A DNA stretch of 64,000 bases from Lachnospiraceae bacterium (lineage in GTDB: Bacteria > Bacillota > Clostridia > Lachnospirales > Lachnospiraceae), in NCBI GenBank assembly GCA_015057865.1, contig SVDH01000004.1:43746-107745 (forward strand), read 5' to 3'. The position numbers and the translations under genes were made by a program. This document shows, one piece after another, positions 1 to 64,000 of the stretch. The notes under the pieces were generated by a model. That model made no database searches. It saw only the letters and a list, made by a program, of their open reading frames with translations, and was not told where the DNA came from. Numbering within the stretch: the stretch's first letter is position 1; every line of letters starts with the position of its first letter.

Positions 1-1524
1 CATGATCTCGATGATCCGGTTGGCGGTTGTCTGTACGATCTGATGATCCCGACAGGCAAGAAGGATGACACCCGGGAATTTGATCAGACCGTTGTTCAAT
101 GCGGTGATCGACTCCATATCAAGGTGGTTGGTCGGCTCGTCAAAGATCAGAACATTCGACTCTTCAATCATCATTCTCGAAAACATGACACGTACTTTTT
201 CTCCACCGGAAAGAACACGCATTTTCTTAATGCCGTCTTCACCTTTAAACAGCATTCTCCCGAGGAATCCGCGGACATAGGTTGCGTCCTTGATCTCAGA
301 AAACTGTGTCAGCCAGTCTGCAATGGCCATATCGGTATCAAAGATCTCAGTATTGTCTTTCGGGAAATAGGACTGGCTTGTTGTAACGCCCCATTTAAAT
401 GTACCTTCATCCGGCTCCATCTCTCCCATCAGGATCTTAAACAGTACGGTTTTTGCATGCTCGTTGCCGCCGACGAAAGCGATCTTGTCATCGTGCTCTA
501 CGTTAAAGGTGATGTTGTCAAGTACTTTGACGCCGTCGATGGTTTTGCTTAAGCCTTCTACCATCAGCACTTCATTTCCGATTTCTCTGTGCGGTCTGAA
601 ATCGATATAAGGATACTTTCTGCTGGACGGCTTGATCTCATCGAGTTCGATCTTTTCAAGTGCTTTTTTACGAGAGGTTGCCTGCTTGGATTTCGAGGCA
701 TTTGCAGAGAATCTGGAAATGAACTCTTTTAATTCCTTGATCTTCTCTTCTTTCTTTTTGTTTGCCTCTTTCATCTGCCGGATCATCAGCTGACTTGACT
801 CATACCAGAAATCATAGTTACCGGTATACAGCTGGATCTTACCATAATCGATGTCGGCAATATGCGTACATACTTTATTTAAGAAGTAACGGTCATGAGA
901 CACGACAATGACGGTATTGTCAAAATTGATGAGGAACTCTTCCAACCATGCGATCGCATCCAGGTCAAGGTTGTTGGTCGGCTCATCCAAAAGAAGGATA
1001 TCCGGATTTCCGAACAAAGCCTGCGCCAACAGGACTTTCACTTTCTGTGCACCGCCAAGATCACCCATCATGTTATAGTGAAGATCCGTTTCGATGCCAA
1101 GACCTGTCAGGATCGTCGCTGCATCAGATTCTGCATTCCAGCCATCCATTTCAGCGAATTCCGCTTCCAGCTCGCTGGCGCGGATGCCGTCTTCGTCGGA
1201 AAAATCTTCTTTCATATAAATTGCTTCTTTTTCCTTCATGATGTCATAAAGATGCTGATTGCCCATGATGACCGTATCAAGTACCGGATATGCATCATAT
1301 TTAAACTGATCCTGCTGAAGGAAGGAAAGCCGTTCGCCCGGAGAAATCACGACTTCTCCATTGGTCGGCTCGATCTGTCCGTTTAAGATCTTTAAAAATG
1401 TGGATTTTCCTGCGCCGTTTGCACCAATGATGCCGTAGCAGTTCCCTTCCGTAAACTTAATGTTTACTTCCTCAAAAAGGGCTTTTTTTCCGAATCTGAG
1501 CGTAACATTGTTTGCGCTGATCAT
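1..1524 (-). CDS. ABC-F family ATPase, YbiT/YkpA-like (C-terminus cut by window edge)
   Basis: This gene is absent from the ORF track because it runs off the left edge; 508 codons are visible from the ATG at 1524, which follows an AGGAGG site. It has two ABC domains and no membrane segment, as expected for ABC-F factors that act on the ribosome. NBD1 has a good Walker A (GANGAGKST), Walker B (ILLLDEPTNNLD) and SHDR, but its signature reads LGGAQK. NBD2 has a good signature (LSGGEKVRV) and Walker B (IFDEPTNHLD), but its Walker A is VGGNEHAKTV and the SHD motif reads CRDH. The inter-domain linker RFSANASKSKQATSRKKALEKI closely matches the YbiT subgroup. A role in translation is inferred from the family. 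The yraN stop lies 29 bp upstream, so it may be the last gene of the trmD-type operon. Confidence 0.9.
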   Translation of the reverse strand, partial: MISANNVTLRFGKKALFEEVNIKFTEGNCYGIIGANGAGKSTFLKILNGQIEPTNGEVVISPGERLSFLQQDQFKYDAYPVLDTVIMGNQHLYDIMKEKEAIYMKEDFSDEDGIRASELEAEFAEMDGWNAESDAATILTGLGIETDLHYNMMGDLGGAQKVKVLLAQALFGNPDILLLDEPTNNLDLDAIAWLEEFLINFDNTVIVVSHDRYFLNKVCTHIADIDYGKIQLYTGNYDFWYESSQLMIRQMKEANKKKEEKIKELKEFISRFSANASKSKQATSRKKALEKIELDEIKPSSRKYPYIDFRPHREIGNEVLMVEGLSKTIDGVKVLDNITFNVEHDDKIAFVGGNEHAKTVLFKILMGEMEPDEGTFKWGVTTSQSYFPKDNTEIFDTDMAIADWLTQFSEIKDATYVRGFLGRMLFKGEDGIKKMRVLSGGEKVRVMFSRMMIEESNVLIFDEPTNHLDMESITALNNGLIKFPGVILLACRDHQIVQTTANRIIEIM

Positions 1525-1553
1525 AAATGTGGTTCCTCCTGTAAATCATAAAT

Positions 1554-1922
1554 CTATAGGTAAAAGTTTCCAGCATAATCAAAAGCGTTCCGGATCAATC
1601 GGATCCCTGAAGGTGTGACTGCCGCGATATCAAAACGGCAGGGTGTGTCGGCAGGAATGCGATTGCTGTATAAATAATAGCTTGCGGCATTCGATATGCG
1701 CTGCTTCTTTTTGTGATCGACCGCTTCGGCCGGATCCCCGTATTGTCCGGCATGACGGTACTTAACTTCCAGAAAACAGATGGTCTCTCCTTCTTTTGCG
1801 ATCAGGTCGATCTCTCCGAACCTGCAGCGAAAGTTCTGCGTCAGAATCTGCCAGCCGTTCTGCTTTAAATATCCGGCCACCTGCATCTCATGCTCCGTTC
1901 CGATCTGTCGTTTGTTTTTCAT
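1554..1922 (-). CDS. yraN: YraN family (UPF0102) putative endonuclease
   Basis: A 122-residue protein of the YraN/UPF0102 family with a restriction-endonuclease-like fold. The core motif GEIDLIAKEGETICFLEVKYR matches the family pattern of an acidic pair followed by E-x-K. The cellular role is poorly defined; links to DNA processing are inferred from fold and context. The ORF track starts 10 codons upstream, but the ATG at 1922 (MKNKRQIGTEHE) is preceded by AGGAG at good spacing and is where the family normally begins. It follows rnhB, the usual gene order in Firmicutes. Confidence 0.9.
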   Translation of the reverse strand: MKNKRQIGTEHEMQVAGYLKQNGWQILTQNFRCRFGEIDLIAKEGETICFLEVKYRHAGQYGDPAEAVDHKKKQRISNAASYYLYSNRIPADTPCRFDIAAVTPSGIRLIRNAFDYAGNFYL

Positions 1923-1961
1923 CTGTTCTCCTGTCGGGTCAAGTATGATCATAAATATTGG

Positions 1962-2729
1962 TCAGATAAAATTTTTGATAAAGGTTTTTCGGTGGATCGG
2001 GCTTGGCCCGTATGTCCGGATCGCCTCAATGTGTGCCGCGGATCCATATCCTTTATGCGAAGCAAATCCGTACGCCGGATACTGTTTGTCATATTCCATC
2101 ATGATACGGTCTCGTGTGACCTTAGCCATGATGCTGGCAGCAGCGATCGATATACTTTTAGCGTCTCCTTTGATGATCGAACATTGCGGCTGTGAAAGGC
2201 CGGGGATCTCGACAGCATCGTTTAGCAGCATTTGAGGAGCCGGGATTAACTGACTGACGGCTTTCCGCATCGCTTCGTATGTGGCCTGCAGAATATTGAT
2301 CTCATCGATCCGTTCGGGTCCAACGATCCCGACAGCCCAACTGACGGCTTCCTGTCTGATCTGCTCATAAAGTTCTTCGCGCTTTTTTGCAGTCAGTTTT
2401 TTTGAGTCGTTCAGATAAAGCATATGACAGTCTTTCGGAAGGATCACAGCACCGGCAACGACCGGACCTGCAAGCGGGCCTCTTCCTGCCTCGTCGATTC
2501 CGCATATGATATCATATTTCTGTAAAAAACGGTCTTCATAAACCCGCATTTTTTCGATGCGGACCAGCTCTTTTTCATAATCTTCAAACAGTTTTTTTGC
2601 CCGTTTGACCAGAGCCTGTACGCCGCTTCTGTCATCATCGGAATAAATGCTGCAAAAAGACATCAGCTCCTGTGGCGGATAACTGTTTAGTTCAGCTTTG
2701 ATACTGGCAATGCTTTTTCGTATTTCCAT
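1962..2729 (-). CDS. rnhB: ribonuclease HII
   Basis: Ribonuclease HII cleaves the RNA strand of RNA/DNA hybrids and starts removal of single ribonucleotides from DNA. The catalytic block GIDEAGRGPLAGPVVAGAVI carries the D-E pair, followed by LNDSKKL and DAKSISIAAASIMAKVTRD, with further conserved acidic residues. I place the start at the ATG at 2729 (MEIRKSIASIKAEL) because it has a GGGAAG site and gives 255 residues; the longer 330-codon ORF overlaps rbgA and its extension looks non-coding. The roughly 70-residue segment before the catalytic core is typical of Firmicutes RnhB. It lies 31 bp after rbgA. Confidence 0.95.
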   Translation of the reverse strand: MEIRKSIASIKAELNSYPPQELMSFCSIYSDDDRSGVQALVKRAKKLFEDYEKELVRIEKMRVYEDRFLQKYDIICGIDEAGRGPLAGPVVAGAVILPKDCHMLYLNDSKKLTAKKREELYEQIRQEAVSWAVGIVGPERIDEINILQATYEAMRKAVSQLIPAPQMLLNDAVEIPGLSQPQCSIIKGDAKSISIAAASIMAKVTRDRIMMEYDKQYPAYGFASHKGYGSAAHIEAIRTYGPSPIHRKTFIKNFI

Positions 2730-2760
2730 TTGCTTCCCTGTGATTTCTTTTGAAAAGTAA

Positions 2761-3609
2761 TTACGATTGTTCGGGTGTTTCGAGACTGATCTGTCCAAGC
2801 TTCCCGGAACGAAAATCATCAAGCAGCAGGGATGCTGCCTTTTCATAATCAATCTCAGCGCCCTTTTTGATGCAGTTTCGGCAGGCTGCGATCTCTTCAA
2901 GAATGGAAACCGGTGTTCCGTCTGCAGAAATCGGATAATAACCGGCGATCGCATCCGGATATAAAGACCGGAGCATTTCGATCAATTCCAGTGCAAGATC
3001 CGTAACAGACAGGATCTGATCATTCATAGAGCCGATCAGCGCAAGATGAAGTCCCACAGTCTGATCTTCAAACTTTGGCCATAATATACCCGGGGTATCG
3101 AGTAATTCGACATTTTTGTTCAGCCGGATCCACTGTTTACCTTTCGTGACACCGGGCCGGTTGCCGGTTTTGGCGACAGCACGTCCTGCAAACGTATTGA
3201 TAAAAGTGGATTTTCCCACATTCGGAATACCGACGACCATTGCGCGGATCGGCCGGTTTTTGATACCGCGCTTTCGATCCCGTTCGAGCTTCGCACTGCA
3301 GCTTTCCATAACAGAAGCAAGTACCTGCTTCATCGCATTTTTTTTTCGGGAATCCAGGCAAACCGTCTCAAATCCGAGCTTTTTATAATGTTCCGTCCAC
3401 AAGCGGTTCTTTTCGGGATCCGCGAGGTCTGCCTTATTTAAAAGGATGAGTCTGGCTTTGTTATTTGCAAGAGAATCTATATCAGGATTTCTGCTTGCAT
3501 TTGGGATCCTGGCGTCTGCAAGCTCGATGATCAGATCGATCAGTTTCAAGTCTTCCTGCATTTGACGCCTGGCTTTTGCCATGTGCCCCGGATACCATTG
3601 AAAGTCCAT
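2761..3609 (-). CDS. rbgA: ribosome biogenesis GTPase RbgA (YlqF)
   Basis: Circularly permuted GTPase needed for late 50S subunit maturation in Bacillus and relatives. The motif order is permuted: G4 (LLNKADL, about residue 57), then G1 (GIPNVGKSTFIN, about 128) and G3 (DTPGILWP, about 172). The N-terminus MDFQWYPGHMAKARRQ is diagnostic for the YlqF/MTG1 group. The length of 282 residues is normal. Its place between lepB and rnhB in an operon with rplS and rimM fits a ribosome-assembly role. Confidence 0.97.
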   Translation of the reverse strand: MDFQWYPGHMAKARRQMQEDLKLIDLIIELADARIPNASRNPDIDSLANNKARLILLNKADLADPEKNRLWTEHYKKLGFETVCLDSRKKNAMKQVLASVMESCSAKLERDRKRGIKNRPIRAMVVGIPNVGKSTFINTFAGRAVAKTGNRPGVTKGKQWIRLNKNVELLDTPGILWPKFEDQTVGLHLALIGSMNDQILSVTDLALELIEMLRSLYPDAIAGYYPISADGTPVSILEEIAACRNCIKKGAEIDYEKAASLLLDDFRSGKLGQISLETPEQS

Positions 3610-3625
3610 AATCTGTTCCTTTCTG

Positions 3626-4213
3626 TTATTCTATACGTCCAAAATCATCAAACGGTGATATACGAAACCATATTTTGCCGACGATCGCGTCTTTGCTGAT
3701 CAGTCCAACCGACTCATACCGGCTGTCTTCGCTGGTGGACGGATCATCTCCCATAAGGAAATATTCGTCATCAGACAAAAGAATACCGTCTTTGGCGGAA
3801 CCGGACATATCGATCCTGGTCTTTGCATAAGGTTCATAACGTGTGTCGTTGACATAGAGATATCCGTCTGTGATCTGAACATAATCACCCGGAACGGCAA
3901 CGACACGTTTGACCGTGTTATGCTGCCAGCCGCTGCCCTCTGTGTTATACAAAACGATATCATCGGCCTTTGGATCAGACAGATGATATACAAAACGATT
4001 CAGCAGAACACGCTGGCCGGGCGATAAGGTATCTTCCATGGATGTATCAGAGATCCGGACCTGAATGCCGAAAAAAAAGACAAGCAGAAATGCAAGTATC
4101 AGAACGCCGGCGATCTGTAACGGAAATATGAATTTTTTAAACGGGCGCCTCCGATCCCGCAGATCATAAAAGGGATCTCTGGTTCTGCCTGTATAAAACC
4201 GGTCTGACGGCAT
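3626..4213 (-). CDS. lepB: signal peptidase I
   Basis: Membrane-bound serine/lysine protease that removes signal peptides from secreted proteins. The visible protein has 195 residues: a short basic cytoplasmic N-terminus, one transmembrane helix (LQIAGVLILAFLLVFFFGI, about residues 32-50), then the catalytic domain. Box B is SDTSMEDTL with the nucleophilic Ser; box D, VKRVVAVPGDYV, holds the general-base Lys; box E is GDDPSTSEDSR. The single N-terminal helix is the Gram-positive type. I start at 4213 (MPSDRF), which has AAGGAG upstream; the 16 upstream codons of the ORF are unlikely. A weak hairpin separates it from rplS. Confidence 0.95.
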   Translation of the reverse strand: MPSDRFYTGRTRDPFYDLRDRRRPFKKFIFPLQIAGVLILAFLLVFFFGIQVRISDTSMEDTLSPGQRVLLNRFVYHLSDPKADDIVLYNTEGSGWQHNTVKRVVAVPGDYVQITDGYLYVNDTRYEPYAKTRIDMSGSAKDGILLSDDEYFLMGDDPSTSEDSRYESVGLISKDAIVGKIWFRISPFDDFGRIE

Positions 4214-4232
4214 TTCAAACTCCTTGTATAGG

Positions 4233-4258
4233 AAAAGGCATGCACGATGGTGCATGCC
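4233..4258 (-). terminator. hairpin between rplS and lepB, possible weak terminator
   Basis: A perfect 9-bp inverted repeat GGCATGCAC/GTGCATGCC with a 4-nt loop is followed on the minus strand by only TTTT. The short U run suggests partial termination or mRNA stabilisation rather than a complete stop, giving less lepB than rplS transcript. Confidence 0.45.
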
Positions 4259-4279
4259 CAAAACCTGATTATTTCTAGC

Positions 4280-4639
4280 TTATCTCGGAATAACTTTCTC
4301 TTTAACCTTGGTTGCCTTTCCGACACGTCCGCGCAGATAATGCAGTCTTGCTCTTCTGACTTTACCTCTGCGAACAACTTCGATGGTAGCAACGTTCGGA
4401 GAATTAACCGGCCAGGTTTTTTCAACACCTACACCGTTGGAGAATTTACGTACGGTAAATGTCTCACGGTTGCTGCCGCCCTGTCTCTTCAAAACAGTGC
4501 CTTCGAAAACCTGAATTCTTTCACGGTTTCCCTCTTTGATCTTTGCATGGACCCTTACAGTATCACCGACACGAAAGTCCGGCAGGTCCTCGCGGATATC
4601 AGCCGCTTCGATACTTCTTAAGATTTCCTGTGTATTCAT
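4280..4639 (-). CDS. rplS: 50S ribosomal protein L19
   Basis: Ribosomal protein L19, located at the 30S-50S interface. The 119-residue product starting [18 protein letters not shown] carries typical blocks ([49 protein letters not shown]). The start at 4639 has GGAGG nine bases upstream; the ORF-track extension of 19 codons is the leader RNA. It has its own promoter after trmD, so its level can exceed that of the upstream genes. Confidence 0.98.
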
Positions 4640-4715
4640 TTGTGACCTCCTGTTTATCCGGATGTTCATAACACAAGCTTCGTGCCAGCGGACCATCTCC
4701 TCTTTTATTCACACC
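4640..4715 (-). promoter_or_regulatory. rplS 5' leader, possible L19-type autoregulatory RNA
   Basis: Between the promoter and the rplS start lie about 75 nt that can fold: CACGA/TTGTG forms a short hairpin, and GTCCG can pair with CGGAT around it, just before AGGAGGTC. L19 leaders that control rplS are known in Firmicutes. I cannot confirm a match to that family from reading alone, so this is an inference from position and pairing. Confidence 0.35.
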
Positions 4716-4720
4716 AAAAT

Positions 4721-4749
4721 AATTTATCATATTGAAAAAAGAAAAGCAA
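4721..4749 (-). promoter_or_regulatory. promoter upstream of rplS
   Basis: On the minus strand TTGCTT, a 17-bp spacer, and TAAATT with an extended TGA just before it. It lies between trmD and rplS, giving rplS-lepB-rbgA-rnhB-yraN an internal start. Confidence 0.6.
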
Positions 4750-4778
4750 GTATTTTCTGTGATTTTCAACGTCTGATC

Positions 4779-5516
4779 TTACAGTCTGTTTTTATGCTTC
4801 AGGATCTGCGAGATCTCTTCCCGTGTAAGATCTGCCTCTTTTAAAAGATCAGGTCGCATCGCAACTGTGCGTTTTAAGGATTCTTCTCTCCGCCAGGAAC
4901 AGATCCGTTCATGATCTCCGGACAGCAGTACATCCGGCACGTGCTCTCCCATCCAGCATTCCGGTCTGGAGAACTGGGGATATTCCAATAGTCCGTTTTC
5001 AAAGGATTCGCCTTCTCCTGAAACTTCATTTCCGAGGACGCCCGGGATCATACGTGAAATGGCATCGATCATCATCAGTGCCGGCAGTTCGCCTCCTGTC
5101 AGAACAAAATCTCCGGCAGATACAGGATCTGTTACGATCTTGTCTAAAACACGTTCATCAACACCTTCATAATGTCCGCACAGAAAGACCAGATCCTCTT
5201 CTTTGGCCAGTTCTTTGGCCATATCCTGGTCAAAGGTGCGTCCCTGGGGCGTCAGATAGATACAGCGCGGTTTTCCGGAGATGCCTGATATGACATCTGA
5301 CCAGGCATCGTAGATCGGCTGGGCCTGCATGACCATGCCGGGACCGCCGCCATACGGATAATCGTCTACTTTTTTATGCTTGTCCAGAGAATAGTCCCGG
5401 ATATTGACTGCCCTGTAGGAAAGAATGCCATTCTCACATGCCCGTCCGAGAATGCTCGCATCCATATAAGCAGAGATCAGTTCCGGAAATAATGTCAGAA
5501 TATGATACTTCATCAC
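4779..5516 (-). CDS. trmD: tRNA (guanine-37-N1)-methyltransferase
   Basis: Methylates N1 of G37 next to the anticodon using SAM, preventing +1 frameshifts. At 245 residues it has the normal length. The trefoil-knot SAM site is visible: YPYGGGPGMVMQAQP (about residue 54), LCGHYEGVDERVL (about 112) and DFVLTGGELPALMMIDAI (about 136). The ATG overlaps the rimM stop by four bases (ATGA), indicating translational coupling with the ribosome-maturation factor that precedes it in most bacteria. Confidence 0.98.
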   Translation of the reverse strand: MMKYHILTLFPELISAYMDASILGRACENGILSYRAVNIRDYSLDKHKKVDDYPYGGGPGMVMQAQPIYDAWSDVISGISGKPRCIYLTPQGRTFDQDMAKELAKEEDLVFLCGHYEGVDERVLDKIVTDPVSAGDFVLTGGELPALMMIDAISRMIPGVLGNEVSGEGESFENGLLEYPQFSRPECWMGEHVPDVLLSGDHERICSWRREESLKRTVAMRPDLLKEADLTREEISQILKHKNRL

Positions 5517-6025
5517 AGTTCCCTCAGTCCCGGCATCAGGTAAACAGTAAGCTTTCCTGATTCAAGATCGACTTCTTTGACACACTGACGGATCGCCGGA
5601 AGCAAAAGCTCGGTCCCATTCGTATGTTTAACGACATAAACATCGTTTGCGCCTGTCGTGATCACGTCTGTCAATTCGCCCAGGGATTCGCCCTCAGTAG
5701 AGTAAACACTCAGACCGATCAGATCCGCTATAAAGTATTCGTTTTCAGCAAGCGGAACGGCCTGTTCTCTGGTAATATAAAGACCTTTGCCCCGAAAGCC
5801 CTGGATCTCATTGATATTATTGTATTCTGCAAAACGCAGGACAGCCATGTTTTTGACAAACTTTACCTGCGTGACATGCAGGATCATATTCTCTTTATCC
5901 GGCTCCAGGATCACGGTTTTAAGCTTTTTAAAGCGTTTGATATCATCTGTAGTCGGAAACACTTTGACTTCACCGGCGATTCCATGTGTATTTGCAATGA
6001 CGCCAACTTTTAACAAATCATCCAT
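5513..6025 (-). CDS. rimM: 16S rRNA processing factor RimM
   Basis: Assists assembly of the 30S head and binds S19. The 170-residue protein has the N-terminal RimM barrel (VGVIANTHGIAGEVKVFPTTDD) and a C-terminal PRC-barrel (YFIADLIGLSVYSTEGESLGELTDVITTGANDVYVVK). The start MDDLLKVG has only a weak AGAAAG site. A strong hairpin with a U run lies just upstream, separating it from khpA, so it may have its own start or depend on read-through. It overlaps trmD by four bases. Confidence 0.96.
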   Translation of the reverse strand: MDDLLKVGVIANTHGIAGEVKVFPTTDDIKRFKKLKTVILEPDKENMILHVTQVKFVKNMAVLRFAEYNNINEIQGFRGKGLYITREQAVPLAENEYFIADLIGLSVYSTEGESLGELTDVITTGANDVYVVKHTNGTELLLPAIRQCVKEVDLESGKLTVYLMPGLREL

Positions 6026-6044
6026 TGATCATAAATCTTTCTTT

Positions 6045-6074
6045 AAAAAATGTGCTCTCGTGATCGAGAGCACA
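6045..6074 (-). terminator. intrinsic terminator between khpA and rimM
   Basis: Perfect 10-bp stem TGTGCTCTCG/CGAGAGCACA with a 4-nt loop, followed on the minus strand by TTTTTT. It looks like a full intrinsic terminator placed inside the otherwise continuous rpsP-khpA-rimM-trmD order. Confidence 0.8.
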
Positions 6075-6079
6075 TTCAA

Positions 6080-6310
6080 TTATACGATTTCTACAATGAC
6101 TTTCTTGTCATTCTCCCTGGAAGCGGCCGCTTTCACAACGGCACGGATCGCTTTTGCGATCCTTCCCTGCTTTCCGATAACTTTACCCATATCGGCTGAT
6201 GCAACATGGAGTTCATAAACGACCAGATGGCCTTTTTCTCTGACAGATACCGTAACTTCTTCCGGGTTATCGACAAGTGATTTTGCAATTACTGCGATTA
6301 ACTCCTGCAT
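6080..6310 (-). CDS. khpA: KH-domain RNA-binding protein KhpA (YlqC)
   Basis: A 76-residue single KH-domain protein. The motif GKVIGKQGRIAKAIRAVVKAA is the GxxG loop of a type II KH fold. KhpA partners with KhpB/Jag in Gram-positive bacteria to bind small RNAs and mRNAs and affects cell division; here the function is inferred from family. It sits in the conserved slot between rpsP and rimM, and a terminator follows directly. Confidence 0.95.
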   Translation of the reverse strand: MQELIAVIAKSLVDNPEEVTVSVREKGHLVVYELHVASADMGKVIGKQGRIAKAIRAVVKAAASRENDKKVIVEIV

Positions 6311-6327
6311 GTTTTTACCTCACGAAT

Positions 6328-6573
6328 CTATTTCTCAATACCGGCATTCTTCAGAATTCTTTCTACAGTAGCTGTCGGCTGAGCGCCGTTGGAAAGCCAT
6401 TTTTTAACAGCCTCTTCATCAACCTTAACCTCTGAAGGCTCTTTGCACGGATCGTAATAACCGACCTGCTCGATGAATCTGCCGTCACGCGGGCTTCTGG
6501 AATCAGCTACTACGATTCTGTAAAAAGGTGCTTTTTTCTTTCCCATTCTTTTTAATCTGATTTTTACTGCCAT
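6328..6573 (-). CDS. rpsP: 30S ribosomal protein S16
   Basis: Small-subunit protein needed for early 30S assembly. The 81-residue product begins [26 protein letters not shown], the classical S16 N-terminus, and includes [13 protein letters not shown]. The start at 6573 has GGGAGGAAA upstream; the ORF-track start eight codons earlier is in the leader. It lies between ffh and khpA in the usual order. Confidence 0.98.
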
Positions 6574-6618
6574 GATTTGTTTCCTCCCTATAATCAATTC
6601 TTTATTTATTTATCTATG

Positions 6619-7974
6619 TTAAAACGGAAGTTTTAATCCGCCGAACATACCACCGCGTTTACCTTTGCCTGTCAGGCCGGGCATGGATTTCATCATTTTC
6701 TTTGCCTGTTCAAACTGCTTGACAAGACGATTGACCTCTGAAATATCTACACCGGCGCCGGCAGCGATCCTGCGCTTGCGGCTCGGGTTCATGATAGATG
6801 GTTTGCTGCGTTCCTCAGGTGTCATCGAATAGATGATGGCTTCAATACGTGCCATCTTTTTGTCATCAACAGCATCCTCGATCTGCTTTAACTGGCTGCC
6901 GCCCATGCCTGGCATCATGGAAAGAACGCTTGTCAGGCCGCCCATCTTTTTCATCTGCTGCATTGAGGTCAGATAATCATCAAAGGTGAACTCCGCACGC
7001 TTCATGCGCTTTTCCATCTCAGCGGCTTTTTCTTCGTCGATCTCTTCCTGTGCTTTTTCAATCAGCGTCAGGACATCGCCCATTCCAAGGATTCTCGATG
7101 CCATACGATCCGGATAGAACTGTTCCAGGTCAGAGAGTTTCTCTCCCATGCCGGCATAAAGAATCGGCTTTCCTGTAACCGCGCGGATCGACAAGGCTGC
7201 ACCGCCTCGGGTGTCGCCGTCGAGCTTTGTCAGGACGACACCGTCGATGCCGATCCTCTCGTCAAAGGTCTTGGCAACATTAACAGCATCCTGACCGGTC
7301 ATCGCGTCAACCACAAGAATCGTCTGAGCGACATCTACCGCTTCCTTGATCGCCTCAAGCTCCTGCATCATATCATCATCTATGTGAAGACGCCCGGCGG
7401 TATCGAGAATGACAAGACGGTTGTCATTTTTGGAAGCATGTTCAATGGCGGCTTTCGCAATGTCAACAGGACTGTGTCCGTCCCCCATGGAGAACACTTC
7501 CACACCCTGCTTTTCGCCGTTGACCTGCAGCTGTTTGATCGCGGCAGGACGATAGATATCACAGGCAACAAGCAGAGGATTTTTCCCTTTCAGCTTATAT
7601 TTGCCTGCCAGCTTGGCGGCTGTTGTTGTTTTGCCGGCGCCCTGAAGACCTGTCATCATCAGGACTGTGATCGATTTGCCGGGACGGAATGCGATCTCTG
7701 TGGTCTCACTGCCCATCAGTGTAACCATCTCATCGTTTACGATCTTGATCACCATCTGTCCGGGGTTCAAACCGTTCATCACGTCGGAACCGATCGCGCG
7801 CTCTTCAACGGATTTGACAAATTGCTTCACGACGCGGAAATTAACATCTGCCTCTAAAAGTGCCATCTTGACTTCTTTTAAAGCAGTCTTAACATCTGCT
7901 TCCGTTAACCGGCCTTTGCTTCTTAAGTTGCGAAACACATTTTGCAGTTTTTCAGAAAGACTTTCAAATGCCAT
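6619..7974 (-). CDS. ffh: signal recognition particle protein Ffh
   Basis: SRP GTPase that binds 4.5S/6S-like SRP RNA and signal sequences and brings ribosomes to FtsY at the membrane. The 451 residues comprise an N domain, a G domain with GLQGAGKTTTAAKLAG (about residue 107), DTAGRLHID and TKLDGDTRGGAALS, and a methionine-rich M domain (MMPGMGGSQ, PSIMNPSRKRRIAAGAG). It follows ylxM by about 36 bp; the receptor gene ftsY is 1.3 kb upstream in the neighbouring unit. Confidence 0.98.
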   Translation of the reverse strand: MAFESLSEKLQNVFRNLRSKGRLTEADVKTALKEVKMALLEADVNFRVVKQFVKSVEERAIGSDVMNGLNPGQMVIKIVNDEMVTLMGSETTEIAFRPGKSITVLMMTGLQGAGKTTTAAKLAGKYKLKGKNPLLVACDIYRPAAIKQLQVNGEKQGVEVFSMGDGHSPVDIAKAAIEHASKNDNRLVILDTAGRLHIDDDMMQELEAIKEAVDVAQTILVVDAMTGQDAVNVAKTFDERIGIDGVVLTKLDGDTRGGAALSIRAVTGKPILYAGMGEKLSDLEQFYPDRMASRILGMGDVLTLIEKAQEEIDEEKAAEMEKRMKRAEFTFDDYLTSMQQMKKMGGLTSVLSMMPGMGGSQLKQIEDAVDDKKMARIEAIIYSMTPEERSKPSIMNPSRKRRIAAGAGVDISEVNRLVKQFEQAKKMMKSMPGLTGKGKRGGMFGGLKLPF

Positions 7975-8010
7975 GTGATTCTCCTGATATACCTTTTAAC
8001 AGGTTATCTG

Positions 8011-8355
8011 TTACAATTCTTCAGAAAGTGCTGCGGCGATCGCAGCAATCTTTTCCAAATGATCCTTTTGCGCATCTTTTGGACATTCCTCGGCAAGCTT
8101 ACGGATCTCATCAACCTGATGACGTGTCTGTCTGAAACGTTCAAACAGGTGAAGCTTGTTTTCATATCCCTCCAGGAGCTTGTCACATCTTCTGATCAGA
8201 TCGTGAACGCCCTGTCTGCTGATCGAAAGCTCGTTTGCGATCTCTCCAAGAGACATATCGTTTAAAACGGCGTCCTCATATACCTGTCTTTGATGTTCCG
8301 TCAGAAGCTCTCCATAAAAATCATAGAGGAAAACCTGACGATCGATCTTCTCCAT
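8011..8355 (-). CDS. ylxM: YlxM/p13-like DNA-binding regulator of SRP genes
   Basis: A 114-residue helix-turn-helix protein (EYAGEL-type start MEKIDRQVFLYDFYGELLTEHQRQVYEDAVLNDMSLGEIANELSISRQGVHDLIRR) of the YlxM/UPF0122 family. It is nearly always linked to ffh and in streptococci modulates SRP activity. I place the start at 8355 with a GAGGTG site; the 19 upstream codons overlap the promoter region. It is the first gene of the ffh-trmD unit. Confidence 0.95.
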   Translation of the reverse strand: MEKIDRQVFLYDFYGELLTEHQRQVYEDAVLNDMSLGEIANELSISRQGVHDLIRRCDKLLEGYENKLHLFERFRQTRHQVDEIRKLAEECPKDAQKDHLEKIAAIAAALSEEL

Positions 8356-8418
8356 AAAAGCACCTCGAATGACTGGTTTTTGTATACGGACAGTCTTAGC
8401 CCGGATACGCACCTGTAC

Positions 8419-8447
8419 ACACTAACACACAAAAACAGAGGTGTCAA
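8419..8447 (-). promoter_or_regulatory. promoter of the ylxM-ffh operon
   Basis: Minus strand: consensus TTGACA, 17-bp spacer, TAGTGT. The -35 box is contained in the downstream arm of the ilvA terminator hairpin. Confidence 0.65.
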
Positions 8448-8469
8448 GTATTTTTTCTTGACACCTCTG
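8431..8469 (-). terminator. ilvA terminator
   Basis: Immediately after the ilvA stop the minus strand reads CAGAGGTGTCAAG, an 8-nt loop, CTTGACACCTCTG, then GTTTTTG. The stem is 13 perfect base pairs. The U run is short, but stem strength and position support termination. Confidence 0.8.
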
Positions 8470-8472
8470 CGT

Positions 8473-9684
8473 TTACAGTACAACATGCACTTCTCTTGGT
8501 TTATATCCTTCCAGACTCAACCGTTCCAGTATCTTTTGCTTATGTTCAGTACCGAATGCCTCCAGGGTGATCCTGAGCTCAACCGCATCATTTCTGTTTG
8601 TGCTCACAAACTGATTGTGATCAAGACGGATGACATTACCCTGTGTATCTGCGATCACTCCGGCGACTCTTGAGAGCTCACCCGGTTTGTCCGGCAAAAG
8701 GACAGATACGGTAAAGATCCTGTCGCGAAGGATCAGTCCGTGCTGGACAACCGATGACATCGTGATGACATCCATATTACCGCCGCTTAGAACGCAGGCA
8801 ATGCGCTTGTCTGTGACATTGAGATGACGGATCGCCGCGACTGAGAGGAGACCTGAGTTCTCGACGATCATCTTATGATTCTCGACCATGTCCAGAAAAG
8901 CTGCGATAAGCTCATCATCAGAAACTGTTACGATCTCATCGATGTTTTCTTTTAAATATGGGAAGATCGTCTCGCCGGGCGTTTTGACTGCTGTACCGTC
9001 TGCGATCGTATTAACGGAAGGAAGTGTTGTGACTTTTCCGTTTTGAATGGAAACCTGCATACAGTTTGCGCCTGCGGGCTCGACTCCGATCACACGGATC
9101 TTGGGATTGAGCATTTTTGCAAGTGCAGAAACGCCAGTGGCAAGTCCGCCGCCTCCGATCGGCACCAGAATAAACTCTACCAGTGGAAGATCCTGGAAAA
9201 TCTCCATCGCGATGGTACCCTGTCCCGTAGCAACGGTCAGGTCGTCAAACGGGTGGATGAAGGTAAATCCTTTTTCTTCGGAAAGTGATTTCGCATATTC
9301 ATAGGATTCGTCATAAACGTCTCCATACAAAACTACTTCTGCTCCGTAGCTTTTGGTCCGGTTGACCTTGATCAGCGGTGTCGTTGTGGGCATGACGATC
9401 ACAGCGCGGACGCCGTATTTTTTTGCAGCATAGGCAACGCCCTGAGCATGGTTGCCGGCGGAAGCTGTGATCAGACCTTGTTTACGCTCCTCTTCTGTCA
9501 TGGTGCTGATCTTATAATAAGCGCCACGTACCTTATAAGCGCCGGTCAACTGCATGTTTTCCGGTTTCAGCCAGACCTGATTCTGCGTCATTTCCGAGAA
9601 ATAGTCGCTGTAGATCATTTTGGTTGGCATGGTTACTTCTTTTACGAGTCGGCTGGCTTCTTCGAATTTATCTAATGTCAACAT
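8473..9684 (-). CDS. ilvA: threonine ammonia-lyase (threonine dehydratase)
   Basis: PLP enzyme converting threonine to 2-oxobutanoate and ammonia, either for isoleucine synthesis or threonine catabolism. The 403 residues include the PLP lysine in TGAYKVRGAYYKI (about residue 44), SAGNHAQGVAYAA and the glycine loop PIGGGGLATG. A single C-terminal ACT domain (VSVLLPDKPGELSRVAGVIADTQGN) gives the shorter IlvA/TdcB form found in clostridia, so biosynthetic versus catabolic use cannot be decided. The chosen start at 9684 follows AGGAAGAGG and abuts the ftsY stop. Its place between ftsY and ylxM is unrelated to secretion. Confidence 0.93.
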   Translation of the reverse strand: MLTLDKFEEASRLVKEVTMPTKMIYSDYFSEMTQNQVWLKPENMQLTGAYKVRGAYYKISTMTEEERKQGLITASAGNHAQGVAYAAKKYGVRAVIVMPTTTPLIKVNRTKSYGAEVVLYGDVYDESYEYAKSLSEEKGFTFIHPFDDLTVATGQGTIAMEIFQDLPLVEFILVPIGGGGLATGVSALAKMLNPKIRVIGVEPAGANCMQVSIQNGKVTTLPSVNTIADGTAVKTPGETIFPYLKENIDEIVTVSDDELIAAFLDMVENHKMIVENSGLLSVAAIRHLNVTDKRIACVLSGGNMDVITMSSVVQHGLILRDRIFTVSVLLPDKPGELSRVAGVIADTQGNVIRLDHNQFVSTNRNDAVELRITLEAFGTEHKQKILERLSLEGYKPREVHVVL

Positions 9685-9685
9685 T

Positions 9686-10552
9686 TCAAGCCTCTTCCTG
9701 CGCAAACAGCGCTTCCACAAATTCATCCGCGTCAAATCGTTTCAGGTCTTCTGCACGTTCTCCGGTCCCGACATATTTTACAGGGATGCCAAGTTCTGAT
9801 TTGATCGCAACAGCGATACCGCCTTTTGCGGTGCCATCCATTTTTGTCAGGATAATACCGGAAATCTCTGCAACTTCAGAAAACTGTCTGGCCTGTGCCA
9901 GTGCGTTCTGTCCTGTTGTGGCGTCCAGGACAACCAGTGTTTCCCGGTGCGCTTCCGGAAATTCGCGTTCCAGAATGCGGTTGAGTTTTTTCAGTTCTTC
10001 CATAAGGTTCTTTTTGTTGTGCAGACGTCCGGCGGTGTCACACAAAAGGATATCGGCTTTTCTGGATTTTGCTGCCTGAATCGTATCAAATACAACTGCG
10101 CCCGGGTCAGAGCCTTCCTGACCGGAAACGATATCGACGCCGGCACGATTCGCCCATTCGGTAAGCTGCTCTCCGGCCGCCGCTCTGAAAGTGTCAGCGG
10201 CGCCCAATACAACACGTTTCCCCTGGGATTTGTATTTTGCGGCCAGTTTGCCGATCGTGGTTGTTTTGCCGACACCATTTACGCCGATCACAAGAATCGC
10301 AGATGTCATATCTTCGAATGCATACGCTTCGGGATCTGTCTGCATCATTTCGCGCACGCTCTCCATTAATAATGTCCGGCAGCCTTCCGGTTCCTTAATC
10401 CGGTTTTCCTTTACCTGATCCTTTAATGTCTCGATCAATTCTTCTGTGGCATGAATCCCGATGTCTCCCATGACCATGACTTCTTCCAGTTCTTCATAGA
10501 ATTCATCATCGATTTTAGAAAATCCACGGAAAAAATTCTTAAAAAATCCCAT
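9686..10552 (-). CDS. ftsY: SRP receptor GTPase FtsY
   Basis: Membrane-associated receptor that docks the Ffh-ribosome complex at the Sec translocon. The 288 residues contain only the NG domain: GVNGVGKTTTIGKLAAKY (P-loop, about residue 100), DTAGRLHNKKNLMEEL and TKMDGTAKGGIA. The long acidic A domain of E. coli FtsY is missing; the N-terminus MGFFKNFFRGFSKI is an amphipathic membrane-targeting helix, usual for Gram-positives. The start has AAGGAG. It follows smc by 26 bp. Confidence 0.97.
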   Translation of the reverse strand: MGFFKNFFRGFSKIDDEFYEELEEVMVMGDIGIHATEELIETLKDQVKENRIKEPEGCRTLLMESVREMMQTDPEAYAFEDMTSAILVIGVNGVGKTTTIGKLAAKYKSQGKRVVLGAADTFRAAAGEQLTEWANRAGVDIVSGQEGSDPGAVVFDTIQAAKSRKADILLCDTAGRLHNKKNLMEELKKLNRILEREFPEAHRETLVVLDATTGQNALAQARQFSEVAEISGIILTKMDGTAKGGIAVAIKSELGIPVKYVGTGERAEDLKRFDADEFVEALFAQEEA

Positions 10553-10578
10553 TTGATACTCCTTTATCAAAAAAGTTA

Positions 10579-13500
10579 CTATTCATCCAGTGTGTCTTCG
10601 ATCAGATTAACGGAAACCAGTGCGGAAACACCTTTTTCCTGCATTGTGATTCCATACAGTCTGTCTGCAGCGATCATCGTGCCCCTTCTGTGTGTGATCA
10701 CGATGAACTGCGTGTTTTTGGTGAGTTTATGCAGATAGGAAGCAAAACGTCCGACGTTGGAGTCATCCAATGCTGCTTCGATCTCATCAAGCAGGCAGAA
10801 TGGTGACGGTTTCAGGTTCTGTATTGCAAACAGCAGAGAAATCGCTGTCAATGCCTTTTCCCCACCTGAAAGCTGCATCATATTCTGCAGTTTTTTGCCC
10901 GGAGGCTGAGCGATAATAAGGATACCCTGTTCGAGGATATCATCGCCTTCTGCCAGTTCAAGGGTTCCCTGTCCGCCGCCGAAAAGCTCACGGAAAACAT
11001 GATTGAATTCCTGCTGGATGTCTTTGAATTTTTCGCGGAACTGCCTCCGCATCCCATCATCCAGATCATCAATGATATTGACAAGTGTCTTTCTGGCATC
11101 CTCGAGATCATTTCTTTGCGCATTCATGAAATGAAACCGCTCAGAGACACTCTTATACTCTTCGATCGCGTTTACGTTGACCGGCCCGAGCGCACGGATC
11201 TCGCTGCGAAGTGCGGAGATCTGTTTTTTCAGCTCAGCAACACCGGGAAGTGAGTCATCGCGCAGGGATTCGGCGTTATGAAGCGTCAGCTCATACTCTT
11301 CCCACATGTAATCCCGCAGCTGCTTCAGCTCGGTTTCTGTTTTTTCTTTCTGCACACCGAGCCGATATACTTCTTTATCGGTTTCGTTGATCACCTGGTT
11401 CAGCTCTTCCCGGACTCTGATATGATCCTGGCTTCTGGCAGCGATCAGTTCTTTTTCTTTTGAAGCATCTGTCAGTTTCTGTCTGTTCTCTTCCGAAATG
11501 ACGGAGAATGATTTGATCTCATCCTGCATACGCAGAATCTCTGCCTGTTTTTTGCGAATGTCTTCTTCGCTGTTAGAGCGGGAATCCCTGATATTGTCTG
11601 TTTCATCCGAAAGCTGTTTCAATTCCACATAGATCCGCTGGATGTTTTCGCCGATGAAGATCACTTTTTCAGACAGTGCGGTTTCTTTGACAGCAAGCGC
11701 CGAGATGTCTTCTTCGAGTTTTGTACGTGCGCTTTGCGTCTCTTCTAAAAGGACCTGCGCTGCTTCCATGCTTTCGTCGAGATCTTTTTCCATCTTTGCA
11801 AGTTCATCGAGGGCTTCGTTGTCTTCGCCTTGCGCAGATGTGATTTCGCTCAGCTCGCTTTGCAGCCTGCTGATCTCGGCATGGATGTGTCGGAAGGATT
11901 CTTCTTTGGCATCTTTCTCGCGTTTGGCCTGTTCAAGCTGAAGCTTTGCTGTGTTTTGCTGGATATATGTTTCCTGCAGCAAAAGATTTAATTCAGAGAG
12001 TTCATCCTTTAGCAGGTCGCTTGCGGTACGGATCTCGTCTATGCGGTTGCGTTTGTCTTTTGCCGCATTTTTTACTTCTTTGATCTTTTTTTGCAGTTCG
12101 TCGATTTCTCTGTTTCTTCCAAGAAGAGCACTGCTGTTTTTATAAGCGCCGCCGCTGATGGCACCGCCCGGCTGCAAAAGCTCCCCTGCAAGTGTGACGA
12201 TCCGTATCGAGAACCGGTGCTTTCTTGCGATCGCAAGCGCATGATCGATCTCATCCACGACAAGTGTTCTGCCAAGAAGATGAGAAGCGACGGAAGTATA
12301 TTTTTTGTCGGTTGATACGAGCTCATCTGCCATTCCGAGAGCACCGGTATCTGAAAGCGCCTCACGCGCTGCTTTGTTTTTGGATGCAGTGATGCTCGTC
12401 AATGGCAGGAATGTCGCTCTTCCGTACTTATGCTCCTTTAAGTAAGCGATCATTTTTTTTGCGGTCGCTTCATCTTCCGTTACGATATTCTGAATACTTC
12501 CGCCAAGTGCCGTTTCGATCGCTGTTTCATATCGTTTGTCGACCTGGATCAGATCAGCCACGACGCCGATCAGTCCGGGAACAGCAGATTTCTGCTCCAT
12601 AACGCGGCGGATACTGTTTCCATATCCGTCATATCGCTCGGCAATGTTTTTCAGCGACTCCAGACGGGAAGAAAGTTTATGGAAGGTCTCCATATTGGAT
12701 TCGAATGATTTGCGTGCTTCTTCCAGCTTTTGGCGCCAGTTTTCTCTTTTCTTTGTGATCTCTGTACGCTTTTCTTCTAATTCGGAAATGGTGTCAGAGA
12801 CTTCCTGAAAGGCTTTTTCTTTTGTAAGGACTGCTTCCGAAAAATCGCATTCGCCATCCTGTTCATTCAGAAGGTCCGCATGCAGAGATGAAATATGGAT
12901 CTGTGTCTGCTCATACAGAGTTTCCAGCCGTTTGATGTCCGCCTGGATCTCTGCTTTTTTGTTTAATCTTGTAATGACCTGCTGTCTGCTCGACTCCAGA
13001 TCAGATTCTATTTTCTTAATAGAAGCAGTCAGTTCACGATGCTGTTTATCGAGCAGGTACTTTTCATGCTGCAGCTCTTCTAAGGCATGATTCTGATCCG
13101 CCTGTTCTGATTCGTACTGTTCGCGCAGACGGGTCTTTTCATTGACTTCTGTTTCGATCGCATGAATACGGGTATCGTAATGCTGCTCGTCGTTTTGTAT
13201 GCCGCGGATCTGCTCCTCTAATATCTGAATATCACCCGTATGCTTTTGCCGGTCCATATCCATCTGGCTGATCTGCTCCCGCAGCTGCTCCATATCTGCT
13301 TCAATCTGTGCGGAAGCATCCCGGGATTTCTGATATTCCGTACCGATGCGGGCATATTCACGTCTTGCTTCATCTCGCTGGTTTTCTGCGATCGTAAGCT
13401 TTTCTGTCAGTTCTTCTGTCTGTGCTTCGAGACGCCCGTCTTCCTGAAGGAAGAGATTGACATCCAGATTCTTTAAGACATCTCTTTTGTTTAAATAGAT

Positions 13501-14139
13501 TTTTGCGGCTTCTGCCTGTTTGTTCAACGGTCCGATCTGGCGCTCGAGTTCTGTCAGGATATCGTTCACACGGACCAGATTTGCTTCTTCGCTTTCAAGC
13601 TTTTTCTGGGCAGCCGCCTTTCGACGTTTAAATTTAACGATACCTGCCGCTTCATCAAACAGCTCCCTGCGGTCTTCCGGACGGCCGCTTAAGATCTTAT
13701 CGATCTGTCCCTGACCAATGATGGAATAACCTTCTTTACCAATGCCGGTGTCATAAAACATTTCCTGTATGTCTTTGCGTCGGCATGCGCGGCCATTCAG
13801 CAGATACTCACTTTCACCGGAACGGAAAATACGTCTGGCAACCGTGATCTCATTATAATCAAGCGGAAGCTGATGGTCACTGTTATCCAGTGTCAGTGCC
13901 ACATATGCATAGCTCTGAGCTTTTCTGTTTTCTGTGCCGGCAAAAATGACATCCTGCATATTAGAGCTGCGAAGCTGTTTTACTTTTTGCTCTCCAAGCA
14001 CCCAGCGGACCGCATCAGCGACATTACTTTTTCCGCTGCCGTTCGGACCGACGATGCCGGTAATGCCGTTATGGAATTCAAAATGAATCTTCTGTGCAAA
14101 GGATTTAAATCCCTGTATTTCGATTGATTTCAGATACAT
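10579..14139 (-). CDS. smc: chromosome segregation ATPase SMC
   Basis: Condensin ATPase that organises and segregates the chromosome together with ScpA and ScpB. At 1186 residues it is full length. The Walker A box GPNGSGKSNVADAVRW lies near residue 32, long coiled coils run from about 170 to 500 and 680 to 1000, the hinge (VPGLIGVVADLIQVDKRY) lies near 520, and the C-terminal head carries LSGGEKALTA (about 1090) and the Walker B FCLLDEIEAALDD (about 1115). One base separates it from the rnc stop, so the genes are translationally linked. Confidence 0.98.
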   Translation of the reverse strand: MYLKSIEIQGFKSFAQKIHFEFHNGITGIVGPNGSGKSNVADAVRWVLGEQKVKQLRSSNMQDVIFAGTENRKAQSYAYVALTLDNSDHQLPLDYNEITVARRIFRSGESEYLLNGRACRRKDIQEMFYDTGIGKEGYSIIGQGQIDKILSGRPEDRRELFDEAAGIVKFKRRKAAAQKKLESEEANLVRVNDILTELERQIGPLNKQAEAAKIYLNKRDVLKNLDVNLFLQEDGRLEAQTEELTEKLTIAENQRDEARREYARIGTEYQKSRDASAQIEADMEQLREQISQMDMDRQKHTGDIQILEEQIRGIQNDEQHYDTRIHAIETEVNEKTRLREQYESEQADQNHALEELQHEKYLLDKQHRELTASIKKIESDLESSRQQVITRLNKKAEIQADIKRLETLYEQTQIHISSLHADLLNEQDGECDFSEAVLTKEKAFQEVSDTISELEEKRTEITKKRENWRQKLEEARKSFESNMETFHKLSSRLESLKNIAERYDGYGNSIRRVMEQKSAVPGLIGVVADLIQVDKRYETAIETALGGSIQNIVTEDEATAKKMIAYLKEHKYGRATFLPLTSITASKNKAAREALSDTGALGMADELVSTDKKYTSVASHLLGRTLVVDEIDHALAIARKHRFSIRIVTLAGELLQPGGAISGGAYKNSSALLGRNREIDELQKKIKEVKNAAKDKRNRIDEIRTASDLLKDELSELNLLLQETYIQQNTAKLQLEQAKREKDAKEESFRHIHAEISRLQSELSEITSAQGEDNEALDELAKMEKDLDESMEAAQVLLEETQSARTKLEEDISALAVKETALSEKVIFIGENIQRIYVELKQLSDETDNIRDSRSNSEEDIRKKQAEILRMQDEIKSFSVISEENRQKLTDASKEKELIAARSQDHIRVREELNQVINETDKEVYRLGVQKEKTETELKQLRDYMWEEYELTLHNAESLRDDSLPGVAELKKQISALRSEIRALGPVNVNAIEEYKSVSERFHFMNAQRNDLEDARKTLVNIIDDLDDGMRRQFREKFKDIQQEFNHVFRELFGGGQGTLELAEGDDILEQGILIIAQPPGKKLQNMMQLSGGEKALTAISLLFAIQNLKPSPFCLLDEIEAALDDSNVGRFASYLHKLTKNTQFIVITHRRGTMIAADRLYGITMQEKGVSALVSVNLIEDTLDE

Positions 14140-14140
14140 G

Positions 14141-14833
14141 TTATGTCCTCTGGTGCTCCTTTAGTAATAAAATGGTCTGATAAGCCGCTTCCTGCTCCGC
14201 GGCTTTTTTGGTATGTCCGGTGCCTGTTCCATAGATCTGATCACCGATTTTCGCTGAAACCGTATATTCTTTTGCATGATCGGGCCCGGATTCGGAAACC
14301 AGGATATAGGTTAATGCACCGTCTGACCGGCTCTGTACGATTTCCTGCAGGATGGTCTTACTGTCATGGAACAATTGCATATGTTCAATATCATACATGA
14401 CAAATCGTTCGATAAAAGATCGGGCGGGGGTGAGTCCGCCGTCCAGATAGATCGCGCCGATCACGGCTTCAAAGGCATCTGAAAGAATGGACGGCCTGTT
14501 TCTGCCGCCGGTCAGATGCTCTCCTTTGCCGAGAAACAGATACTTTCCCAATTCGATCTGCCTGCAGCAAAAAGCAAGTGTCGGCTCACAGACAATACTT
14601 GCACGGCATTTTGTCAACTGCCCCTCTGACCAGTCAGGATACGCAGAGAACAAAATCTCACTGCTGACGATTTCCAGAACAGCATCTCCGAGAAACTCCA
14701 GTCTTTCATTGTCGCGCCGGTTTTGTCCGGGGTTCTCATTTGCGTAAGAACGGTGTGTCAATGCTTCTGAAAGCAGATCCGTATTACTGAAATGATAGGA
14801 AATCTTATTCTGAAATTCTTCTATATCGATCAA
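14141..14833 (-). CDS. rnc: ribonuclease III
   Basis: Double-strand-specific endoribonuclease for rRNA processing and mRNA turnover. The 230-residue protein has the catalytic signature NERLEFLGDAVLEIV (about residue 40), a second acidic site SDAFEAVIGAIYLDGG, and a C-terminal dsRNA-binding domain ending GTGTGHTKKAAEQEAAYQTI. Order acpP-rnc-smc is standard in Firmicutes. A hairpin after acpP may reduce read-through into it. Confidence 0.97.
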   Translation of the reverse strand: MIDIEEFQNKISYHFSNTDLLSEALTHRSYANENPGQNRRDNERLEFLGDAVLEIVSSEILFSAYPDWSEGQLTKCRASIVCEPTLAFCCRQIELGKYLFLGKGEHLTGGRNRPSILSDAFEAVIGAIYLDGGLTPARSFIERFVMYDIEHMQLFHDSKTILQEIVQSRSDGALTYILVSESGPDHAKEYTVSAKIGDQIYGTGTGHTKKAAEQEAAYQTILLLKEHQRT

Positions 14834-14860
14834 TGATAAGCTCCTTGTTGGTTTGACTTA

Positions 14861-14903
14861 AAAGAAGCCGCTGCGAAAATCATCCATTGATATCCGCAGC
14901 AGC
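14861..14903 (-). terminator. possible weak terminator after acpP
   Basis: Minus strand GCTGCTGCG and CGCAGCGGC can pair over 9 bp (one G-U) around a 19-nt loop and are followed by TTCTTTT. The loop is long and the U run interrupted, so attenuation rather than a full stop is likely. Confidence 0.4.
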
Positions 14904-14929
14904 CTGTATAGGTGTTTTTGTTGATCAGA

Positions 14930-15163
14930 TTACTCTCTTGTAGCAGCCTGGATCTGTTTAACAGCATCACCGACCGTGACAATATTCTCAATCGCGTCAT
15001 CAGGAATCTCGATACCGAAAATGTCCTCAAGCTGCATAACGATCTGAACGACATCGAGTGAATCTGCGCCAAGATCATCAATGAAAGTGGTTTCTTCCGT
15101 GATCTCATCAGTAGAATAATCCAATACATCAGCAATTACTTCTTTGATTTTCTCAAATTCCAT
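14930..15163 (-). CDS. acpP: acyl carrier protein
   Basis: Carries growing acyl chains on a phosphopantetheine arm. The 77-residue acidic protein has the attachment site DLGADSLDVVQIV (Ser near residue 36). The start MEFEKIKEVIADVL at 15163 has GGAGGAAAG upstream; the five extra codons in the ORF track run into that site. It follows plsX by 14 bp, a common pairing because PlsX uses acyl-ACP as substrate. Confidence 0.98.
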   Translation of the reverse strand: MEFEKIKEVIADVLDYSTDEITEETTFIDDLGADSLDVVQIVMQLEDIFGIEIPDDAIENIVTVGDAVKQIQAATRE

Positions 15164-15177
15164 GTCACTTTCCTCCA

Positions 15178-16188
15178 TTAATCTGATTCTAACAGGTACT
15201 CTGTAATCTTTTCATTAATCTTCTGTTCTTTAAACTGCAGACATTGCAGGATTGCATTTTTGATATCGTTGGCATCTGCACTGCCGTGTGTCTTTACGAC
15301 CAGGCCGTTCAGACCAAGAAGCGGTGCCCCGCCATATTCTGAAACATCAAAAGCTTTTAGTGTGTTCTTCAGAGCAGGTTTTGCAAGAAGTCCGCCGATT
15401 GAAGCACGCGGGGAAGATTTTAGACCTTCCTTGACTTTTGACAGAAGGACGGAAGCAACGCCTTCATAGAGTTTCAGAACCACATTTCCGGAAAAAGCTT
15501 CACATACAATGACATCGGCGTATCCGTGTGGAATATCTCTTGCTTCTATGCTGCCGATAAAATTGATGTTTTTGCATTCTTTTAACATGGGAAATGTTTC
15601 TTTGACCAGCTTATTCCCTTTTTCTTCCTCTGCACCGACATTAAGGATTGCAACACGCGGGTTTTTAACGCCGACGATATGCTCCATATAGATTGCCCCC
15701 ATTTGAGCAAATTGCAGCAGATGATTGGGCCGCGGATCCATATTAGCTCCACAGTCGATCAACAGAGAAACCCCGTTTTTGGTAGGGATCAGCGGGGCCA
15801 GCGGAGAACGGCCGATGCCTTTCTTTTTACCGACCAAAAGCTGTCCGCCTGCCAGAATCGCGCCGGTACTGCCTGCGGAAACGACAGCATCCGCTTCATT
15901 GTCATGAACCAGCTTCATGGCAACGACAAGGGAAGAATCTTTTTTGTGACGGATCGCAGCAACCGGTGGCTCTGCAGTCTCGATTACTTCAGTTGCCGGA
16001 ATGATCCGGATCTGTTCTTTTGGAAATTGATACTGTTCGAGCTCTTTTTGCAGCACATCAGACTGTCCAACCAGAAGGACACGGATCGTCCGGTTGGCTG
16101 AAACTGCATTAACAGCTCCTTTTATGATCTCGCCGGGAGCATTGTCGCCGCCCATGGCATCAAGTGCGATCGTAGTGATATCTGACAT
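15178..16188 (-). CDS. plsX: phosphate acyltransferase PlsX
   Basis: Makes acyl-phosphate from acyl-ACP for the first acylation of glycerol-3-phosphate by PlsY. The 336-residue protein shows TTIALDAMGGDNAPGEIIKGA at the start, GSTGAILAGGQLLVGK, LIDCGANMDPRP and CEAFSGNVVLKLYEG, all family hallmarks. It has its own promoter after the tandem rpmF terminators and starts the plsX-acpP-rnc-smc-ftsY-ilvA string. I see no clear FapR-type operator in the leader. Confidence 0.97.
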   Translation of the reverse strand: MSDITTIALDAMGGDNAPGEIIKGAVNAVSANRTIRVLLVGQSDVLQKELEQYQFPKEQIRIIPATEVIETAEPPVAAIRHKKDSSLVVAMKLVHDNEADAVVSAGSTGAILAGGQLLVGKKKGIGRSPLAPLIPTKNGVSLLIDCGANMDPRPNHLLQFAQMGAIYMEHIVGVKNPRVAILNVGAEEEKGNKLVKETFPMLKECKNINFIGSIEARDIPHGYADVIVCEAFSGNVVLKLYEGVASVLLSKVKEGLKSSPRASIGGLLAKPALKNTLKAFDVSEYGGAPLLGLNGLVVKTHGSADANDIKNAILQCLQFKEQKINEKITEYLLESD

Positions 16189-16240
16189 AGAGATCAGACT
16201 TCCTTTCTATTTAATATAAGAATTACATGCAATCAGAGTT

Positions 16241-16269
16241 AATATACTATATGTTTTCTTAGAAAGCAA
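16241..16269 (-). promoter_or_regulatory. promoter of plsX operon
   Basis: Minus strand: TTGCTT, 17-bp spacer, TATATT, about 55 bp before the plsX ATG and directly after the second rpmF terminator. Confidence 0.65.
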
Positions 16270-16270
16270 T

Positions 16271-16297
16271 AAAAAGCCGGAGAATTCTTTCTCCGGC
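16271..16297 (-). terminator. second tandem terminator after rpmF
   Basis: Stem GCCGGAGAA/TTCTCCGGC (9 bp, 4-nt loop) followed on the minus strand by TTTTTATT. A standard intrinsic terminator. Confidence 0.85.
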
Positions 16298-16310
16298 ATC
16301 TTCAGCACAA

Positions 16311-16340
16311 AACAAGCCCGGACAAGAAACTGTCCGGGCT
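16311..16340 (-). terminator. first tandem terminator after rpmF
   Basis: Ten-bp perfect stem AGCCCGGACA/TGTCCGGGCT with a 6-nt loop followed by TGTTTTGT on the minus strand. It lies 12 bp after the rpmF stop. Confidence 0.75.
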
Positions 16341-16352
16341 GTTAAAGACATA

Positions 16353-16535
16353 TTAATCTTCCATACTGATGATTTCTTTTTTATTGTAAGAACCACAGTT
16401 TTTGCAAACACGATGCGGAACCATCAGCTCTCCGCACTTGCTGCACTTCACCAGTGTCGGATTAGACATCTTCCAGTTTGCTCTTCTCTGGTCTCTTCTG
16501 CCTTTTGAAGATTTATTCTTTGGGCAAATAGACAT
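16353..16535 (-). CDS. rpmF: 50S ribosomal protein L32
   Basis: Small zinc-binding ribosomal protein of 60 residues. It begins MSICPKNKSSKGRRDQRRAN, and the cysteine pairs CSKCGE and CKNCGSYN form the zinc ribbon, so this is the C+ form. The start at 16535 has GGGAGGTG. It is transcribed alone from a consensus promoter between the ackA terminator and tandem terminators. The DUF177/YceD gene that commonly precedes rpmF is absent here. Confidence 0.97.
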   Translation of the reverse strand: MSICPKNKSSKGRRDQRRANWKMSNPTLVKCSKCGELMVPHRVCKNCGSYNKKEIISMED

Positions 16536-16589
16536 GTGAAACACCTCCCATTTATATAAATTAGCTTAATTTTCTAACACACTCGGTAA

Positions 16590-16618
16590 ATTATACAGAT
16601 ATGCGAGGTGTTTGTCAA
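16590..16618 (-). promoter_or_regulatory. consensus sigma-A promoter of rpmF
   Basis: Minus strand: TTGACA, 17-bp spacer, TATAAT. Both hexamers are perfect, suiting a ribosomal protein gene. Confidence 0.85.
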
Positions 16619-16620
16619 TT

Positions 16621-16642
16621 AAAATATTCGATCTGAATCGAA
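16621..16642 (-). terminator. possible ackA terminator
   Basis: TTCGAT/ATCGAA (6 bp, 4-nt loop) directly after the ackA stop, followed by TATTTT on the minus strand. Short but well placed. Confidence 0.45.
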
Positions 16643-16650
16643 AAGTTTAA

Positions 16651-17838
16651 TTATACCAGAGCAACGGTCTCTCTTGCGATCGCAAGTTCTTCGTTTGTCG
16701 GGATGATCGCAACTTTTACCTTGGAATCCGGAGTAGAGATCATCAGATCCTCACCGCGATGTCCGTTTGCTTCTTCATCCAGAGTGATTCCGAGATATCC
16801 AAGATACTCTACGACTTTCTTACGAACAAGCGGAGCGTTCTCACCGATACCTGCTGTGAAAGCAATACCGTCAACGCCGTTCATTGCTGCTACATAAGCA
16901 CCGATGTATTTTGCAACACGATATGCGAATACTTCGATTGCTGCTTCGCAGAGCTTGTCACCTTTGTTCATGCCTTCTTCCAGATCACGGAAGTCGGAAG
17001 AAACTTTGGAGATACCCTGTACACCGGATTTCTTGTTCAGAACGTTCATAACGCCTGCAATGTCGAGGTCCTCTTTCTTAGCGATGAACTCCATGATCGC
17101 CGGATCGATATCACCGGAACGGGTTCCCATTACCAGACCTTCAAGCGGGGTAAGACCCATGGAAGTGTCAACACACTTGCCGTTAACAACAGCGCTGATG
17201 GAAGCGCCGTTACCAAGATGCGCTACAACGATCTTGGAATTGTTGATGTCGAGGCCTGCGAACTCAGCGAAATGCTTGGAAACGAAGCTGTGGCTGGTTC
17301 CGTGGAAGCCATATCTTCTGACTTTATATTTCTCATAATATTCATAAGGAAGACCATATAAATAAGCCTTGGTCGGCATGGTCTGATGGAATGCTGTATC
17401 AAATACGCCTACCATCGGTACACCCGGCATCAATTCCTGGCAAGCGCGGATACCGATCAGGTTAGCCGGATTGTGAAGCGGTGCAAGATCATTACACTCT
17501 TCAACTGCTGCAAGCATCTCATCATCGATGATCGCAGATGAAGCAAATTTCTCGCCGCCGTGTACGATACGATGTCCGACAGCCTGAACCTCGCTCAGAT
17601 CTTTGATCGCGCCGGTGGTCGGATTTACAAGAGCATCCAGAACCAGCTGGATCGCTTCTTTATGTGTCGGCATAGCCGGTGAGGACTGTTCTTTGTCACA
17701 GCCTGCCTTCTGATAGGTCAGCGCGCCGTCGATACCGATACGCTCGCAAAGGCCTTTTGCCATTACTTCTTCCGTCTCGGAATCAATCAGCTGATACTTC
17801 AGAGATGAACTTCCGCAGTTGATAACTAAAACTTTCAT
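16651..17838 (-). CDS. ackA: acetate kinase
   Basis: Converts acetyl-phosphate and ADP to acetate and ATP, the energy-yielding end step of mixed-acid fermentation. The 395-residue protein starts MKVLVINCGSSSLKYQLID and shows GHRIVHGGEKF, the catalytic FDTAFHQTMP, GTSHSFVSKHFAE and VAHLGNGASISAV. No pta lies beside it in the window, unlike many clostridia. It diverges from tmcAL, and the two promoters are back to back. Conservation and length give high confidence. Confidence 0.98.
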   Translation of the reverse strand: MKVLVINCGSSSLKYQLIDSETEEVMAKGLCERIGIDGALTYQKAGCDKEQSSPAMPTHKEAIQLVLDALVNPTTGAIKDLSEVQAVGHRIVHGGEKFASSAIIDDEMLAAVEECNDLAPLHNPANLIGIRACQELMPGVPMVGVFDTAFHQTMPTKAYLYGLPYEYYEKYKVRRYGFHGTSHSFVSKHFAEFAGLDINNSKIVVAHLGNGASISAVVNGKCVDTSMGLTPLEGLVMGTRSGDIDPAIMEFIAKKEDLDIAGVMNVLNKKSGVQGISKVSSDFRDLEEGMNKGDKLCEAAIEVFAYRVAKYIGAYVAAMNGVDGIAFTAGIGENAPLVRKKVVEYLGYLGITLDEEANGHRGEDLMISTPDSKVKVAIIPTNEELAIARETVALV

Positions 17839-17885
17839 TTGTTTAGCTCCCTTCCTTATAAATTAAAAATGTCACAGATAATTTC

Positions 17886-17913
17886 ATTATAAACATATTT
17901 CTAAAGTTCGCAA
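17886..17913 (-). promoter_or_regulatory. promoter of ackA
   Basis: Minus strand: TTGCGA, 16-bp spacer, TATAAT, about 45 bp before the ackA start and divergent from the tmcAL promoter. Confidence 0.65.
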
Positions 17914-17921
17914 GAATTTTC

Positions 17922-17950
17922 TTTGCATTTTGCCGGTAGAACAATATAAT
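17922..17950 (+). promoter_or_regulatory. promoter of tmcAL
   Basis: Plus strand TTTGCA, 17-bp spacer (or TTGCAT, 16 bp), then a perfect TATAAT. Its -35 region lies about 10 bp from that of ackA. Confidence 0.65.
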
Positions 17951-17982
17951 TAACAAATAAACCGATCTGAATGGAGATTATG

Positions 17983-19263
17983 ATGAAAGTCGCGGGAATC
18001 ATAGCAGAATACAATCCGTTTCATAACGGGCATCAATTTCATATGAAAGAAACGCGTAAGCGCATCGGGGCAGATTATTGTATCGTTGTTATGAGCGGTG
18101 ATTTCATGCAGCGCGGCGGGCCGGCTGTCGTGGATAAGTATCTGCGCGCGAAGTGTGCTCTGGAAAACGGCGCGGATCTTGTGATCCAGATGCCTGTAAC
18201 AGGCAGTACGGCCAGCGCAGGCGAATACGCCGGATGCGGCGTGGCACTTCTCTCTCGTCTTGGCATTGTCACTGATCTCTCGTTTGGATGTGAAGCAGAA
18301 TCTGATGAGGAAAAAGAGATTCTTCTGGAAGCTGCAGGCCATCTTCATACTGAACCGGCCGGCTTTCAAACCATTCTTGCGGAAGGAATGCGTCAAGGTA
18401 TGACCTACCCGGCTGCAAGATTAAATGCACTAAGTTCCTGTTTTGGTGATGACGAAAGGAAAAAACGGATCCTTTTGTGTCAGCTGAACGCGCCGAACAA
18501 CATCCTTGCCCTGGAGTATCTGAATGCAAATATGGGCTGTGACCGCAGGATGACGCCCTGTATGATCACGCGCGCCGGTGCATCCTATCACGAGGAGAAT
18601 CTTTCAGAAGCAGACCGTTTTCCGTCTGCAACTGCGCTCAGGAACCGGCTGTTTGAGACAATGGAAACTGTCGGTGGACCATCGATTTCTTTTGATGGCC
18701 TTTTGGAATATATGCCGGCTTCTTCTCTCAACCATCTCACAGACTATCTGTCCGGACATCGTCCTCTGTCAGAGGATGTTTTTTCGGATATGCTTTTCAA
18801 TGCGCTGCTGACACAGAAAGATGCGCTGAACCAAAACTATTCACAGCATGAAGAATTGAACAACACCATCAGAAACAAACTGGAGACATTCTCTGACTGG
18901 AAACGTTTTGCACTTGATTGTAAAACAAAAAATCTGACGCTCACAGCTGTGAACAGACATTTGACACATATTCTTCTTGGAATCGATGATCCGATGTATT
19001 CTCTGGCAAAAGGATATGATCATGCTCCGTATGCCCGCATACTCGGATTCCGTCGCGAGGCTGCTCCTCTTCTTTCCGAAATTGAGGCACATGCCACCCT
19101 TCGTGTAATCTCACATCCCGCCAAAGCGCTTCGTGAGATGGATGATCATGAAAAGGCATTATTCCGTCTGGATCTTCGTGCAGGGGATCTCTATTCTTAT
19201 GCCGCCAGGCAGAATTCTGATGCTATTGTTTCTGAATTGCGCCATCCGCTGGTCTATCTTTAA
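17983..19263 (+). CDS. tmcAL: tRNA(Met) cytidine acetate ligase TmcAL
   Basis: TmcAL (YlbM) activates free acetate with ATP and transfers it to C34 of elongator tRNA-Met, giving ac4C. The nucleotidyltransferase site GIIAEYNPFHNGHQFH carries the HxGH motif; VVMSGDFMQRGGPAVVDKYLRA and GADLVIQMPV are family blocks. About 426 residues, near the usual 400. GGAG lies within the first codons of the ORF-track start, so translation most likely begins at the ATG at 17983 (MKVAG) or the adjacent one at 17980. It diverges from ackA, the source of acetate. Confidence 0.95.
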   Translation: MKVAGIIAEYNPFHNGHQFHMKETRKRIGADYCIVVMSGDFMQRGGPAVVDKYLRAKCALENGADLVIQMPVTGSTASAGEYAGCGVALLSRLGIVTDLSFGCEAESDEEKEILLEAAGHLHTEPAGFQTILAEGMRQGMTYPAARLNALSSCFGDDERKKRILLCQLNAPNNILALEYLNANMGCDRRMTPCMITRAGASYHEENLSEADRFPSATALRNRLFETMETVGGPSISFDGLLEYMPASSLNHLTDYLSGHRPLSEDVFSDMLFNALLTQKDALNQNYSQHEELNNTIRNKLETFSDWKRFALDCKTKNLTLTAVNRHLTHILLGIDDPMYSLAKGYDHAPYARILGFRREAAPLLSEIEAHATLRVISHPAKALREMDDHEKALFRLDLRAGDLYSYAARQNSDAIVSELRHPLVYL

Positions 19264-19282
19264 GATGTAATCGTCTGCTTTG

Positions 19283-19313
19283 GCAGTTGTTTGCCAAAAC
19301 AACTGCTTTTTTT
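19283..19313 (+). terminator. tmcAL terminator
   Basis: GCAGTTGTT/AACAACTGC, 9-bp perfect stem, 6-nt loop, followed by TTTTTTT, starting 20 bp after the tmcAL stop. Confidence 0.9.
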
Positions 19314-19336
19314 GGCGCTTTCCCGTTGACTTTCCC

Positions 19337-19365
19337 TTGAAATCCATATGCTGATTCCTTATAAT
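19337..19365 (+). promoter_or_regulatory. promoter of pyc
   Basis: TTGAAA, 17-bp spacer, TATAAT. The start codon is about 70 bp downstream with AAGGAG before it, so the leader is short. Confidence 0.8.
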
Positions 19366-19438
19366 TGTATATGAAGTTGTACAAGATTTTCCGAAAGGAA
19401 AATCGTTTCACTTTTTACATGAGGCAAGGAGAAGAATT

Positions 19439-22400
19439 ATGAGTGATGCAAAAATCAGACCTTTCAAAAAGGTCATGGTGGCAAACAGAGGGGAGATTGC
19501 CATCCGGGTATTCCGTGCATGTCAGGAATTAGGAATATCCACTGTCAGCATTTATTCAAAGGAAGACCGCTACGCAGCATTCCGCAGCAAATCAGATGAG
19601 TCCTATCCGCTCGATCCGAACAAGGGACCGATCGATGCGTATCTGGATATTGATACGATCATTAAAATTGCTGTTGCAGAAGGCGTTGATGCGATCCATC
19701 CCGGTTATGGATTCCTTTCAGAGAATCCGAATTTTGTAGACGCTTGCGAGAAAAACGGCATCGTCTTCATTGGACCGACAAGCACGATCATGAATCAGAT
19801 GGGTGATAAGATCTCATCCAAGAAAATGGCGATCGAAGCTGAAGTTCCGATCATTCCTGGTGTTGACTATGCCATTAAGGATTATGAAAAGGCAGCTGAA
19901 GTTGCACAGATGGTTGGGTTCCCGGTTATGCTGAAGGCTTCCAATGGTGGTGGCGGACGCGGTATGCGTATCGTTAACTGCCTCGAGGATCTTGAGCAGG
20001 AATTTGAAGAAGCAAAGAACGAATCCAAAAAGGCTTTCGGTGATGACAAGATCTTCATCGAGAAATATTTAAGAAGCCCGAAGCACATCGAAGTACAGGT
20101 GCTTGGTGATAACTACGGTAACGTTGTTCATCTGTATGACCGTGACTGCTCCGTACAGCGCCGTCATCAGAAAGTGGTTGAGTATGCTCCTGCTTTCTCG
20201 ATCCCGGATGAGACAAGAAAGATCATCTTTGATTCCGCGATCCGTATGTGTAAGGCAGTTAACTACCGCAATGCAGGAACCTGTGAGTTCCTGGTAGATG
20301 CAGATAATAATCCGTACTTCATTGAGATGAATCCGCGTGTTCAGGTTGAGCATACTGTATCTGAAGAAGTGACCGGTATTGATATTGTTGCTTCACAGAT
20401 CCTGATCGCTCAGGGTTATCCGCTTGATTCCCCGCAGGTACGTATTCATGGACAGGAATCCATCACATGCAATGGTTATTCTATTCAGACACGTATTACC
20501 ACAGAGGATCCGCAGAACAACTTCCTGCCGGATACCGGTGAGATCACTGTTTATCGTGCAGGCGAAGGTGCAGGTATCCGTCTTGACGGCGGTAACGGAT
20601 TCCAGGGCGCTGTGATCACACCATTCTATGACAGTCTTCTGGTTAAAGTAATCTCTCACGCACGTGATTTTGATATTGCGATCAATAAATCCATCCGTGC
20701 GATGTCCGAGATGCGTATCCGTGGTGTTAAGACCAATATTCCGTTCCTTGTAAACGTGCTGAACCATCCGCTCTTCCGCAGTGGTCAGTGTTACACCACA
20801 TTTATTGAGGAGACACCGGAGCTGTTCGACATGGCGATGAGTCAGGACCGTGCCACAAAGGTACTTGAGTTCCTCGGTGATAAGATCGTCAACGAAAGCG
20901 GCGGAAAGAAAGACAAATTTGAAAACCGTGTGCTTCCGTATGTGGATGAGTCCAAACCGGTTTACGGTATGCGCGATGAGTTCCTGAAGCTCGGTGCTGA
21001 AGGTCTGATGCAGAAGATTCTTAAAGATAAGAAGCTTTATGTAACGGATACCACGATGCGTGATGCGCAGCAGTCACTTATGGCAACCCGTATGAGAAGC
21101 AAGGATCTGTGCGGTGCTGCAAAAGCAACCAATGCATATCTGGCTAACGCTTTCTCTGCTGAGTGCTGGGGCGGTGCTACATTCGATACCGCATATCGTT
21201 TCCTGCATGAATCACCGTGGGAGCGTCTGGAACTGTTAAGAGAGCGTATGCCGAATACATTGCTGCAGATGCTGCTTCGTGCTTCCAATGCAGTCGGATA
21301 TACCAACTATCCGGATAATGTTGTAACAGAATTCATTAAGATGTCAGCTGATTACGGCATTGATGTATTCCGTATCTTCGATTCCCTGAACTGGGTTGAG
21401 AACATGAAGGTGCCGATCGATGCTGCATTAAAGACCGGAAAGATCGTTGAAGGTACGATCTGCTACACCGGCAACGTGATCAGCCCGGATGAGACCAAGT
21501 ATACGCTTGATTACTACATCAACATGGCACTTGAGCTTGAAAAACTTGGTGTTCATGCGATTGCGATCAAGGATATGGCAGGTCTTCTGAAACCGCTGGC
21601 AGCGAAGAAGCTTGTTTCTGCACTCAAAGAAGAGCTGCACGTTCCGCTTCACCTGCATACACATGATTCCACAGGTAATGGTGTATCTACCGTATTAATG
21701 GCAACTGAGGCAGGCGTTGATATCGTCGATCTGGCAATTGAGTCAATGTCCTCTCTTACCAGCCAGCCGTCTCTGAATGCTGTTGTTGAAGCAACGGAAG
21801 GTTCTGATCGTGAAACAGGTCTGAAGTATGAAGAGCTTGATGAGCTGAGCCGCTACTACAGCCGTGTCCGCAAGGTATACACATCCTTCGAGAGCGATAT
21901 GAAATCTCCGAATGCTGAGATCTATAAATTCGAGATCCCGGGCGGCCAGTACTCCAACCTGCTTGCACAGGTTACCAGCATGGGTTCACCGGAAGACTTC
22001 GAATTCATTAAAGTCCTTTACAAAGACGCAAATGAGCTGCTTGGCAATATCGTTAAGGTTACACCGACCTCCAAAGCAGTCGGCGATCTTGCGATCTTCA
22101 TGTACAAGAACGGCCTGACCAAAGAAAACATCCTCGAAGCCGGCGCAGGACTCTCCTATCCGGATTCTGTTGTCTCCTACTTCCAGGGTATGATGGGACA
22201 GCCGTACGGCGGATTCCCGGCTGAGCTTCAGAAGATCGTCTTAAAGGATATCGAGCCTCTGACCGATCGTCCGGGCAAGACACTCGAACCGGTTGATCTG
22301 GATGCCATTGCAAATAAGCTGCGCGAAGAACATGATTTCTTCAAAGACAAAGATGATCGTTATATGAAGAGATGTGCATTAAGCTATGCACTGTATCCGA

Positions 22401-22924
22401 AAGTATACGAAGATCATTGCGAATATTATGAGACCTACAATAATATGACCCGTCTGGAGAGCCATGTATTCTTCTTTGGTCTTGCAAAGGGTGAAGAGAC
22501 ATACTTAAGACTTGGCGAAGGTAAAGAAGTTCTGATCAAATATCTGGATCAGAGTGATCCGGATGTCAACGGTATCAGAAACGTGATGTTCCTGGTAAAC
22601 GGTGCTGTACGTACCGTTAAGATTCAGGATAAGACCCTTGAGATCAAGTCCGATCGTAAGCTCAAAGCTGAGAAGAACAATCCGAAACATCTTGGATCTT
22701 CTATCCCGGGTACTGTCAGCAAGGTTATCGTCAAAGAAGGCGATGTAGTTGAGAAGAACCAGGCACTGATGACAGTCGAGGCCATGAAGATGGAAACCAC
22801 TGTTGTTTCCAAGATCAATGGTACTGTAGACAAGATCTACGTACAGGCCGGCGATTCTGTAAGCCAGGATGACCTGCTGATCTCCTTCCATCTTGCAGAT
22901 GATGAAGATGCAGGCGAAGAATAA
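19439..22924 (+). CDS. pyc: pyruvate carboxylase
   Basis: Biotin enzyme converting pyruvate, bicarbonate and ATP to oxaloacetate. The single 1161-residue chain has biotin carboxylase (residues 1-460; ANRGEIAIRVFRACQ, NGGGGRGMRI, MNPRVQVEHTV), a carboxyltransferase TIM barrel (about 535-810; DTTMRDAQQSLMATRMRS, LHLHTHDSTGNG), the PYC-specific segment, and a C-terminal biotinyl domain with VEAMKMETTV. It stands alone with its own promoter and terminator. Role: anaplerosis toward aspartate, and perhaps succinate. Confidence 0.98.
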   Translation: MSDAKIRPFKKVMVANRGEIAIRVFRACQELGISTVSIYSKEDRYAAFRSKSDESYPLDPNKGPIDAYLDIDTIIKIAVAEGVDAIHPGYGFLSENPNFVDACEKNGIVFIGPTSTIMNQMGDKISSKKMAIEAEVPIIPGVDYAIKDYEKAAEVAQMVGFPVMLKASNGGGGRGMRIVNCLEDLEQEFEEAKNESKKAFGDDKIFIEKYLRSPKHIEVQVLGDNYGNVVHLYDRDCSVQRRHQKVVEYAPAFSIPDETRKIIFDSAIRMCKAVNYRNAGTCEFLVDADNNPYFIEMNPRVQVEHTVSEEVTGIDIVASQILIAQGYPLDSPQVRIHGQESITCNGYSIQTRITTEDPQNNFLPDTGEITVYRAGEGAGIRLDGGNGFQGAVITPFYDSLLVKVISHARDFDIAINKSIRAMSEMRIRGVKTNIPFLVNVLNHPLFRSGQCYTTFIEETPELFDMAMSQDRATKVLEFLGDKIVNESGGKKDKFENRVLPYVDESKPVYGMRDEFLKLGAEGLMQKILKDKKLYVTDTTMRDAQQSLMATRMRSKDLCGAAKATNAYLANAFSAECWGGATFDTAYRFLHESPWERLELLRERMPNTLLQMLLRASNAVGYTNYPDNVVTEFIKMSADYGIDVFRIFDSLNWVENMKVPIDAALKTGKIVEGTICYTGNVISPDETKYTLDYYINMALELEKLGVHAIAIKDMAGLLKPLAAKKLVSALKEELHVPLHLHTHDSTGNGVSTVLMATEAGVDIVDLAIESMSSLTSQPSLNAVVEATEGSDRETGLKYEELDELSRYYSRVRKVYTSFESDMKSPNAEIYKFEIPGGQYSNLLAQVTSMGSPEDFEFIKVLYKDANELLGNIVKVTPTSKAVGDLAIFMYKNGLTKENILEAGAGLSYPDSVVSYFQGMMGQPYGGFPAELQKIVLKDIEPLTDRPGKTLEPVDLDAIANKLREEHDFFKDKDDRYMKRCALSYALYPKVYEDHCEYYETYNNMTRLESHVFFFGLAKGEETYLRLGEGKEVLIKYLDQSDPDVNGIRNVMFLVNGAVRTVKIQDKTLEIKSDRKLKAEKNNPKHLGSSIPGTVSKVIVKEGDVVEKNQALMTVEAMKMETTVVSKINGTVDKIYVQAGDSVSQDDLLISFHLADDEDAGEE

Positions 22925-22956
22925 TAAGATTCAGGTTCGCTAACAGTTTAATAAGC

Positions 22957-22999
22957 AAAAAGCCCCTGCCACATAATGTGACAGGGGCTTTTGTTTTTT
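22957..22999 (+). terminator. pyc terminator
   Basis: AAAAGCCCCTGCCAC/GTGACAGGGGCTTTT, a 15-bp stem with one mismatch and a 5-nt ATAAT loop, then GTTTTTT. It lies 32 bp after the pyc stop. Confidence 0.92.
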
Positions 23000-23015
23000 A
23001 TCATTCAAATCGAAC

Positions 23016-23193
23016 GCCAGGACAGCGTGGATATCTTCAAAGAAAACGGGCTTCCCTCCGGTGACCTAACTCCCAACTCTGACTAAGACGCTCAGGATGA
23101 GCCTTTGCGCCTAAGTCGTCGTAGGGAGTGGATTCCACCTCCGATCAAAACGCCCTTAAAAAATCTTTGAAGATATCCACGTCTGTTCCTGGC
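23016..23193 (+). ncRNA. candidate structured RNA element, copy 1
   Basis: A gene-free 178-nt element. The outer arms GCCAGGACAGCGTGGATATC... (23016-23043) and 23164-23193 pair over 28 bp with two one-base bulges. Inside are GGGC/GCCC, GGTG/CACC, then a core: CTA, 6-bp helix ACTCCC/GGGAGT, loop AACTCT/GTCGTA, and helix GACTAAGACGC/GCGCCTAAGTC with an internal A-A mismatch, and GGAT on the 3' side. Copy 2 has the same core on the opposite strand with compensatory changes. The strand given is that of the core as written; the transcribed strand is not proven. No ORF in it looks real. Confidence 0.6.
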
Positions 23194-23240
23194 TGTGTAA
23201 TTGATTGTTTGCCAAATAGCAATAGCCAATACTGTATACA

Positions 23241-23430
23241 GAGCAGTCAAAAACGAAATGCTTTTTCGACAAAACATTTTTCTGAAGGCGCGGTTAGCGT
23301 GTAGGGAAGATCCACTGCTTACGGAAACTTAGAGTCGAAGTCGATCTGAGACTCTTAGTTGTAGTTAGCAATTAGCTTGCCCGAAACGCTGCGCCCATGT
23401 TTTTCGAAAAGCATTCCGTTTTGACTGCTC
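23241..23430 (-). ncRNA. candidate structured RNA element, copy 2 (inverted)
   Basis: Second element of 190 nt. The outer arms 23241-23277 and 23397-23430 pair over about 32 positions (GAGCAGTCAAAA.../...TTTTGACTGCTC) and are unrelated in sequence to copy 1. Read on the minus strand, the core gives CTA, helix ATTGCT/AGCAGT, loop AACTAC/TCCGTA, helix AACTAAGAGTC/GACTCTAAGTT with the same A-A mismatch, then GGAT. In the 3' direction from purH this orientation is sense. Function unknown. Confidence 0.6.
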
Positions 23431-23436
23431 TTATGT

Positions 23437-23463
23437 TGTCCGCGCTGTTCTGGCGGACATTTT
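23437..23463 (+). terminator. possible plus-strand terminator near the purH 3' end
   Basis: TGTCCGC/GCGGACA (7-bp stem, 9-nt loop) followed by TTTT on the plus strand, between element 2 and the purH stop. On the minus strand no U run follows. Confidence 0.4.
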
Positions 23464-23479
23464 AAATGTAAGTATAATT

Positions 23480-24655
23480 TTAGTGGTGGAACAGTCTTAA
23501 TCCCGTGAAGCACATGGCGATACCATACTTGTTGCAGGTCTCAATGACGTTATCATCACGGATCGATCCGCCCGGCTCAGCGATGTATTTAACACCACTC
23601 TTTCTGGCGCGCTCAATGTTGTCGCCAAACGGGAAGAATGCATCTGAACCAAGCGCAACATCTTTATTGCCTGCAAGCCATGCTTTCTTTTCTTCTCTTG
23701 TAAATACCGGCGGTTTTACCTTGAAGATCTTCTGCCATTCGCCTTCGCGGAGAACATCTTCATATTCATCGCCAATATAAACGTCGATCGCATTGTCTCT
23801 GTTTGCACGGCTTAAGCCATCAACAAACTGCAGGTTCTGAACCTGCGGAGACTGACGAAGATACCAGTTATCAGCTTTCTGGCCGGCAAGTCTTGTACAA
23901 TGGATACGGGACTGCTGTCCTGCACCGATGCCGATCGCCTGTCCGCCTTTTGCATAACAAACGGAATTCGACTGTGTATATTTCAATGTGATCAGTGCAA
24001 TGATCAGATCGATCTTTGCAGAATCCGGGATTTCTTTGTTCTCCGTGACAACGTTTCCAAGGAAATCGCGGTCGATCTTAAGCTCATTTCTGCCCTGTTC
24101 AAATACAACGCCGAATACTTCCTTGTGTTCGATCGGATCCGGCACATAATCAGGATCGATCTGGATGACATTATAATTGCCGTTTTTCTTTTGTGTCAGG
24201 ATATCCAGTGCTTCCTGTGTATATCCTGGCGCGATCACACCGTCAGATACTTCTCTTTTGATCAGTTTGGCAGTATCTGCATCACAAACATCTGACAGGG
24301 AGATAAAGTCGCCGAAAGATGACATACGGTCTGCTCCACGGGCTCTTGCGTAAGCACATGCCAGTGGTGATAATTCGCCGCAATCATCTACCCAATAGAT
24401 TTTCTTTTCGATCTCTGTCAGCGGCAGACCAACTGCTGCACCGGCAGGTGATACATGTTTAAAAGAAGTTGCGGCACAAAGACCGGTTGCTTCCTTTAAT
24501 TCCTTTACAAGCTGCCAGCCGTTAAAAGCATCCAGAAAATTAATATATCCTGGTTTGCCGTTTAAAACGGTGACCGGCAGTTCGCCTTCGTTCATAAAGA
24601 TACGGGACGGCTTCTGATTTGGATTGCATCCATACTTTAATTCAAGTTCTTTCAT
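23480..24655 (-). CDS. purH: AICAR transformylase (PurH without the cyclohydrolase domain)
   Basis: Transfers a formyl group from 10-formyl-THF to AICAR, the ninth step of purine synthesis. The 391-residue protein matches only the C-terminal AICARFT domain: LKYGCNPNQKPSRIF, SFKHVSPAGAAVG, TQSNSVCYAKGGQAIGIGAGQQSRIHCTRLAG and DAFFPFGDNIERA. The MGS-like IMP cyclohydrolase domain of bifunctional PurH is absent; the next gene supplies that activity. The start MKELELKYGC at 24655 has GGGAG at 9 nt; the ATG three codons earlier is too close to it. Last gene of the string. Confidence 0.95.
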   Translation of the reverse strand: MKELELKYGCNPNQKPSRIFMNEGELPVTVLNGKPGYINFLDAFNGWQLVKELKEATGLCAATSFKHVSPAGAAVGLPLTEIEKKIYWVDDCGELSPLACAYARARGADRMSSFGDFISLSDVCDADTAKLIKREVSDGVIAPGYTQEALDILTQKKNGNYNVIQIDPDYVPDPIEHKEVFGVVFEQGRNELKIDRDFLGNVVTENKEIPDSAKIDLIIALITLKYTQSNSVCYAKGGQAIGIGAGQQSRIHCTRLAGQKADNWYLRQSPQVQNLQFVDGLSRANRDNAIDVYIGDEYEDVLREGEWQKIFKVKPPVFTREEKKAWLAGNKDVALGSDAFFPFGDNIERARKSGVKYIAEPGGSIRDDNVIETCNKYGIAMCFTGLRLFHH

Positions 24656-24680
24656 TTCAATCATCTCCCATTATGCATAA

Positions 24681-25394
24681 TTATTTGTTTTTATTCACAA
24701 TACGTGTTTCATACGTACCGTCAGCAATATTGATATAACGAACAAATAAAGATACTTTATTATCTTCATTTAAGTTGTTCCAGAGAAGCTCAGTATAGGC
24801 GTCGATATCATCGACGGTTTCACAAAGCTCCGGCTCTCCTTCAAAGCTCGGAAGCGGATTGCCGTCACTCATATATGTATGGATAAATCTTGCCTCTCCT
24901 GCGATCGGTGTTTCATATGCAAAGGTGTAACGGTTGCATGCAGCTTCATTTCCATTGTTACTCTTTAAAATAGACATCGCATAGCTGTAGTTGCCGCCTT
25001 CGACATGAAGTACGCCGGAGATACGGGGTGTCAGATTCGGTGCGTCCGGTTCAAATTTACGGCTTCTTAAAGATGCTTCAAACGTCAGCTGACGATCCAG
25101 CCCTGCATAGATCGTGTCGGTCTGATCGCCATTGGTAACGATCGTTTTATTACCAAGTACGCGGACCGGCGCATAGATGATCAGACTTGGGTCTTCCATC
25201 AAAGAAGGATCAAATGCTTCGGTACGGATGCCTTCTCCGTCTTCTACAAATACACGGTTGCGGCTGTTTGTGCTGCGTCCCATGATAAAGTATGCAGTTA
25301 CTGCTTTGCTTCCATCCGGTGTCCGGCCGATAATGATACCGCGTCCCGGATATGCATTTTCACTGAGTCTTTTTGCAATTGAAATCATTTCCAT
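24681..25394 (-). CDS. purO: IMP cyclohydrolase, archaeal PurO type
   Basis: Closes the ring of FAICAR to give IMP. The protein (about 237 residues) resembles the PurO-like IMP cyclohydrolase family first described in archaea: YPGRGIIIGRTPDGSKAVTAYFIMGRSTNSRNRVF, with later NGDQTDTIYAGL, TPRISGVL and YAMSILKSN. The assignment rests on recognising these blocks and on its pairing with a transformylase-only PurH. Of three in-frame ATGs near the GGGGGA site I choose the second (25394) for spacing. It precedes purH by 25 bp. Confidence 0.88.
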   Translation of the reverse strand: MEMISIAKRLSENAYPGRGIIIGRTPDGSKAVTAYFIMGRSTNSRNRVFVEDGEGIRTEAFDPSLMEDPSLIIYAPVRVLGNKTIVTNGDQTDTIYAGLDRQLTFEASLRSRKFEPDAPNLTPRISGVLHVEGGNYSYAMSILKSNNGNEAACNRYTFAYETPIAGEARFIHTYMSDGNPLPSFEGEPELCETVDDIDAYTELLWNNLNEDNKVSLFVRYINIADGTYETRIVNKNK

Positions 25395-25439
25395 AATCAT
25401 ATCCCCCTTTATTCTCTTTATAATGAATGCTTTAAATCA

Positions 25440-26804
25440 CTAGTTTTTGAAACTATGTACCGGTGCAGGGATCCTGCCTAACCGGGAAACAAATGCTTCA
25501 CAGCTGTGATTGTTTACCGGCATGATCGGTGCATAGCCTAACAGCCCGCCAAATTCTGCCTGTTCACCGACATCTTTTCCGATCACCGGAATGATTCGGA
25601 CTGCCGTTGTCTTCTGGTTGACCATACCGATTGCCATTTCATCAGCTATGATTCCGGCGATGGTGGCTTCTGACGTATCGCCCGGAATGGCGATCATGTC
25701 AAGACCGACTGAACATACACAGGTCATGGCTTCGAGTTTTTCAAGAGTCAGTGCATTGATCCTTACCGCGTCAATCATACCCTGGTCCTCGCTGACCGGG
25801 ATAAAGGCGCCGCTTAAGCCCCCCACATAAGAGGAAGCCATGATACCACCCTTTTTCACCTGATCATTTAACAGTGCAAGAGCTGCTGTCGTGCCAGGTG
25901 CGCCTGCGCATTCAAGACCGATCTCTTCTAAAATCTCGGCAACACTGTCGCCGATGGCCGGTGTCGGAGCAAGAGAAAGATCAATGATGCCAAACGGAAT
26001 ATCCATCATACGGGAGGCTTCTTTTGCGACAAGCTGACCGACACGTGTGATCTTAAAGGCAGTCTTTTTGATCGTTTCACAAAGAACTTCAAAGCTCTCA
26101 CCTCTGACTTTCGATAACGCTGTTTTTACAACACCGGGACCGCTGACACCGACATTGATGATCGCATCGGCTTCGGTCACTCCGTGGAAGGCGCCTGCCA
26201 TAAACGGATTGTCATCCGGTGCGTTGCAGAATACAACGAGCTTTGCACATCCAAATGAATCTCTTTCTTTTGTATGTTCAGCGGTTTGCTTTACGATCTG
26301 TCCCATCAGACGAACGGCATCCATATTAATACCTGTCTTTGTTGATCCGAGGTTGACAGAACTGCAGACGAGCTCCGTTTCGGCAAGTGCCTGTGGAATG
26401 GAACGGATCAGCATTTCGTCACATGGGGTCATCCCTTTTGAGACCAGTGCAGAATATCCGCCGATAAAATTGACGCCTACTTCATGCGCAACATGATCCA
26501 GTGTCTTCGCGATGGTAACATAATCTTCCGGACATTTGCATGCGGCAGAACCAATCAATGCGATCGGTGTAACGGAGATCCGCTTATTCACGATCGGAAT
26601 CCCGTAATTCTGCTCGATCTTCTCTCCGGTAGATACAAGGTCCTTTGCCAAAGTTGTCATTTTCTGATAGATCTTTTGATTCAGTCGATCCAGATCAGAA
26701 TCCATACAGTCTAACAGACTGATGCCGAGTGTAATGGTTCGAACATCGAGATGTTCATGTTCAATCATCTCATTCGTCTCATTCACTTCAAATATATTGA
26801 TCAT
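25440..26804 (-). CDS. DUF711 / PFL-like family protein (UPF0210)
   Basis: A 454-residue protein of the DUF711 (UPF0210) family, often labelled PFL family because of distant similarity to pyruvate formate-lyase-type proteins. Visible blocks: [52 protein letters not shown] and [22 protein letters not shown]. The biochemical role is unknown to me. It is preceded by a small ACT-domain gene 28 bp upstream, a pairing seen widely, which suggests that the two act together, with the ACT protein perhaps sensing an amino acid. Confidence 0.9.
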
Positions 26805-26832
26805 ATATCGAGTCCTTCCTGTTAATGCCTGA

Positions 26833-27117
26833 TTAAATGCGATGCATCATATCAAATATCTCTTCCTTCTGACATCTGATGATCACACCGATCTCTTCAC
26901 CAAGTGCTGCGATATCCTCAGACGTCTTTGAAAACGGCTGGTCTGCGGTTGAAAAGTCAGCGATCATCATCATGTTGAAATAATCCTGAACAATGGTCTG
27001 TGAAATATCCAGTATATTAATCTTATGCTCTGCCAGATAAGTACAAACCCTGGCGATGATACCGACGGTATCTTTTCCTACTACTGTAATGACAGTTCGT
27101 TTTGCGCGATCTTCCAT
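26833..27117 (-). CDS. ACT domain-containing protein (UPF0237)
   Basis: A 94-residue protein made of one ACT domain: [32 protein letters not shown], then [15 protein letters not shown] domains bind small ligands, usually amino acids. The start MEDRAKRT follows AAAGGAAA. It lies between walJ and the DUF711 gene, with which it is commonly paired; the ligand and any regulatory role are not known. Confidence 0.92.
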
Positions 27118-27133
27118 ATCTGTTTCCTTTCTG

Positions 27134-27934
27134 CTATATTGTGATCAATTCTGATAAGGAATCTCTTGGGGCGATCTCGATCGGAAAATCATTTCCCTTA
27201 TATGGAGAGCTTCCCATTGTAATTTCCATTTTTACCGTCTCATAGGCCAGCTGGGGGTAATTGTTTTCTTTACTCAGATGACCCAATAATATTTTTTTCA
27301 TCCCGTCATGCAGCACCTCATCCAGGAGCTGACCACAGGTTTCATTCGAAAGGTGTCCTTTGTCTCCAAGGATCCTTTGTTTCAGATAATAGGGATAAAC
27401 ACCAACCTGAAGCATATTGACATCATGATTGGCCTCTAATAATAATACATCGGTGTTTAGCAGGTTGTCCACCAGAGAATGGTCGTATTTACCCAGATCT
27501 GTGATAACCCCAACCGAACGGTCCTGATTTTTCATAATATAGGCAACAGGATCGGCCGCATCATGTGAAGTGCGGATGGGATGGATGGTAATCTCTCCGA
27601 TCGAGAAATCCGTTTCCGGTATAATCGGGTGAAACAGATCATTGTCGATCTCGCCGAGTCTGCCATCGCGTTTGATCGCAGCTATGGTTCCGGTTGTCGC
27701 ATAGATTGGAATTCCGTATTTCCGGGACATGACACCAAGTCCTTTTATATGATCACTGTGTTCGTGTGTGATCAGGATCCCGTTGATTTCGTCGGCTTTC
27801 AACCCGATTTCATTCAGTCCGAATTCAATCCTCTTTTTACTGATCCCGGTATCGACCAGAAGGTGTACATGATCCGTTCCGGCATAGATACAGTTTCCAC
27901 TGCTGCCGCTTGCGATACTGCACAGTTCCATCAT
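27134..27934 (-). CDS. walJ: MBL-fold metallohydrolase, WalJ/YycJ-like
   Basis: Metallo-beta-lactamase-fold hydrolase of 266 residues: SIASGSSGNCIYAG, LLVDTGISKKRIE, and the metal site LITHEHSDHIKGLGV (HxHxDH), with further ligands in TSHDAADPVAY and LGHLSKENN. WalJ/YycJ proteins are 5' exonucleases linked to DNA replication and mismatch repair and to WalKR in Bacillus; here no walKR is near, and polA is two genes upstream. The ATG overlaps the coaE stop by four bases. Confidence 0.88.
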   Translation of the reverse strand: MMELCSIASGSSGNCIYAGTDHVHLLVDTGISKKRIEFGLNEIGLKADEINGILITHEHSDHIKGLGVMSRKYGIPIYATTGTIAAIKRDGRLGEIDNDLFHPIIPETDFSIGEITIHPIRTSHDAADPVAYIMKNQDRSVGVITDLGKYDHSLVDNLLNTDVLLLEANHDVNMLQVGVYPYYLKQRILGDKGHLSNETCGQLLDEVLHDGMKKILLGHLSKENNYPQLAYETVKMEITMGSSPYKGNDFPIEIAPRDSLSELITI

Positions 27935-28539
27935 TTTGTGATCCCCCTTGCCAAAAGGGCCTGATCGATCTGTAAAAAGCTCTCTTCATGAGAACCGTTA
28001 TTATCGATTACGACCGAACAGTGTTTCCGGAATTCGGCTTCTGACAGCTGGGATGCCATGATGCTTTCCGATTTTTCTTTTGTATAGCCGCGTGAATCCA
28101 TAAGACGCTTCATACGATTCTCTTTACTGGTATAGATATACCAGATTTCGTCACAGACATCAGCATATCCTGCTTCAAGCAGCAATGCGGCCTCCAGAAT
28201 CAGGACATCGATCTGACCGGAAGCTCTCTCAGCCGCCACCTGATCCATGACATATGCATGAACAGCAGGATGAACGACCGCATTCAGGCGTTTTCTTTTT
28301 TCTTCATCTGAAAAGATAACTTTCGCCAGTTTCAATCGGTCGAAACCGCCTTCCGGAAGAAAAATGTCTTCTGTTTGAAACATGTCTGCCAGTGTCTGAT
28401 AACATAAAGTGCCGGGTTCCATCTGTTGATGGGCAATTTCATCGGCGACCAGTATTCTGCTTTTATAATGATCCCTGATATAACTCAGGATTGCTGTTTT
28501 TCCGGCGCCTACTCCGCCTGTAATACCAATAAAAAGCAT
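27931..28539 (-). CDS. coaE: dephospho-CoA kinase
   Basis: Phosphorylates dephospho-CoA at the 3' ribose hydroxyl, the last CoA step. The 202-residue protein begins MLFIGITGGVGAGKTAILSYI with the P-loop, followed by VADEIAHQQMEPG and VVHPAVHAYV. The start at 28539 has AGGAG; ten codons in the ORF track before it lie in the polA end. polA-coaE adjacency is widespread (as polA-mutM-coaE in Bacillus). Confidence 0.96.
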   Translation of the reverse strand: MLFIGITGGVGAGKTAILSYIRDHYKSRILVADEIAHQQMEPGTLCYQTLADMFQTEDIFLPEGGFDRLKLAKVIFSDEEKRKRLNAVVHPAVHAYVMDQVAAERASGQIDVLILEAALLLEAGYADVCDEIWYIYTSKENRMKRLMDSRGYTKEKSESIMASQLSEAEFRKHCSVVIDNNGSHEESFLQIDQALLARGITK

Positions 28540-28550
28540 AGTTTCTCCTG

Positions 28551-31187
28551 TTAGTGTGCTTCGTACCAATTATTTCCTGCCTGCATACCAACCTCAAGCG
28601 TGACGCGAAGACTGGCAGCACTTTGCATTTCTTCAGATAAAATCTGTTTGACCTGTTCAACCTCATCAGGCGCAGCTTCGATAAGAAGTTCATCATGTAC
28701 CTGAAGGATCAGGCGGGAGTTCAACTTTTCTGCCTGCAATCTGTTATAAACGCGAAGCATCGCGATCTTTATAATATCAGCCGCCGTTCCCTGGATCGGT
28801 GAATTCATCGCGATCCGTTCACCGAATTGACGCTGCATATAATTGCTCGAGGACAGTTCAGGAACAGGGCGCCTTCTGTCATACATGGTGACAGCAAAAC
28901 CGGTTTCTTTTGCGTCTGAGACAAGTTTGTCCAAAAACTGTTTGATCCCGGGATAGGTCTCAAAGTACCGGTCGATGTACTCCTGTGCCTCTTTTCTGCT
29001 GATTGAAAGATCCTGGCTGAGGCCAAAGGAACTGATACCGTACACAATCCCGAAATTGACAGCTTTCGCATTTCTTCTTTGCAGATCTGTGACTTCGTCA
29101 AACGGCACATGGAATACCTGTGAGGCAGTGATTCTGTGAATATCTTTTTCTGCCTGATAGGCGGCAATTAGGTTCTCATCACCGGACATATGCGCCAGGA
29201 CACGAAGCTCGATCTGGGAATAATCCGCGTCGATCAGAACGTATCCTTCTTTGGGAATAAACACCTTACGCAGCTGTCGTCCGAGTTCCATACGGATCGG
29301 TATGTTCTGAAGATTCGGATCTGCGCTGCTTAAACGACCTGTTGCAGTGATCGTTTGATGAAATGTCGTATGGATCCTTCCGTCGTCGGCGATGAAGCCT
29401 GCAAGACCGTCGGCATAAGTGGATTTTAGTTTGGTCAGCTGCCTGTATTCCAGTATTTTAGATACAAACGGATAATCCGGAGCCAGACGCTCAAGGACAT
29501 CTGCTGCCGTAGAATATCCGGTTTTTGTCTTCTTTCCATAGGGAAGCTGCATCTTTTCAAATAAGATCACACCAAGCTGCTTCGGCGAGTTGATATTGAA
29601 TTCCGCTCCTGCTTCCTGATAGATTTCTTTTTCCAGGATCGCAATGCTCTCAGCAAGCTGATCGCCATATGCTTTTAATGCTTTGGCGTCGACACGGATC
29701 CCTTTCTGTTCCATGTCAAATAAAACATGGATCAGCGGCAGTTCCAGTTCCTCATATAGCTTCCACATCCCCGCATCCTTTAACGCAGCGGCTGTTTTTG
29801 CCCAGGCATTGGCAGCGGTCCATGCGATGTAAGCAGCCATTTTACCGTATTCATCCGGTTTTTGGACGATGGCTTTTTCATCCTTTAATTTGCCGAACAG
29901 ATCCTCTCTGGAAGGAAGAAGACGGTCAAGATAGTCTTTTGCTATGTCATCATATGTGTATATGTTTTTCAGCGGATCCAGCAAATACACCGCAACATGC
30001 ATATCATATACAAGCCGATCCTTCAAAGCCGGCAGATATAACAGACTCTTTTTATAATCCGGTGTGATCAGAATCTTTGCATTGGTAAATACGGGTTCCA
30101 GATCTGCGAGAATCTGATCACCGCTGATCTCTCCTGTCCGGATGACTGCTGTATGTCCGGAAGTGTCTGAGATCGAGACAGCAAAAAGCGAGTCCTTTGA
30201 CGGATCAGGGAAGACCGCAAACCCGATCGTTTCATATGACAGATCCTTCAAAAATGAAAACAGTTCCTTTTCGGTGTACAGATATTGAAAAGCTTTGGCA
30301 ATATCATTCTGCATCTGCGTACCGTCAAATCTGGCCAGCATGTTTTTAAACTCCAAACGTTTAAAATAGGGATAAGCCTCTTCGGTAAAGAGATCTTTCA
30401 GAAGGGCCTGGTCGAGATCGACATCAAGGCCGGCATCCGTTTTGATCGTGGCCAGGATCTTGCTCATTTGTGCCATATCATAGTGTTCGGTCAATGCGTT
30501 TTTAGCACGCGGTGGCTTCACATCTTCCAGATGCGCATAGGTGTTTTCGATGGAACCGAATTCCTGAATCAGCTTTGTTGCTGTTTTTTCGCCGATCCCG
30601 GGAACCCCGGGGATATTGTCGGAAGAATCGCCCATAAGAGCCTTGACATCAATAAACTCTTCAGGTGTTACCCCGTAAGCGGTTTTTACATCTTCCGCAT
30701 AGTAGTCTTCTACTGTGGTACGACCCTGTCTGGTTTTCGGGATCCGGACCATAATCTGATCCGTGGCAAGCTGCAGCAGGTCTCTGTCTCCGGAAATGAT
30801 TCTGACAGACCATCCGTTTTTCTGTGCATTGCAGGCAATGGTGCCAAGGATATCGTCTGCCTCGACACCAGGCTGTTCAATCGTTAAAATGCCCATCGCA
30901 TGAAGCACTTCTTTTAAAACCGGGATCTGCTGGCGCAGTTCATCGGCCATAGGCTTTCTGGTCCCTTTGTAATCATCAAACATCTGATGACGAAATGTCG
31001 GTTCAGAACGGTCAAAGGCAATGATCAGATGTGTCGGTGCTTCTTCTTCGAGAATCTTAAACATGATATTTAAAAAACCGTAAATCGCATTGGTATGCAG
31101 ACCTTCGGAATTGGTCAGGTCAGGAACACCGTAAAAGGCTCTGTTTACAATGCTGTGTCCATCGATCAAAACGATTTTATGATTCAT
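28551..31187 (-). CDS. polA: DNA polymerase I
   Basis: Repairs DNA and removes RNA primers. The 878 residues hold a 5'-nuclease domain (1-290; IVLIDGHSIVNRAFYG, GVEADDILGTIA, LMGDSSDNIPGVPGIGEKTA), a middle domain in the place of the 3'-5' exonuclease, and the polymerase (about 470-878; DADYSQIELRVLAHMSGDE, NAKAVNFGIVYGISSFGLS, LQVHDELLIE). The middle domain lacks the DxE motif of proofreading enzymes (it reads FAVFPDPSKDSLFAVSISD), so proofreading is probably absent, as in Bacillus PolA. The start overlaps the pepP stop. Confidence 0.97.
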   Translation of the reverse strand: MNHKIVLIDGHSIVNRAFYGVPDLTNSEGLHTNAIYGFLNIMFKILEEEAPTHLIIAFDRSEPTFRHQMFDDYKGTRKPMADELRQQIPVLKEVLHAMGILTIEQPGVEADDILGTIACNAQKNGWSVRIISGDRDLLQLATDQIMVRIPKTRQGRTTVEDYYAEDVKTAYGVTPEEFIDVKALMGDSSDNIPGVPGIGEKTATKLIQEFGSIENTYAHLEDVKPPRAKNALTEHYDMAQMSKILATIKTDAGLDVDLDQALLKDLFTEEAYPYFKRLEFKNMLARFDGTQMQNDIAKAFQYLYTEKELFSFLKDLSYETIGFAVFPDPSKDSLFAVSISDTSGHTAVIRTGEISGDQILADLEPVFTNAKILITPDYKKSLLYLPALKDRLVYDMHVAVYLLDPLKNIYTYDDIAKDYLDRLLPSREDLFGKLKDEKAIVQKPDEYGKMAAYIAWTAANAWAKTAAALKDAGMWKLYEELELPLIHVLFDMEQKGIRVDAKALKAYGDQLAESIAILEKEIYQEAGAEFNINSPKQLGVILFEKMQLPYGKKTKTGYSTAADVLERLAPDYPFVSKILEYRQLTKLKSTYADGLAGFIADDGRIHTTFHQTITATGRLSSADPNLQNIPIRMELGRQLRKVFIPKEGYVLIDADYSQIELRVLAHMSGDENLIAAYQAEKDIHRITASQVFHVPFDEVTDLQRRNAKAVNFGIVYGISSFGLSQDLSISRKEAQEYIDRYFETYPGIKQFLDKLVSDAKETGFAVTMYDRRRPVPELSSSNYMQRQFGERIAMNSPIQGTAADIIKIAMLRVYNRLQAEKLNSRLILQVHDELLIEAAPDEVEQVKQILSEEMQSAASLRVTLEVGMQAGNNWYEAH

Positions 31188-32979
31188 TGGTAATCTCCTG
31201 TGTACATTGAGAAAGCCACTGCTTCTCTTCTTCGTTCAGAAACGGTGCGATCTTTTTATATACTTCTCTGTGATAGTCGTTGAGACGTTTGATATCTTCC
31301 TGAGACATCAGCGAAACATCGATTGCGTCTGTGTCGATCGGGCAAAATGTCAAAGGCTCAAAACGAAGAAACTGTCCATATTCATTGTTTTCATCCGCAA
31401 CACAGAGCAGTTCGTTTTCAATCCGGATGCCATATTCTCCATCAATATAGACGCCGGGTTCATCGGTCGTGATCATTCCGGGCACGATCACTTCCTCTTT
31501 CGAAAAGGCGGTTGTACGTTTCCAGCGAAATGCATTGGGCCCTTCATGGACATTTAGTATATGTCCTACTCCGTGTCCGGTACCTGACCGATAGTCTGTT
31601 CCGACTTCCCAAAGTTTTTCTCTTGCCAGAATATCCAGAGAATACCCTGTGCACCCCTGTAAAAACTTGACATCGGAAAGCCTTAGATTTCCGATCAGGA
31701 CCCGTGTATAAGACTCTTTTTGTTCATGTGTCAGCGGACCGAGAACGATGGTTCTTGTGATATCAGTCGTTCCATCGATATATTGTCCGCCGGAATCGAC
31801 CAGAAGCATACCGGATGGCATCAGTACTGCCGCAGACTCTTTTTTTGCCTGATAGTGCATCATGGCGGCATTGGCACCATAAGCGCTGATGGTATCAAAG
31901 GAAAGGTCTGTACATTCCTCCTGTGCCAGACGAAGATCATCCAGATATCGTGCCGCGTCATATTCTGTCAGATCAATCTTCCCGATGTTTGTCTTAAGCC
32001 AATATATAAATTTCGTCATCACGACACCGTCGCGGATATGAGCACGTCTTGTACATGCGATCTCGGTTTCGTTTTTGATCGCGCGCATGATCTGTGACGG
32101 ATTGTTCTGATCTATGATCATATCATCATGTAGTTGATCTGCAAGCAGGGCATTTACCGACTCTTTATCCAGCAGGATTTTTGAACCGGATGGAATGGAG
32201 GAAGCCGTCTCATAAACCGTATCATAAAAAAAGATGCGGACGCCTGCCGCTGACAGGAAACGTCTGACTTCATCACTGATACAGTCTTGTGCAGTAAACA
32301 GATCTGCTGTAGATGCGGTAATAAACAAAAAGGATAAGAATACAGGAACATGATCGATGTCATTTCCGCGAAGGTTTAAGATCCAGCAGATATCATATAA
32401 AGAACTGATGATATGCACATCGCTTCCGGCTTCTTTCATTTTTTCACGAATTCTTGAAAGCTTCGAGGAAACCGATTCTCCGGTAACTGCCTGGTCCAGG
32501 ATACGGATCTTTGATGTTTTGAATGCAGGTCGGTCTTCCCAGATTCTGCCGATCAGATCGATCTCCATGCGTACCGATCCATGTACTTCTTTTACAAGAT
32601 TGCAATATGAAGCAGCACTTTTTGCCGAAATACACCGACCGTCAAATCCAATCGTACATTCCTCAAAAAGGATGCTTTTTATATATTCACGAACAGAAGG
32701 CGTCCCTTCTGTTCCTGCACGGAACAAAGTGACGCCACTACCCGCTAATTCCTGTTCGGCCTGAATATAATAACGGCCGTCTGTCCATAATCCTGCAAAA
32801 TCTGCAGTGATCACGGCTGTACCTGCGGATCCTGTAAATCCTGTGATGAATTCTCTGCATTTGAAATAGTCTCCGACATATTCTGATGCATGAAAATCTG
32901 CGGTTGGAACGATGTAGATATCGATACTCTCTTTGTGCATTTCTTCCCGCAGCATACGGATCCTGTCTGCCTGTAACAT
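31177..32979 (-). CDS. M24 family Xaa-Pro aminopeptidase (aminopeptidase P)
   Basis: Cytosolic metallopeptidase that removes N-terminal residues before proline. At 600 residues it is the long, eukaryote-like form with two creatinase N domains before the catalytic pita-bread domain. Metal ligands are visible: LLVDSGGQYIDGTTDITRT (two Asp), GTGHGVGHILNVHEGP (His), TDEPGVYIDGEYGIRIENE (two Glu). The end overlaps the polA start by 11 bases. No signal peptide. Confidence 0.93.
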   Translation of the reverse strand: MLQADRIRMLREEMHKESIDIYIVPTADFHASEYVGDYFKCREFITGFTGSAGTAVITADFAGLWTDGRYYIQAEQELAGSGVTLFRAGTEGTPSVREYIKSILFEECTIGFDGRCISAKSAASYCNLVKEVHGSVRMEIDLIGRIWEDRPAFKTSKIRILDQAVTGESVSSKLSRIREKMKEAGSDVHIISSLYDICWILNLRGNDIDHVPVFLSFLFITASTADLFTAQDCISDEVRRFLSAAGVRIFFYDTVYETASSIPSGSKILLDKESVNALLADQLHDDMIIDQNNPSQIMRAIKNETEIACTRRAHIRDGVVMTKFIYWLKTNIGKIDLTEYDAARYLDDLRLAQEECTDLSFDTISAYGANAAMMHYQAKKESAAVLMPSGMLLVDSGGQYIDGTTDITRTIVLGPLTHEQKESYTRVLIGNLRLSDVKFLQGCTGYSLDILAREKLWEVGTDYRSGTGHGVGHILNVHEGPNAFRWKRTTAFSKEEVIVPGMITTDEPGVYIDGEYGIRIENELLCVADENNEYGQFLRFEPLTFCPIDTDAIDVSLMSQEDIKRLNDYHREVYKKIAPFLNEEEKQWLSQCTQEITNES

Positions 32980-32990
32980 AGATAACCCCT

Positions 32991-33950
32991 TTATTCTGTA
33001 ACTACAGCATGCGCAACGATCAAATCCAGTGCTTTTCTCGTAAGGATATCCTGACGGATCATGTATTTGCCTTCATCACCCAGTGCATCGACAATCTGTT
33101 CATAATCCATATGATAGCTTAATGCCATTTCTGCCAGTTCACGCTTCAACTCGTTGTCATCACAGGTGATGCCTTCAATCTCTGCAATCTTTCCAAGAAC
33201 AGCCTGACCTTCCAGCATGGTTTTGGCATCACGCTCCATATACTCATCAAATTCCAACTGTGAAATATTGTGGTACTTCATGTATTCGTTCAGCGTCATC
33301 TGACTCTGCTGAAGCTGAGCTGTAAGGCTGTTGATCAGTCCAAGCTTACGCTCTTTGATCGCTTCCTCGGGCACTTCTACCATACAACCGCTCATGACCT
33401 TCTCAAGAACCTCGTCTTCAAGCAGCTGAGCTGCTTCCATTTTTTTACTGTTATAGATCTCACCGTGAACAAATTTATGGAATTCTTCGACAGTTTTGAA
33501 TTGAGATACTTTCTGTACTACTTCGTCAGACATTTCCGGAGCAGTGTTCGTGCGGATGCTGTTTACTTTGACTTTGAATACAACCGGTTTCCCTGCAAAT
33601 TCTTTTGCATGGTAGTTTTCCGGGAATGCCAGATCAACATCTACCTCATCTCCGGCTTTCGCACCGACTAACTGATCTTCAAAGCCGGGAATGAATGTGT
33701 TGGAACCAAGGGTGAGCGGAAAGTTTTCTCCATCTCCGCCCGGAAACGGTTCCCCGTCCAGATATCCCACAAAATCGATGGTAAGAAGATCTCCGATCGC
33801 TGCCGGCTCAGTCGTTTTCTCTTCATTTTTGGCAACAAGTGCACAAGCTTTCTGGAATTCTACCTGAATCTCCTCTTCTGTTACTTCAAAAAACGGTTTG
33901 GTAACTTCGATTCCCTTGTACTGCCCTAATACTACTTTTGTTTCTGCCAT
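32991..33950 (-). CDS. trigger factor-like chaperone without the ribosome-binding domain
   Basis: A 319-residue protein that aligns by eye with the PPIase and C-terminal arms of trigger factor. The FKBP-type segment spans about residues 50-135 (IGDLLTIDFVGYLDGEPFPGG, LGSNTFIPGFEDQLVGAKAGDEVDV, FPENYHA), followed by helical chaperone arms. Full trigger factors have about 430 residues; the N-terminal ribosome-binding domain is missing, and the protein begins at the linker (VVLGQYKGIEVTKPFFEVTEEEI). It may act as a free PPIase/chaperone; a normal tig is expected elsewhere. Confidence 0.85.
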   Translation of the reverse strand: MAETKVVLGQYKGIEVTKPFFEVTEEEIQVEFQKACALVAKNEEKTTEPAAIGDLLTIDFVGYLDGEPFPGGDGENFPLTLGSNTFIPGFEDQLVGAKAGDEVDVDLAFPENYHAKEFAGKPVVFKVKVNSIRTNTAPEMSDEVVQKVSQFKTVEEFHKFVHGEIYNSKKMEAAQLLEDEVLEKVMSGCMVEVPEEAIKERKLGLINSLTAQLQQSQMTLNEYMKYHNISQLEFDEYMERDAKTMLEGQAVLGKIAEIEGITCDDNELKRELAEMALSYHMDYEQIVDALGDEGKYMIRQDILTRKALDLIVAHAVVTE

Positions 33951-34013
33951 AACTGCATCCTACGTTTACATCTGTATGATGTAAACATCCTTTCTTTTTT
34001 TAATCTGTATGAA

Positions 34014-37000
34014 TTACAGGAAATAGTTTACACCTGACTGGAACAGCTTCATATTCTGTTCGCCGTAAATGTTGATCGCTACATGTGTGCCGCGCCGCTC
34101 AGAGTGGCACATCTTTCCGTAAATACGACCGTCAGGACTTGTGATTCCTTCAATGGATCCGTAAGAAGCATTGATGTTCCATTCTTCATCAGTCGTCGGA
34201 TTTCCTGCTTCATTGACATATTGTGTAGCGATCTGTCCGTTTTCCGCAAGCTTTTTAAGCCATTCATCGGAGGCGACGAACCGACCTTCACCATGAGAGG
34301 CAGGATTGACATAAATGCCGCCAAGCTCTGCTTCCTGGAGCCATGGAGATTTGTTGGAAACCACACGGATATTAGCCATTTTCGAGATGTGACGTCCGAT
34401 ACGGTTGTACGTCAGTGTCGGTGCATCCGCAGGGGAAACTTCACAGATCTCACCATATGGAACCAGTCCAAGCTTGATCAGAGTCTGGAAGCCGTTGCAG
34501 ATACCAAGGCATAGACCGTCGCGGTTTGAAACGAGATCCTGAACTGCTTCTTTGATCTTTTCGTTCCGGAATGCAGTTGCAAAGAACTTTGCGGAGCCTT
34601 CCGGTTCATCACCTGCGGAGAAACCACCCGGGAACATAATGATCTGTGCATCCCGGATCGCCGCATCGAAGATCTCCACGGATTCTTCAATGTCCTGTGG
34701 CGTCAGGTTGCGGAATACCTTAACACTGACATCCGCCCCGGCTTCGATAAACGCCTTGGCAGAATCATATTCACAGTTGGTTCCGGGCATAACAGGAATG
34801 AAAACCTTAGGTTTTGCCACTTTGTTTTTACATACATAGATATTCTTTTCTTCAAAGAGAACTGCTTCCTGTTCATTGCGGTCATTAGCGGATCTGGTGG
34901 GATATACATTTTCCAGTGTTCCCGTCCACGCATCAGTGATCTCTTCTGTTGTAAGGATATGGCCGTGATAGGAGAACATGGAGTCGGATGTCACGCGTCC
35001 GATAAGTTTCACATATTCACCAAGATCAGCTTCGCGCATATATTTCATAACGTCAGAAACATCTGCTTCTCTGACTTCTGCGACAATATCGCCAAATGCA
35101 GGCAGGAATGCTTCCTCATCGGTAACATCAGGAAGCTTTACACCAAACTGATTGCCCAAAGCCATTTTGGTAACAGCTGCTACAACGCCTTTTCCATCTA
35201 CTGCATATGCAGACAGGATCAGCTTCTTGCCGGAAACCTCATGGAAAGCGTCATATAATCTGCAGATCTGTTCAAAATCAGGCATGTCATATTCATCTCG
35301 CGCGATCGAGAAACGCAGGATTCTGTTACCGCCATCTTTAAACTCAGGTGTGATAATGTCGTTCGCATTGGCCACATCCACAGCAAAAGAAACCAGTGTC
35401 GGAGGCACATCAATCTCATTAAAGCTTCCGGACATGGAATCTTTGCCGCCTATACTCGGCAGTCCAAGACCGAGCTGAGCTTTATAAGCTCCAAGCAAAG
35501 CCGTGAAAGGCTGGCTCCAGCGATGCGGATCAGAAGTCATTCTGCGGAAATACTCCTGAAAACTGAAACGGATCTTTCTGAAATCACCACCGCTTGCGAC
35601 AATTTTCGCAACAGATTCTACAACCGCATAAGCAGCGCCGTGATATGGACTCCAGGAAGAGAGATACGGATCAAAACCGTAGCTCATCATCGTTACGCTG
35701 TCAGATTCGCCGTTTTCAACCGGGATCTTTGCGATCATTGTCTGTGTCTCTGTTAACTGGTATTTGCCGCCATACGGCATGAATACACTGCCTGCGCCGA
35801 TCGATGCATCAAACCGCTCTACCAGACCTTTCTGGGAGCAGACATTCAGGTCGCGCATTGTATCAAGCCAGGCGATATGCGGCTTTTTCGCCTCCAGGTC
35901 TTCTTTTACAGCCGGAATCGCGTACTTGTAAAGCCAGCAGTTCTCCTCGTCAGGAACATCCACGATAACAGATGTCTCCTGATGCGCGCCGTTTGTATCC
36001 AGAAATGCACGGGAAAGATTTACGATCTCTTTGCCTCGCCAGTTTAATACAAGACGTGGGGATTCTGTTACAACAGCAACTTCTACAGCCTCAAGGTTTT
36101 CTTCAGAAGCGTACTGCATAAATGTATTGACATCTTCCGGTGCGACAACGACTGCCATTCTTTCCTGAGACTCTGAAATGGCAAGTTCCGTACCATCAAG
36201 ACCTGCATATTTTTTCGGTACTTTGTCAAGGTCGATCTGCAGGCCGTCAGCAAGCTCGCCGATCGCGACAGATACACCGCCGGCACCAAAATCGTTACAT
36301 TTTTTGATCAGATATGCAGCTTCTTCTCTTCGGAACAGCCGCTGGATCTTTCTTTCTGTCGGCGGGTTACCCTTTTGGACCTCTGCGCCGCAGGTGTCGA
36401 TGGATTCGGTCGTATGTGCTTTAGAGGATCCGGTTGCGCCGCCGCAGCCGTCTCTTCCGGTACGTCCGCCCAATAATATGATCACATCACCCGGAGCAGG
36501 TGAGAGACGCTGAACGGCACGTCTTGGTGCGGCAGCGATCACGGCACCGATCTCCATTCTTTTTGCAACATAGTCCGGATGGTAGATCTCTTTAACCAGT
36601 CCGGTTGCAAGGCCGATCTGATTACCGTAAGAACTGTAGCCTTCTGCAGCACTGCGGACAATTTTGATCTGTGGAAGTTTTCCGGGCAAAGTATCTTTTA
36701 CGGACACGGTCGGATCAGCAGCGCCTGTTACACGCATTGCCTGATATACATATGTTCTTCCGGAAAGCGGATCTCTGATCGCTCCGCCAAGGCATGTAGC
36801 AGCGCCACCAAACGGTTCGATTTCTGTCGGATGGTTATGCGTCTCATTTTTAAAATTAACAAGCCACTCCTCTTCTTTTCCGTCAACGACAAGCGGCACG
36901 ATGATGCTGCAGGCATTAATCTCTTCAGATTCTTCCTGATCATCGAGTTTTCCTGCTTTTTTCAACTGCTTTGCAGCAAGAAGCGCGAGGTCCATCAGAC

Positions 37001-37820
37001 AGATGAATTTATCATTACGTCCGCGATACAGTTCCTCGTGTGCAGCTTTATACTCTTTGAAGGCACCCTCAAGGGCATCCTTGTAATATCCGTCTTCAAA
37101 GGTGATGTCCGTCAGCTCTGTGGAAAAAGTGGTATGACGGCAATGATCTGACCAGTATGTGTCAAGAACACGGATCTCTGTCATCGTCGGATCACGATGT
37201 TCTTCATTTAAAAAATAATTCCGGATATGCAGAAAATCTGCGAAGGTCATAGCAAGACCGAGAGAATCGTACAGTTCCCGTAACGCATCGTCTGACATGG
37301 TCTGGAATCCGTCAAAGATGATCACATCTTCCGGCTCATCGAAGACCTGAACCAGTGTATCAGGCTTATCCAGTCCTGTTTCACGGGAATCTACGGGGTT
37401 GATACAATAAGATTTGATAGAAGCCAGTTGATCGTCCGAAATGCTGCCGCGAAGCACATATGTCGTTGCGGAGCGGATAATGGCATCTGATTCTTTGTGG
37501 AGCAGTTTCAGGCACTGTTCTGCAGAGTCTGCTCTCTGGTCAAACTGGCCCGGCAGATATTCAACGCTGAATGTGATCTCATCTTCAGCTATCGGAAAGG
37601 TCTCTTCATAAATATGATCAACCGGCGGCTCTGAGAAAACCAGTCCCAACGCTTTTTGGTATACATCGTCCGGTACATTTTCAACATCATACCGAACCAA
37701 AACCCGTACATTTTCAACCTGCGGAATGTCGAGATAACCATGGATCTCAGACAAAAGCTCGGCTGCCTTGATCGCGAACTCTTCTTTTTTTTCTACATAG
37801 ACTCTGCGTACACTGTTCAT
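34014..37820 (-). CDS. purL: phosphoribosylformylglycinamidine synthase (fused PurL-PurQ)
   Basis: Converts FGAR and glutamine to FGAM. The 1268-residue chain combines the synthetase halves (FKNETHNHPTEIEPFGGAATCLGGAIRD, DFGAGGVSVAIGELADGL, GLPSIGGKDSMSGSF) with a C-terminal class I amidotransferase (about residue 990 on): the Cys nucleophile in CLGICNGFQTLIK and the His-x-Glu dyad in NPASHGEGRF. This long single-chain type occurs in clostridia and proteobacteria; PurS is not needed. It starts one base after the DUF5685 stop with AGGAG inside that gene's end. Confidence 0.97.
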   Translation of the reverse strand: MNSVRRVYVEKKEEFAIKAAELLSEIHGYLDIPQVENVRVLVRYDVENVPDDVYQKALGLVFSEPPVDHIYEETFPIAEDEITFSVEYLPGQFDQRADSAEQCLKLLHKESDAIIRSATTYVLRGSISDDQLASIKSYCINPVDSRETGLDKPDTLVQVFDEPEDVIIFDGFQTMSDDALRELYDSLGLAMTFADFLHIRNYFLNEEHRDPTMTEIRVLDTYWSDHCRHTTFSTELTDITFEDGYYKDALEGAFKEYKAAHEELYRGRNDKFICLMDLALLAAKQLKKAGKLDDQEESEEINACSIIVPLVVDGKEEEWLVNFKNETHNHPTEIEPFGGAATCLGGAIRDPLSGRTYVYQAMRVTGAADPTVSVKDTLPGKLPQIKIVRSAAEGYSSYGNQIGLATGLVKEIYHPDYVAKRMEIGAVIAAAPRRAVQRLSPAPGDVIILLGGRTGRDGCGGATGSSKAHTTESIDTCGAEVQKGNPPTERKIQRLFRREEAAYLIKKCNDFGAGGVSVAIGELADGLQIDLDKVPKKYAGLDGTELAISESQERMAVVVAPEDVNTFMQYASEENLEAVEVAVVTESPRLVLNWRGKEIVNLSRAFLDTNGAHQETSVIVDVPDEENCWLYKYAIPAVKEDLEAKKPHIAWLDTMRDLNVCSQKGLVERFDASIGAGSVFMPYGGKYQLTETQTMIAKIPVENGESDSVTMMSYGFDPYLSSWSPYHGAAYAVVESVAKIVASGGDFRKIRFSFQEYFRRMTSDPHRWSQPFTALLGAYKAQLGLGLPSIGGKDSMSGSFNEIDVPPTLVSFAVDVANANDIITPEFKDGGNRILRFSIARDEYDMPDFEQICRLYDAFHEVSGKKLILSAYAVDGKGVVAAVTKMALGNQFGVKLPDVTDEEAFLPAFGDIVAEVREADVSDVMKYMREADLGEYVKLIGRVTSDSMFSYHGHILTTEEITDAWTGTLENVYPTRSANDRNEQEAVLFEEKNIYVCKNKVAKPKVFIPVMPGTNCEYDSAKAFIEAGADVSVKVFRNLTPQDIEESVEIFDAAIRDAQIIMFPGGFSAGDEPEGSAKFFATAFRNEKIKEAVQDLVSNRDGLCLGICNGFQTLIKLGLVPYGEICEVSPADAPTLTYNRIGRHISKMANIRVVSNKSPWLQEAELGGIYVNPASHGEGRFVASDEWLKKLAENGQIATQYVNEAGNPTTDEEWNINASYGSIEGITSPDGRIYGKMCHSERRGTHVAINIYGEQNMKLFQSGVNYFL

Positions 37821-37821
37821 G

Positions 37822-38793
37822 TTAATCTCCTGTTTGTTTTTTCTGTTTTTCCTTTATCTGTTCTAATTTAATGATTTTTTTCTCGTATTTTTTCAAGTCA
37901 CGGATCTCATTCTTTTTCTGACGGACCATAATGCGATAGTCCTTTTTGTCGGAACGTTCCTGCCGTTTCATGCGTTTGCTGTGAAGAGATTCGTATTTCT
38001 TCCATACACCATAATATAATATATTTCTGATAATACTGCCATATGAATGCGCCGAAAGCCGCTCATAAGAACGGGCGCATTCCGAGATCAGGCTGTTTAA
38101 GATCAGCCGGCTGATGGTTTCGGTGTCTTTTGGACTCTCCATCTCCATGGTGATAAAGGGATTGTAGTCCTTGTTTTTTGAATCCTTATCAAGATCCGTA
38201 TAGGCATCCATCAGATAAATAAACTTACCGACATGATAACCCAGATAACGCAGCTCATCGCTGTATTCGTCGTTTCTCCAGGCATAAATCTCGCCGAGCA
38301 TATCACCTGTGAGTCCTGCGATCGCATCCATATTCTGTACGCGGTTACTTTCAAACTCTGCGATCTGACGGACATAGGAAACAAGAGCCTGATTCTGCCT
38401 GGGATATTCCCTTGCTACCTTCTGATAGTCTTTTTCCAGGAGCTTGAGGATCATGATCTTTGAATAGCTTTTATCTGCAGTCAGCTCTTCCTGAATATTA
38501 TGATATGATAAAAGAACGCTCATTGCCGCAGCATATCTTGTCGCATCATTCACCAGGGCAGTCTTTTTCTTGCCGGGATGGACGGGACAGATAAACTCAG
38601 CGCTGCGCTGATGAAAACGATATAGCCCGGACAGAAGCACTGTCAAAAAGGTCATATCATAATTCACAAGAAGCTGACCGCGGATACCGAAATCCTTTTT
38701 TAAGCACTGGCAAAGCCCGCAATAATAGGCACCATATATTTTTGTTTCCTGATCAGACAGTTCTCTCTCATCAATCTGAATATAACCGAACAT
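37822..38793 (-). CDS. DUF5685 family protein, cysteine-rich N-terminus
   Basis: A 323-residue protein starting MFGYIQIDERELSDQETKIYGAYYCGLCQCLKKDFG, which I recognise as DUF5685. It has a C-x2-C-x-C cluster near residue 27 and FICPVHPGKKK near 75, possibly a metal site. The rest is helical, with a basic, lysine-rich C-terminus. No function is known to me. The start at 38793 follows AGAGGAAT. It leads the purL string and has a good promoter, so its expression tracks purine genes. Confidence 0.82.
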   Translation of the reverse strand: MFGYIQIDERELSDQETKIYGAYYCGLCQCLKKDFGIRGQLLVNYDMTFLTVLLSGLYRFHQRSAEFICPVHPGKKKTALVNDATRYAAAMSVLLSYHNIQEELTADKSYSKIMILKLLEKDYQKVAREYPRQNQALVSYVRQIAEFESNRVQNMDAIAGLTGDMLGEIYAWRNDEYSDELRYLGYHVGKFIYLMDAYTDLDKDSKNKDYNPFITMEMESPKDTETISRLILNSLISECARSYERLSAHSYGSIIRNILYYGVWKKYESLHSKRMKRQERSDKKDYRIMVRQKKNEIRDLKKYEKKIIKLEQIKEKQKKQTGD

Positions 38794-38851
38794 AATGATT
38801 CCTCTTATCAGCAAATAGCGTTAAACTTTACAGAAAAATACTCATATCATC

Positions 38852-38880
38852 ATGTTACGTTTTCAGAAATTGCAAGTCAA
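38852..38880 (-). promoter_or_regulatory. promoter of the DUF5685-purL string
   Basis: Minus strand: TTGACT, 17-bp spacer, TAACAT, about 60 bp before the start codon and just downstream of rnpB. No purine riboswitch is visible in the short leader. Confidence 0.6.
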
Positions 38881-38913
38881 CGAAGGGCATCTGTTTTTAA
38901 CAAATATTTTAGA

Positions 38914-39257
38914 ATAAACGAGCGGGACGATAAGCCGGGTTATGTCGTGAGTGATCATCTATCTGGTACTGCTGTTGCCAGCAGTCTCAAGCGACCTACC
39001 GGAAGCTGGCGGGCCACGTACGCTTCACCTTGGTCTTGCTTCGAATGGGGTTTACATATGCCCCGGTTGTTACCAGCCGGGCGGTAGTCTCTTACACTGC
39101 CTTTCCACCCTTACCGGCGCGAAGCCGGCGGTTTATTTCTGTTGCACTATCCTTAGAGTTGCCTCCACCGGACGTTATCCGGCATCCTGCCCTATGAAGC
39201 CCGGACTTTCCTCAGCTGCAAAAAGCAGCCGCGATCACTTATCCCACTCGTTTATTT
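38914..39257 (-). ncRNA. rnpB: RNase P RNA, class A
   Basis: Catalytic RNA of RNase P, which matures tRNA 5' ends. Conserved regions are readable on the minus strand: GAGGAAAGTCCGGGC (P4 5' side), GTGCAACAGAAA, AGCAAGACCAAGG, AGATAGATGATCAC, and ATAACCCGGCTTA (P4 3' side). The ends pair through P1, AAATAAACGAGTGGGAT with the reverse of CGTCCCGCTCGTTTAT. The overall layout is class A, usual for clostridia. Ends are estimated from P1 pairing. An IS element lies directly at the 5' end. Confidence 0.93.
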
Positions 39258-39261
39258 AAAA
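39256..39261. repeat. target-site duplication, left copy
   Basis: TTAAAA, repeated at 40955-40960 at the other end of the IS element; the copy overlaps the estimated 5' end of rnpB. Confidence 0.7.
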
Positions 39262-39285
39262 CACTAAAACCTTAAATATTACGTA
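39262..39285 (+). repeat. IS left terminal inverted repeat
   Basis: CACTAAAACCTTAAATATTACGTA, matching the right end at about 19 of 24 positions. Confidence 0.8.
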
Positions 39286-39456
39286 TATATGATTCGCTAA
39301 ATTCGGTGGCTTAATTCGGTCCTAATCCCAAGATGTGACTTAAAACCATTGAATTTCTGCGATTAAATCAATATTTTGTAGCCGAGAAGGTGGATTTAGA
39401 AGCATATACGTGGTATACTTATTACGTAAGTTACGTAGATATATGAGGTACCGCAT

Positions 39457-40944
39457 ATGAGCATCCCAGAATCCATAAAACGTCACAAGCCGACCCAGTT
39501 CGGTGCACTCGAGATCCGCTGTATCGGTGGCGATAAGTACTATGTTTACCAGATCTCATCCAGATGGGATCCGGAGAAGAATCGCCCTCGCAAGGTCACG
39601 GGCAAGAGTATCGGCAAGATCACAGAGGCTGATGGCTTTATCCCTAATGCCAATGGCCTCAGGCTCATGCAGGAGATGCGTATCACACCTGACGTAGCTC
39701 CTGTGGTCAGGAACTACGGATCATATGAACTGCTTCAGCAATTATCCGGCGATCTTGATAATCAGCTCAGGAAATACTTTCCTGACTGCTTCAGAGAGAT
39801 ACGAACCATAGCTCTTATTCGCCTTGTTGACAGCGTATCCTCCACTAAGATGATCCAACCTATCTTCCTCGACTCATATATGAGTGATCTCTGCGGTGAC
39901 ATAGCAGTCTCCGAAGGATCTGTTCGGAGATTCATCTCCAGGCTCGGGAGGATGCAGGATCAGCTTGATGCTTTCATGCGAGATCAGGTTGTGCCAGGTA
40001 CCACGCTCCTGTTCGACGGGACATCGATCTTCACAAGGTCGGCAGACTCCCTTTCAGAAAAAGGATACAATCCCGGGCATAGACTTAATCCTCAGGCGAG
40101 GATCCTTTATGTCTTCGAGAAGGACTCGCACAGACCGGTATTCTACCGTGTAGTGCAGGGCTCGATCGTAGACAAAACTGCATTCGTTGACACGCTCAAT
40201 GCCTCGGGCTGCAAGGACTGTATCATCATTGCAGACAAGGGATTCTACTCCAAGCGAAACCTGTCCGCTTTAATGACTGCCAGCATGAAATTCATCCTTC
40301 CGCTGCAGTCAAACACTGTCAATGTTGAAGATGAATTTTATGCGAACAAGGATGATCACAAGTTCGATGGTGTATTCACCTACAACAAACGTACCGTATG
40401 GTACCGGAAGAAACCTAGTGGCAGTAAGGGCAACTTCATCTATACATTCCGTGACGACATCCGCAAAGCAGAATTGCAGGAGCGGTTCGTCGAGGAGGCT
40501 GAGAAGCATTACGGAGAGGCTGAATACTCTCCGATGGATGTCCTCAACGATACACGCATGGGATACTTCTCGTTCTGCAGCAATCTGGATGTCGATGCCA
40601 AAGAGATATACCTCAGCTACAAGCAGCGATGGGACATCGAGCAGTGCTTCGATTATCTGAAGAACAGCGTTAGCAGCTCGGCATCTCATGCACATACGGA
40701 TGAGTATTTCCGAGGTTGGGCGTTCCTGAATCACATAAGCCTGATCTACTACTACGGTCTGCTCAATGCACTCAGAGACACCAAGCTTGACGGGAAGTTT
40801 ACTGCCGAGGATGTTCTGAAGCTGACCAAGAACATATACCGCGTCGACATTGGAGACGGTGAAGGCTACAAGGTTTCTGCTATCCAGAAGAAGACCAGAA
40901 AGCTGCTTGAAGGTCTCGGAGTCGACCTATTACGTAAAAATTAA
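39457..40944 (+). CDS. IS1634-type DDE transposase
   Basis: A 495-residue transposase. Probable catalytic residues are the Asp in LLFDGTSIFTRS (about residue 190), the Asp in CIIIADKGFYSKRN (about 265) and the Glu in YKQRWDIEQCFDYLK, which fits the Y-(2)-R-(3)-E-(6)-K signature of the IS4 superfamily. The N-terminal 150 residues are probably DNA-binding. No frameshift or stop interrupts it, so it may be active. Its stop codon lies inside the right inverted repeat. The ATG follows a weak GAGG site. Confidence 0.93.
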   Translation: MSIPESIKRHKPTQFGALEIRCIGGDKYYVYQISSRWDPEKNRPRKVTGKSIGKITEADGFIPNANGLRLMQEMRITPDVAPVVRNYGSYELLQQLSGDLDNQLRKYFPDCFREIRTIALIRLVDSVSSTKMIQPIFLDSYMSDLCGDIAVSEGSVRRFISRLGRMQDQLDAFMRDQVVPGTTLLFDGTSIFTRSADSLSEKGYNPGHRLNPQARILYVFEKDSHRPVFYRVVQGSIVDKTAFVDTLNASGCKDCIIIADKGFYSKRNLSALMTASMKFILPLQSNTVNVEDEFYANKDDHKFDGVFTYNKRTVWYRKKPSGSKGNFIYTFRDDIRKAELQERFVEEAEKHYGEAEYSPMDVLNDTRMGYFSFCSNLDVDAKEIYLSYKQRWDIEQCFDYLKNSVSSSASHAHTDEYFRGWAFLNHISLIYYYGLLNALRDTKLDGKFTAEDVLKLTKNIYRVDIGDGEGYKVSAIQKKTRKLLEGLGVDLLRKN

Positions 40945-40954
40945 TGTTTCAGTG
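40931..40954 (-). repeat. IS right terminal inverted repeat
   Basis: TACGTAAAAATTAATGTTTCAGTG; its reverse complement aligns with the left repeat. It contains the transposase stop codon. Confidence 0.8.
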
Positions 40955-40960
40955 TTAAAA
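40955..40960. repeat. target-site duplication, right copy
   Basis: TTAAAA, immediately beside the stop codon of the minus-strand nucleoside kinase. Confidence 0.7.
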
Positions 40961-42451
40961 TCAAATAATGAAACAACCTCCGCCGATAAACTCTCTGATA
41001 ATCGAGTTTAACGCAATCTGCTCCGCCGGGATCGGTAAAAAGTTGTCCAGAAGACGCAGCAGTCTATTGGCGACGTCATAATATGGACTTCCTTTTTCAA
41101 TCTGGAAAAGAAGCGGTTCCACATAGGTCTTTAAGACGGATGTTTCATAGATACAGGAGGAATTAAAGATCACATCCGCTTCCTCCTGGAACGGGAAAAT
41201 ATTATCCTCTTCGCCCCTTCTGACGGATGGCCAGCGTTCAAGTGTCACTGCAGCAGTTGTATTGCGTGTTCTGGCATCCCGTACCATCCTTCGCATCAGC
41301 CTGCCGTCTGCAGTTGACATATTGTTATGATGGTCAATGCTTAGCTGTGTCAAAGCACTGATGTAGATTTTATATTTCGCTTCTTTCGGGACCTTGGAAG
41401 TCAGTCTTTCATTCAGCCCGTGAATCCCTTCGATCACGAGAATGTCATCTTCTTTCAGCTGCATTTTGTTCCCGCGGTATTCCCGCATGCCGGTCTTAAA
41501 GTTGAACGTAGGCATGCTCAGCTCTTCTCCTGCAAGAAGATCAGTCATCGTCTGATTAAACAATGGGATATCAAGCGCTTCGATTGCTTCAAAATCCATT
41601 TCCCCGTTTGCGTCTAAAGGGGTGTCCTCTCTATTTACATAAAAGTCATCCATAGAGATCGTATGCGGTTTCTTTCCCTGTGCAGCAAGCTGAATGGAAA
41701 GCCGTTTCGAGAACGTGGTTTTTCCGGAAGAAGAAGGTCCTGCGATCAGGACGATCTTAATCTTTTTATCTTTTGTGATCCGTTCCGCGATCCTGGCGAT
41801 CTTAGCTTCCTGCAGTGCTTCCTGAACAAGGATCAGATGTGGTACATAGCCCTTTGCGATTGCCCGGTTCAGATCTCCCGCAGTCCGTATGCCAAGTGTT
41901 TCACCCCATTTTGCGGATTCTTCAAACGCGGCAAACAGTTTGTCGTTCCCGTGAAAAACATCTGCCTTGACTTTATTCTTTTTCGGAAACAGAAGCATGA
42001 ATCCATGCTGATACGGTTCCAACCGGAAACCTTTGATCTGTCCTGTACCATCCAGCATTGCGCCGTAAAAGTAATCCATAAAACCATCCAGCATATAGGA
42101 TGCATAATGGTCTCTGCGGCAAAACTGGAGAATTGCAGCCTTGTCCTGCATATTCTGTTTTTCATAGATCCGGATTGCGTCTTCTGTAAACGGGTGTACT
42201 TTCTGAATCGCCAGATCCTGGGAAGCAAGTTTTTTCATTTCCGCTGTCAGTTCGTTCAGGTATTTTTCAGTAGGCTTTTTCCGTTTGCCGTCTTTGAATA
42301 TTTCACAGTAATATCCATTGGAAATGGAATAACAGATCCTTACCTGACTGGAAGGATCATTGCGTCTGACAGCTGTGATCATGAGAAAGGTTAAGGAGCG
42401 ACGATATTTCTTTGATTCGTTCTCGTAGGTGAATTTGTTTACTTCAGCCAT
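40961..42451 (-). CDS. nucleoside (uridine) kinase-like protein with N-terminal accessory region
   Basis: A 496-residue protein. The C-terminal half is a uridine kinase/phosphoribulokinase-type P-loop kinase: LIAGPSSSGKTTFSKRLSIQL (about residue 235), SMDDFYVNREDTP, VIEGIHGLNERLT and RMVRDARTRNTTA. The N-terminal half resembles the accessory (second additional) domain of threonyl-tRNA synthetase, a pairing common in clostridial nucleoside kinases (for example FRLEPYQHGFMLLFP). Substrate not determined. It overlaps trmK by eight bases; an IS begins six bases after its stop. Confidence 0.88.
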   Translation of the reverse strand: MAEVNKFTYENESKKYRRSLTFLMITAVRRNDPSSQVRICYSISNGYYCEIFKDGKRKKPTEKYLNELTAEMKKLASQDLAIQKVHPFTEDAIRIYEKQNMQDKAAILQFCRRDHYASYMLDGFMDYFYGAMLDGTGQIKGFRLEPYQHGFMLLFPKKNKVKADVFHGNDKLFAAFEESAKWGETLGIRTAGDLNRAIAKGYVPHLILVQEALQEAKIARIAERITKDKKIKIVLIAGPSSSGKTTFSKRLSIQLAAQGKKPHTISMDDFYVNREDTPLDANGEMDFEAIEALDIPLFNQTMTDLLAGEELSMPTFNFKTGMREYRGNKMQLKEDDILVIEGIHGLNERLTSKVPKEAKYKIYISALTQLSIDHHNNMSTADGRLMRRMVRDARTRNTTAAVTLERWPSVRRGEEDNIFPFQEEADVIFNSSCIYETSVLKTYVEPLLFQIEKGSPYYDVANRLLRLLDNFLPIPAEQIALNSIIREFIGGGCFII

Positions 42452-43196
42452 TGTTAACTCCTTTCACATGTGGATCATTACCCAATACAGCACTGATCTC
42501 CTGTTGCTTCTGTCTTAGTTCGTATAATCTGTTCAGGTTCTGATCTGTTTTTGATGCAGATTCCAGTCGGTCGATAATCTGTTGATTCGTTTCCATTTGG
42601 TTTAGAAGCATCTTTAAAAACGCGTCAGTCCGTTTTTTTAACAGGATTGGCCCGAACCGATCTTCAAAAGTAACACCGTTTTCGTCGGATTCCGCACATG
42701 AGCGGTCATGTCCCGGTGTGGCCTTTATGATCGTATAAAACTTCTGTACATCAAGGATCACTTCCTCATCAGTGATCACAAATCCATTCGTGCGCAGAAA
42801 CTGCCTGACCATGGGGATATCAGACTGCGGAGAAAGGATCAGTTCCTTCAGGCTGCATACTTTTTGATGTGCATTCTGAAGGATGGAAATGATCAACATA
42901 CCGCCCATGCCGCTGATCACAATGGTATCGGCCTCATCTTCCTGCAATTGATCCAGACCATCTGACAAACGCAGCTCCATTTTGTCTGAAACTCCTGCAG
43001 ATTGCATATTGACTCTGGCGTGTTCCAATGGTCCCGGTCTGATGTCCATACCGATCGCATAAGGGATCCGATTGTTTTGAAGCAGCCAGATCGGCAGATA
43101 TCCGTGATCCGTCCCGATGTCAGCCAGACGATAACCGGCAGTGACCATTCCGGCGATCGCGCGGAGACGTTTTGATAATTGTATGCTTTTAGTCAA
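42444..43196 (-). CDS. trmK: tRNA (adenine-22-N1)-methyltransferase TrmK
   Basis: SAM-dependent enzyme methylating A22 in the D arm of tRNAs. Motifs: [17 protein letters not shown] (SAM site, about residue 23), [12 protein letters not shown] and [10 protein letters not shown]. The C-terminal coiled-coil tail is typical. The start is a TTG at 43196 that overlaps the rpoD stop, supported by AAGGAT six bases upstream; the next ATG would remove part of the SAM fold. dnaG-rpoD-trmK is a standard Firmicutes order; nif3/YqfO, usual next, is absent here. Confidence 0.92.
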
Positions 43197-44490
43197 GATA
43201 ATCCTTCAGCTTTCTGCTGCGGCTTGGATGACGCAGCTTGCGAAGAGCCTTTGCCTCAATCTGACGGATACGCTCTCGGGTTACGTGGAATTCCTTGCCG
43301 ACTTCTTCAAGGGTGCGCGCTCTGCCGTCATCGAGTCCGAAACGCAGGCGCAGTACCTTCTGCTCACGCTCTGTAAGTGTGCCAAGCACCTCGACGAGCT
43401 GCTCTTTTAACAAGGTAAATGCCGCCGCGTCTGCCGGGACAGGTACATTGTCATCCTGGATAAAATCTCCAAGGTGGCTGTCTTCTTCCTCTCCGATCGG
43501 TGTCTCTAAAGATACCGGTTCCTGCGAGATCTTTAAGATCTCCCGGACACGTTCTACCGGCATATCCATCTCTTCTGCGATCTCTTCCGGTGTGGGTTCA
43601 CGTCCAAGCTCCTGTAAGAGCTGTCTGGAAATACGGATCAGCTTGTTGATCGTTTCTACCATATGTACCGGGATACGGATGGTTCTGGCCTGATCAGCGA
43701 TTGCTCTGGTGATCGCCTGACGGATCCACCATGTAGCATAGGTGCTGAACTTATATCCTTTCCGATAATCAAACTTTTCAACCGCTTTGATCAATCCCAG
43801 ATTGCCTTCCTGGATCAGATCAAGGAAAAGCATGCCGCGGCCAACATATCGTTTTGCGATACTGACGACAAGACGAAGATTTGCTTCAGCCAGACGTTTC
43901 TTCGCAAGTGCGCCAAGTGCGGACTGTTTCTTTAGCTCATTGATCTCTTCTTCGGAAAGTGTTGCAGTCTGTTCTTCGTCTTCAAGGATCTGATCGGCGT
44001 TTAAGCCTTCTTCCATCTGTTTTGCAAGATCGATCTCTTCTTCCGCATTTAAAAGCGGCACTTTACCAATCTCTTTCAGATACATTCTGACCGGATCTTC
44101 GATGCTGATACCATCCGGTACTGTAAGATCAATGTTGCTGACATCTTCATCGTCTTCAGAATCATCAGAATCATCCAGTAAGATGGTTTCGTCCTTATCA
44201 TCTGTGATCTGCAGGATATCGACGCCCTTTACTTCCAGATATTCGTAAATGAACTCAATGGTTCCAGGATCAAGCTGATATCCTTTGAAAAAATCATTGA
44301 TCTCATCTGTTTCAAGAACGTTCTTTTTCTTCTGCGCGATCTCAAGCAGACCGGGAATCAGTTCAAGCAGTTTTTCCTGTGTGAGCACATCAGCAGATTC
44401 CTTCGTTTCTTTTTCAGAACCTGCCTTCTTTTTTGTGTCGCTTTTTTCTGCTGTTTTCTCAGTTGTTTTCTTTGACTTGCTTTCAGCCAT
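43189..44490 (-). CDS. rpoD: primary RNA polymerase sigma factor (sigma-A/RpoD)
   Basis: Housekeeping sigma factor of 433 residues. A K/E-rich N-terminal stretch ([20 protein letters not shown]) precedes region 1.1; then [16 protein letters not shown] (1.2), [31 protein letters not shown] and [18 protein letters not shown] (2.x, -10 recognition), and [30 protein letters not shown] (4.2, -35 recognition). The start has AAGGAGAG. The many TTGACA/TATAAT promoters in the window match this factor. Confidence 0.98.
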
Positions 44491-44508
44491 GGTTCACTCT
44501 CCTTAGTA

Positions 44509-46272
44509 TTACAATAGTTTTCTGGTGCGAAGCATATCCAGTTGTTGTTTTTCTCGGATCAGATCCTGGTACTTCTCAAGTGAAGTACTCTCCTGCATCT
44601 GTGTATCAATATGATTCTTTTTGATCTTTATGATCGTATCACGGAATGCCGTCTCCTTTTCCTGCTCATTTGAGAACGGAGGCAGTTTTTCGTGAAAGAT
44701 TGCTGCAATTTCTTTTTGCTTTTCTTCTTCCTCAAACCGATTCATGATGGAAACAGGATGCAATTCCCCGTTTTGATACTGCTGATAGATTTCTGCAGCG
44801 ATCTCACGATAAAGTGGATCGGTAAAGTCATCAGGGGTAATATATTGCATCACGACGGGGAACAGATCCGGTTCATCGATCAGCCAAGTAAGAAGCAGTC
44901 TCTGGGAAAGACGGATACCGTCTTTTTTTTCCGGCTTTTTAATGCCGCTTTTTAATGGCTGTTTTTGACGCACGATCCCGCCGCGTGTCCCTTCTGCCCG
45001 CACGAGAGACCGCATGTTTTCAAATCCGGTGTGATAGCGCTCTGATACAGCGGTGATATAGTTTTCCCGTTCGAGTTCATCCGGGAACCGCAGGATCATC
45101 CTGGCGATCTTTCTGTGAAACTCTGTTTTTTCTTCCGGATCATCCAGATTGTATTCCGATTCCAGTGCACGGACTTCAAACAGAAAACTGTTTTCTGCGT
45201 TTTGGATCCGCTCTTCAAAAGCATCAGCACCAAGATTCTTGATAAATTCATCCGGGTCTTTATAGGGATTCATGCTGATAACCTTTGTCTGGATGCCGGC
45301 TTCCTTTAAGATCGGAATTGCCCGAAGCGCTGCTTTGATACCTGCCCCGTCACTGTCAAATGTTAAAAATACTTCATCTGTATATCGTTTCAAAAGGCTG
45401 GCATGCCCGGATGTCAAAGAAGTACCAAGCGCTGCGACAGCATTGTCAAATCCCGCCTGGTGCAGTGCGATCACATCCATGTAGCCTTCGCAAAGCAATA
45501 TGCCTTTTCGCCTGGAAGAACGTGCATAGTTCAGGCCATACAGATTTCTGCTCTTATCAAAGATCTCTGTTTCAGGCGAATTCAGATATTTCGGTTCGCC
45601 GTCGCCCATGACCCGTCCGCCGAACGCGATCACCCGGCTGTTATAGTCCATGATCGGGAACATGGCTCTGTTCCAGAATTTATCAAAGGCTCCCTTTTGC
45701 TCCCGATATGAGATCAGGCCGCTGCCGCGAAGCAGTTCGTCGGAATATCCTTTGCTTTTCAGATATCGGTACAGATCATCGTTATAGACATCAGAAAACC
45801 CAAGTCCGAACCGCCGGATCGTCTCATCCGTCAAGCCTCTGTCATGAAAATAGGATAATGCCCGCTCTCCTCTTTTGGTATATAAGAGATGGAAATAGTA
45901 TCTGGCTGCTTCCCGATTGATCTCAAGAAGCCTGGAACGTCTGTCAGCTGCTTTTTTGCCGGCTTCTGAGAGCTCCTGCTTAGGCAGTGAGATTCCTGCC
46001 CGGTCAGCCAAATGCTCCATTGCCTCCGGAAATGTAAAATTCTCATACTGCATCAGAAAAGTGACAACATTTCCACCGGCGCCGCATCCAAAGCAATAAT
46101 ACATTTGTTTGCCGCGGGAAACAGAAAAGGATGGCGTTTTTTCATTATGAAACGGACAAAGGCCAAACCATGTGCTGCCTTTCTTCGTCAATTTAACATA
46201 TCCGGATACGACATCTACAATATCATTTGCAGAGCGTACCTCTTCAATCAGATCTTCTGAATAGAATGGCAT
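44509..46272 (-). CDS. dnaG: DNA primase
   Basis: Synthesises RNA primers for replication. The roughly 587-residue protein has the N-terminal zinc ribbon (CPFHNEKTPSFSVS, YYCFGCGAGGNV), the RNA polymerase core with a Toprim site (LLCEGYMDVIALHQAG, FDSDGAG) and a C-terminal helicase-binding domain. I start at 46272 (MPFYSEDLIEEV), the family N-terminus; GGAG lies 12 bases before it, rather far, and ATGs 6 and 11 codons upstream are alternatives. It is first in dnaG-rpoD-trmK. Confidence 0.96.
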   Translation of the reverse strand: MPFYSEDLIEEVRSANDIVDVVSGYVKLTKKGSTWFGLCPFHNEKTPSFSVSRGKQMYYCFGCGAGGNVVTFLMQYENFTFPEAMEHLADRAGISLPKQELSEAGKKAADRRSRLLEINREAARYYFHLLYTKRGERALSYFHDRGLTDETIRRFGLGFSDVYNDDLYRYLKSKGYSDELLRGSGLISYREQKGAFDKFWNRAMFPIMDYNSRVIAFGGRVMGDGEPKYLNSPETEIFDKSRNLYGLNYARSSRRKGILLCEGYMDVIALHQAGFDNAVAALGTSLTSGHASLLKRYTDEVFLTFDSDGAGIKAALRAIPILKEAGIQTKVISMNPYKDPDEFIKNLGADAFEERIQNAENSFLFEVRALESEYNLDDPEEKTEFHRKIARMILRFPDELERENYITAVSERYHTGFENMRSLVRAEGTRGGIVRQKQPLKSGIKKPEKKDGIRLSQRLLLTWLIDEPDLFPVVMQYITPDDFTDPLYREIAAEIYQQYQNGELHPVSIMNRFEEEEKQKEIAAIFHEKLPPFSNEQEKETAFRDTIIKIKKNHIDTQMQESTSLEKYQDLIREKQQLDMLRTRKLL

Positions 46273-46358
46273 AAAAAGCTCATACTCCATTAAGTGAATA
46301 AACAAAATCTCTCATATACTAAATACCGTAAAGAATTTGGATATCCTTTTTTAGAAAT

Positions 46359-46398
46359 AAAAAAAGTCCCAGAAGCATGCTGTACATACTCCTGAGAC
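46359..46398 (-). terminator. terminator of tRNA-Leu(AAG)
   Basis: Minus strand GTCTCAGGAG/CTTCTGGGAC, 10 pairs including two G-U, with a 13-nt loop, followed by TTTTTTTATTT, eight bases after the tRNA. Confidence 0.85.
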
Positions 46399-46405
46399 CT
46401 TTACC

Positions 46406-46489
46406 TGCGGAAGATGGGACTTGAACCCACACGTGTTTGCACACACAAGATCCTTAGTCTTGCTCGTCTGCCAATTCCGACACTTCCGC
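46406..46489 (-). tRNA. tRNA-Leu (anticodon AAG)
   Basis: Minus-strand cloverleaf of 84 nt: acceptor GCGGAAG/CTTCCGC, anticodon arm CAAGA-CTAAGGA-TCTTG with AAG at the anticodon, long variable arm typical of leucine tRNAs, T arm GGGTTCAAGTCCC. The CCA end is not encoded. A34 is expected to be modified to inosine or read CUU directly. Confidence 0.95.
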
Positions 46490-46515
46490 ATGTCCTCCGT
46501 ATCGACGACTTGAAT

Positions 46516-46544
46516 ATAATAGCAAAAAGATACTTTATTGTCAA
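46516..46544 (-). promoter_or_regulatory. promoter of tRNA-Leu(AAG)
   Basis: Minus strand: TTGACA, 17-bp spacer, TATTAT, about 25 bp before the tRNA. Confidence 0.85.
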
Positions 46545-46576
46545 TAACCCGTTTTTTTATTTTTTGAAAAAAAAGC

Positions 46577-46605
46577 TTGACTTATAAAAACGAATCGGGT
46601 ATTAT
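46577..46605 (+). promoter_or_regulatory. promoter of tRNA-Leu(CAG)
   Basis: Plus strand: TTGACT, 17-bp spacer, TATTAT, 16 bp before the tRNA. Confidence 0.85.
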
Positions 46606-46621
46606 AACATCGTTCTGTTTC

Positions 46622-46706
46622 GCAGGAATGGCGGAATTGGCAGACGCGCACGGTTCAGGTCCGTGTGAGCATTGCGCTCATGAGGGTTCAAGTCCCTCTT
46701 CCTGCA
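46622..46706 (+). tRNA. tRNA-Leu (anticodon CAG)
   Basis: Plus-strand cloverleaf of 85 nt: acceptor GCAGGAA/TTCCTGC, anticodon arm CACGG-TTCAGGT-CCGTG with CAG, long variable arm, T arm GGGTTCAAGTCCC. The CCA end is not encoded. It reads CUG. Confidence 0.96.
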
Positions 46707-46711
46707 TTTAA

Positions 46712-46737
46712 GTCGTATCAGCTGATACGGCTTTTTT
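46712..46737 (+). terminator. terminator of tRNA-Leu(CAG)
   Basis: GTCGTATC/GATACGGC (8 bp, one G-U, loop AGCT) followed by TTTTTT. Confidence 0.88.
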
Positions 46738-46744
46738 GTTTCTC

Positions 46745-46777
46745 AAAAAAAGACCGATGATTATTTCATCGGTCTTT
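46745..46777 (-). terminator. purB terminator
   Basis: AAAGACCGATGA/TCATCGGTCTTT, 12-bp perfect stem, 5-nt loop, followed on the minus strand by TTTTTTT. It starts six bases after the purB stop. Confidence 0.92.
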
Positions 46778-46782
46778 CGTGA

Positions 46783-48216
46783 TTATACATTGATTTCAGC
46801 TTTTACGCCAAGTTCGTCTTTATTTGCATCAAGTACAGGCTGTACAACATTTTTCAGAAATGCTTCCACCTGTTCCGGTGCTCTTCCGATATAACGTTCC
46901 GGCTTCATGGTTGCCTTTAGTTCTTCTAAGCTTAATCCAAAGCTTTCATCGGCTGCAATGAGCTCGAGAAGGTTGTTGTCCAGGCCGCGTTTTTTGACAT
47001 TCTCGCCAGCCTGCATGGACAATTCGCGGATCCGTTCATGAAGCTCCTGTCTGTCGCCGCCTTTCTTAACAGCATCCATCATAATGTTTTCCGTGGCCAT
47101 AAAAGGCAATTCTGCCATCAGATGCTTCTCAACCACCTTATCATAGACAACGAGTCCGTCAACGACGTTTAAGCAAAGATCCAGTACACCGTCGATCGCC
47201 AAAAATGCTTCGGGTACAGAAAGTCTTTTGTTTGCGGAATCATCAAGCGTTCTTTCAAACCACTGTGTGGCAGAGGTGATCGCCGGATTCATCGCATCTA
47301 CCATAACATATCTTGAAAGTGATGCGATCCGCTCGCTTCTCATCGGATTTCTCTTATACGCCATGGCGGAAGAACCGATCTGTGTTTTCTCGAACGGCTC
47401 TTCTACTTCTTTCAGATGCTGAAGCAGGCGGATGTCATTGGACATCTTGTGCGCACTTGCGGCAATTCCGGCAAGGATGTTCAGAACCCTTGTGTCAACT
47501 TTTCTGGAATAGGTCTGTCCGGATACCGGATAGCAGCCGGAAAATCCCATTTTTTCAGCGATCTTTCCATCAATCTGTTCTACCTTGGAATGATCTCCGT
47601 CAAATAATTCCAGAAAGCTTGCCTGTGTGCCGGTCGTTCCTTTTGAACCCAGAAGCTTCAAGGAACCAAGAACATATTCGAGATCCTCCAGATCGATCAT
47701 GAATTCCTGCATCCAAAGGGTAGCGCGTTTGCCGATCGTAGTCGGCTGTGCCGGCTGGAAATGTGTAAAACCAAGCGTTGGCAGTGATTTGTATTCATCA
47801 GCAAAAGAAGCCAGCTCGTTGAGTACGCTAAGCAGTTTTTTCCGCACAAGCATCAGTGCTTCTTTCATCAAAATGATATCCGTATTGTCTCCTACATAAC
47901 AGGACGTCGCGCCAAGATGAATGATTCCTTTTGCTTTTGGACACTGTACGCCATATGCATGTACATGTGACATGACATCATGACGAACGATCTTTTCGCG
48001 GGCAACGGCCACATCATAATTGATATCATCCTTGAATGCTTTTAATTCATCAATCTGTTCCTGCGTGATATCCAGTCCCAACTCGCGTTCTGTCTCAGCA
48101 AGAGCGATCCAGAGACGTCTCCAGGTTCTGAATTTCATGTCCTGTGAAAAGATATACTGCATCTCAGGACTGGAATAACGCTGGGAAAGCGGGCTTGTAT
48201 AACGGTCTGTTCCCAT
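46783..48216 (-). CDS. purB: adenylosuccinate lyase
   Basis: Cleaves fumarate from SAICAR and from adenylosuccinate, acting twice in purine synthesis. The 477-residue protein has GATSCYVGDNTDIILM, TTIGKRATLWMQ and the flexible catalytic loop IGSSAMAYKRNPMRSERI of the fumarase superfamily. It follows purC by 26 bp with AGGAGA and ends at a strong terminator, probably the last gene of pgk-tpiA-gpmI-purC-purB. Confidence 0.97.
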   Translation of the reverse strand: MGTDRYTSPLSQRYSSPEMQYIFSQDMKFRTWRRLWIALAETERELGLDITQEQIDELKAFKDDINYDVAVAREKIVRHDVMSHVHAYGVQCPKAKGIIHLGATSCYVGDNTDIILMKEALMLVRKKLLSVLNELASFADEYKSLPTLGFTHFQPAQPTTIGKRATLWMQEFMIDLEDLEYVLGSLKLLGSKGTTGTQASFLELFDGDHSKVEQIDGKIAEKMGFSGCYPVSGQTYSRKVDTRVLNILAGIAASAHKMSNDIRLLQHLKEVEEPFEKTQIGSSAMAYKRNPMRSERIASLSRYVMVDAMNPAITSATQWFERTLDDSANKRLSVPEAFLAIDGVLDLCLNVVDGLVVYDKVVEKHLMAELPFMATENIMMDAVKKGGDRQELHERIRELSMQAGENVKKRGLDNNLLELIAADESFGLSLEELKATMKPERYIGRAPEQVEAFLKNVVQPVLDANKDELGVKAEINV

Positions 48217-48242
48217 ATGATAAGTCTCCTCTCGTCTATAGA

Positions 48243-49127
48243 TTAGCAGGCATCAATCGAAAACGGCTTACCGGTCAACAGTTCGAAAGCCTCTTTGTAT
48301 TTTTCAATTGTGCGGTCAATCACATCCTGCGGCAGATTATAGTCACTGTCCGGATTTGCTTTCAGCCAGTCTCTGACAAATTGTTTGTCATAAGAAGGCT
48401 GACTCTTACCCTCTTCATATCCTTCAAGCGGCCAGAAACGGGAACTGTCAGGCGTCAGCATCTCATCGCCGAGAACAATCTCACCGTTTTCATTCAATCC
48501 GAATTCAAGCTTGGTATCTGCGATGATGATGCCTTTTGAGAGAGCATATTCCGCACATCTGTTATAGATTGCAAGTGTCATATCGCGGATGGTTGCAGCA
48601 TACGCTTCTCCATGTCCCGGATATGCTTTTTCAAGTACTTCAATGCTTTTCTCATAAGAAATATTCTCATCATGATCGCCGATCTCAGCTTTGGTAGAGG
48701 GGGTATAGATCGGTTCCGGCAGTTTTTGTGATTCTTTTAATCCTTCCGGGAGACGGATCCCGCATACCGTGCCGTCCTTCTGATAGCTTGCCCAGCCGCT
48801 TCCGGTGATATATCCGCGTACAATGCATTCGATTGGAAGCATGGAAAGCTTTCTGCAGAGCATGCTTTTCCCCTGAAAGCGCTCCTGACGAAAGAATTCC
48901 GGCATGTCATCTGTACTGGTGGAGATCATATGGTTCGGAATCAGATCTTTTGTAAAATCAAACCAGAAGCGCGACATTTGCGTTAAAACAGCGCCTTTGT
49001 CTACTATTTTGTTCTTCAGGATCACATCAAATGCAGAGATGCGGTCAGTCGCGACCATGATCAAGGCATCTCCTACATCATAGATCTCTCTTACTTTTCC
49101 TTCTTTCACCGGAGTGTATTCCTGCAT
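48243..49127 (-). CDS. purC: SAICAR synthase
   Basis: Joins CAIR and aspartate with ATP to form SAICAR, the substrate of the next gene product PurB. The 294-residue protein has GKVREIYDVGDALIMVATDRISAFD at the N-terminus, IECIVRGYITGSGW and KLEFGLNENGEIVLGDEMLTPDSSRFW. It is the long type usual in clostridia. It starts 46 bp after gpmI with GAGG; no terminator is visible in that gap. Confidence 0.97.
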   Translation of the reverse strand: MQEYTPVKEGKVREIYDVGDALIMVATDRISAFDVILKNKIVDKGAVLTQMSRFWFDFTKDLIPNHMISTSTDDMPEFFRQERFQGKSMLCRKLSMLPIECIVRGYITGSGWASYQKDGTVCGIRLPEGLKESQKLPEPIYTPSTKAEIGDHDENISYEKSIEVLEKAYPGHGEAYAATIRDMTLAIYNRCAEYALSKGIIIADTKLEFGLNENGEIVLGDEMLTPDSSRFWPLEGYEEGKSQPSYDKQFVRDWLKANPDSDYNLPQDVIDRTIEKYKEAFELLTGKPFSIDAC

Positions 49128-49172
49128 GTCGTTACCTCTTTCTGTATAGATTTAATTACAATTTGAAATCAT

Positions 49173-50714
49173 TTATTTGCGGATCAGAAGGGAATGACCT
49201 GTCATTTCCTCAGGCTGTTCCATTCCCATCATCTCGATCAGTGTCGGAACGATATCAGCAAGTCTTCCATCTTCCGCCAAAGTGTATGCCGGATCATAAT
49301 TGATCAGGATAAACGGAACCGGATTGGTGGTGTGTGCCGTAAAGCTCTCGCCGGTATTATAATCAATTTCCTGCTCGCAGTTGCCGTGATCGGCACAAAG
49401 GAACATCTGACCGTCTTCCTCAAGCAAAGCTTCCACTGCACGGCCAACACAGGTATCAACAGTTTCAACCGCTTTTACGGCCGCCTCCATCACACCTGTG
49501 TGTCCAACCATGTCCGGATTTGCAAAATTGATGATGATCACATCATAGTTCCCGGAATGAATCGCTTCAACAAGTCTGTCACATACTTCAGGAGCACTCA
49601 TTTCCGGCTGCAGATCATATGTGGCAACTTTTGGAGAATGTACGAGGATCCGATCCTCTCCAGGATTTGGTTCTTCTACGCCGCCGTTAAAGAAAAATGT
49701 GACATGCGCATATTTTTCTGTCTCAGCGATTCTTGCCTGACGAAGACCGTTTTGCGCAAGAAACTCACCGAATGTGTTGTGCAGTTCCACTTTCTTGAAA
49801 GCGATCAGCTTGTTCGGAATCGTAACATCGTATTCCGTAAAGCATACATAAAAGACATCTTTACGCGGTCCGCGTTCAAATCCGTCAAAATCATCGGCGC
49901 AGAACACTCTTGTGATCTGGCGGGCACGATCCGGGCGGAAATTAAAGAAGATCACAGAATCTCCATCCTGAATCGTAGCGACAGGTTTTCCGTCTTCTTC
50001 TATAATGACAGGTATGACAAATTCATCGGTAACGCCATCATCATAGGACTGCTGCATCGCATCGACAGGATCCGAAGCCTTATTTCCTTCACCTTTCGTC
50101 AATGCGACATATGCCTTCTCGATCCGGTCCCATCTGTTATCACGATCCATTGCATAATAACGTCCGGAGATCGAAGCGATCTTTCCGACACCGATCTTAG
50201 CGATCTCATCTACAAGTTCTTTGACATATTCGATTCCGGATGTCGGAGCAGTATCCCGGCCGTCCATAAAGCAATGGACAAATACCTTTTCAAGACCTTC
50301 ACGCTTTGCCAGTTCGAGCAATCCGTAAAGATGGGTATTGTGGCTGTGTACACCGCCGTCAGAAAGCAATCCGTATAAATGCAGCGCAGATCCTTTTTCC
50401 TTGACATTATTGATAGCTGCAAGCAGCTCTTCGTTGCGGAAAAAATCACCGTCTTCGATCTCTTTTGTGATTCTTGTCAGTTCCTGGTAAACGACACGGC
50501 CGGCACCCATGTTCATATGACCGACCTCGGAATTGCCCATCTGTCCGTCCGGAAGGCCAACGGCAAGGCCGCTGGCATTTCCTTTTACAAACGGATAGTT
50601 ATTCATAAGAGAATCGATATTTGGTGTGTTTGCTGTATAGACCGCGTTTGCTTCCGGATTGTCATTTAAGCCGAAGCCGTCCAAAATCATTAAAACAGTT
50701 GGTTTTTTACTCAT
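49173..50714 (-). CDS. gpmI: 2,3-bisphosphoglycerate-independent phosphoglycerate mutase
   Basis: Interconverts 3- and 2-phosphoglycerate using two Mn ions. At 513 residues it is full length. The phosphoserine site is [17 protein letters not shown] (Ser near 62); metal ligands are in [32 protein letters not shown] and CADHGNCEQ. The start overlaps the tpiA stop by eight bases (ATGAGTAA), indicating coupling. A 394-codon ORF on the opposite strand is a shadow. Confidence 0.98.
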
Positions 50715-51456
50715 AATTTACGATATCTCCAAATTCAGCTTTCAGGGATGCGCCACCTACAAGTCCGCCGTCAATATCCGGTTTTGCAAACAGGTCAGGT
50801 GCTGTTTTTGCATTGACAGAACCGCCATACTGAATACGGATCGCATCTGCAGTTGCTTCGTCATAAATCTCACGGATGCAGTCACGGATCGCGCCACAGA
50901 CTTCCTGTGCCTGATCGGACGTAGCGGTCTTACCTGTGCCGATCGCCCAGATCGGTTCATATGCGATCACTGCTGCCTTTGCCTGATCTGCAGTGATGTC
51001 AAGGAATGCGATCTTGATCTGCTGACGGATCCAGTCGATCGTAATGCCCTGTTCTCGCTGCTCAAGAGACTCTCCACAGCAAATGATCGGAGTAAGATCA
51101 TGTTCAAATGCCTTTTTCACCTTTTTATTAATATCAAGATCAGTCTCACCGAAGTATCCTCTGCGCTCTGAATGTCCAAGGATCACGTGGGAAACACCTG
51201 CATCAACCAGCATATTCGGCGCGATCTCGCCTGTATAGGCACCACTCTCTTCGAAATACATATTCTCAGCACCGATTTTGATATTTGTTCCTTTTACCGC
51301 CTCAACAGCCGGGATGATATCGATCGCAGGCACACAGAAAACGACATCTACAGCATCGTTTTTTACAAGCGGGATCAGTTCTTTGATCAATGCAACCGCT
51401 TCGCTTGGGGTCTTATTCATCTTCCAGTTTCCTGCTATAATCATTCTTCTTGCCAT
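50707..51456 (-). CDS. tpiA: triosephosphate isomerase
   Basis: Interconverts dihydroxyacetone phosphate and glyceraldehyde-3-phosphate. The 249-residue barrel shows [13 protein letters not shown] (Lys), [14 protein letters not shown] (His), [14 protein letters not shown] (catalytic Glu) and the phosphate site [10 protein letters not shown] and GGLVGGASL. It lies 38 bp after pgk with a GGAG site and overlaps gpmI. Confidence 0.98.
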
Positions 51457-51494
51457 TTATAATCTCCTTTTGAAAAATATCCCGTTAGTGAATA

Positions 51495-52700
51495 CTATTT
51501 ATCATTTGCAGCAACGATACCCGGAAGCTCTTTTCCCTCCAGGAATTCCAGAGAAGCACCGCCGCCTGTGGAGATATGTGTCATCTTATCGCCGAAGCCA
51601 AGCTGGTTTACAGCAGCTGCGGAATCACCGCCGCCGATGATCGTCGTAGCATCTGTTTCAGCAAGTGCTTTTGCAACTGCGATCGTACCTTTTGCAAGGA
51701 TCGGGTTTTCAAATACGCCCATCGGTCCGTTCCAAACAACTGTTTTAGCCGTTTTGACAGCGTCAGCAAACAGTTTCTGTGTCTTCTCACCGATGTCCAT
51801 ACCCATTTTATCAGCCGGGATGCTGTCAGAATCAACAGTAGAAACCGGAATCTCTGCATCGATCGGGTTCGGGAAGCTGTCTGTAACGACAGTATCGATC
51901 GGAAGAAGCAGATTCTTACCAAGCTGCTCTGCTTTTGCCATCATTTCTTTGCAATAATCAACCTTTTCATCGTCAACAAGAGATGTTCCGATCTCATAAC
52001 CTTTTGCTTTCAGGAAGGTATACGCCATACCACCGCCGATGATCAGAGTATCACATTTCTCAAGGAGGTTTGAAATAACATTGAGCTTATCAGCTACTTT
52101 TGCACCGCCGAGGATCGCGACAAACGGACGAACCGGATTGTTAACAGCGTTGCCAAGGAAATCGATCTCTTTATTCATCAGATAACCGACAGCAGCAACC
52201 GGTGCAAGTGCAGCAACACCGACATTAGAACAATGTGCACGGTGAGCTGTTCCAAATGCGTCATTTACAAAAACATCACAGATTGAGGCAAGCTCCTGGC
52301 TGAATGCTTCGCCGTTCTTGGTCTCTTCGATCCGGTAACGTGTGTTCTCAAGCAGGATCACATCACCGTCTTTCATTTCTGCGATAGCCGCTTTTGCATT
52401 TTCGCCAACAACAGTATCATCAGCAGCAAATTTTACTTCCTTACCAAGCAGTTCGCTCAGTCGAACAGCAACCGGTGCAAGGGACAGTTCCGGTTTCGGT
52501 TCCCCTTTCGGCTTACCAAGATGTGAGCAAAGAATGACTTTACCACCTTCACTGATCAGCTTATTAATCGTAGGTAATGCGGCAACAAGACGGTTCTCAT
52601 CTGTGATCACACCATCTTTTAACGGAACATTAAAGTCGCATCTGCAAAGCACGCGCTTTCCCTGTACCTGAATATCATCGACTGTAAGCTTGTTTAACAT
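51495..52700 (-). CDS. pgk: phosphoglycerate kinase
   Basis: Transfers phosphate from 1,3-bisphosphoglycerate to ADP. The 401-residue protein has [60 protein letters not shown] and [13 protein letters not shown]. The start [11 protein letters not shown] at 52700 has AAGGAGG; the 24 extra ORF-track codons lie in the leader, which carries a terminator-like hairpin. gap is not adjacent in the window. First gene of the glycolysis-purine string. Confidence 0.98.
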
Positions 52701-52740
52701 TTTCTCTTCCTCCTTGTAAAAAAATATAACAACAGTAACC

Positions 52741-52781
52741 AAAAAATTGTAAAGCGGATTCGATGCAGGCACCGGATCCGC
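52741..52781 (-). promoter_or_regulatory. terminator-like hairpin in the pgk leader
   Basis: Minus strand GCGGATCCGGTG CCTG CATCGAATCCGC: 11 pairs with one C-A mismatch and a 4-nt loop, followed by TTTACAATTTTTT. It lies about 40 bp before the pgk start and about 65 bp after the predicted transcription start. It may be an attenuator, or a terminator followed by a second weak promoter (TTTACA, 18 bp, TTATAT) for pgk. Confidence 0.5.
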
Positions 52782-52844
52782 CTGTTTATGTTGATTAAAC
52801 CAGTCCTTCGAAGAACGTGATCGTACTAAATCCTAGACCCCTCT

Positions 52845-52873
52845 ATTTTATATGATTAAAACCTAGAAAGCAA
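52845..52873 (-). promoter_or_regulatory. promoter of the pgk operon
   Basis: Minus strand: TTGCTT, 17-bp spacer, TAAAAT; predicted leader about 135-140 nt. Confidence 0.65.
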
Positions 52874-52888
52874 GGGAATCTACGTATT

Positions 52889-52917
52889 TTGACAAGTTCA
52901 GAGCAATCAAATATACT
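52889..52917 (+). promoter_or_regulatory. promoter of the PHP phosphatase gene
   Basis: Plus strand: perfect TTGACA, 17-bp spacer, TATACT, divergent from the pgk promoter with 15 bp between the -35 boxes. Confidence 0.8.
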
Positions 52918-52955
52918 GGTTTCATAGTAATTCTTTTTGATCAGAGGAGTTGTGC

Positions 52956-53756
52956 ATGATGATTTGGGATTCTCATATACATACATGTTTTTCAGGGGAT
53001 TGTGATACAGAAATCCCGGATATAATAAAGCAGGCCCAAAAACAGAATCTGCCCGGCATCACGATCACAGACCATTTGGATTTGGTTTATCCGGAAGATC
53101 CTTCTCTATTTCTGCTGGATCTGGAACAATATGATAAGACCATCCGCGATCTGTGCAGTCATTCGGAAGAGATCAGGATCCTATACGGGATTGAGCTTGG
53201 GCTTGCTGAAGGTATTGAAGAAGATTACAGAAGGATCACGGATACATATGATTATGATTTTGTGATCGGATCTTCGCATATGGTGCACGGAAAGGATCCG
53301 TATTATCCGGAGTTTTTTGAAGGCCGCTCTGTTAAGAGCGCATATGAAGAATATTTCGAATCCATCCTGGAGAATATCCGCGGTTGGGACGGATTTGATA
53401 TATATGGACATCTGGATTATGTTGTCCGATATGGCATAGATGACAATCATCCGTATGATCCGATGGATTACATGGATCTCTTTGATGAAATCTTAAAAGA
53501 ACTGATTACCAGAGGAAAGGGAATTGAGGTTAATACAGCCGGTTTGTCCTATGGCCTCTCTCATCCGCATCCGGCGCTGCCGATCATCAAACGATACCGC
53601 GAACTCGGCGGTGAGATCCTCACGATCGGATCTGATGCGCACAGATATGAAAATGTCGGATTTGGATTTGAACAGCTCCCGGGGCTGCTGCGGGAATGCG
53701 GATTCGATTATTATTGCCTGTTCAAAAACAGAATACCGGAATTTCTTCCGTTATAA
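52956..53756 (+). CDS. PHP-domain histidinol-phosphatase family protein (HisJ-like)
   Basis: A 266-residue PHP-domain phosphoesterase. Metal motifs: IWDSHIHTCFSGD (HxH), ITITDHLDLVYP, YGIELGLAEG, VIGSSHMVHG, IYGHLDYVVRYG and IGSDAHRYENVG. The family includes histidinol-phosphatases (HisJ/HisK), but no his genes are nearby, so the substrate is open. The ORF track begins at a TTG; the ATG at 52956 (MMIWDSH) with GAGGAG six bases before it is better. Single gene with its own promoter and terminator. Confidence 0.9.
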   Translation: MMIWDSHIHTCFSGDCDTEIPDIIKQAQKQNLPGITITDHLDLVYPEDPSLFLLDLEQYDKTIRDLCSHSEEIRILYGIELGLAEGIEEDYRRITDTYDYDFVIGSSHMVHGKDPYYPEFFEGRSVKSAYEEYFESILENIRGWDGFDIYGHLDYVVRYGIDDNHPYDPMDYMDLFDEILKELITRGKGIEVNTAGLSYGLSHPHPALPIIKRYRELGGEILTIGSDAHRYENVGFGFEQLPGLLRECGFDYYCLFKNRIPEFLPL

Positions 53757-53759
53757 CGA

Positions 53760-53799
53760 AAAAGCATTCTGCCAAAAATGAGGCAGAATGCTTTTTTAA
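53760..53799. terminator. bidirectional terminator between the PHP gene and efp
   Basis: AAAAGCATTCTGCC/GGCAGAATGCTTTT, 14-bp perfect stem with an 8-nt loop and U runs in both directions. It serves the plus-strand PHP gene and the minus-strand efp. Confidence 0.92.
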
Positions 53800-53816
53800 T
53801 AACTGATATAAATGGT

Positions 53817-54374
53817 TTATACACGTGAAAGATACTCGCCTGTACGTGTATCGATCTTGATCACATCACCGGTCTCAACAAACAGCGGTACGTTTACCAC
53901 TGCACCTGTTTCAACGGTCGCCGGCTTTGTTGCGCCTGTTGCGGTATCGCCCTTGAAGCCAGGCTCTGTCTCTGTGATCTCAAGCTCTACAAACAGAGGC
54001 GGCTCAACTGCAAAGATGTTACCCTTGTAAGAACACATCTTAACCATCTCATTCTCTTTTACAAACTTCAGGGAATCGCCGATATCATCTTTATTCAGTG
54101 CAACCTGATCATAGTTCTCAGCGTCCATGAAATAGTACAGATCACCATCATTATAGAGATACTGTTTATCAGAACGGTCGATATGCGCCTGTTCACACTT
54201 TTCTGTCGGGCGGAATGTTTTTTCTACCACACCACCGTTTACAATGTTTTTCAGCTTGGTACGAACAAATGCTGCACCCTTACCCGGTTTTACATGCTGA
54301 AACTCGATTACCTGATAAATGTTGTTGTCAATCTCAAGTGTCATGCCGTTTCTGAATTCACCTGCTGCTATCAT
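53817..54374 (-). CDS. efp: translation elongation factor P
   Basis: Relieves ribosome stalling at polyproline stretches. The 185-residue protein has three beta-barrel domains; the loop [17 protein letters not shown] carries the Lys that is modified in many bacteria. No modification enzyme is in the window. The start follows AAGGAGGAG. A promoter overlaps the rpiB stop codon, and a bidirectional terminator ends the gene. Confidence 0.98.
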
Positions 54375-54418
54375 AAAAACTCCTCCTTAATGGGTTTTTT
54401 CCGCGATACATCTTCTCT

Positions 54419-54447
54419 ATTCTATATGATAGAACGAAATATTTCAA
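54419..54447 (-). promoter_or_regulatory. promoter of efp
   Basis: Minus strand: TTGAAA, 17-bp spacer, TAGAAT. The TGA of the rpiB stop codon forms part of the -35 hexamer. Confidence 0.7.
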
Positions 54448-54887
54448 CCTCTCTCTTCGATTTGTGTAATTAAATTTACTCTTTCCTCATGACGTCCGCC
54501 TAATTCTTCTGCATTCAGATAGGCATCCAGTATCGCTGTTGCCATTTCATATCCGATCACACGTGCGCCGAACGTGATGATATTGGCATGGTTATGCTCT
54601 CTTGCCAGACGTGCTGTTACAGGCTCAGAGCAGACGACGGCACGAATGCCTTTTACTTTATTGGCAGCGATCGCCATGCCTGCGCCTGTTCCGCAGATCA
54701 ATACACCAAGATCTGCTTTTCCCGATGTGATATACCCTGCCGCTTCTTCGGCATAATCAGGATAATTACAGCGTTCTTCCCGGTCGATCCCGATATTGAT
54801 CACATCATGGCCCAATCCGGTCAGATATTCACAAACCTCTTTTTTCATGGTTACAGCAGCATGGTCATTCGCGATAACAATCTTCAT
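54444..54887 (-). CDS. rpiB: ribose-5-phosphate isomerase B
   Basis: Interconverts ribose-5-phosphate and ribulose-5-phosphate. The 147-residue protein starts MKIVIANDHAAVTMKKEV and has the active-site Cys in GVLICGTGAGMAIAANKVKGIRA and REHNHANIITFGARVIG. The RpiB/LacAB fold is unrelated to RpiA. Its ATG directly follows the yqeG stop codon. Rpe, which uses the same ribulose-5-phosphate, is encoded 3 kb upstream in the same string. Confidence 0.96.
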   Translation of the reverse strand: MKIVIANDHAAVTMKKEVCEYLTGLGHDVINIGIDREERCNYPDYAEEAAGYITSGKADLGVLICGTGAGMAIAANKVKGIRAVVCSEPVTARLAREHNHANIITFGARVIGYEMATAILDAYLNAEELGGRHEERVNLITQIEERG

Positions 54888-55442
54888 TTAGTTCCTCCGT
54901 CCTCTCGTATAGTGTGATATCAGATTCAAACTGTCCCTCCTGCGTTTCGAAAAACGATATGCAAGTAAAACAAAAAATTCCAGAAAACGCTTGAAAACGA
55001 TCTGTATTTCCTCTTTCCAGTAGATTTTCTTTACCATGATGTTGAAGATGCCGGCCCGGTTTGCGCCCCAGATATCCGTAAAGATCTGATCTCCGATAAA
55101 TACTGTGGAAGACCGATCTGTCCCCATCATCAGCATGGCTTTTTTATAATTCTCCGGATTTGGTTTATGTGCGTTATAGATATAAAAGGTCTCCACTTCG
55201 TCACTGAACATTTTGACACGTTCTTCCTGATTGTTTGAGATCAGGCAACAGTAAAAACCGAGTTCACTCAAATGAGAAAACAGGCGGATCGCTCTTTTGT
55301 TTGCCGGCGCACCATGCGTCACAAGGGTATTGTCGATATCAAAAATGATCCCGCGATACCCGTCCTGATACAACTGTTCATAATCAATGCGGTAGGCAGA
55401 ATTCATATACAGATCCGGATACAGATTCTTAAATTTCAGCAT
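54888..55442 (-). CDS. YqeG family HAD-type phosphatase
   Basis: A 184-residue HAD-superfamily phosphatase of the YqeG (subfamily IIIA) group. Motif I is GIIFDIDNTLVTHGAPAN, motif II LISNNQEERV, and motif III/IV HKPNPENYKKAM with VFIGDQIFTDIWGANRAG. Substrate unknown. The C-terminus is basic. Start MLKFKNLYPDLYM has GGAGG. It lies between nrdR and rpiB. Confidence 0.92.
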   Translation of the reverse strand: MLKFKNLYPDLYMNSAYRIDYEQLYQDGYRGIIFDIDNTLVTHGAPANKRAIRLFSHLSELGFYCCLISNNQEERVKMFSDEVETFYIYNAHKPNPENYKKAMLMMGTDRSSTVFIGDQIFTDIWGANRAGIFNIMVKKIYWKEEIQIVFKRFLEFFVLLAYRFSKRRRDSLNLISHYTRGRRN

Positions 55443-55457
55443 ACGACCTCCGCTTCG

Positions 55458-55919
55458 TTATTTGCTGTCTTTATCAAGCATTTTTTTCAGCTCATTGACA
55501 AATGTGTTGACATCCTTGAATTCTCTGTAAACAGATGCAAACCGCACATATGCTACAGCATCAAGATCTTTTAATCTGTCGATCAAAAGCTCTCCGATCA
55601 CGCTGCTCGGGATCTCCTTCTCTTCCATGTTAAAGATTTCAGTTTCGACAGCATCGATCAGTTCTGTGATCTGGTCGGCAGAAACCGGTCTTTTGTGACA
55701 TGCCCGAAGAATACCTGCTTCAATTTTGGAACGGTCATACTGTTCTCTCGTATTATCCTTTTTGACGATGATAAGTGGAATGGTCTCTACTTTCTCATAG
55801 GTTGTGAATCGTTTTTCACACTGATCACACATACGTCTTCTTCGAATGGATGAATTCTCATCTACCGGACGGGAATCGATTACGCGAGTATTGGTGCTTC
55901 CGCAGTATGGACATTTCAT
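55458..55919 (-). CDS. nrdR: transcriptional repressor NrdR
   Basis: Represses ribonucleotide reductase genes in response to ATP/dATP. The 153-residue protein has a zinc ribbon (MKCPYCGSTNTRVIDSRPVDE with RRRRMCDQCEKRFTTYE) and an ATP-cone domain (VKKDNTREQYDRSKIEAGILRAC). No NrdR box or nrd gene is visible in the window, so the targets are elsewhere. It follows ychF by 12 bp with AGGAGGAAG. Confidence 0.97.
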   Translation of the reverse strand: MKCPYCGSTNTRVIDSRPVDENSSIRRRRMCDQCEKRFTTYEKVETIPLIIVKKDNTREQYDRSKIEAGILRACHKRPVSADQITELIDAVETEIFNMEEKEIPSSVIGELLIDRLKDLDAVAYVRFASVYREFKDVNTFVNELKKMLDKDSK

Positions 55920-55931
55920 CGTTGCTTCCTC

Positions 55932-57032
55932 CTAAACATTAAAACGGAACAGGATGACATCTCCATCCCGGACTACATATTCTTTGCCTTCCACGCCTAC
56001 CAGACCTTTTTCCCTTGCTGCCGCAAGACTGCCGCATTCAAGCAGATCTTTATAATTGACAACCTCTGCGCGGATAAATCCACGTTCAAAATCAGTATGG
56101 ATCTTGCCGGCGGCCTGAGGTGCAAGCGTACCCTTCTTAATGGTCCAGGCACGGGTTTCATCTTCTCCTGCTGTCAGGAAACTCATCAATCCCAACAGAT
56201 CATAGCTGGCACGAATCAGTTTATCCAATCCGGACTGCTGGATTCCAAGCTCTTCTAAAAACATTGCCTTTTCGTCATCGTCAAGCTCAGACATTTCCTC
56301 TTCGATCTTAGCACAGATCACGAACACGCCGGATCCTTCCTTATCAGCCAGATCTCTGACAGATGCAACATACGGATTCGATGCACCATCATCTGCAAGA
56401 TCGTCCTCAGAAACATTTGCTGCATAGATCACAGGCTTGGCAGTAAGCAGATTCAGGGAATGGAACCATTTGATATCATCATCGTCCTCTCCGATATCAA
56501 ACGTCTTTGCAAGATTTCCTTCTTCAAGATGATCCTTGATCTTCTGGGAAAGTGCAACGTCTTTTGCGATCGATTTGTCATTTCTTGCAGCTCTGCTGCC
56601 CTTGGCAATGCGTCGTTCAAGTATTTCAATGTCAGAAAAGATCAGTTCAAGATTGATCGTTTCAATATCTCTTGCAGGATCAACGCTTCCGTCGACATGT
56701 ACTACATTCGTGTCCTCGAAACAGCGGACTACATGAACGATCGCATCAACCTCACGAATATTTGCCAGAAACTGATTCCCGAGACCTTCGCCCTTGCTGG
56801 CGCCCTTAACAAGACCTGCGATGTCAACAAATTCAATGACTGCAGGGGTAACTTTTTTGGAATGGTACATATCGCCGAGCAGTTTTAAGCGTTCATCAGG
56901 AACGGTAACAACGCCGATATTCGGATCGATGGTGCAAAACGGATAGTTTGCTGATTCTGCGCCTGCCTTAGTAAGCGAATTGAACAATGTGCTTTTGCCG
57001 ACATTCGGCAGACCGACAATACCAAGTTTCAT
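55932..57032 (-). CDS. ychF: ribosome-associated GTPase/ATPase YchF (OLA1)
   Basis: A 366-residue Obg-family P-loop ATPase linked to translation and stress. Motifs: GIVGLPNVGKSTLFNSLTKAG (P-loop), FVDIAGLVKGASKGEGLGNQFL (G2-G3), and the C-terminal TGS-like domain with RAWTIKKGTLAPQAAGKIHTDFERGF. It prefers ATP because the G4 motif is altered (the segment VIYAANVSEDD stands in its place). It lies between thiN and nrdR. Confidence 0.97.
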   Translation of the reverse strand: MKLGIVGLPNVGKSTLFNSLTKAGAESANYPFCTIDPNIGVVTVPDERLKLLGDMYHSKKVTPAVIEFVDIAGLVKGASKGEGLGNQFLANIREVDAIVHVVRCFEDTNVVHVDGSVDPARDIETINLELIFSDIEILERRIAKGSRAARNDKSIAKDVALSQKIKDHLEEGNLAKTFDIGEDDDDIKWFHSLNLLTAKPVIYAANVSEDDLADDGASNPYVASVRDLADKEGSGVFVICAKIEEEMSELDDDEKAMFLEELGIQQSGLDKLIRASYDLLGLMSFLTAGEDETRAWTIKKGTLAPQAAGKIHTDFERGFIRAEVVNYKDLLECGSLAAAREKGLVGVEGKEYVVRDGDVILFRFNV

Positions 57033-57055
57033 TTTGTAGCAGCTCCTTTCGGTAT

Positions 57056-57709
57056 TTAATATTCTAATGTTTCGATCACAAGTACAGTTCCGCTTGTGAA
57101 AGAAATCTTTCCTTCGTCAGATACAAGATAATTGCTGATCCCCCTGCTTCCGGCTACCGGAAGTGTAAAATCTTTTGTATCGTAAGCAAAGCCTTCGAGT
57201 GTCAGACCGGTGACATCTGTCCCATAAGCAAGAATGGAGACCAGGTCTTTTGACAGATGATCTTTCTGTATTACGACCGGGTGATCTGTCATGAATAACC
57301 TGGCAGATTCATCGATCAAATAACAGATCCGTTTTTTGTCAACGGCAATCTGTAAAAGACTGATATTGGCCAGCATATGATCGATCCTGCCGCCGAGCGC
57401 ACCTAAGATATGGATCTCCTTATCGGGATACAAAAAAGCTTCGTTGAGCGCGAGCTCGGTATCTGTTTCATTCTTCCTGGAAGGATAACGGCGGATCCGA
57501 TCCGGATAATGTGATTGATAATAGCTAAGGATCTCTTGATCAGATGAATCAAAGTCACCCAAAATCAGATCCGGTACGATCATACAGGAATGACATAATT
57601 CCAGTCCTTTGTCTGCAGCGATCACAAGATCCCAGTTCCCTTGTGAAATATACGACTGCGCAAAAGCTTCCTGTATCGGACCGCCTGTTATGATCAGTAT
57701 TTCACCCAT
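57056..57709 (-). CDS. thiN: thiamine pyrophosphokinase
   Basis: Transfers pyrophosphate from ATP to thiamine, giving TPP. The 217-residue protein shows VIAADKGLELCHSCMIVPDLILGDFDSSD, the family's nucleotide-binding block, DTELALNEAF and LGALGGRIDHMLANISLL. I start at MGEILIITGG (57709) with GAGGC upstream rather than four codons earlier. It follows rpe by 15 bp, a conserved order in Firmicutes. Confidence 0.95.
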   Translation of the reverse strand: MGEILIITGGPIQEAFAQSYISQGNWDLVIAADKGLELCHSCMIVPDLILGDFDSSDQEILSYYQSHYPDRIRRYPSRKNETDTELALNEAFLYPDKEIHILGALGGRIDHMLANISLLQIAVDKKRICYLIDESARLFMTDHPVVIQKDHLSKDLVSILAYGTDVTGLTLEGFAYDTKDFTLPVAGSRGISNYLVSDEGKISFTSGTVLVIETLEY

Positions 57710-57724
57710 GCAATGCCTCACATC

Positions 57725-58378
57725 TTATCCGTTCAGGATCTCTAAGAATCGACGTGTGTTATCAGAAGCATCTCCACGGAATACAGCAGAGCCGGCAACG
57801 ATCACATTTGCTCCGGCATCCAGAACCTCTTTGACATTTTCAAGTGTAACGCCGCCGTCCACTTCCAGATCGATCTGACAACCACTGTCTTCAATCATTT
57901 TCCGTAATGTGCGGATCTTTTCTGTCACATACGGAATATATTTCTGCCCGCCAAATCCGGGATTAACACTCATAAGAAGTACCATATCACAGATTGGCAA
58001 AACATGATCAAGGACATGAAGGGATGTGGCGGGATTCAATGCTACCCCTGCTTTCCTGCCGGTATCTTTGATCGCCATCAGTGTGCGGTCAAGATGCTTG
58101 CAGCTTTCTGCGTGAACAGTAATGATATCTGCACCGGCATCAACAAAATCATCAATATATCGAACCGGCTCTTCGATCATCAGATGTACATCAAAAATCC
58201 TGTCCGTGTGCTTTCTGAGGGAGCGGATTTCCGGAAGACCGAAAGACAGACTGGGGACAAACATACCGTCCATTACATCAATATGAACATACTGCGCTCC
58301 TGCCTGATCGATCCGTTTTACTTCATTTCCCAGCTCAGAAAAATCAGAAGCCAGTAACGATGGTGCAAGGTAATTCAT
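57725..58378 (-). CDS. rpe: ribulose-phosphate 3-epimerase
   Basis: Interconverts ribulose-5-phosphate and xylulose-5-phosphate. The 217-residue TIM barrel shows LAPSLLASDFSELGNEV, YVHIDVMDGMFVPSLSFG (metal ligands), DVHLMIEEPVRYI, MSVNPGFGGQKYI and LEVDGGVTLENV. It lies between rsgA and thiN. Confidence 0.97.
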   Translation of the reverse strand: MNYLAPSLLASDFSELGNEVKRIDQAGAQYVHIDVMDGMFVPSLSFGLPEIRSLRKHTDRIFDVHLMIEEPVRYIDDFVDAGADIITVHAESCKHLDRTLMAIKDTGRKAGVALNPATSLHVLDHVLPICDMVLLMSVNPGFGGQKYIPYVTEKIRTLRKMIEDSGCQIDLEVDGGVTLENVKEVLDAGANVIVAGSAVFRGDASDNTRRFLEILNG

Positions 58379-58391
58379 GTGACTCTCCTTA

Positions 58392-59276
58392 TTATTTATA
58401 TTTATCCTTCTCAGACAATTCCTTGTAAAGCAGGCTGTAACTCAAGTATCTTGACTGACTGATCAGACCTTCGTCCAAAGCTGTCCGGACCGCACAATCA
58501 GGTTCACTCAAATGACTGCAGCCACGAAAACGACATTGTGGTTCAAACGAAGAAAACTCCGGGAAACAATGTGCCAGCTCTTCTATTTCAAAATCTTCGA
58601 TTGTTAATGATGTAAATCCGGGTGTATCAACAAGATAGGAATGTTCATCCAATGAAATCAGCTGCGCATGGCGTGTGGTGTGTTTGCCTCGCCCGATCTT
58701 CTTGCTGATCTCGCCTGTTTCCATCTGTATTTCAGATGACAACTGGTTGATCAGCGTTGATTTGCCGACACCGGAAGGACCGGCGAATGCTGTGGTTTTG
58801 CCGGAAAGCAAATCTCTGATCTGATCAACATCAGCTTCGCTTTTTGTTGTGATAAAACGAACCGGATAATCTGTTTTGTCATAAATCTGCCGCAGCCTCT
58901 CGATATCCTCTTCCTTTGCCAGATCGCATTTGTTAAAGCAGATGACACTTGGGATATCATCCCGCTCCATGCGTACCAGCATACGATCCAGCAGATTGAT
59001 GTTCGGCTTCGGCTTTGTGACGGCAAAAACCAGCAGAACCTGATCGACATTTGCGACAGCCGGACGAAGCAGTTCTGATTTGCGCGGAAGGATCTTTGTA
59101 ATATTCCCTTCCATGTCAGATTCGCTCAGCACATCGATCATGACATTATCACCGACAAGCGGCTTCTGGTTTTCCAGACGAAATATTCCTTTTGCTTTGC
59201 ACTCATAGATACCGGATTCTGCCACATGTACGTAGTAGAATCCGGCTACACCTTTCAATATTTTTCCCTGTTTCAT
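58392..59276 (-). CDS. rsgA: ribosome small-subunit GTPase RsgA
   Basis: Circularly permuted GTPase that tests late 30S subunits. The 294 residues include an N-terminal OB domain, G4 (VICFNKCDLAKEED) before G1 (AFAGPSGVGKSTLINQL), the G3 element LVDTPGFTSL, and a C-terminal zinc site (CRFRGCSHLSEPDCAV). It is 13 bp after prkC. In Bacillus the kinase PrkC phosphorylates RsgA (CpgA), so co-expression is sensible. Confidence 0.97.
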   Translation of the reverse strand: MKQGKILKGVAGFYYVHVAESGIYECKAKGIFRLENQKPLVGDNVMIDVLSESDMEGNITKILPRKSELLRPAVANVDQVLLVFAVTKPKPNINLLDRMLVRMERDDIPSVICFNKCDLAKEEDIERLRQIYDKTDYPVRFITTKSEADVDQIRDLLSGKTTAFAGPSGVGKSTLINQLSSEIQMETGEISKKIGRGKHTTRHAQLISLDEHSYLVDTPGFTSLTIEDFEIEELAHCFPEFSSFEPQCRFRGCSHLSEPDCAVRTALDEGLISQSRYLSYSLLYKELSEKDKYK

Positions 59277-59288
59277 TCACACCCCTGA

Positions 59289-61328
59289 TTATTTTTGGGT
59301 AAATTTGACAGGCTGCTCATCGACAGTCGTCTGAATATTTCCAGAATCATCTTTATAGTACCATGTGATCACAAGCGTACCGTCTCCGGAACCCTCGATC
59401 CCGTTTACAAAAAACGGATATGGGAATGTCGTAACAGTGTATTCCTTGATCGGATCATCTTTTCCGGATTGATAGAGCGCGATCTCAGCTTTTTCAACAC
59501 TCATATTGTCGGGTGCTTCTACTTTGCCCTGATAGGAATACTTCTTTGACTCCGGACCTTTGCTTACGACGATCGTGACAGAGCTTCCTCTTGTCACATA
59601 TTCCCCTGCAGCCACGCTTTGGCTGATGATGTTGCCTTCAGAAACAGAATCGCTGTATTCTTCACTTTCATTGTATTTCAGTCCGGCTGATGACAATGCG
59701 GACTTCGCGTCTGCCAGAGAGCTTCCTTTCACATTCGGAACCTGAACACGTTCACCGCCCTGGCTGATCTGAATGGTTACCGTATCTCCTTTTCCTGCCT
59801 TTGTATTTGCCTTCGGATCCTGTGCAAAGACCTCTCCGGAACCGACTGTGTCACTGTAGGAATACTCTTTATTGACTTTAAAACCGCGGCTTTCAAGATG
59901 TGAAACGGCGGATTCTTCATCAATGCCCTTCACATCAGGAACAGTAACCTGTTCTTTTGCCTCGCCGGTACTTACGATAACGGAGACCGTATCACCTTTT
60001 TTCAGCTTGGTACCCGCTTTCGGATCCTGTTCGATGATCTCGCCTTCATCATATTCATCAGATGACTTTGTACCGTTTTCTTTCAGCACAAGGCCGGCAT
60101 CAGAAAGCTTCTTTTCTGCATCAGAAAAGCTCATGCCGCTCAGATCCTCAAGTGTGATCGTTTCTTCTTTCTCTTCCGGTTCTTCAGAGATCACAGAGAT
60201 CACAGGAGTCTCCTGCTTTGGCTCAGATCCGAAATGGAACCAGCCAAATACATTTCCTAAAAGAAGAATGACGATGACAACAATAACGATCGCTGCAATG
60301 ATTCCGAGGATCGTAACGGTCTTTTCTGTCCGGTCACCCTTGTTATTGCGGCCGTTTTTCTTCCGTTTTTCAACGACATCCTTGCTGGTATCAGTATAAT
60401 ATACCGGTTCGGAACTGTCCTCCGATCGATCCTGGATCTGCTTCAGTTCATCTTCACTGATAATACGGGTTTCATTGCCAACCGGTGCATACGTAACAAA
60501 ATCCTCATTCGGATTGATCAGCGCTTTACGCAGGTCCAAAAGAAGGTTTTCCATCGATTCATATCTTCTGTCAGGACTCTTCTGTGTACATTTCATGATG
60601 ATCTTTTCAAGACTGATCGGAAGATCATCTACATATTCACTGGGTGGAACCATTTCATCCTGAAGATGCTGGATCGCGATCTGTACAGTGCTGTCCCCAT
60701 CGTAAGGCACGCGCCCTGTTACCATTTCATACATTACGATACCAAGCGAATAGATATCACTGCGATTGCTGACGTATCCGTTTCTGGCCTGTTCAGGCGA
60801 TGCGTAATGGACAGAACCCATCACATCCGAATGAATCGTATTAGATGTCGCAGCACGCGCAATACCGAAATCCGTCACTTTTACTTTTCCGTCAGTAGAA
60901 ATGATGATATTCTGCGGCTTGACATCCCGGTGAATAATGTTTTTTTCATGCGCAGCCTGCAGTCCTCTGCCAACCTGAATGGTAATACTGAGGGCTTCTT
61001 TATAGCTCAAATGTCCTTTTTTCTTGATATAGTCTTTGAGCGTAATGCCTTCAACATATTCCATAACGATATAATAGAAGCCATTTTCGCTGCCTACATC
61101 ATACACATTTACAATATTCGGATGTTCCAGACCGGCAGCAGACTGTGCTTCTGTACGGAATTTGTTCACGAAGGTCATATCTTCGCTGAACTCATCCTTC
61201 AGAACCTTGACTGCAACGGTACGGCTCAGCTTAATGTCCTGTGCTTTATAGACATTCGCCATGCCACCTATGCCGATTTTTTCTATGATCTCATAACGTT
61301 CTGCTACTAACGTTCCATTTTCTAACAT
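59289..61328 (-). CDS. prkC: PASTA-domain serine/threonine protein kinase PrkC
   Basis: Membrane kinase that senses cell-wall fragments. The 679-residue protein has a kinase domain (1-270; GIGGMANVYKA, AVKVLKDE, IIHRDVKPQNIII, DFGIARA, SDIYSLGIVMYEMVTG), a basic juxtamembrane region, one transmembrane helix (TVTILGIIAAIVIVVIVILLL, about 345) and three PASTA repeats (each with the P.V.G...A...L pattern and a GD/S-x-V end), then a short extracellular domain. Its start overlaps the stp stop by seven bases. Confidence 0.97.
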   Translation of the reverse strand: MLENGTLVAERYEIIEKIGIGGMANVYKAQDIKLSRTVAVKVLKDEFSEDMTFVNKFRTEAQSAAGLEHPNIVNVYDVGSENGFYYIVMEYVEGITLKDYIKKKGHLSYKEALSITIQVGRGLQAAHEKNIIHRDVKPQNIIISTDGKVKVTDFGIARAATSNTIHSDVMGSVHYASPEQARNGYVSNRSDIYSLGIVMYEMVTGRVPYDGDSTVQIAIQHLQDEMVPPSEYVDDLPISLEKIIMKCTQKSPDRRYESMENLLLDLRKALINPNEDFVTYAPVGNETRIISEDELKQIQDRSEDSSEPVYYTDTSKDVVEKRKKNGRNNKGDRTEKTVTILGIIAAIVIVVIVILLLGNVFGWFHFGSEPKQETPVISVISEEPEEKEETITLEDLSGMSFSDAEKKLSDAGLVLKENGTKSSDEYDEGEIIEQDPKAGTKLKKGDTVSVIVSTGEAKEQVTVPDVKGIDEESAVSHLESRGFKVNKEYSYSDTVGSGEVFAQDPKANTKAGKGDTVTIQISQGGERVQVPNVKGSSLADAKSALSSAGLKYNESEEYSDSVSEGNIISQSVAAGEYVTRGSSVTIVVSKGPESKKYSYQGKVEAPDNMSVEKAEIALYQSGKDDPIKEYTVTTFPYPFFVNGIEGSGDGTLVITWYYKDDSGNIQTTVDEQPVKFTQK

Positions 61329-62074
61329 GATTCAGATACCTCGCTGTTTGGATCATTCTCAATGAGGACTACTGTAATATTATCTCTTCCGCCTGCAGCA
61401 TTTGCCTGGCTGACAAGCTGCTTAACCTTCCGGCTGACGGACAGACTGTCATCTTTTAAGAGGTGTTCTATTTCTGCGTCTTCTACCATATTGGTCAATC
61501 CGTCCGAGCATAAAAGGACTGAACGGATCGATTCCCGGTCAATACGGAAAAAATCAACGCTGACGGTTTCCGTGACGCCAACTGCCCTTGTGATAATATT
61601 CTTATCCGGATGATGCTTTGCCGTTTCGGGATCCATCTCACCCAAGCGAACCATTTCCTGAACCAGGGAATGATCCTGGGAAATCTGATGTAATGTCTGG
61701 TCCAAAACATATAATCTGCTGTCACCGACATTCGCAACCAGCAATTCATCATCGAGCAATGTGGCTGCTACGACTGTAGTGCCCATGCCTTTCATTTCAG
61801 AATGTGAACGGGCGTATTTTAATATACGCGTACTGGCTTCGTTGATCGCTTCATCAAGAATCTTTTCCGGGTCATTTCCCAATGCTGACTGAATGGACCG
61901 GACGATCCACTCTATTGCACTCCTGGATGCAAATTCCCCGGCCTTATGTCCTCCCATACCATCTGCGACCATAAAAAGGTTCGGAAGAGGACCTACTGCT
62001 TCTTCCGATGTATAGAAGTAATCCTGATTCATTTCGCGTTGTACGCCGATATCTGTCAAAGACGATATCTTCAT
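61322..62074 (-). CDS. PP2C-type protein phosphatase (Stp/PrpC)
   Basis: Dephosphorylates substrates of the adjacent kinase. The 250-residue PPM enzyme has TDIGVQREMNQDYFYTS, VADGMGGHKAGEFASR, VANVGDSRLYVL, LLCSDGLTNMV and GGRDNITVVLIEND, supplying the Asp metal ligands. It overlaps rlmN by four bases (ATGA) and prkC by seven, the common phosphatase-kinase pair; known as PrpC in Bacillus and Stp in cocci. Confidence 0.96.
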   Translation of the reverse strand: MKISSLTDIGVQREMNQDYFYTSEEAVGPLPNLFMVADGMGGHKAGEFASRSAIEWIVRSIQSALGNDPEKILDEAINEASTRILKYARSHSEMKGMGTTVVAATLLDDELLVANVGDSRLYVLDQTLHQISQDHSLVQEMVRLGEMDPETAKHHPDKNIITRAVGVTETVSVDFFRIDRESIRSVLLCSDGLTNMVEDAEIEHLLKDDSLSVSRKVKQLVSQANAAGGRDNITVVLIENDPNSEVSESC

Positions 62075-63120
62075 GTTGACAAGCTCCTATCTTCTGCGAA
62101 TCTTCTACGCAACTGTCCACAGGCCCCATCGATATCCCGGCCCATTTCTCTTCTAATAGTAACATTAATCCCGTAATTTTCAAGAATATTTTTAAATGCC
62201 ATAACCTGCTTGCGGGATGGTGATTGACACGAATTTTCCCTTACCGGATTGACGGGAATCAAGTTAATATGACACTTTTTCATGCCCGGCAAAGACGCCA
62301 ATCGTTCTGCAGAAACGGCATCATCATTGATACCGTGAATGAGGCTGTATTCGATCGTCACACGCCTGCCGGTTTTTCGGAAATATGTATCACATGCATT
62401 CAGAACATCTGTCAGATGATACTTTCTTGCGATCGGCATGATACTTTCCCGAAGTTCCTGCGTGGGTGCATGAAGGGATAATGCCAATGTGATCGCAAGG
62501 TTTTCTTCGGCCAGCCGCCCGATCTGCGGGACAAGTCCACAGGTGGAAACCGTAATGTTCCGCTGGCTGATGTTTTTTCCGGAAGGATCCGTGATCAGAC
62601 GGATAAAACGGATCAGATTATCATAATTATCCAACGGTTCGCCGGTTCCCATGACAACAACATTTGATACCCGCTCACCGATATCTTCACTGATCCTGTA
62701 GATCTGATCGAGCATTTCCGAAGCCAACAGATCCCGCTTCTTGCCGCCGATCGTGGAGGCACAAAACGAGCATCCCATATTACATCCCACTTGCGAGGAA
62801 ATACAGACAGAATTGCCGTGATGGTAACGCATCAGAACACTTTCGATACAATTTCCGTCTGATAAGGCAAACAGATATTTTCGGGTCCCGTCCAAAGCGG
62901 ATTCCTGCATCGTCACTTTTTTCAGGGAAACGAATTCCGTCTCCTGTTCCAAACGCTGTCTTAGTGCTTTTGAAAGGTTGGTCATATCTGAGACGGACGA
63001 AACACCTTTTTCGTGAAGCCAGGAAAAGATCTGTGATGCACGAAATGGTTTTTCGCCAAATGAATCCATCAGTTCAGACAGCTCTTCAATTGTCATTGAC
63101 TTGATATCAGGTAAGCTCAT
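62071..63120 (-). CDS. rlmN: 23S rRNA (A2503-C2) / tRNA (A37-C2) methyltransferase RlmN
   Basis: Radical-SAM methyltransferase acting on A2503 of 23S rRNA. The 349-residue protein has the cluster motif SQVGCNMGCSFCASTIGG (CxxxCxxC), MGTGEPLDNYDNLIRF, and the two catalytic cysteines in NITVSTCGLVPQIG and GRDIDGACGQLRRRF. Both are present, so it is RlmN; Cfr is less likely given context. Coupled by ATGA overlaps to rsmB and stp. Confidence 0.97.
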   Translation of the reverse strand: MSLPDIKSMTIEELSELMDSFGEKPFRASQIFSWLHEKGVSSVSDMTNLSKALRQRLEQETEFVSLKKVTMQESALDGTRKYLFALSDGNCIESVLMRYHHGNSVCISSQVGCNMGCSFCASTIGGKKRDLLASEMLDQIYRISEDIGERVSNVVVMGTGEPLDNYDNLIRFIRLITDPSGKNISQRNITVSTCGLVPQIGRLAEENLAITLALSLHAPTQELRESIMPIARKYHLTDVLNACDTYFRKTGRRVTIEYSLIHGINDDAVSAERLASLPGMKKCHINLIPVNPVRENSCQSPSRKQVMAFKNILENYGINVTIRREMGRDIDGACGQLRRRFAEDRSLST

Positions 63121-64000
63121 TTACGCTCCCATTTTGCGATGAAAAAGCCATCTGTTTCATCGCTTGGAAAATATTGTTTCTGCATGACAGGCTTGAATCC
63201 GGGATGTGTGTCAGAAAACCAGTTTGCATTTCCCTCATTTTCTTCCGGAATCACAGTACATGTGGAATATAACAGGGCCCCTCCCGGTTTTACATACTCC
63301 GACACAACGGTAAGAATCTTTTGCTGCAACGAAACCAGTGCATCGATATCGTCCTGTGTGATCCGATATCGGATCTCTGCTTTTCTTCCGGTGACACCCA
63401 ATCCGGAACAGGGGAGATCCGCGATCACAATATCGGCCTTTTTCTCAAGCCCGGGATCCGGCGTTCTTGCATCCCATACCTCTGCCTGCATATTATGAAG
63501 ATCCATTTTTTGAATATTTTCACGGATCAGAGCAACTTTTCGATCTGACAGATCTCTGGTGATCACGGTACCTGTACCATGAAGCATTTGCGCAATCTGG
63601 ATACTCTTTCCGCCGGGAGCCCCACAGACATCTATGACAAGATCGCCTTCCTTTGCCCCAGCATACTCAGCAACATGCATGGAAGCAGCATCCTGAATAT
63701 AGAATAACCCATCCCGAAAAGCCGGTATGGACATAAGATCCGTCACACCGCTGATCGCAATCGCATAGGCGGGATCCAAAAGGCGTCTGCAAATAAGCCC
63801 TTCTTTTTCAAGAATCTGCTGCAGCTGATCTGCATCTGTTTTGTCGGGATTCGGTCTTACGGTAATGGAACGTTCTGTTTGAAATGCTCTTAACATTCCT
63901 TCGCATCTCGTTTCTCCGTATGCAGCGATCCATTTCTCGACAAGCCACTTGGGCATCGAATACCAGATTGATAAATACTCATTGAGATCATCTGACCGAT
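63117..64000 (-). CDS. rsmB: 16S rRNA (cytosine-967-C5)-methyltransferase RsmB (N-terminus cut by window edge)
   Basis: Methylates C967 of 16S rRNA. The frame stays open past the ORF-track ATG at 63956 to the right edge (upstream residues read SDDLNEYLSIWYS before MPKWLVEKW, the usual RsmB sequence), so the true start is outside. About 294 residues of an expected 440 are visible; the NusB-like N-terminal domain is missing. The SAM site is VIDVCGAPGGKSIQIAQ; catalytic cysteines are in IADLPCSGLGVTG and LLYSTCTVIPEENE. Confidence 0.95.
   Translation of the reverse strand, partial: RSDDLNEYLSIWYSMPKWLVEKWIAAYGETRCEGMLRAFQTERSITVRPNPDKTDADQLQQILEKEGLICRRLLDPAYAIAISGVTDLMSIPAFRDGLFYIQDAASMHVAEYAGAKEGDLVIDVCGAPGGKSIQIAQMLHGTGTVITRDLSDRKVALIRENIQKMDLHNMQAEVWDARTPDPGLEKKADIVIADLPCSGLGVTGRKAEIRYRITQDDIDALVSLQQKILTVVSEYVKPGGALLYSTCTVIPEENEGNANWFSDTHPGFKPVMQKQYFPSDETDGFFIAKWERK

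Follow-up and report, generated by a model that had tools for sequence, protein, structure and literature searches.

A dispersed family of long palindromic repeats with conserved internal loops in Lachnospiraceae genomes

ERIC and BOX repeats are long imperfect palindromes located in intergenic regions. BOX is discussed in PMC3049150. The REP sequences of E. coli possess a conserved mismatched bulge that is required by TnpA_REP, a regular stem abolishing activity, and the authors of that study liken TnpA_REP to the IS200/IS605 transposases and to integron integrases (PMC8266576). Longer palindromes can contain REP dimers, and G.T pairs are reported to be frequent in GTAG REPs (PMC3733652).

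The two hairpins described here belong to a previously unnamed, apparently undescribed repeat family of gut-type Lachnospiraceae, for which a search of a literature collection retrieved no description. We consider it probable that its members are long palindromic DNA repeats, dispersed and mobile, that contain no coding gene. The abundance of this repeat in bacteria of a dominant gut family is of interest, and its conserved loop code, carried on free stems, may serve as bait for an enzyme reading folded DNA in these bacteria.

The window locus and its repeat family

The window, i.e., the whole 64,000-nucleotide stretch of DNA analyzed, harbors in the gap between pyc and a purH-type gene the terminator of pyc, element c1 in plus and element c2 in minus orientation (Table 1). 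A sequence-only reading had placed two hairpins at 23016-23430; both are real, and their bounds needed adjustment by a few bases. The plan proposed for their tips (CTA, a 6-bp helix, AACTNN, a helix with an A·A mismatch, NNCGTA and GGAT) is exact in both elements. The shared plan is far beyond chance, as indicated by the BLAST E-values of c1 in its own genome, by a family-wide model (E down to 1e-24) and by the double changes given below. Relatives of c1 are found at three other places of the same genome (BLAST, 76-79% identity, E 2e-27 to 3e-20).

Table 1. Features of the pyc-purH gap and its flanks (window positions)
Feature	Position	Strand	Basis or remark
pyc (pyruvate carboxylase)	19439..22924	+	NCBIfam NF009554, 1645 bits; upstream neighbor
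Terminator-like hairpin of pyc	22958..22992	+	17-nt arms, 94% complementary, then T run; just before c1
Element c1, full unit GAACGC ... GCTG, 184 nt	23012..23195	+	fits family plan GGACG-50-core-56-CTG
Outer arm CGCCAGGACAGCGTGGATATC	23015..23035	+	window aligned with L309; shared with sister species G299
c1 inverted arms	23026-23043/23164-23181		18/18, 100% complementary
c1 conserved core	23060..23139	+	model R1, 91.8 bits (c1 itself among R1 input)
Element c2, full hairpin, 193 nt	23240..23432	-	inverted-arm runs
c2 inverted arms	23240-23257/23414-23431 and 23250-23265/23407-23422		complementary runs, ~16-18/18
c2 conserved core	23304..23381	-	model R1, 87.3 bits (c2 itself among R1 input)
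Outer-arm right copy, decayed, TTGTCCGCGCTGTTCTGGCG	23436..23455	+	pairs with 23015-23035; aligns with G299 right arm GATATCCTTGTTGTCCTGGCG
purH-type formyltransferase gene	23480..24664	-	NCBIfam NF005492, 725 bits; convergent neighbor

The shared core is ~79 nt long and occurs in 5 copies in the window's genome. The covariance model R1 was built from five core copies, c1 and c2 included, and the covarying fold put forward by the sequence-only reading is borne out, as 9 of the 28 consensus pairs display double changes in only five sequences. Search with this model returns many homologues, in which CTA/GGAT and AACTNN/NNCGTA are kept: core matches are present in 24 of the 299 genomes sampled from the same family, Lachnospiraceae (E down to 1e-24, up to 37 matches per genome), and missing from the 275 others. 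No R1 match was found outside Lachnospiraceae in an order-wide (n=392) and a phylum-wide (n=399) sample. Named genomes were also scanned with a strict pattern; among the matches listed are Blautia schinkii DSM 10518, uncultured Blautia, Dorea and Eubacterium, unnamed Lachnospiraceae, and records with no label beyond Clostridia, Clostridiales or Eubacteriales. The hairpins are absent from Rfam families: a standard search of the window matched only RNase P and two tRNAs, none at the hairpins, and permissive settings applied to the element gave weak sub-threshold matches, none of them credible.

Anchoring of 112 copies defines a unit of ~185 nt, formed by GGACG, a ~25-bp stem, a rod with conserved internal loops, a return strand and CTG. 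The left arm is 49-53 nt and the right arm 54-58 nt long in most measured copies. The ~25-bp stem inside the GGACG/CTG foot is a locus-specific sequence, different in almost every copy. The arms, already described as unrelated between c1 and c2, are equally so in the two largest sets, with identities between copies of ~30% in genome G102 and 34% in genome G026, while complementarity reaches 93% between an arm and its own partner (all measured copies) as compared to 41% between copies. In G231 the identity between copies is 62%, and these copies look younger. Arms are stable between close species, and some of those in G102 form gradual subfamilies. Slow drift with pairing kept is therefore the simpler account, and fresh copying of the arms from the target during insertion was rejected on the same grounds.

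The unpaired bases of the inner rod, in contrast to the paired stems, do not drift: CTA/GGAT, AACTNC/TNCGTA and the A·A pair within CTAAG/CTAAG are kept, and the GCTAAG loop is found in many genera. Across 103 distinct cores most loop bases are at least 95% conserved, and helix D makes use of TA, CG, GC and AT pairs.

Two variants of the unit were observed. In the copies of genome G298 (L061, L140-L149) the tip is longer and variable and has the form of a bidirectional terminator, with an A tract, a GC stem and a T tract. In G026, the GGACGC/GCTGG foot of copies L113 and L114 stands 118-167 nt out, which gives the appearance of one set of arms nested within another.

Mobility, genomic placement and candidate partners

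Empty-site comparisons were made within the window's genus. Besides the copy at the window locus, the sister species G299 contains five copies with closely similar arms, two of them directly behind stop codons. At both of these loci the site is empty in G230; G000 is empty at one of them and carries a different miniature element of ~290 nt at the exact site of the other. At the window locus, G299 possesses the same outer arm CGCCAGGACAGCGTGGATATC enclosing a c2-type core in plus orientation, without c1. The copies of this genus exhibit matching, TACTTTTTTGC...GCAAAAAAGTA-like ends next to TA, and we infer a TA target duplication from two loci. The multi-copy spread, the empty sites in sister species and the swapped core at the window locus point to the behavior of mobile DNA, and the best explanation for the copies of the window's genus is that they move as TA-targeting inverted-repeat miniature elements. 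The sequence-only reading had named a known transposon end as a result that would speak against it; this behavior comes near to it, yet no known transposon was matched.

Other elements accompany these copies. A second miniature element, ~290 nt long (L336, G000:C36:60000-60700; L003, 1700-1995), possesses the same TACTTTTTT ends around a different hairpin and is present in about ten copies in its own genome. The 550-nt elements L003 and L004 are composites of this element with a core element. Copies L005, L006 and L007 of G000 have 50 nt of the c2 arm in common, two of them being cut at contig ends, and in L007 a c2 left arm and a c1 arm flank other sequence, with CGTGTTTGT/ACAAACACG as the ends.

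A passive palindromic miniature transposon, whose pairing is maintained by template switching alone and whose core is conserved through recency, without any loop reader, would fit the TA-flanked inverted-repeat copies of the window's genus as well as the wobble-free, perfect stems. Template switching at quasi-palindromes converts loops to palindromes (PMC7202029, PMC8794818) and is known to mimic compensatory change (PMC8794818). Conversions of this kind, which also fit, were found in 3 of 112 copies (L100, L129, L134), where the AACTNC loop strand has turned into a perfect stem or palindrome. However, template switching alone would erase asymmetric loops, and the arms are saturated while most loop bases have stayed at least 95% conserved over many genera, which suggests that something reads the loops. 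A purely passive element is therefore unlikely.

Intergenic sites are more often convergent than divergent (36:9 and 18:9 in two sets), and behind a co-oriented upstream gene the median distance from the stop codon to the start of the unit is ~40 nt. At tandem sites the orientation relative to genes exhibits no consistent bias (39:24 and 39:38). Co-orientation with genes was rejected as a rule, since it holds for 75 of 108 copies in one set but for no more than 57 of 104 in the other, as was a replication-strand rule in G102, where the leading strand is used by 24 of 36 copies as judged by local skew, a count confounded by gene orientation. Two neighboring copies nearly always face each other (21 of 22 pairs, that of the window included), and six of these inward pairs are more than 1.5 kb apart. 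To note, the inward pairs at L060, L063, L070, L118, L182 and L197 are separated by 1.7-6.2 kb, with host genes in between where examined; no outward-facing pair was seen.

Neither a transposase nor any other recurrent gene family was found beside the copies. The elements are not the ends of a transposon flanking a gene, as inverted pairs enclose no shared ORF. IS200-type (Y1) transposases were also considered: they occur in 9 of 12 genomes with the repeat and in 8 of 12 without it, and G057 and G115 contain many copies and no Y1. This similar frequency, together with the two Y1-free genomes, suggests that Y1 is not the obvious partner; its occurrence did not correlate with that of the repeat.

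The position at gene 3' ends, the convergent gaps, the inward-facing pairs and one locus at which the element is kept in four related genomes would suit a domesticated host element, for instance a nucleoid or topology protein site or a 3'-end barrier of the kind suggested for REP/BIME repeats. Against such a function, most sampled relatives lack the repeat altogether, and single loci are present or absent among sister species; we regard domestication as distinctly improbable.

Base pairing and the conserved loops

Pairs in structural RNA commonly change via G·U (PMC8794818). Helix-internal transitions off Watson-Crick pairing were counted on the gene-sense strand, for the arms in two sets of 111 and 116 copies. 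The arms are Watson-Crick paired at 90-93% of sites, and their G·U and A·C counts are 49:69 and 55:60 (104:129 in total). The 103 distinct cores, counted over helices C, D and E, contain 30 G·U for 85 A·C; column 29-50 alone holds 47 of these A·C, and setting it aside leaves 28:38, which is not RNA-like for the antisense strand either. Terminator-like hairpins of the same loci, taken as a control, display 25 G·U for 14 A·C, a weak wobble bias (p = 0.11 alone; 0.037 versus the elements). A second control, the tRNA acceptor stem, gives 5 G·U for 0 A·C in a small sample. Both controls are small and point in the expected direction; the main weight lies on the near-equality within the elements themselves. 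Pairing is kept as Watson-Crick, G·U being no better tolerated than A·C. The stems pass between all Watson-Crick pair types with hardly any G·U intermediates, a pattern that points to a fold of importance in DNA rather than in RNA.

A structured RNA, either a 3' UTR element or a small RNA selected for its fold, would display conserved loops on covarying stems, as the repeat does; many copies would be transcribed, as a co-oriented gene has its stop codon ~40 nt ahead of them, and the tips in G298 carry a terminator-like A-stem-T tract. The absence of any preference for G·U over A·C, in arms or core, speaks against this reading, and the repeat is mobile, sporadic, without linked gene and without Rfam match. 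Of the structured-RNA candidate put forward by the sequence-only reading, the conserved covarying fold stands and the RNA identity does not; selection as an RNA is not supported, and we give it little credence. Covariation alone would have filed the repeat as a new structured RNA, which is a warning, and a simple count of G·U versus A·C is of help in telling folds of DNA from those of RNA.

The favored reading, a mobile palindromic DNA repeat, would involve a fold formed by the DNA itself, whether in a single strand exposed in the course of replication or in a cruciform. Template switching at replication would account for at least part of the maintained arm complementarity. The unpaired CTA/GGAT, AACTNC/TNCGTA, A·A pair and GCTAAG may constitute the recognition code of a trans-acting protein, and it is probable that a protein reads these loops once the DNA is folded. 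This reader would most likely be a recombinase or transposase spreading the repeat, by analogy with the REP transposases and integron integrases that act on bulges of folded single-stranded DNA.

A related motif was observed in phage contigs. The loop motif of the repeat recurs in the AACTNCGACTAAG...CTAAGTCTNCGTA hairpin of two filamentous (Zot-type) phage contigs (L280, 9090-9152; L281, 3329-3391), which lies in the main non-coding region of each and adjoins a GAACCCTAAAGGG stretch. The hairpin matches the 24 fixed bases exactly, which is unlikely by chance for a collection of the size searched (~0.02 by our own estimate), but the match was found after the fact and its R1 score is 27-28 bits only; it is treated as a lead. 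An unrelated, tailed-phage-like contig (L316, 6750-6900) contains an intergenic AACTCGGACTAAG...CTAAGTCCTCGTA hairpin that is possibly convergent, or part of a wider motif. The viral match L315 was discarded as a chance match in coding sequence, and neither the unit nor the phage hairpin gave anything useful in BLAST searches of phage and plasmid collections. That the repeat is the folded-strand substrate of a single-stranded-DNA recombination system, with a loop code borrowed by or shared with filamentous phages, is a speculative extension to which we attach a low probability.

Comparison with known repeats

Compared by description only, the repeat resembles ERIC and BOX as a long imperfect intergenic palindrome, in different bacterial groups. 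We know of no loop code on freely varying stems in ERIC or BOX. Integron attC sites, a subject of PMC3053210 and PMC11641012, are folded single-stranded DNA recognized through its structure and extrahelical bases, with a free stem sequence and a place just past a stop codon, and the repeat as proposed here is like them in these respects. Unlike attC sites, the repeat is not associated with an integrase, occurs as single dispersed copies rather than cassette arrays, and has its conserved part at the tip instead of the foot. Identity with attC was rejected, since the foot carries GGACG/CTG in most copies and not the RYYYAAC/GTTRRRY boxes.

In the window's genus, and there only, the copies are similar to MITEs of the IS630 type with a TA target: they possess matching ends, a TA site and empty sister sites, and are gene-free. 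The copies of other genera differ in being devoid of those ends and have only the GGACG...CTG rod in common with them.

With REP/BIME sequences the repeat shares many dispersed intergenic palindromic copies, a bias to gene 3' ends, frequent inverted pairs or dimers, and conserved unpaired bases within the stem. Its differences are its length, 184-193 nt instead of 20-40, its several conserved internal loops, its freely varying stems, and the lack of a visible 5' GTAG tag, of a linked Y1 gene and of a preference for G.T. A CGTC-tagged REP was rejected as well, the GGACG foot having the opposite polarity. In kind, the hairpin repeat is a larger relative of the REP and MITE repeats.
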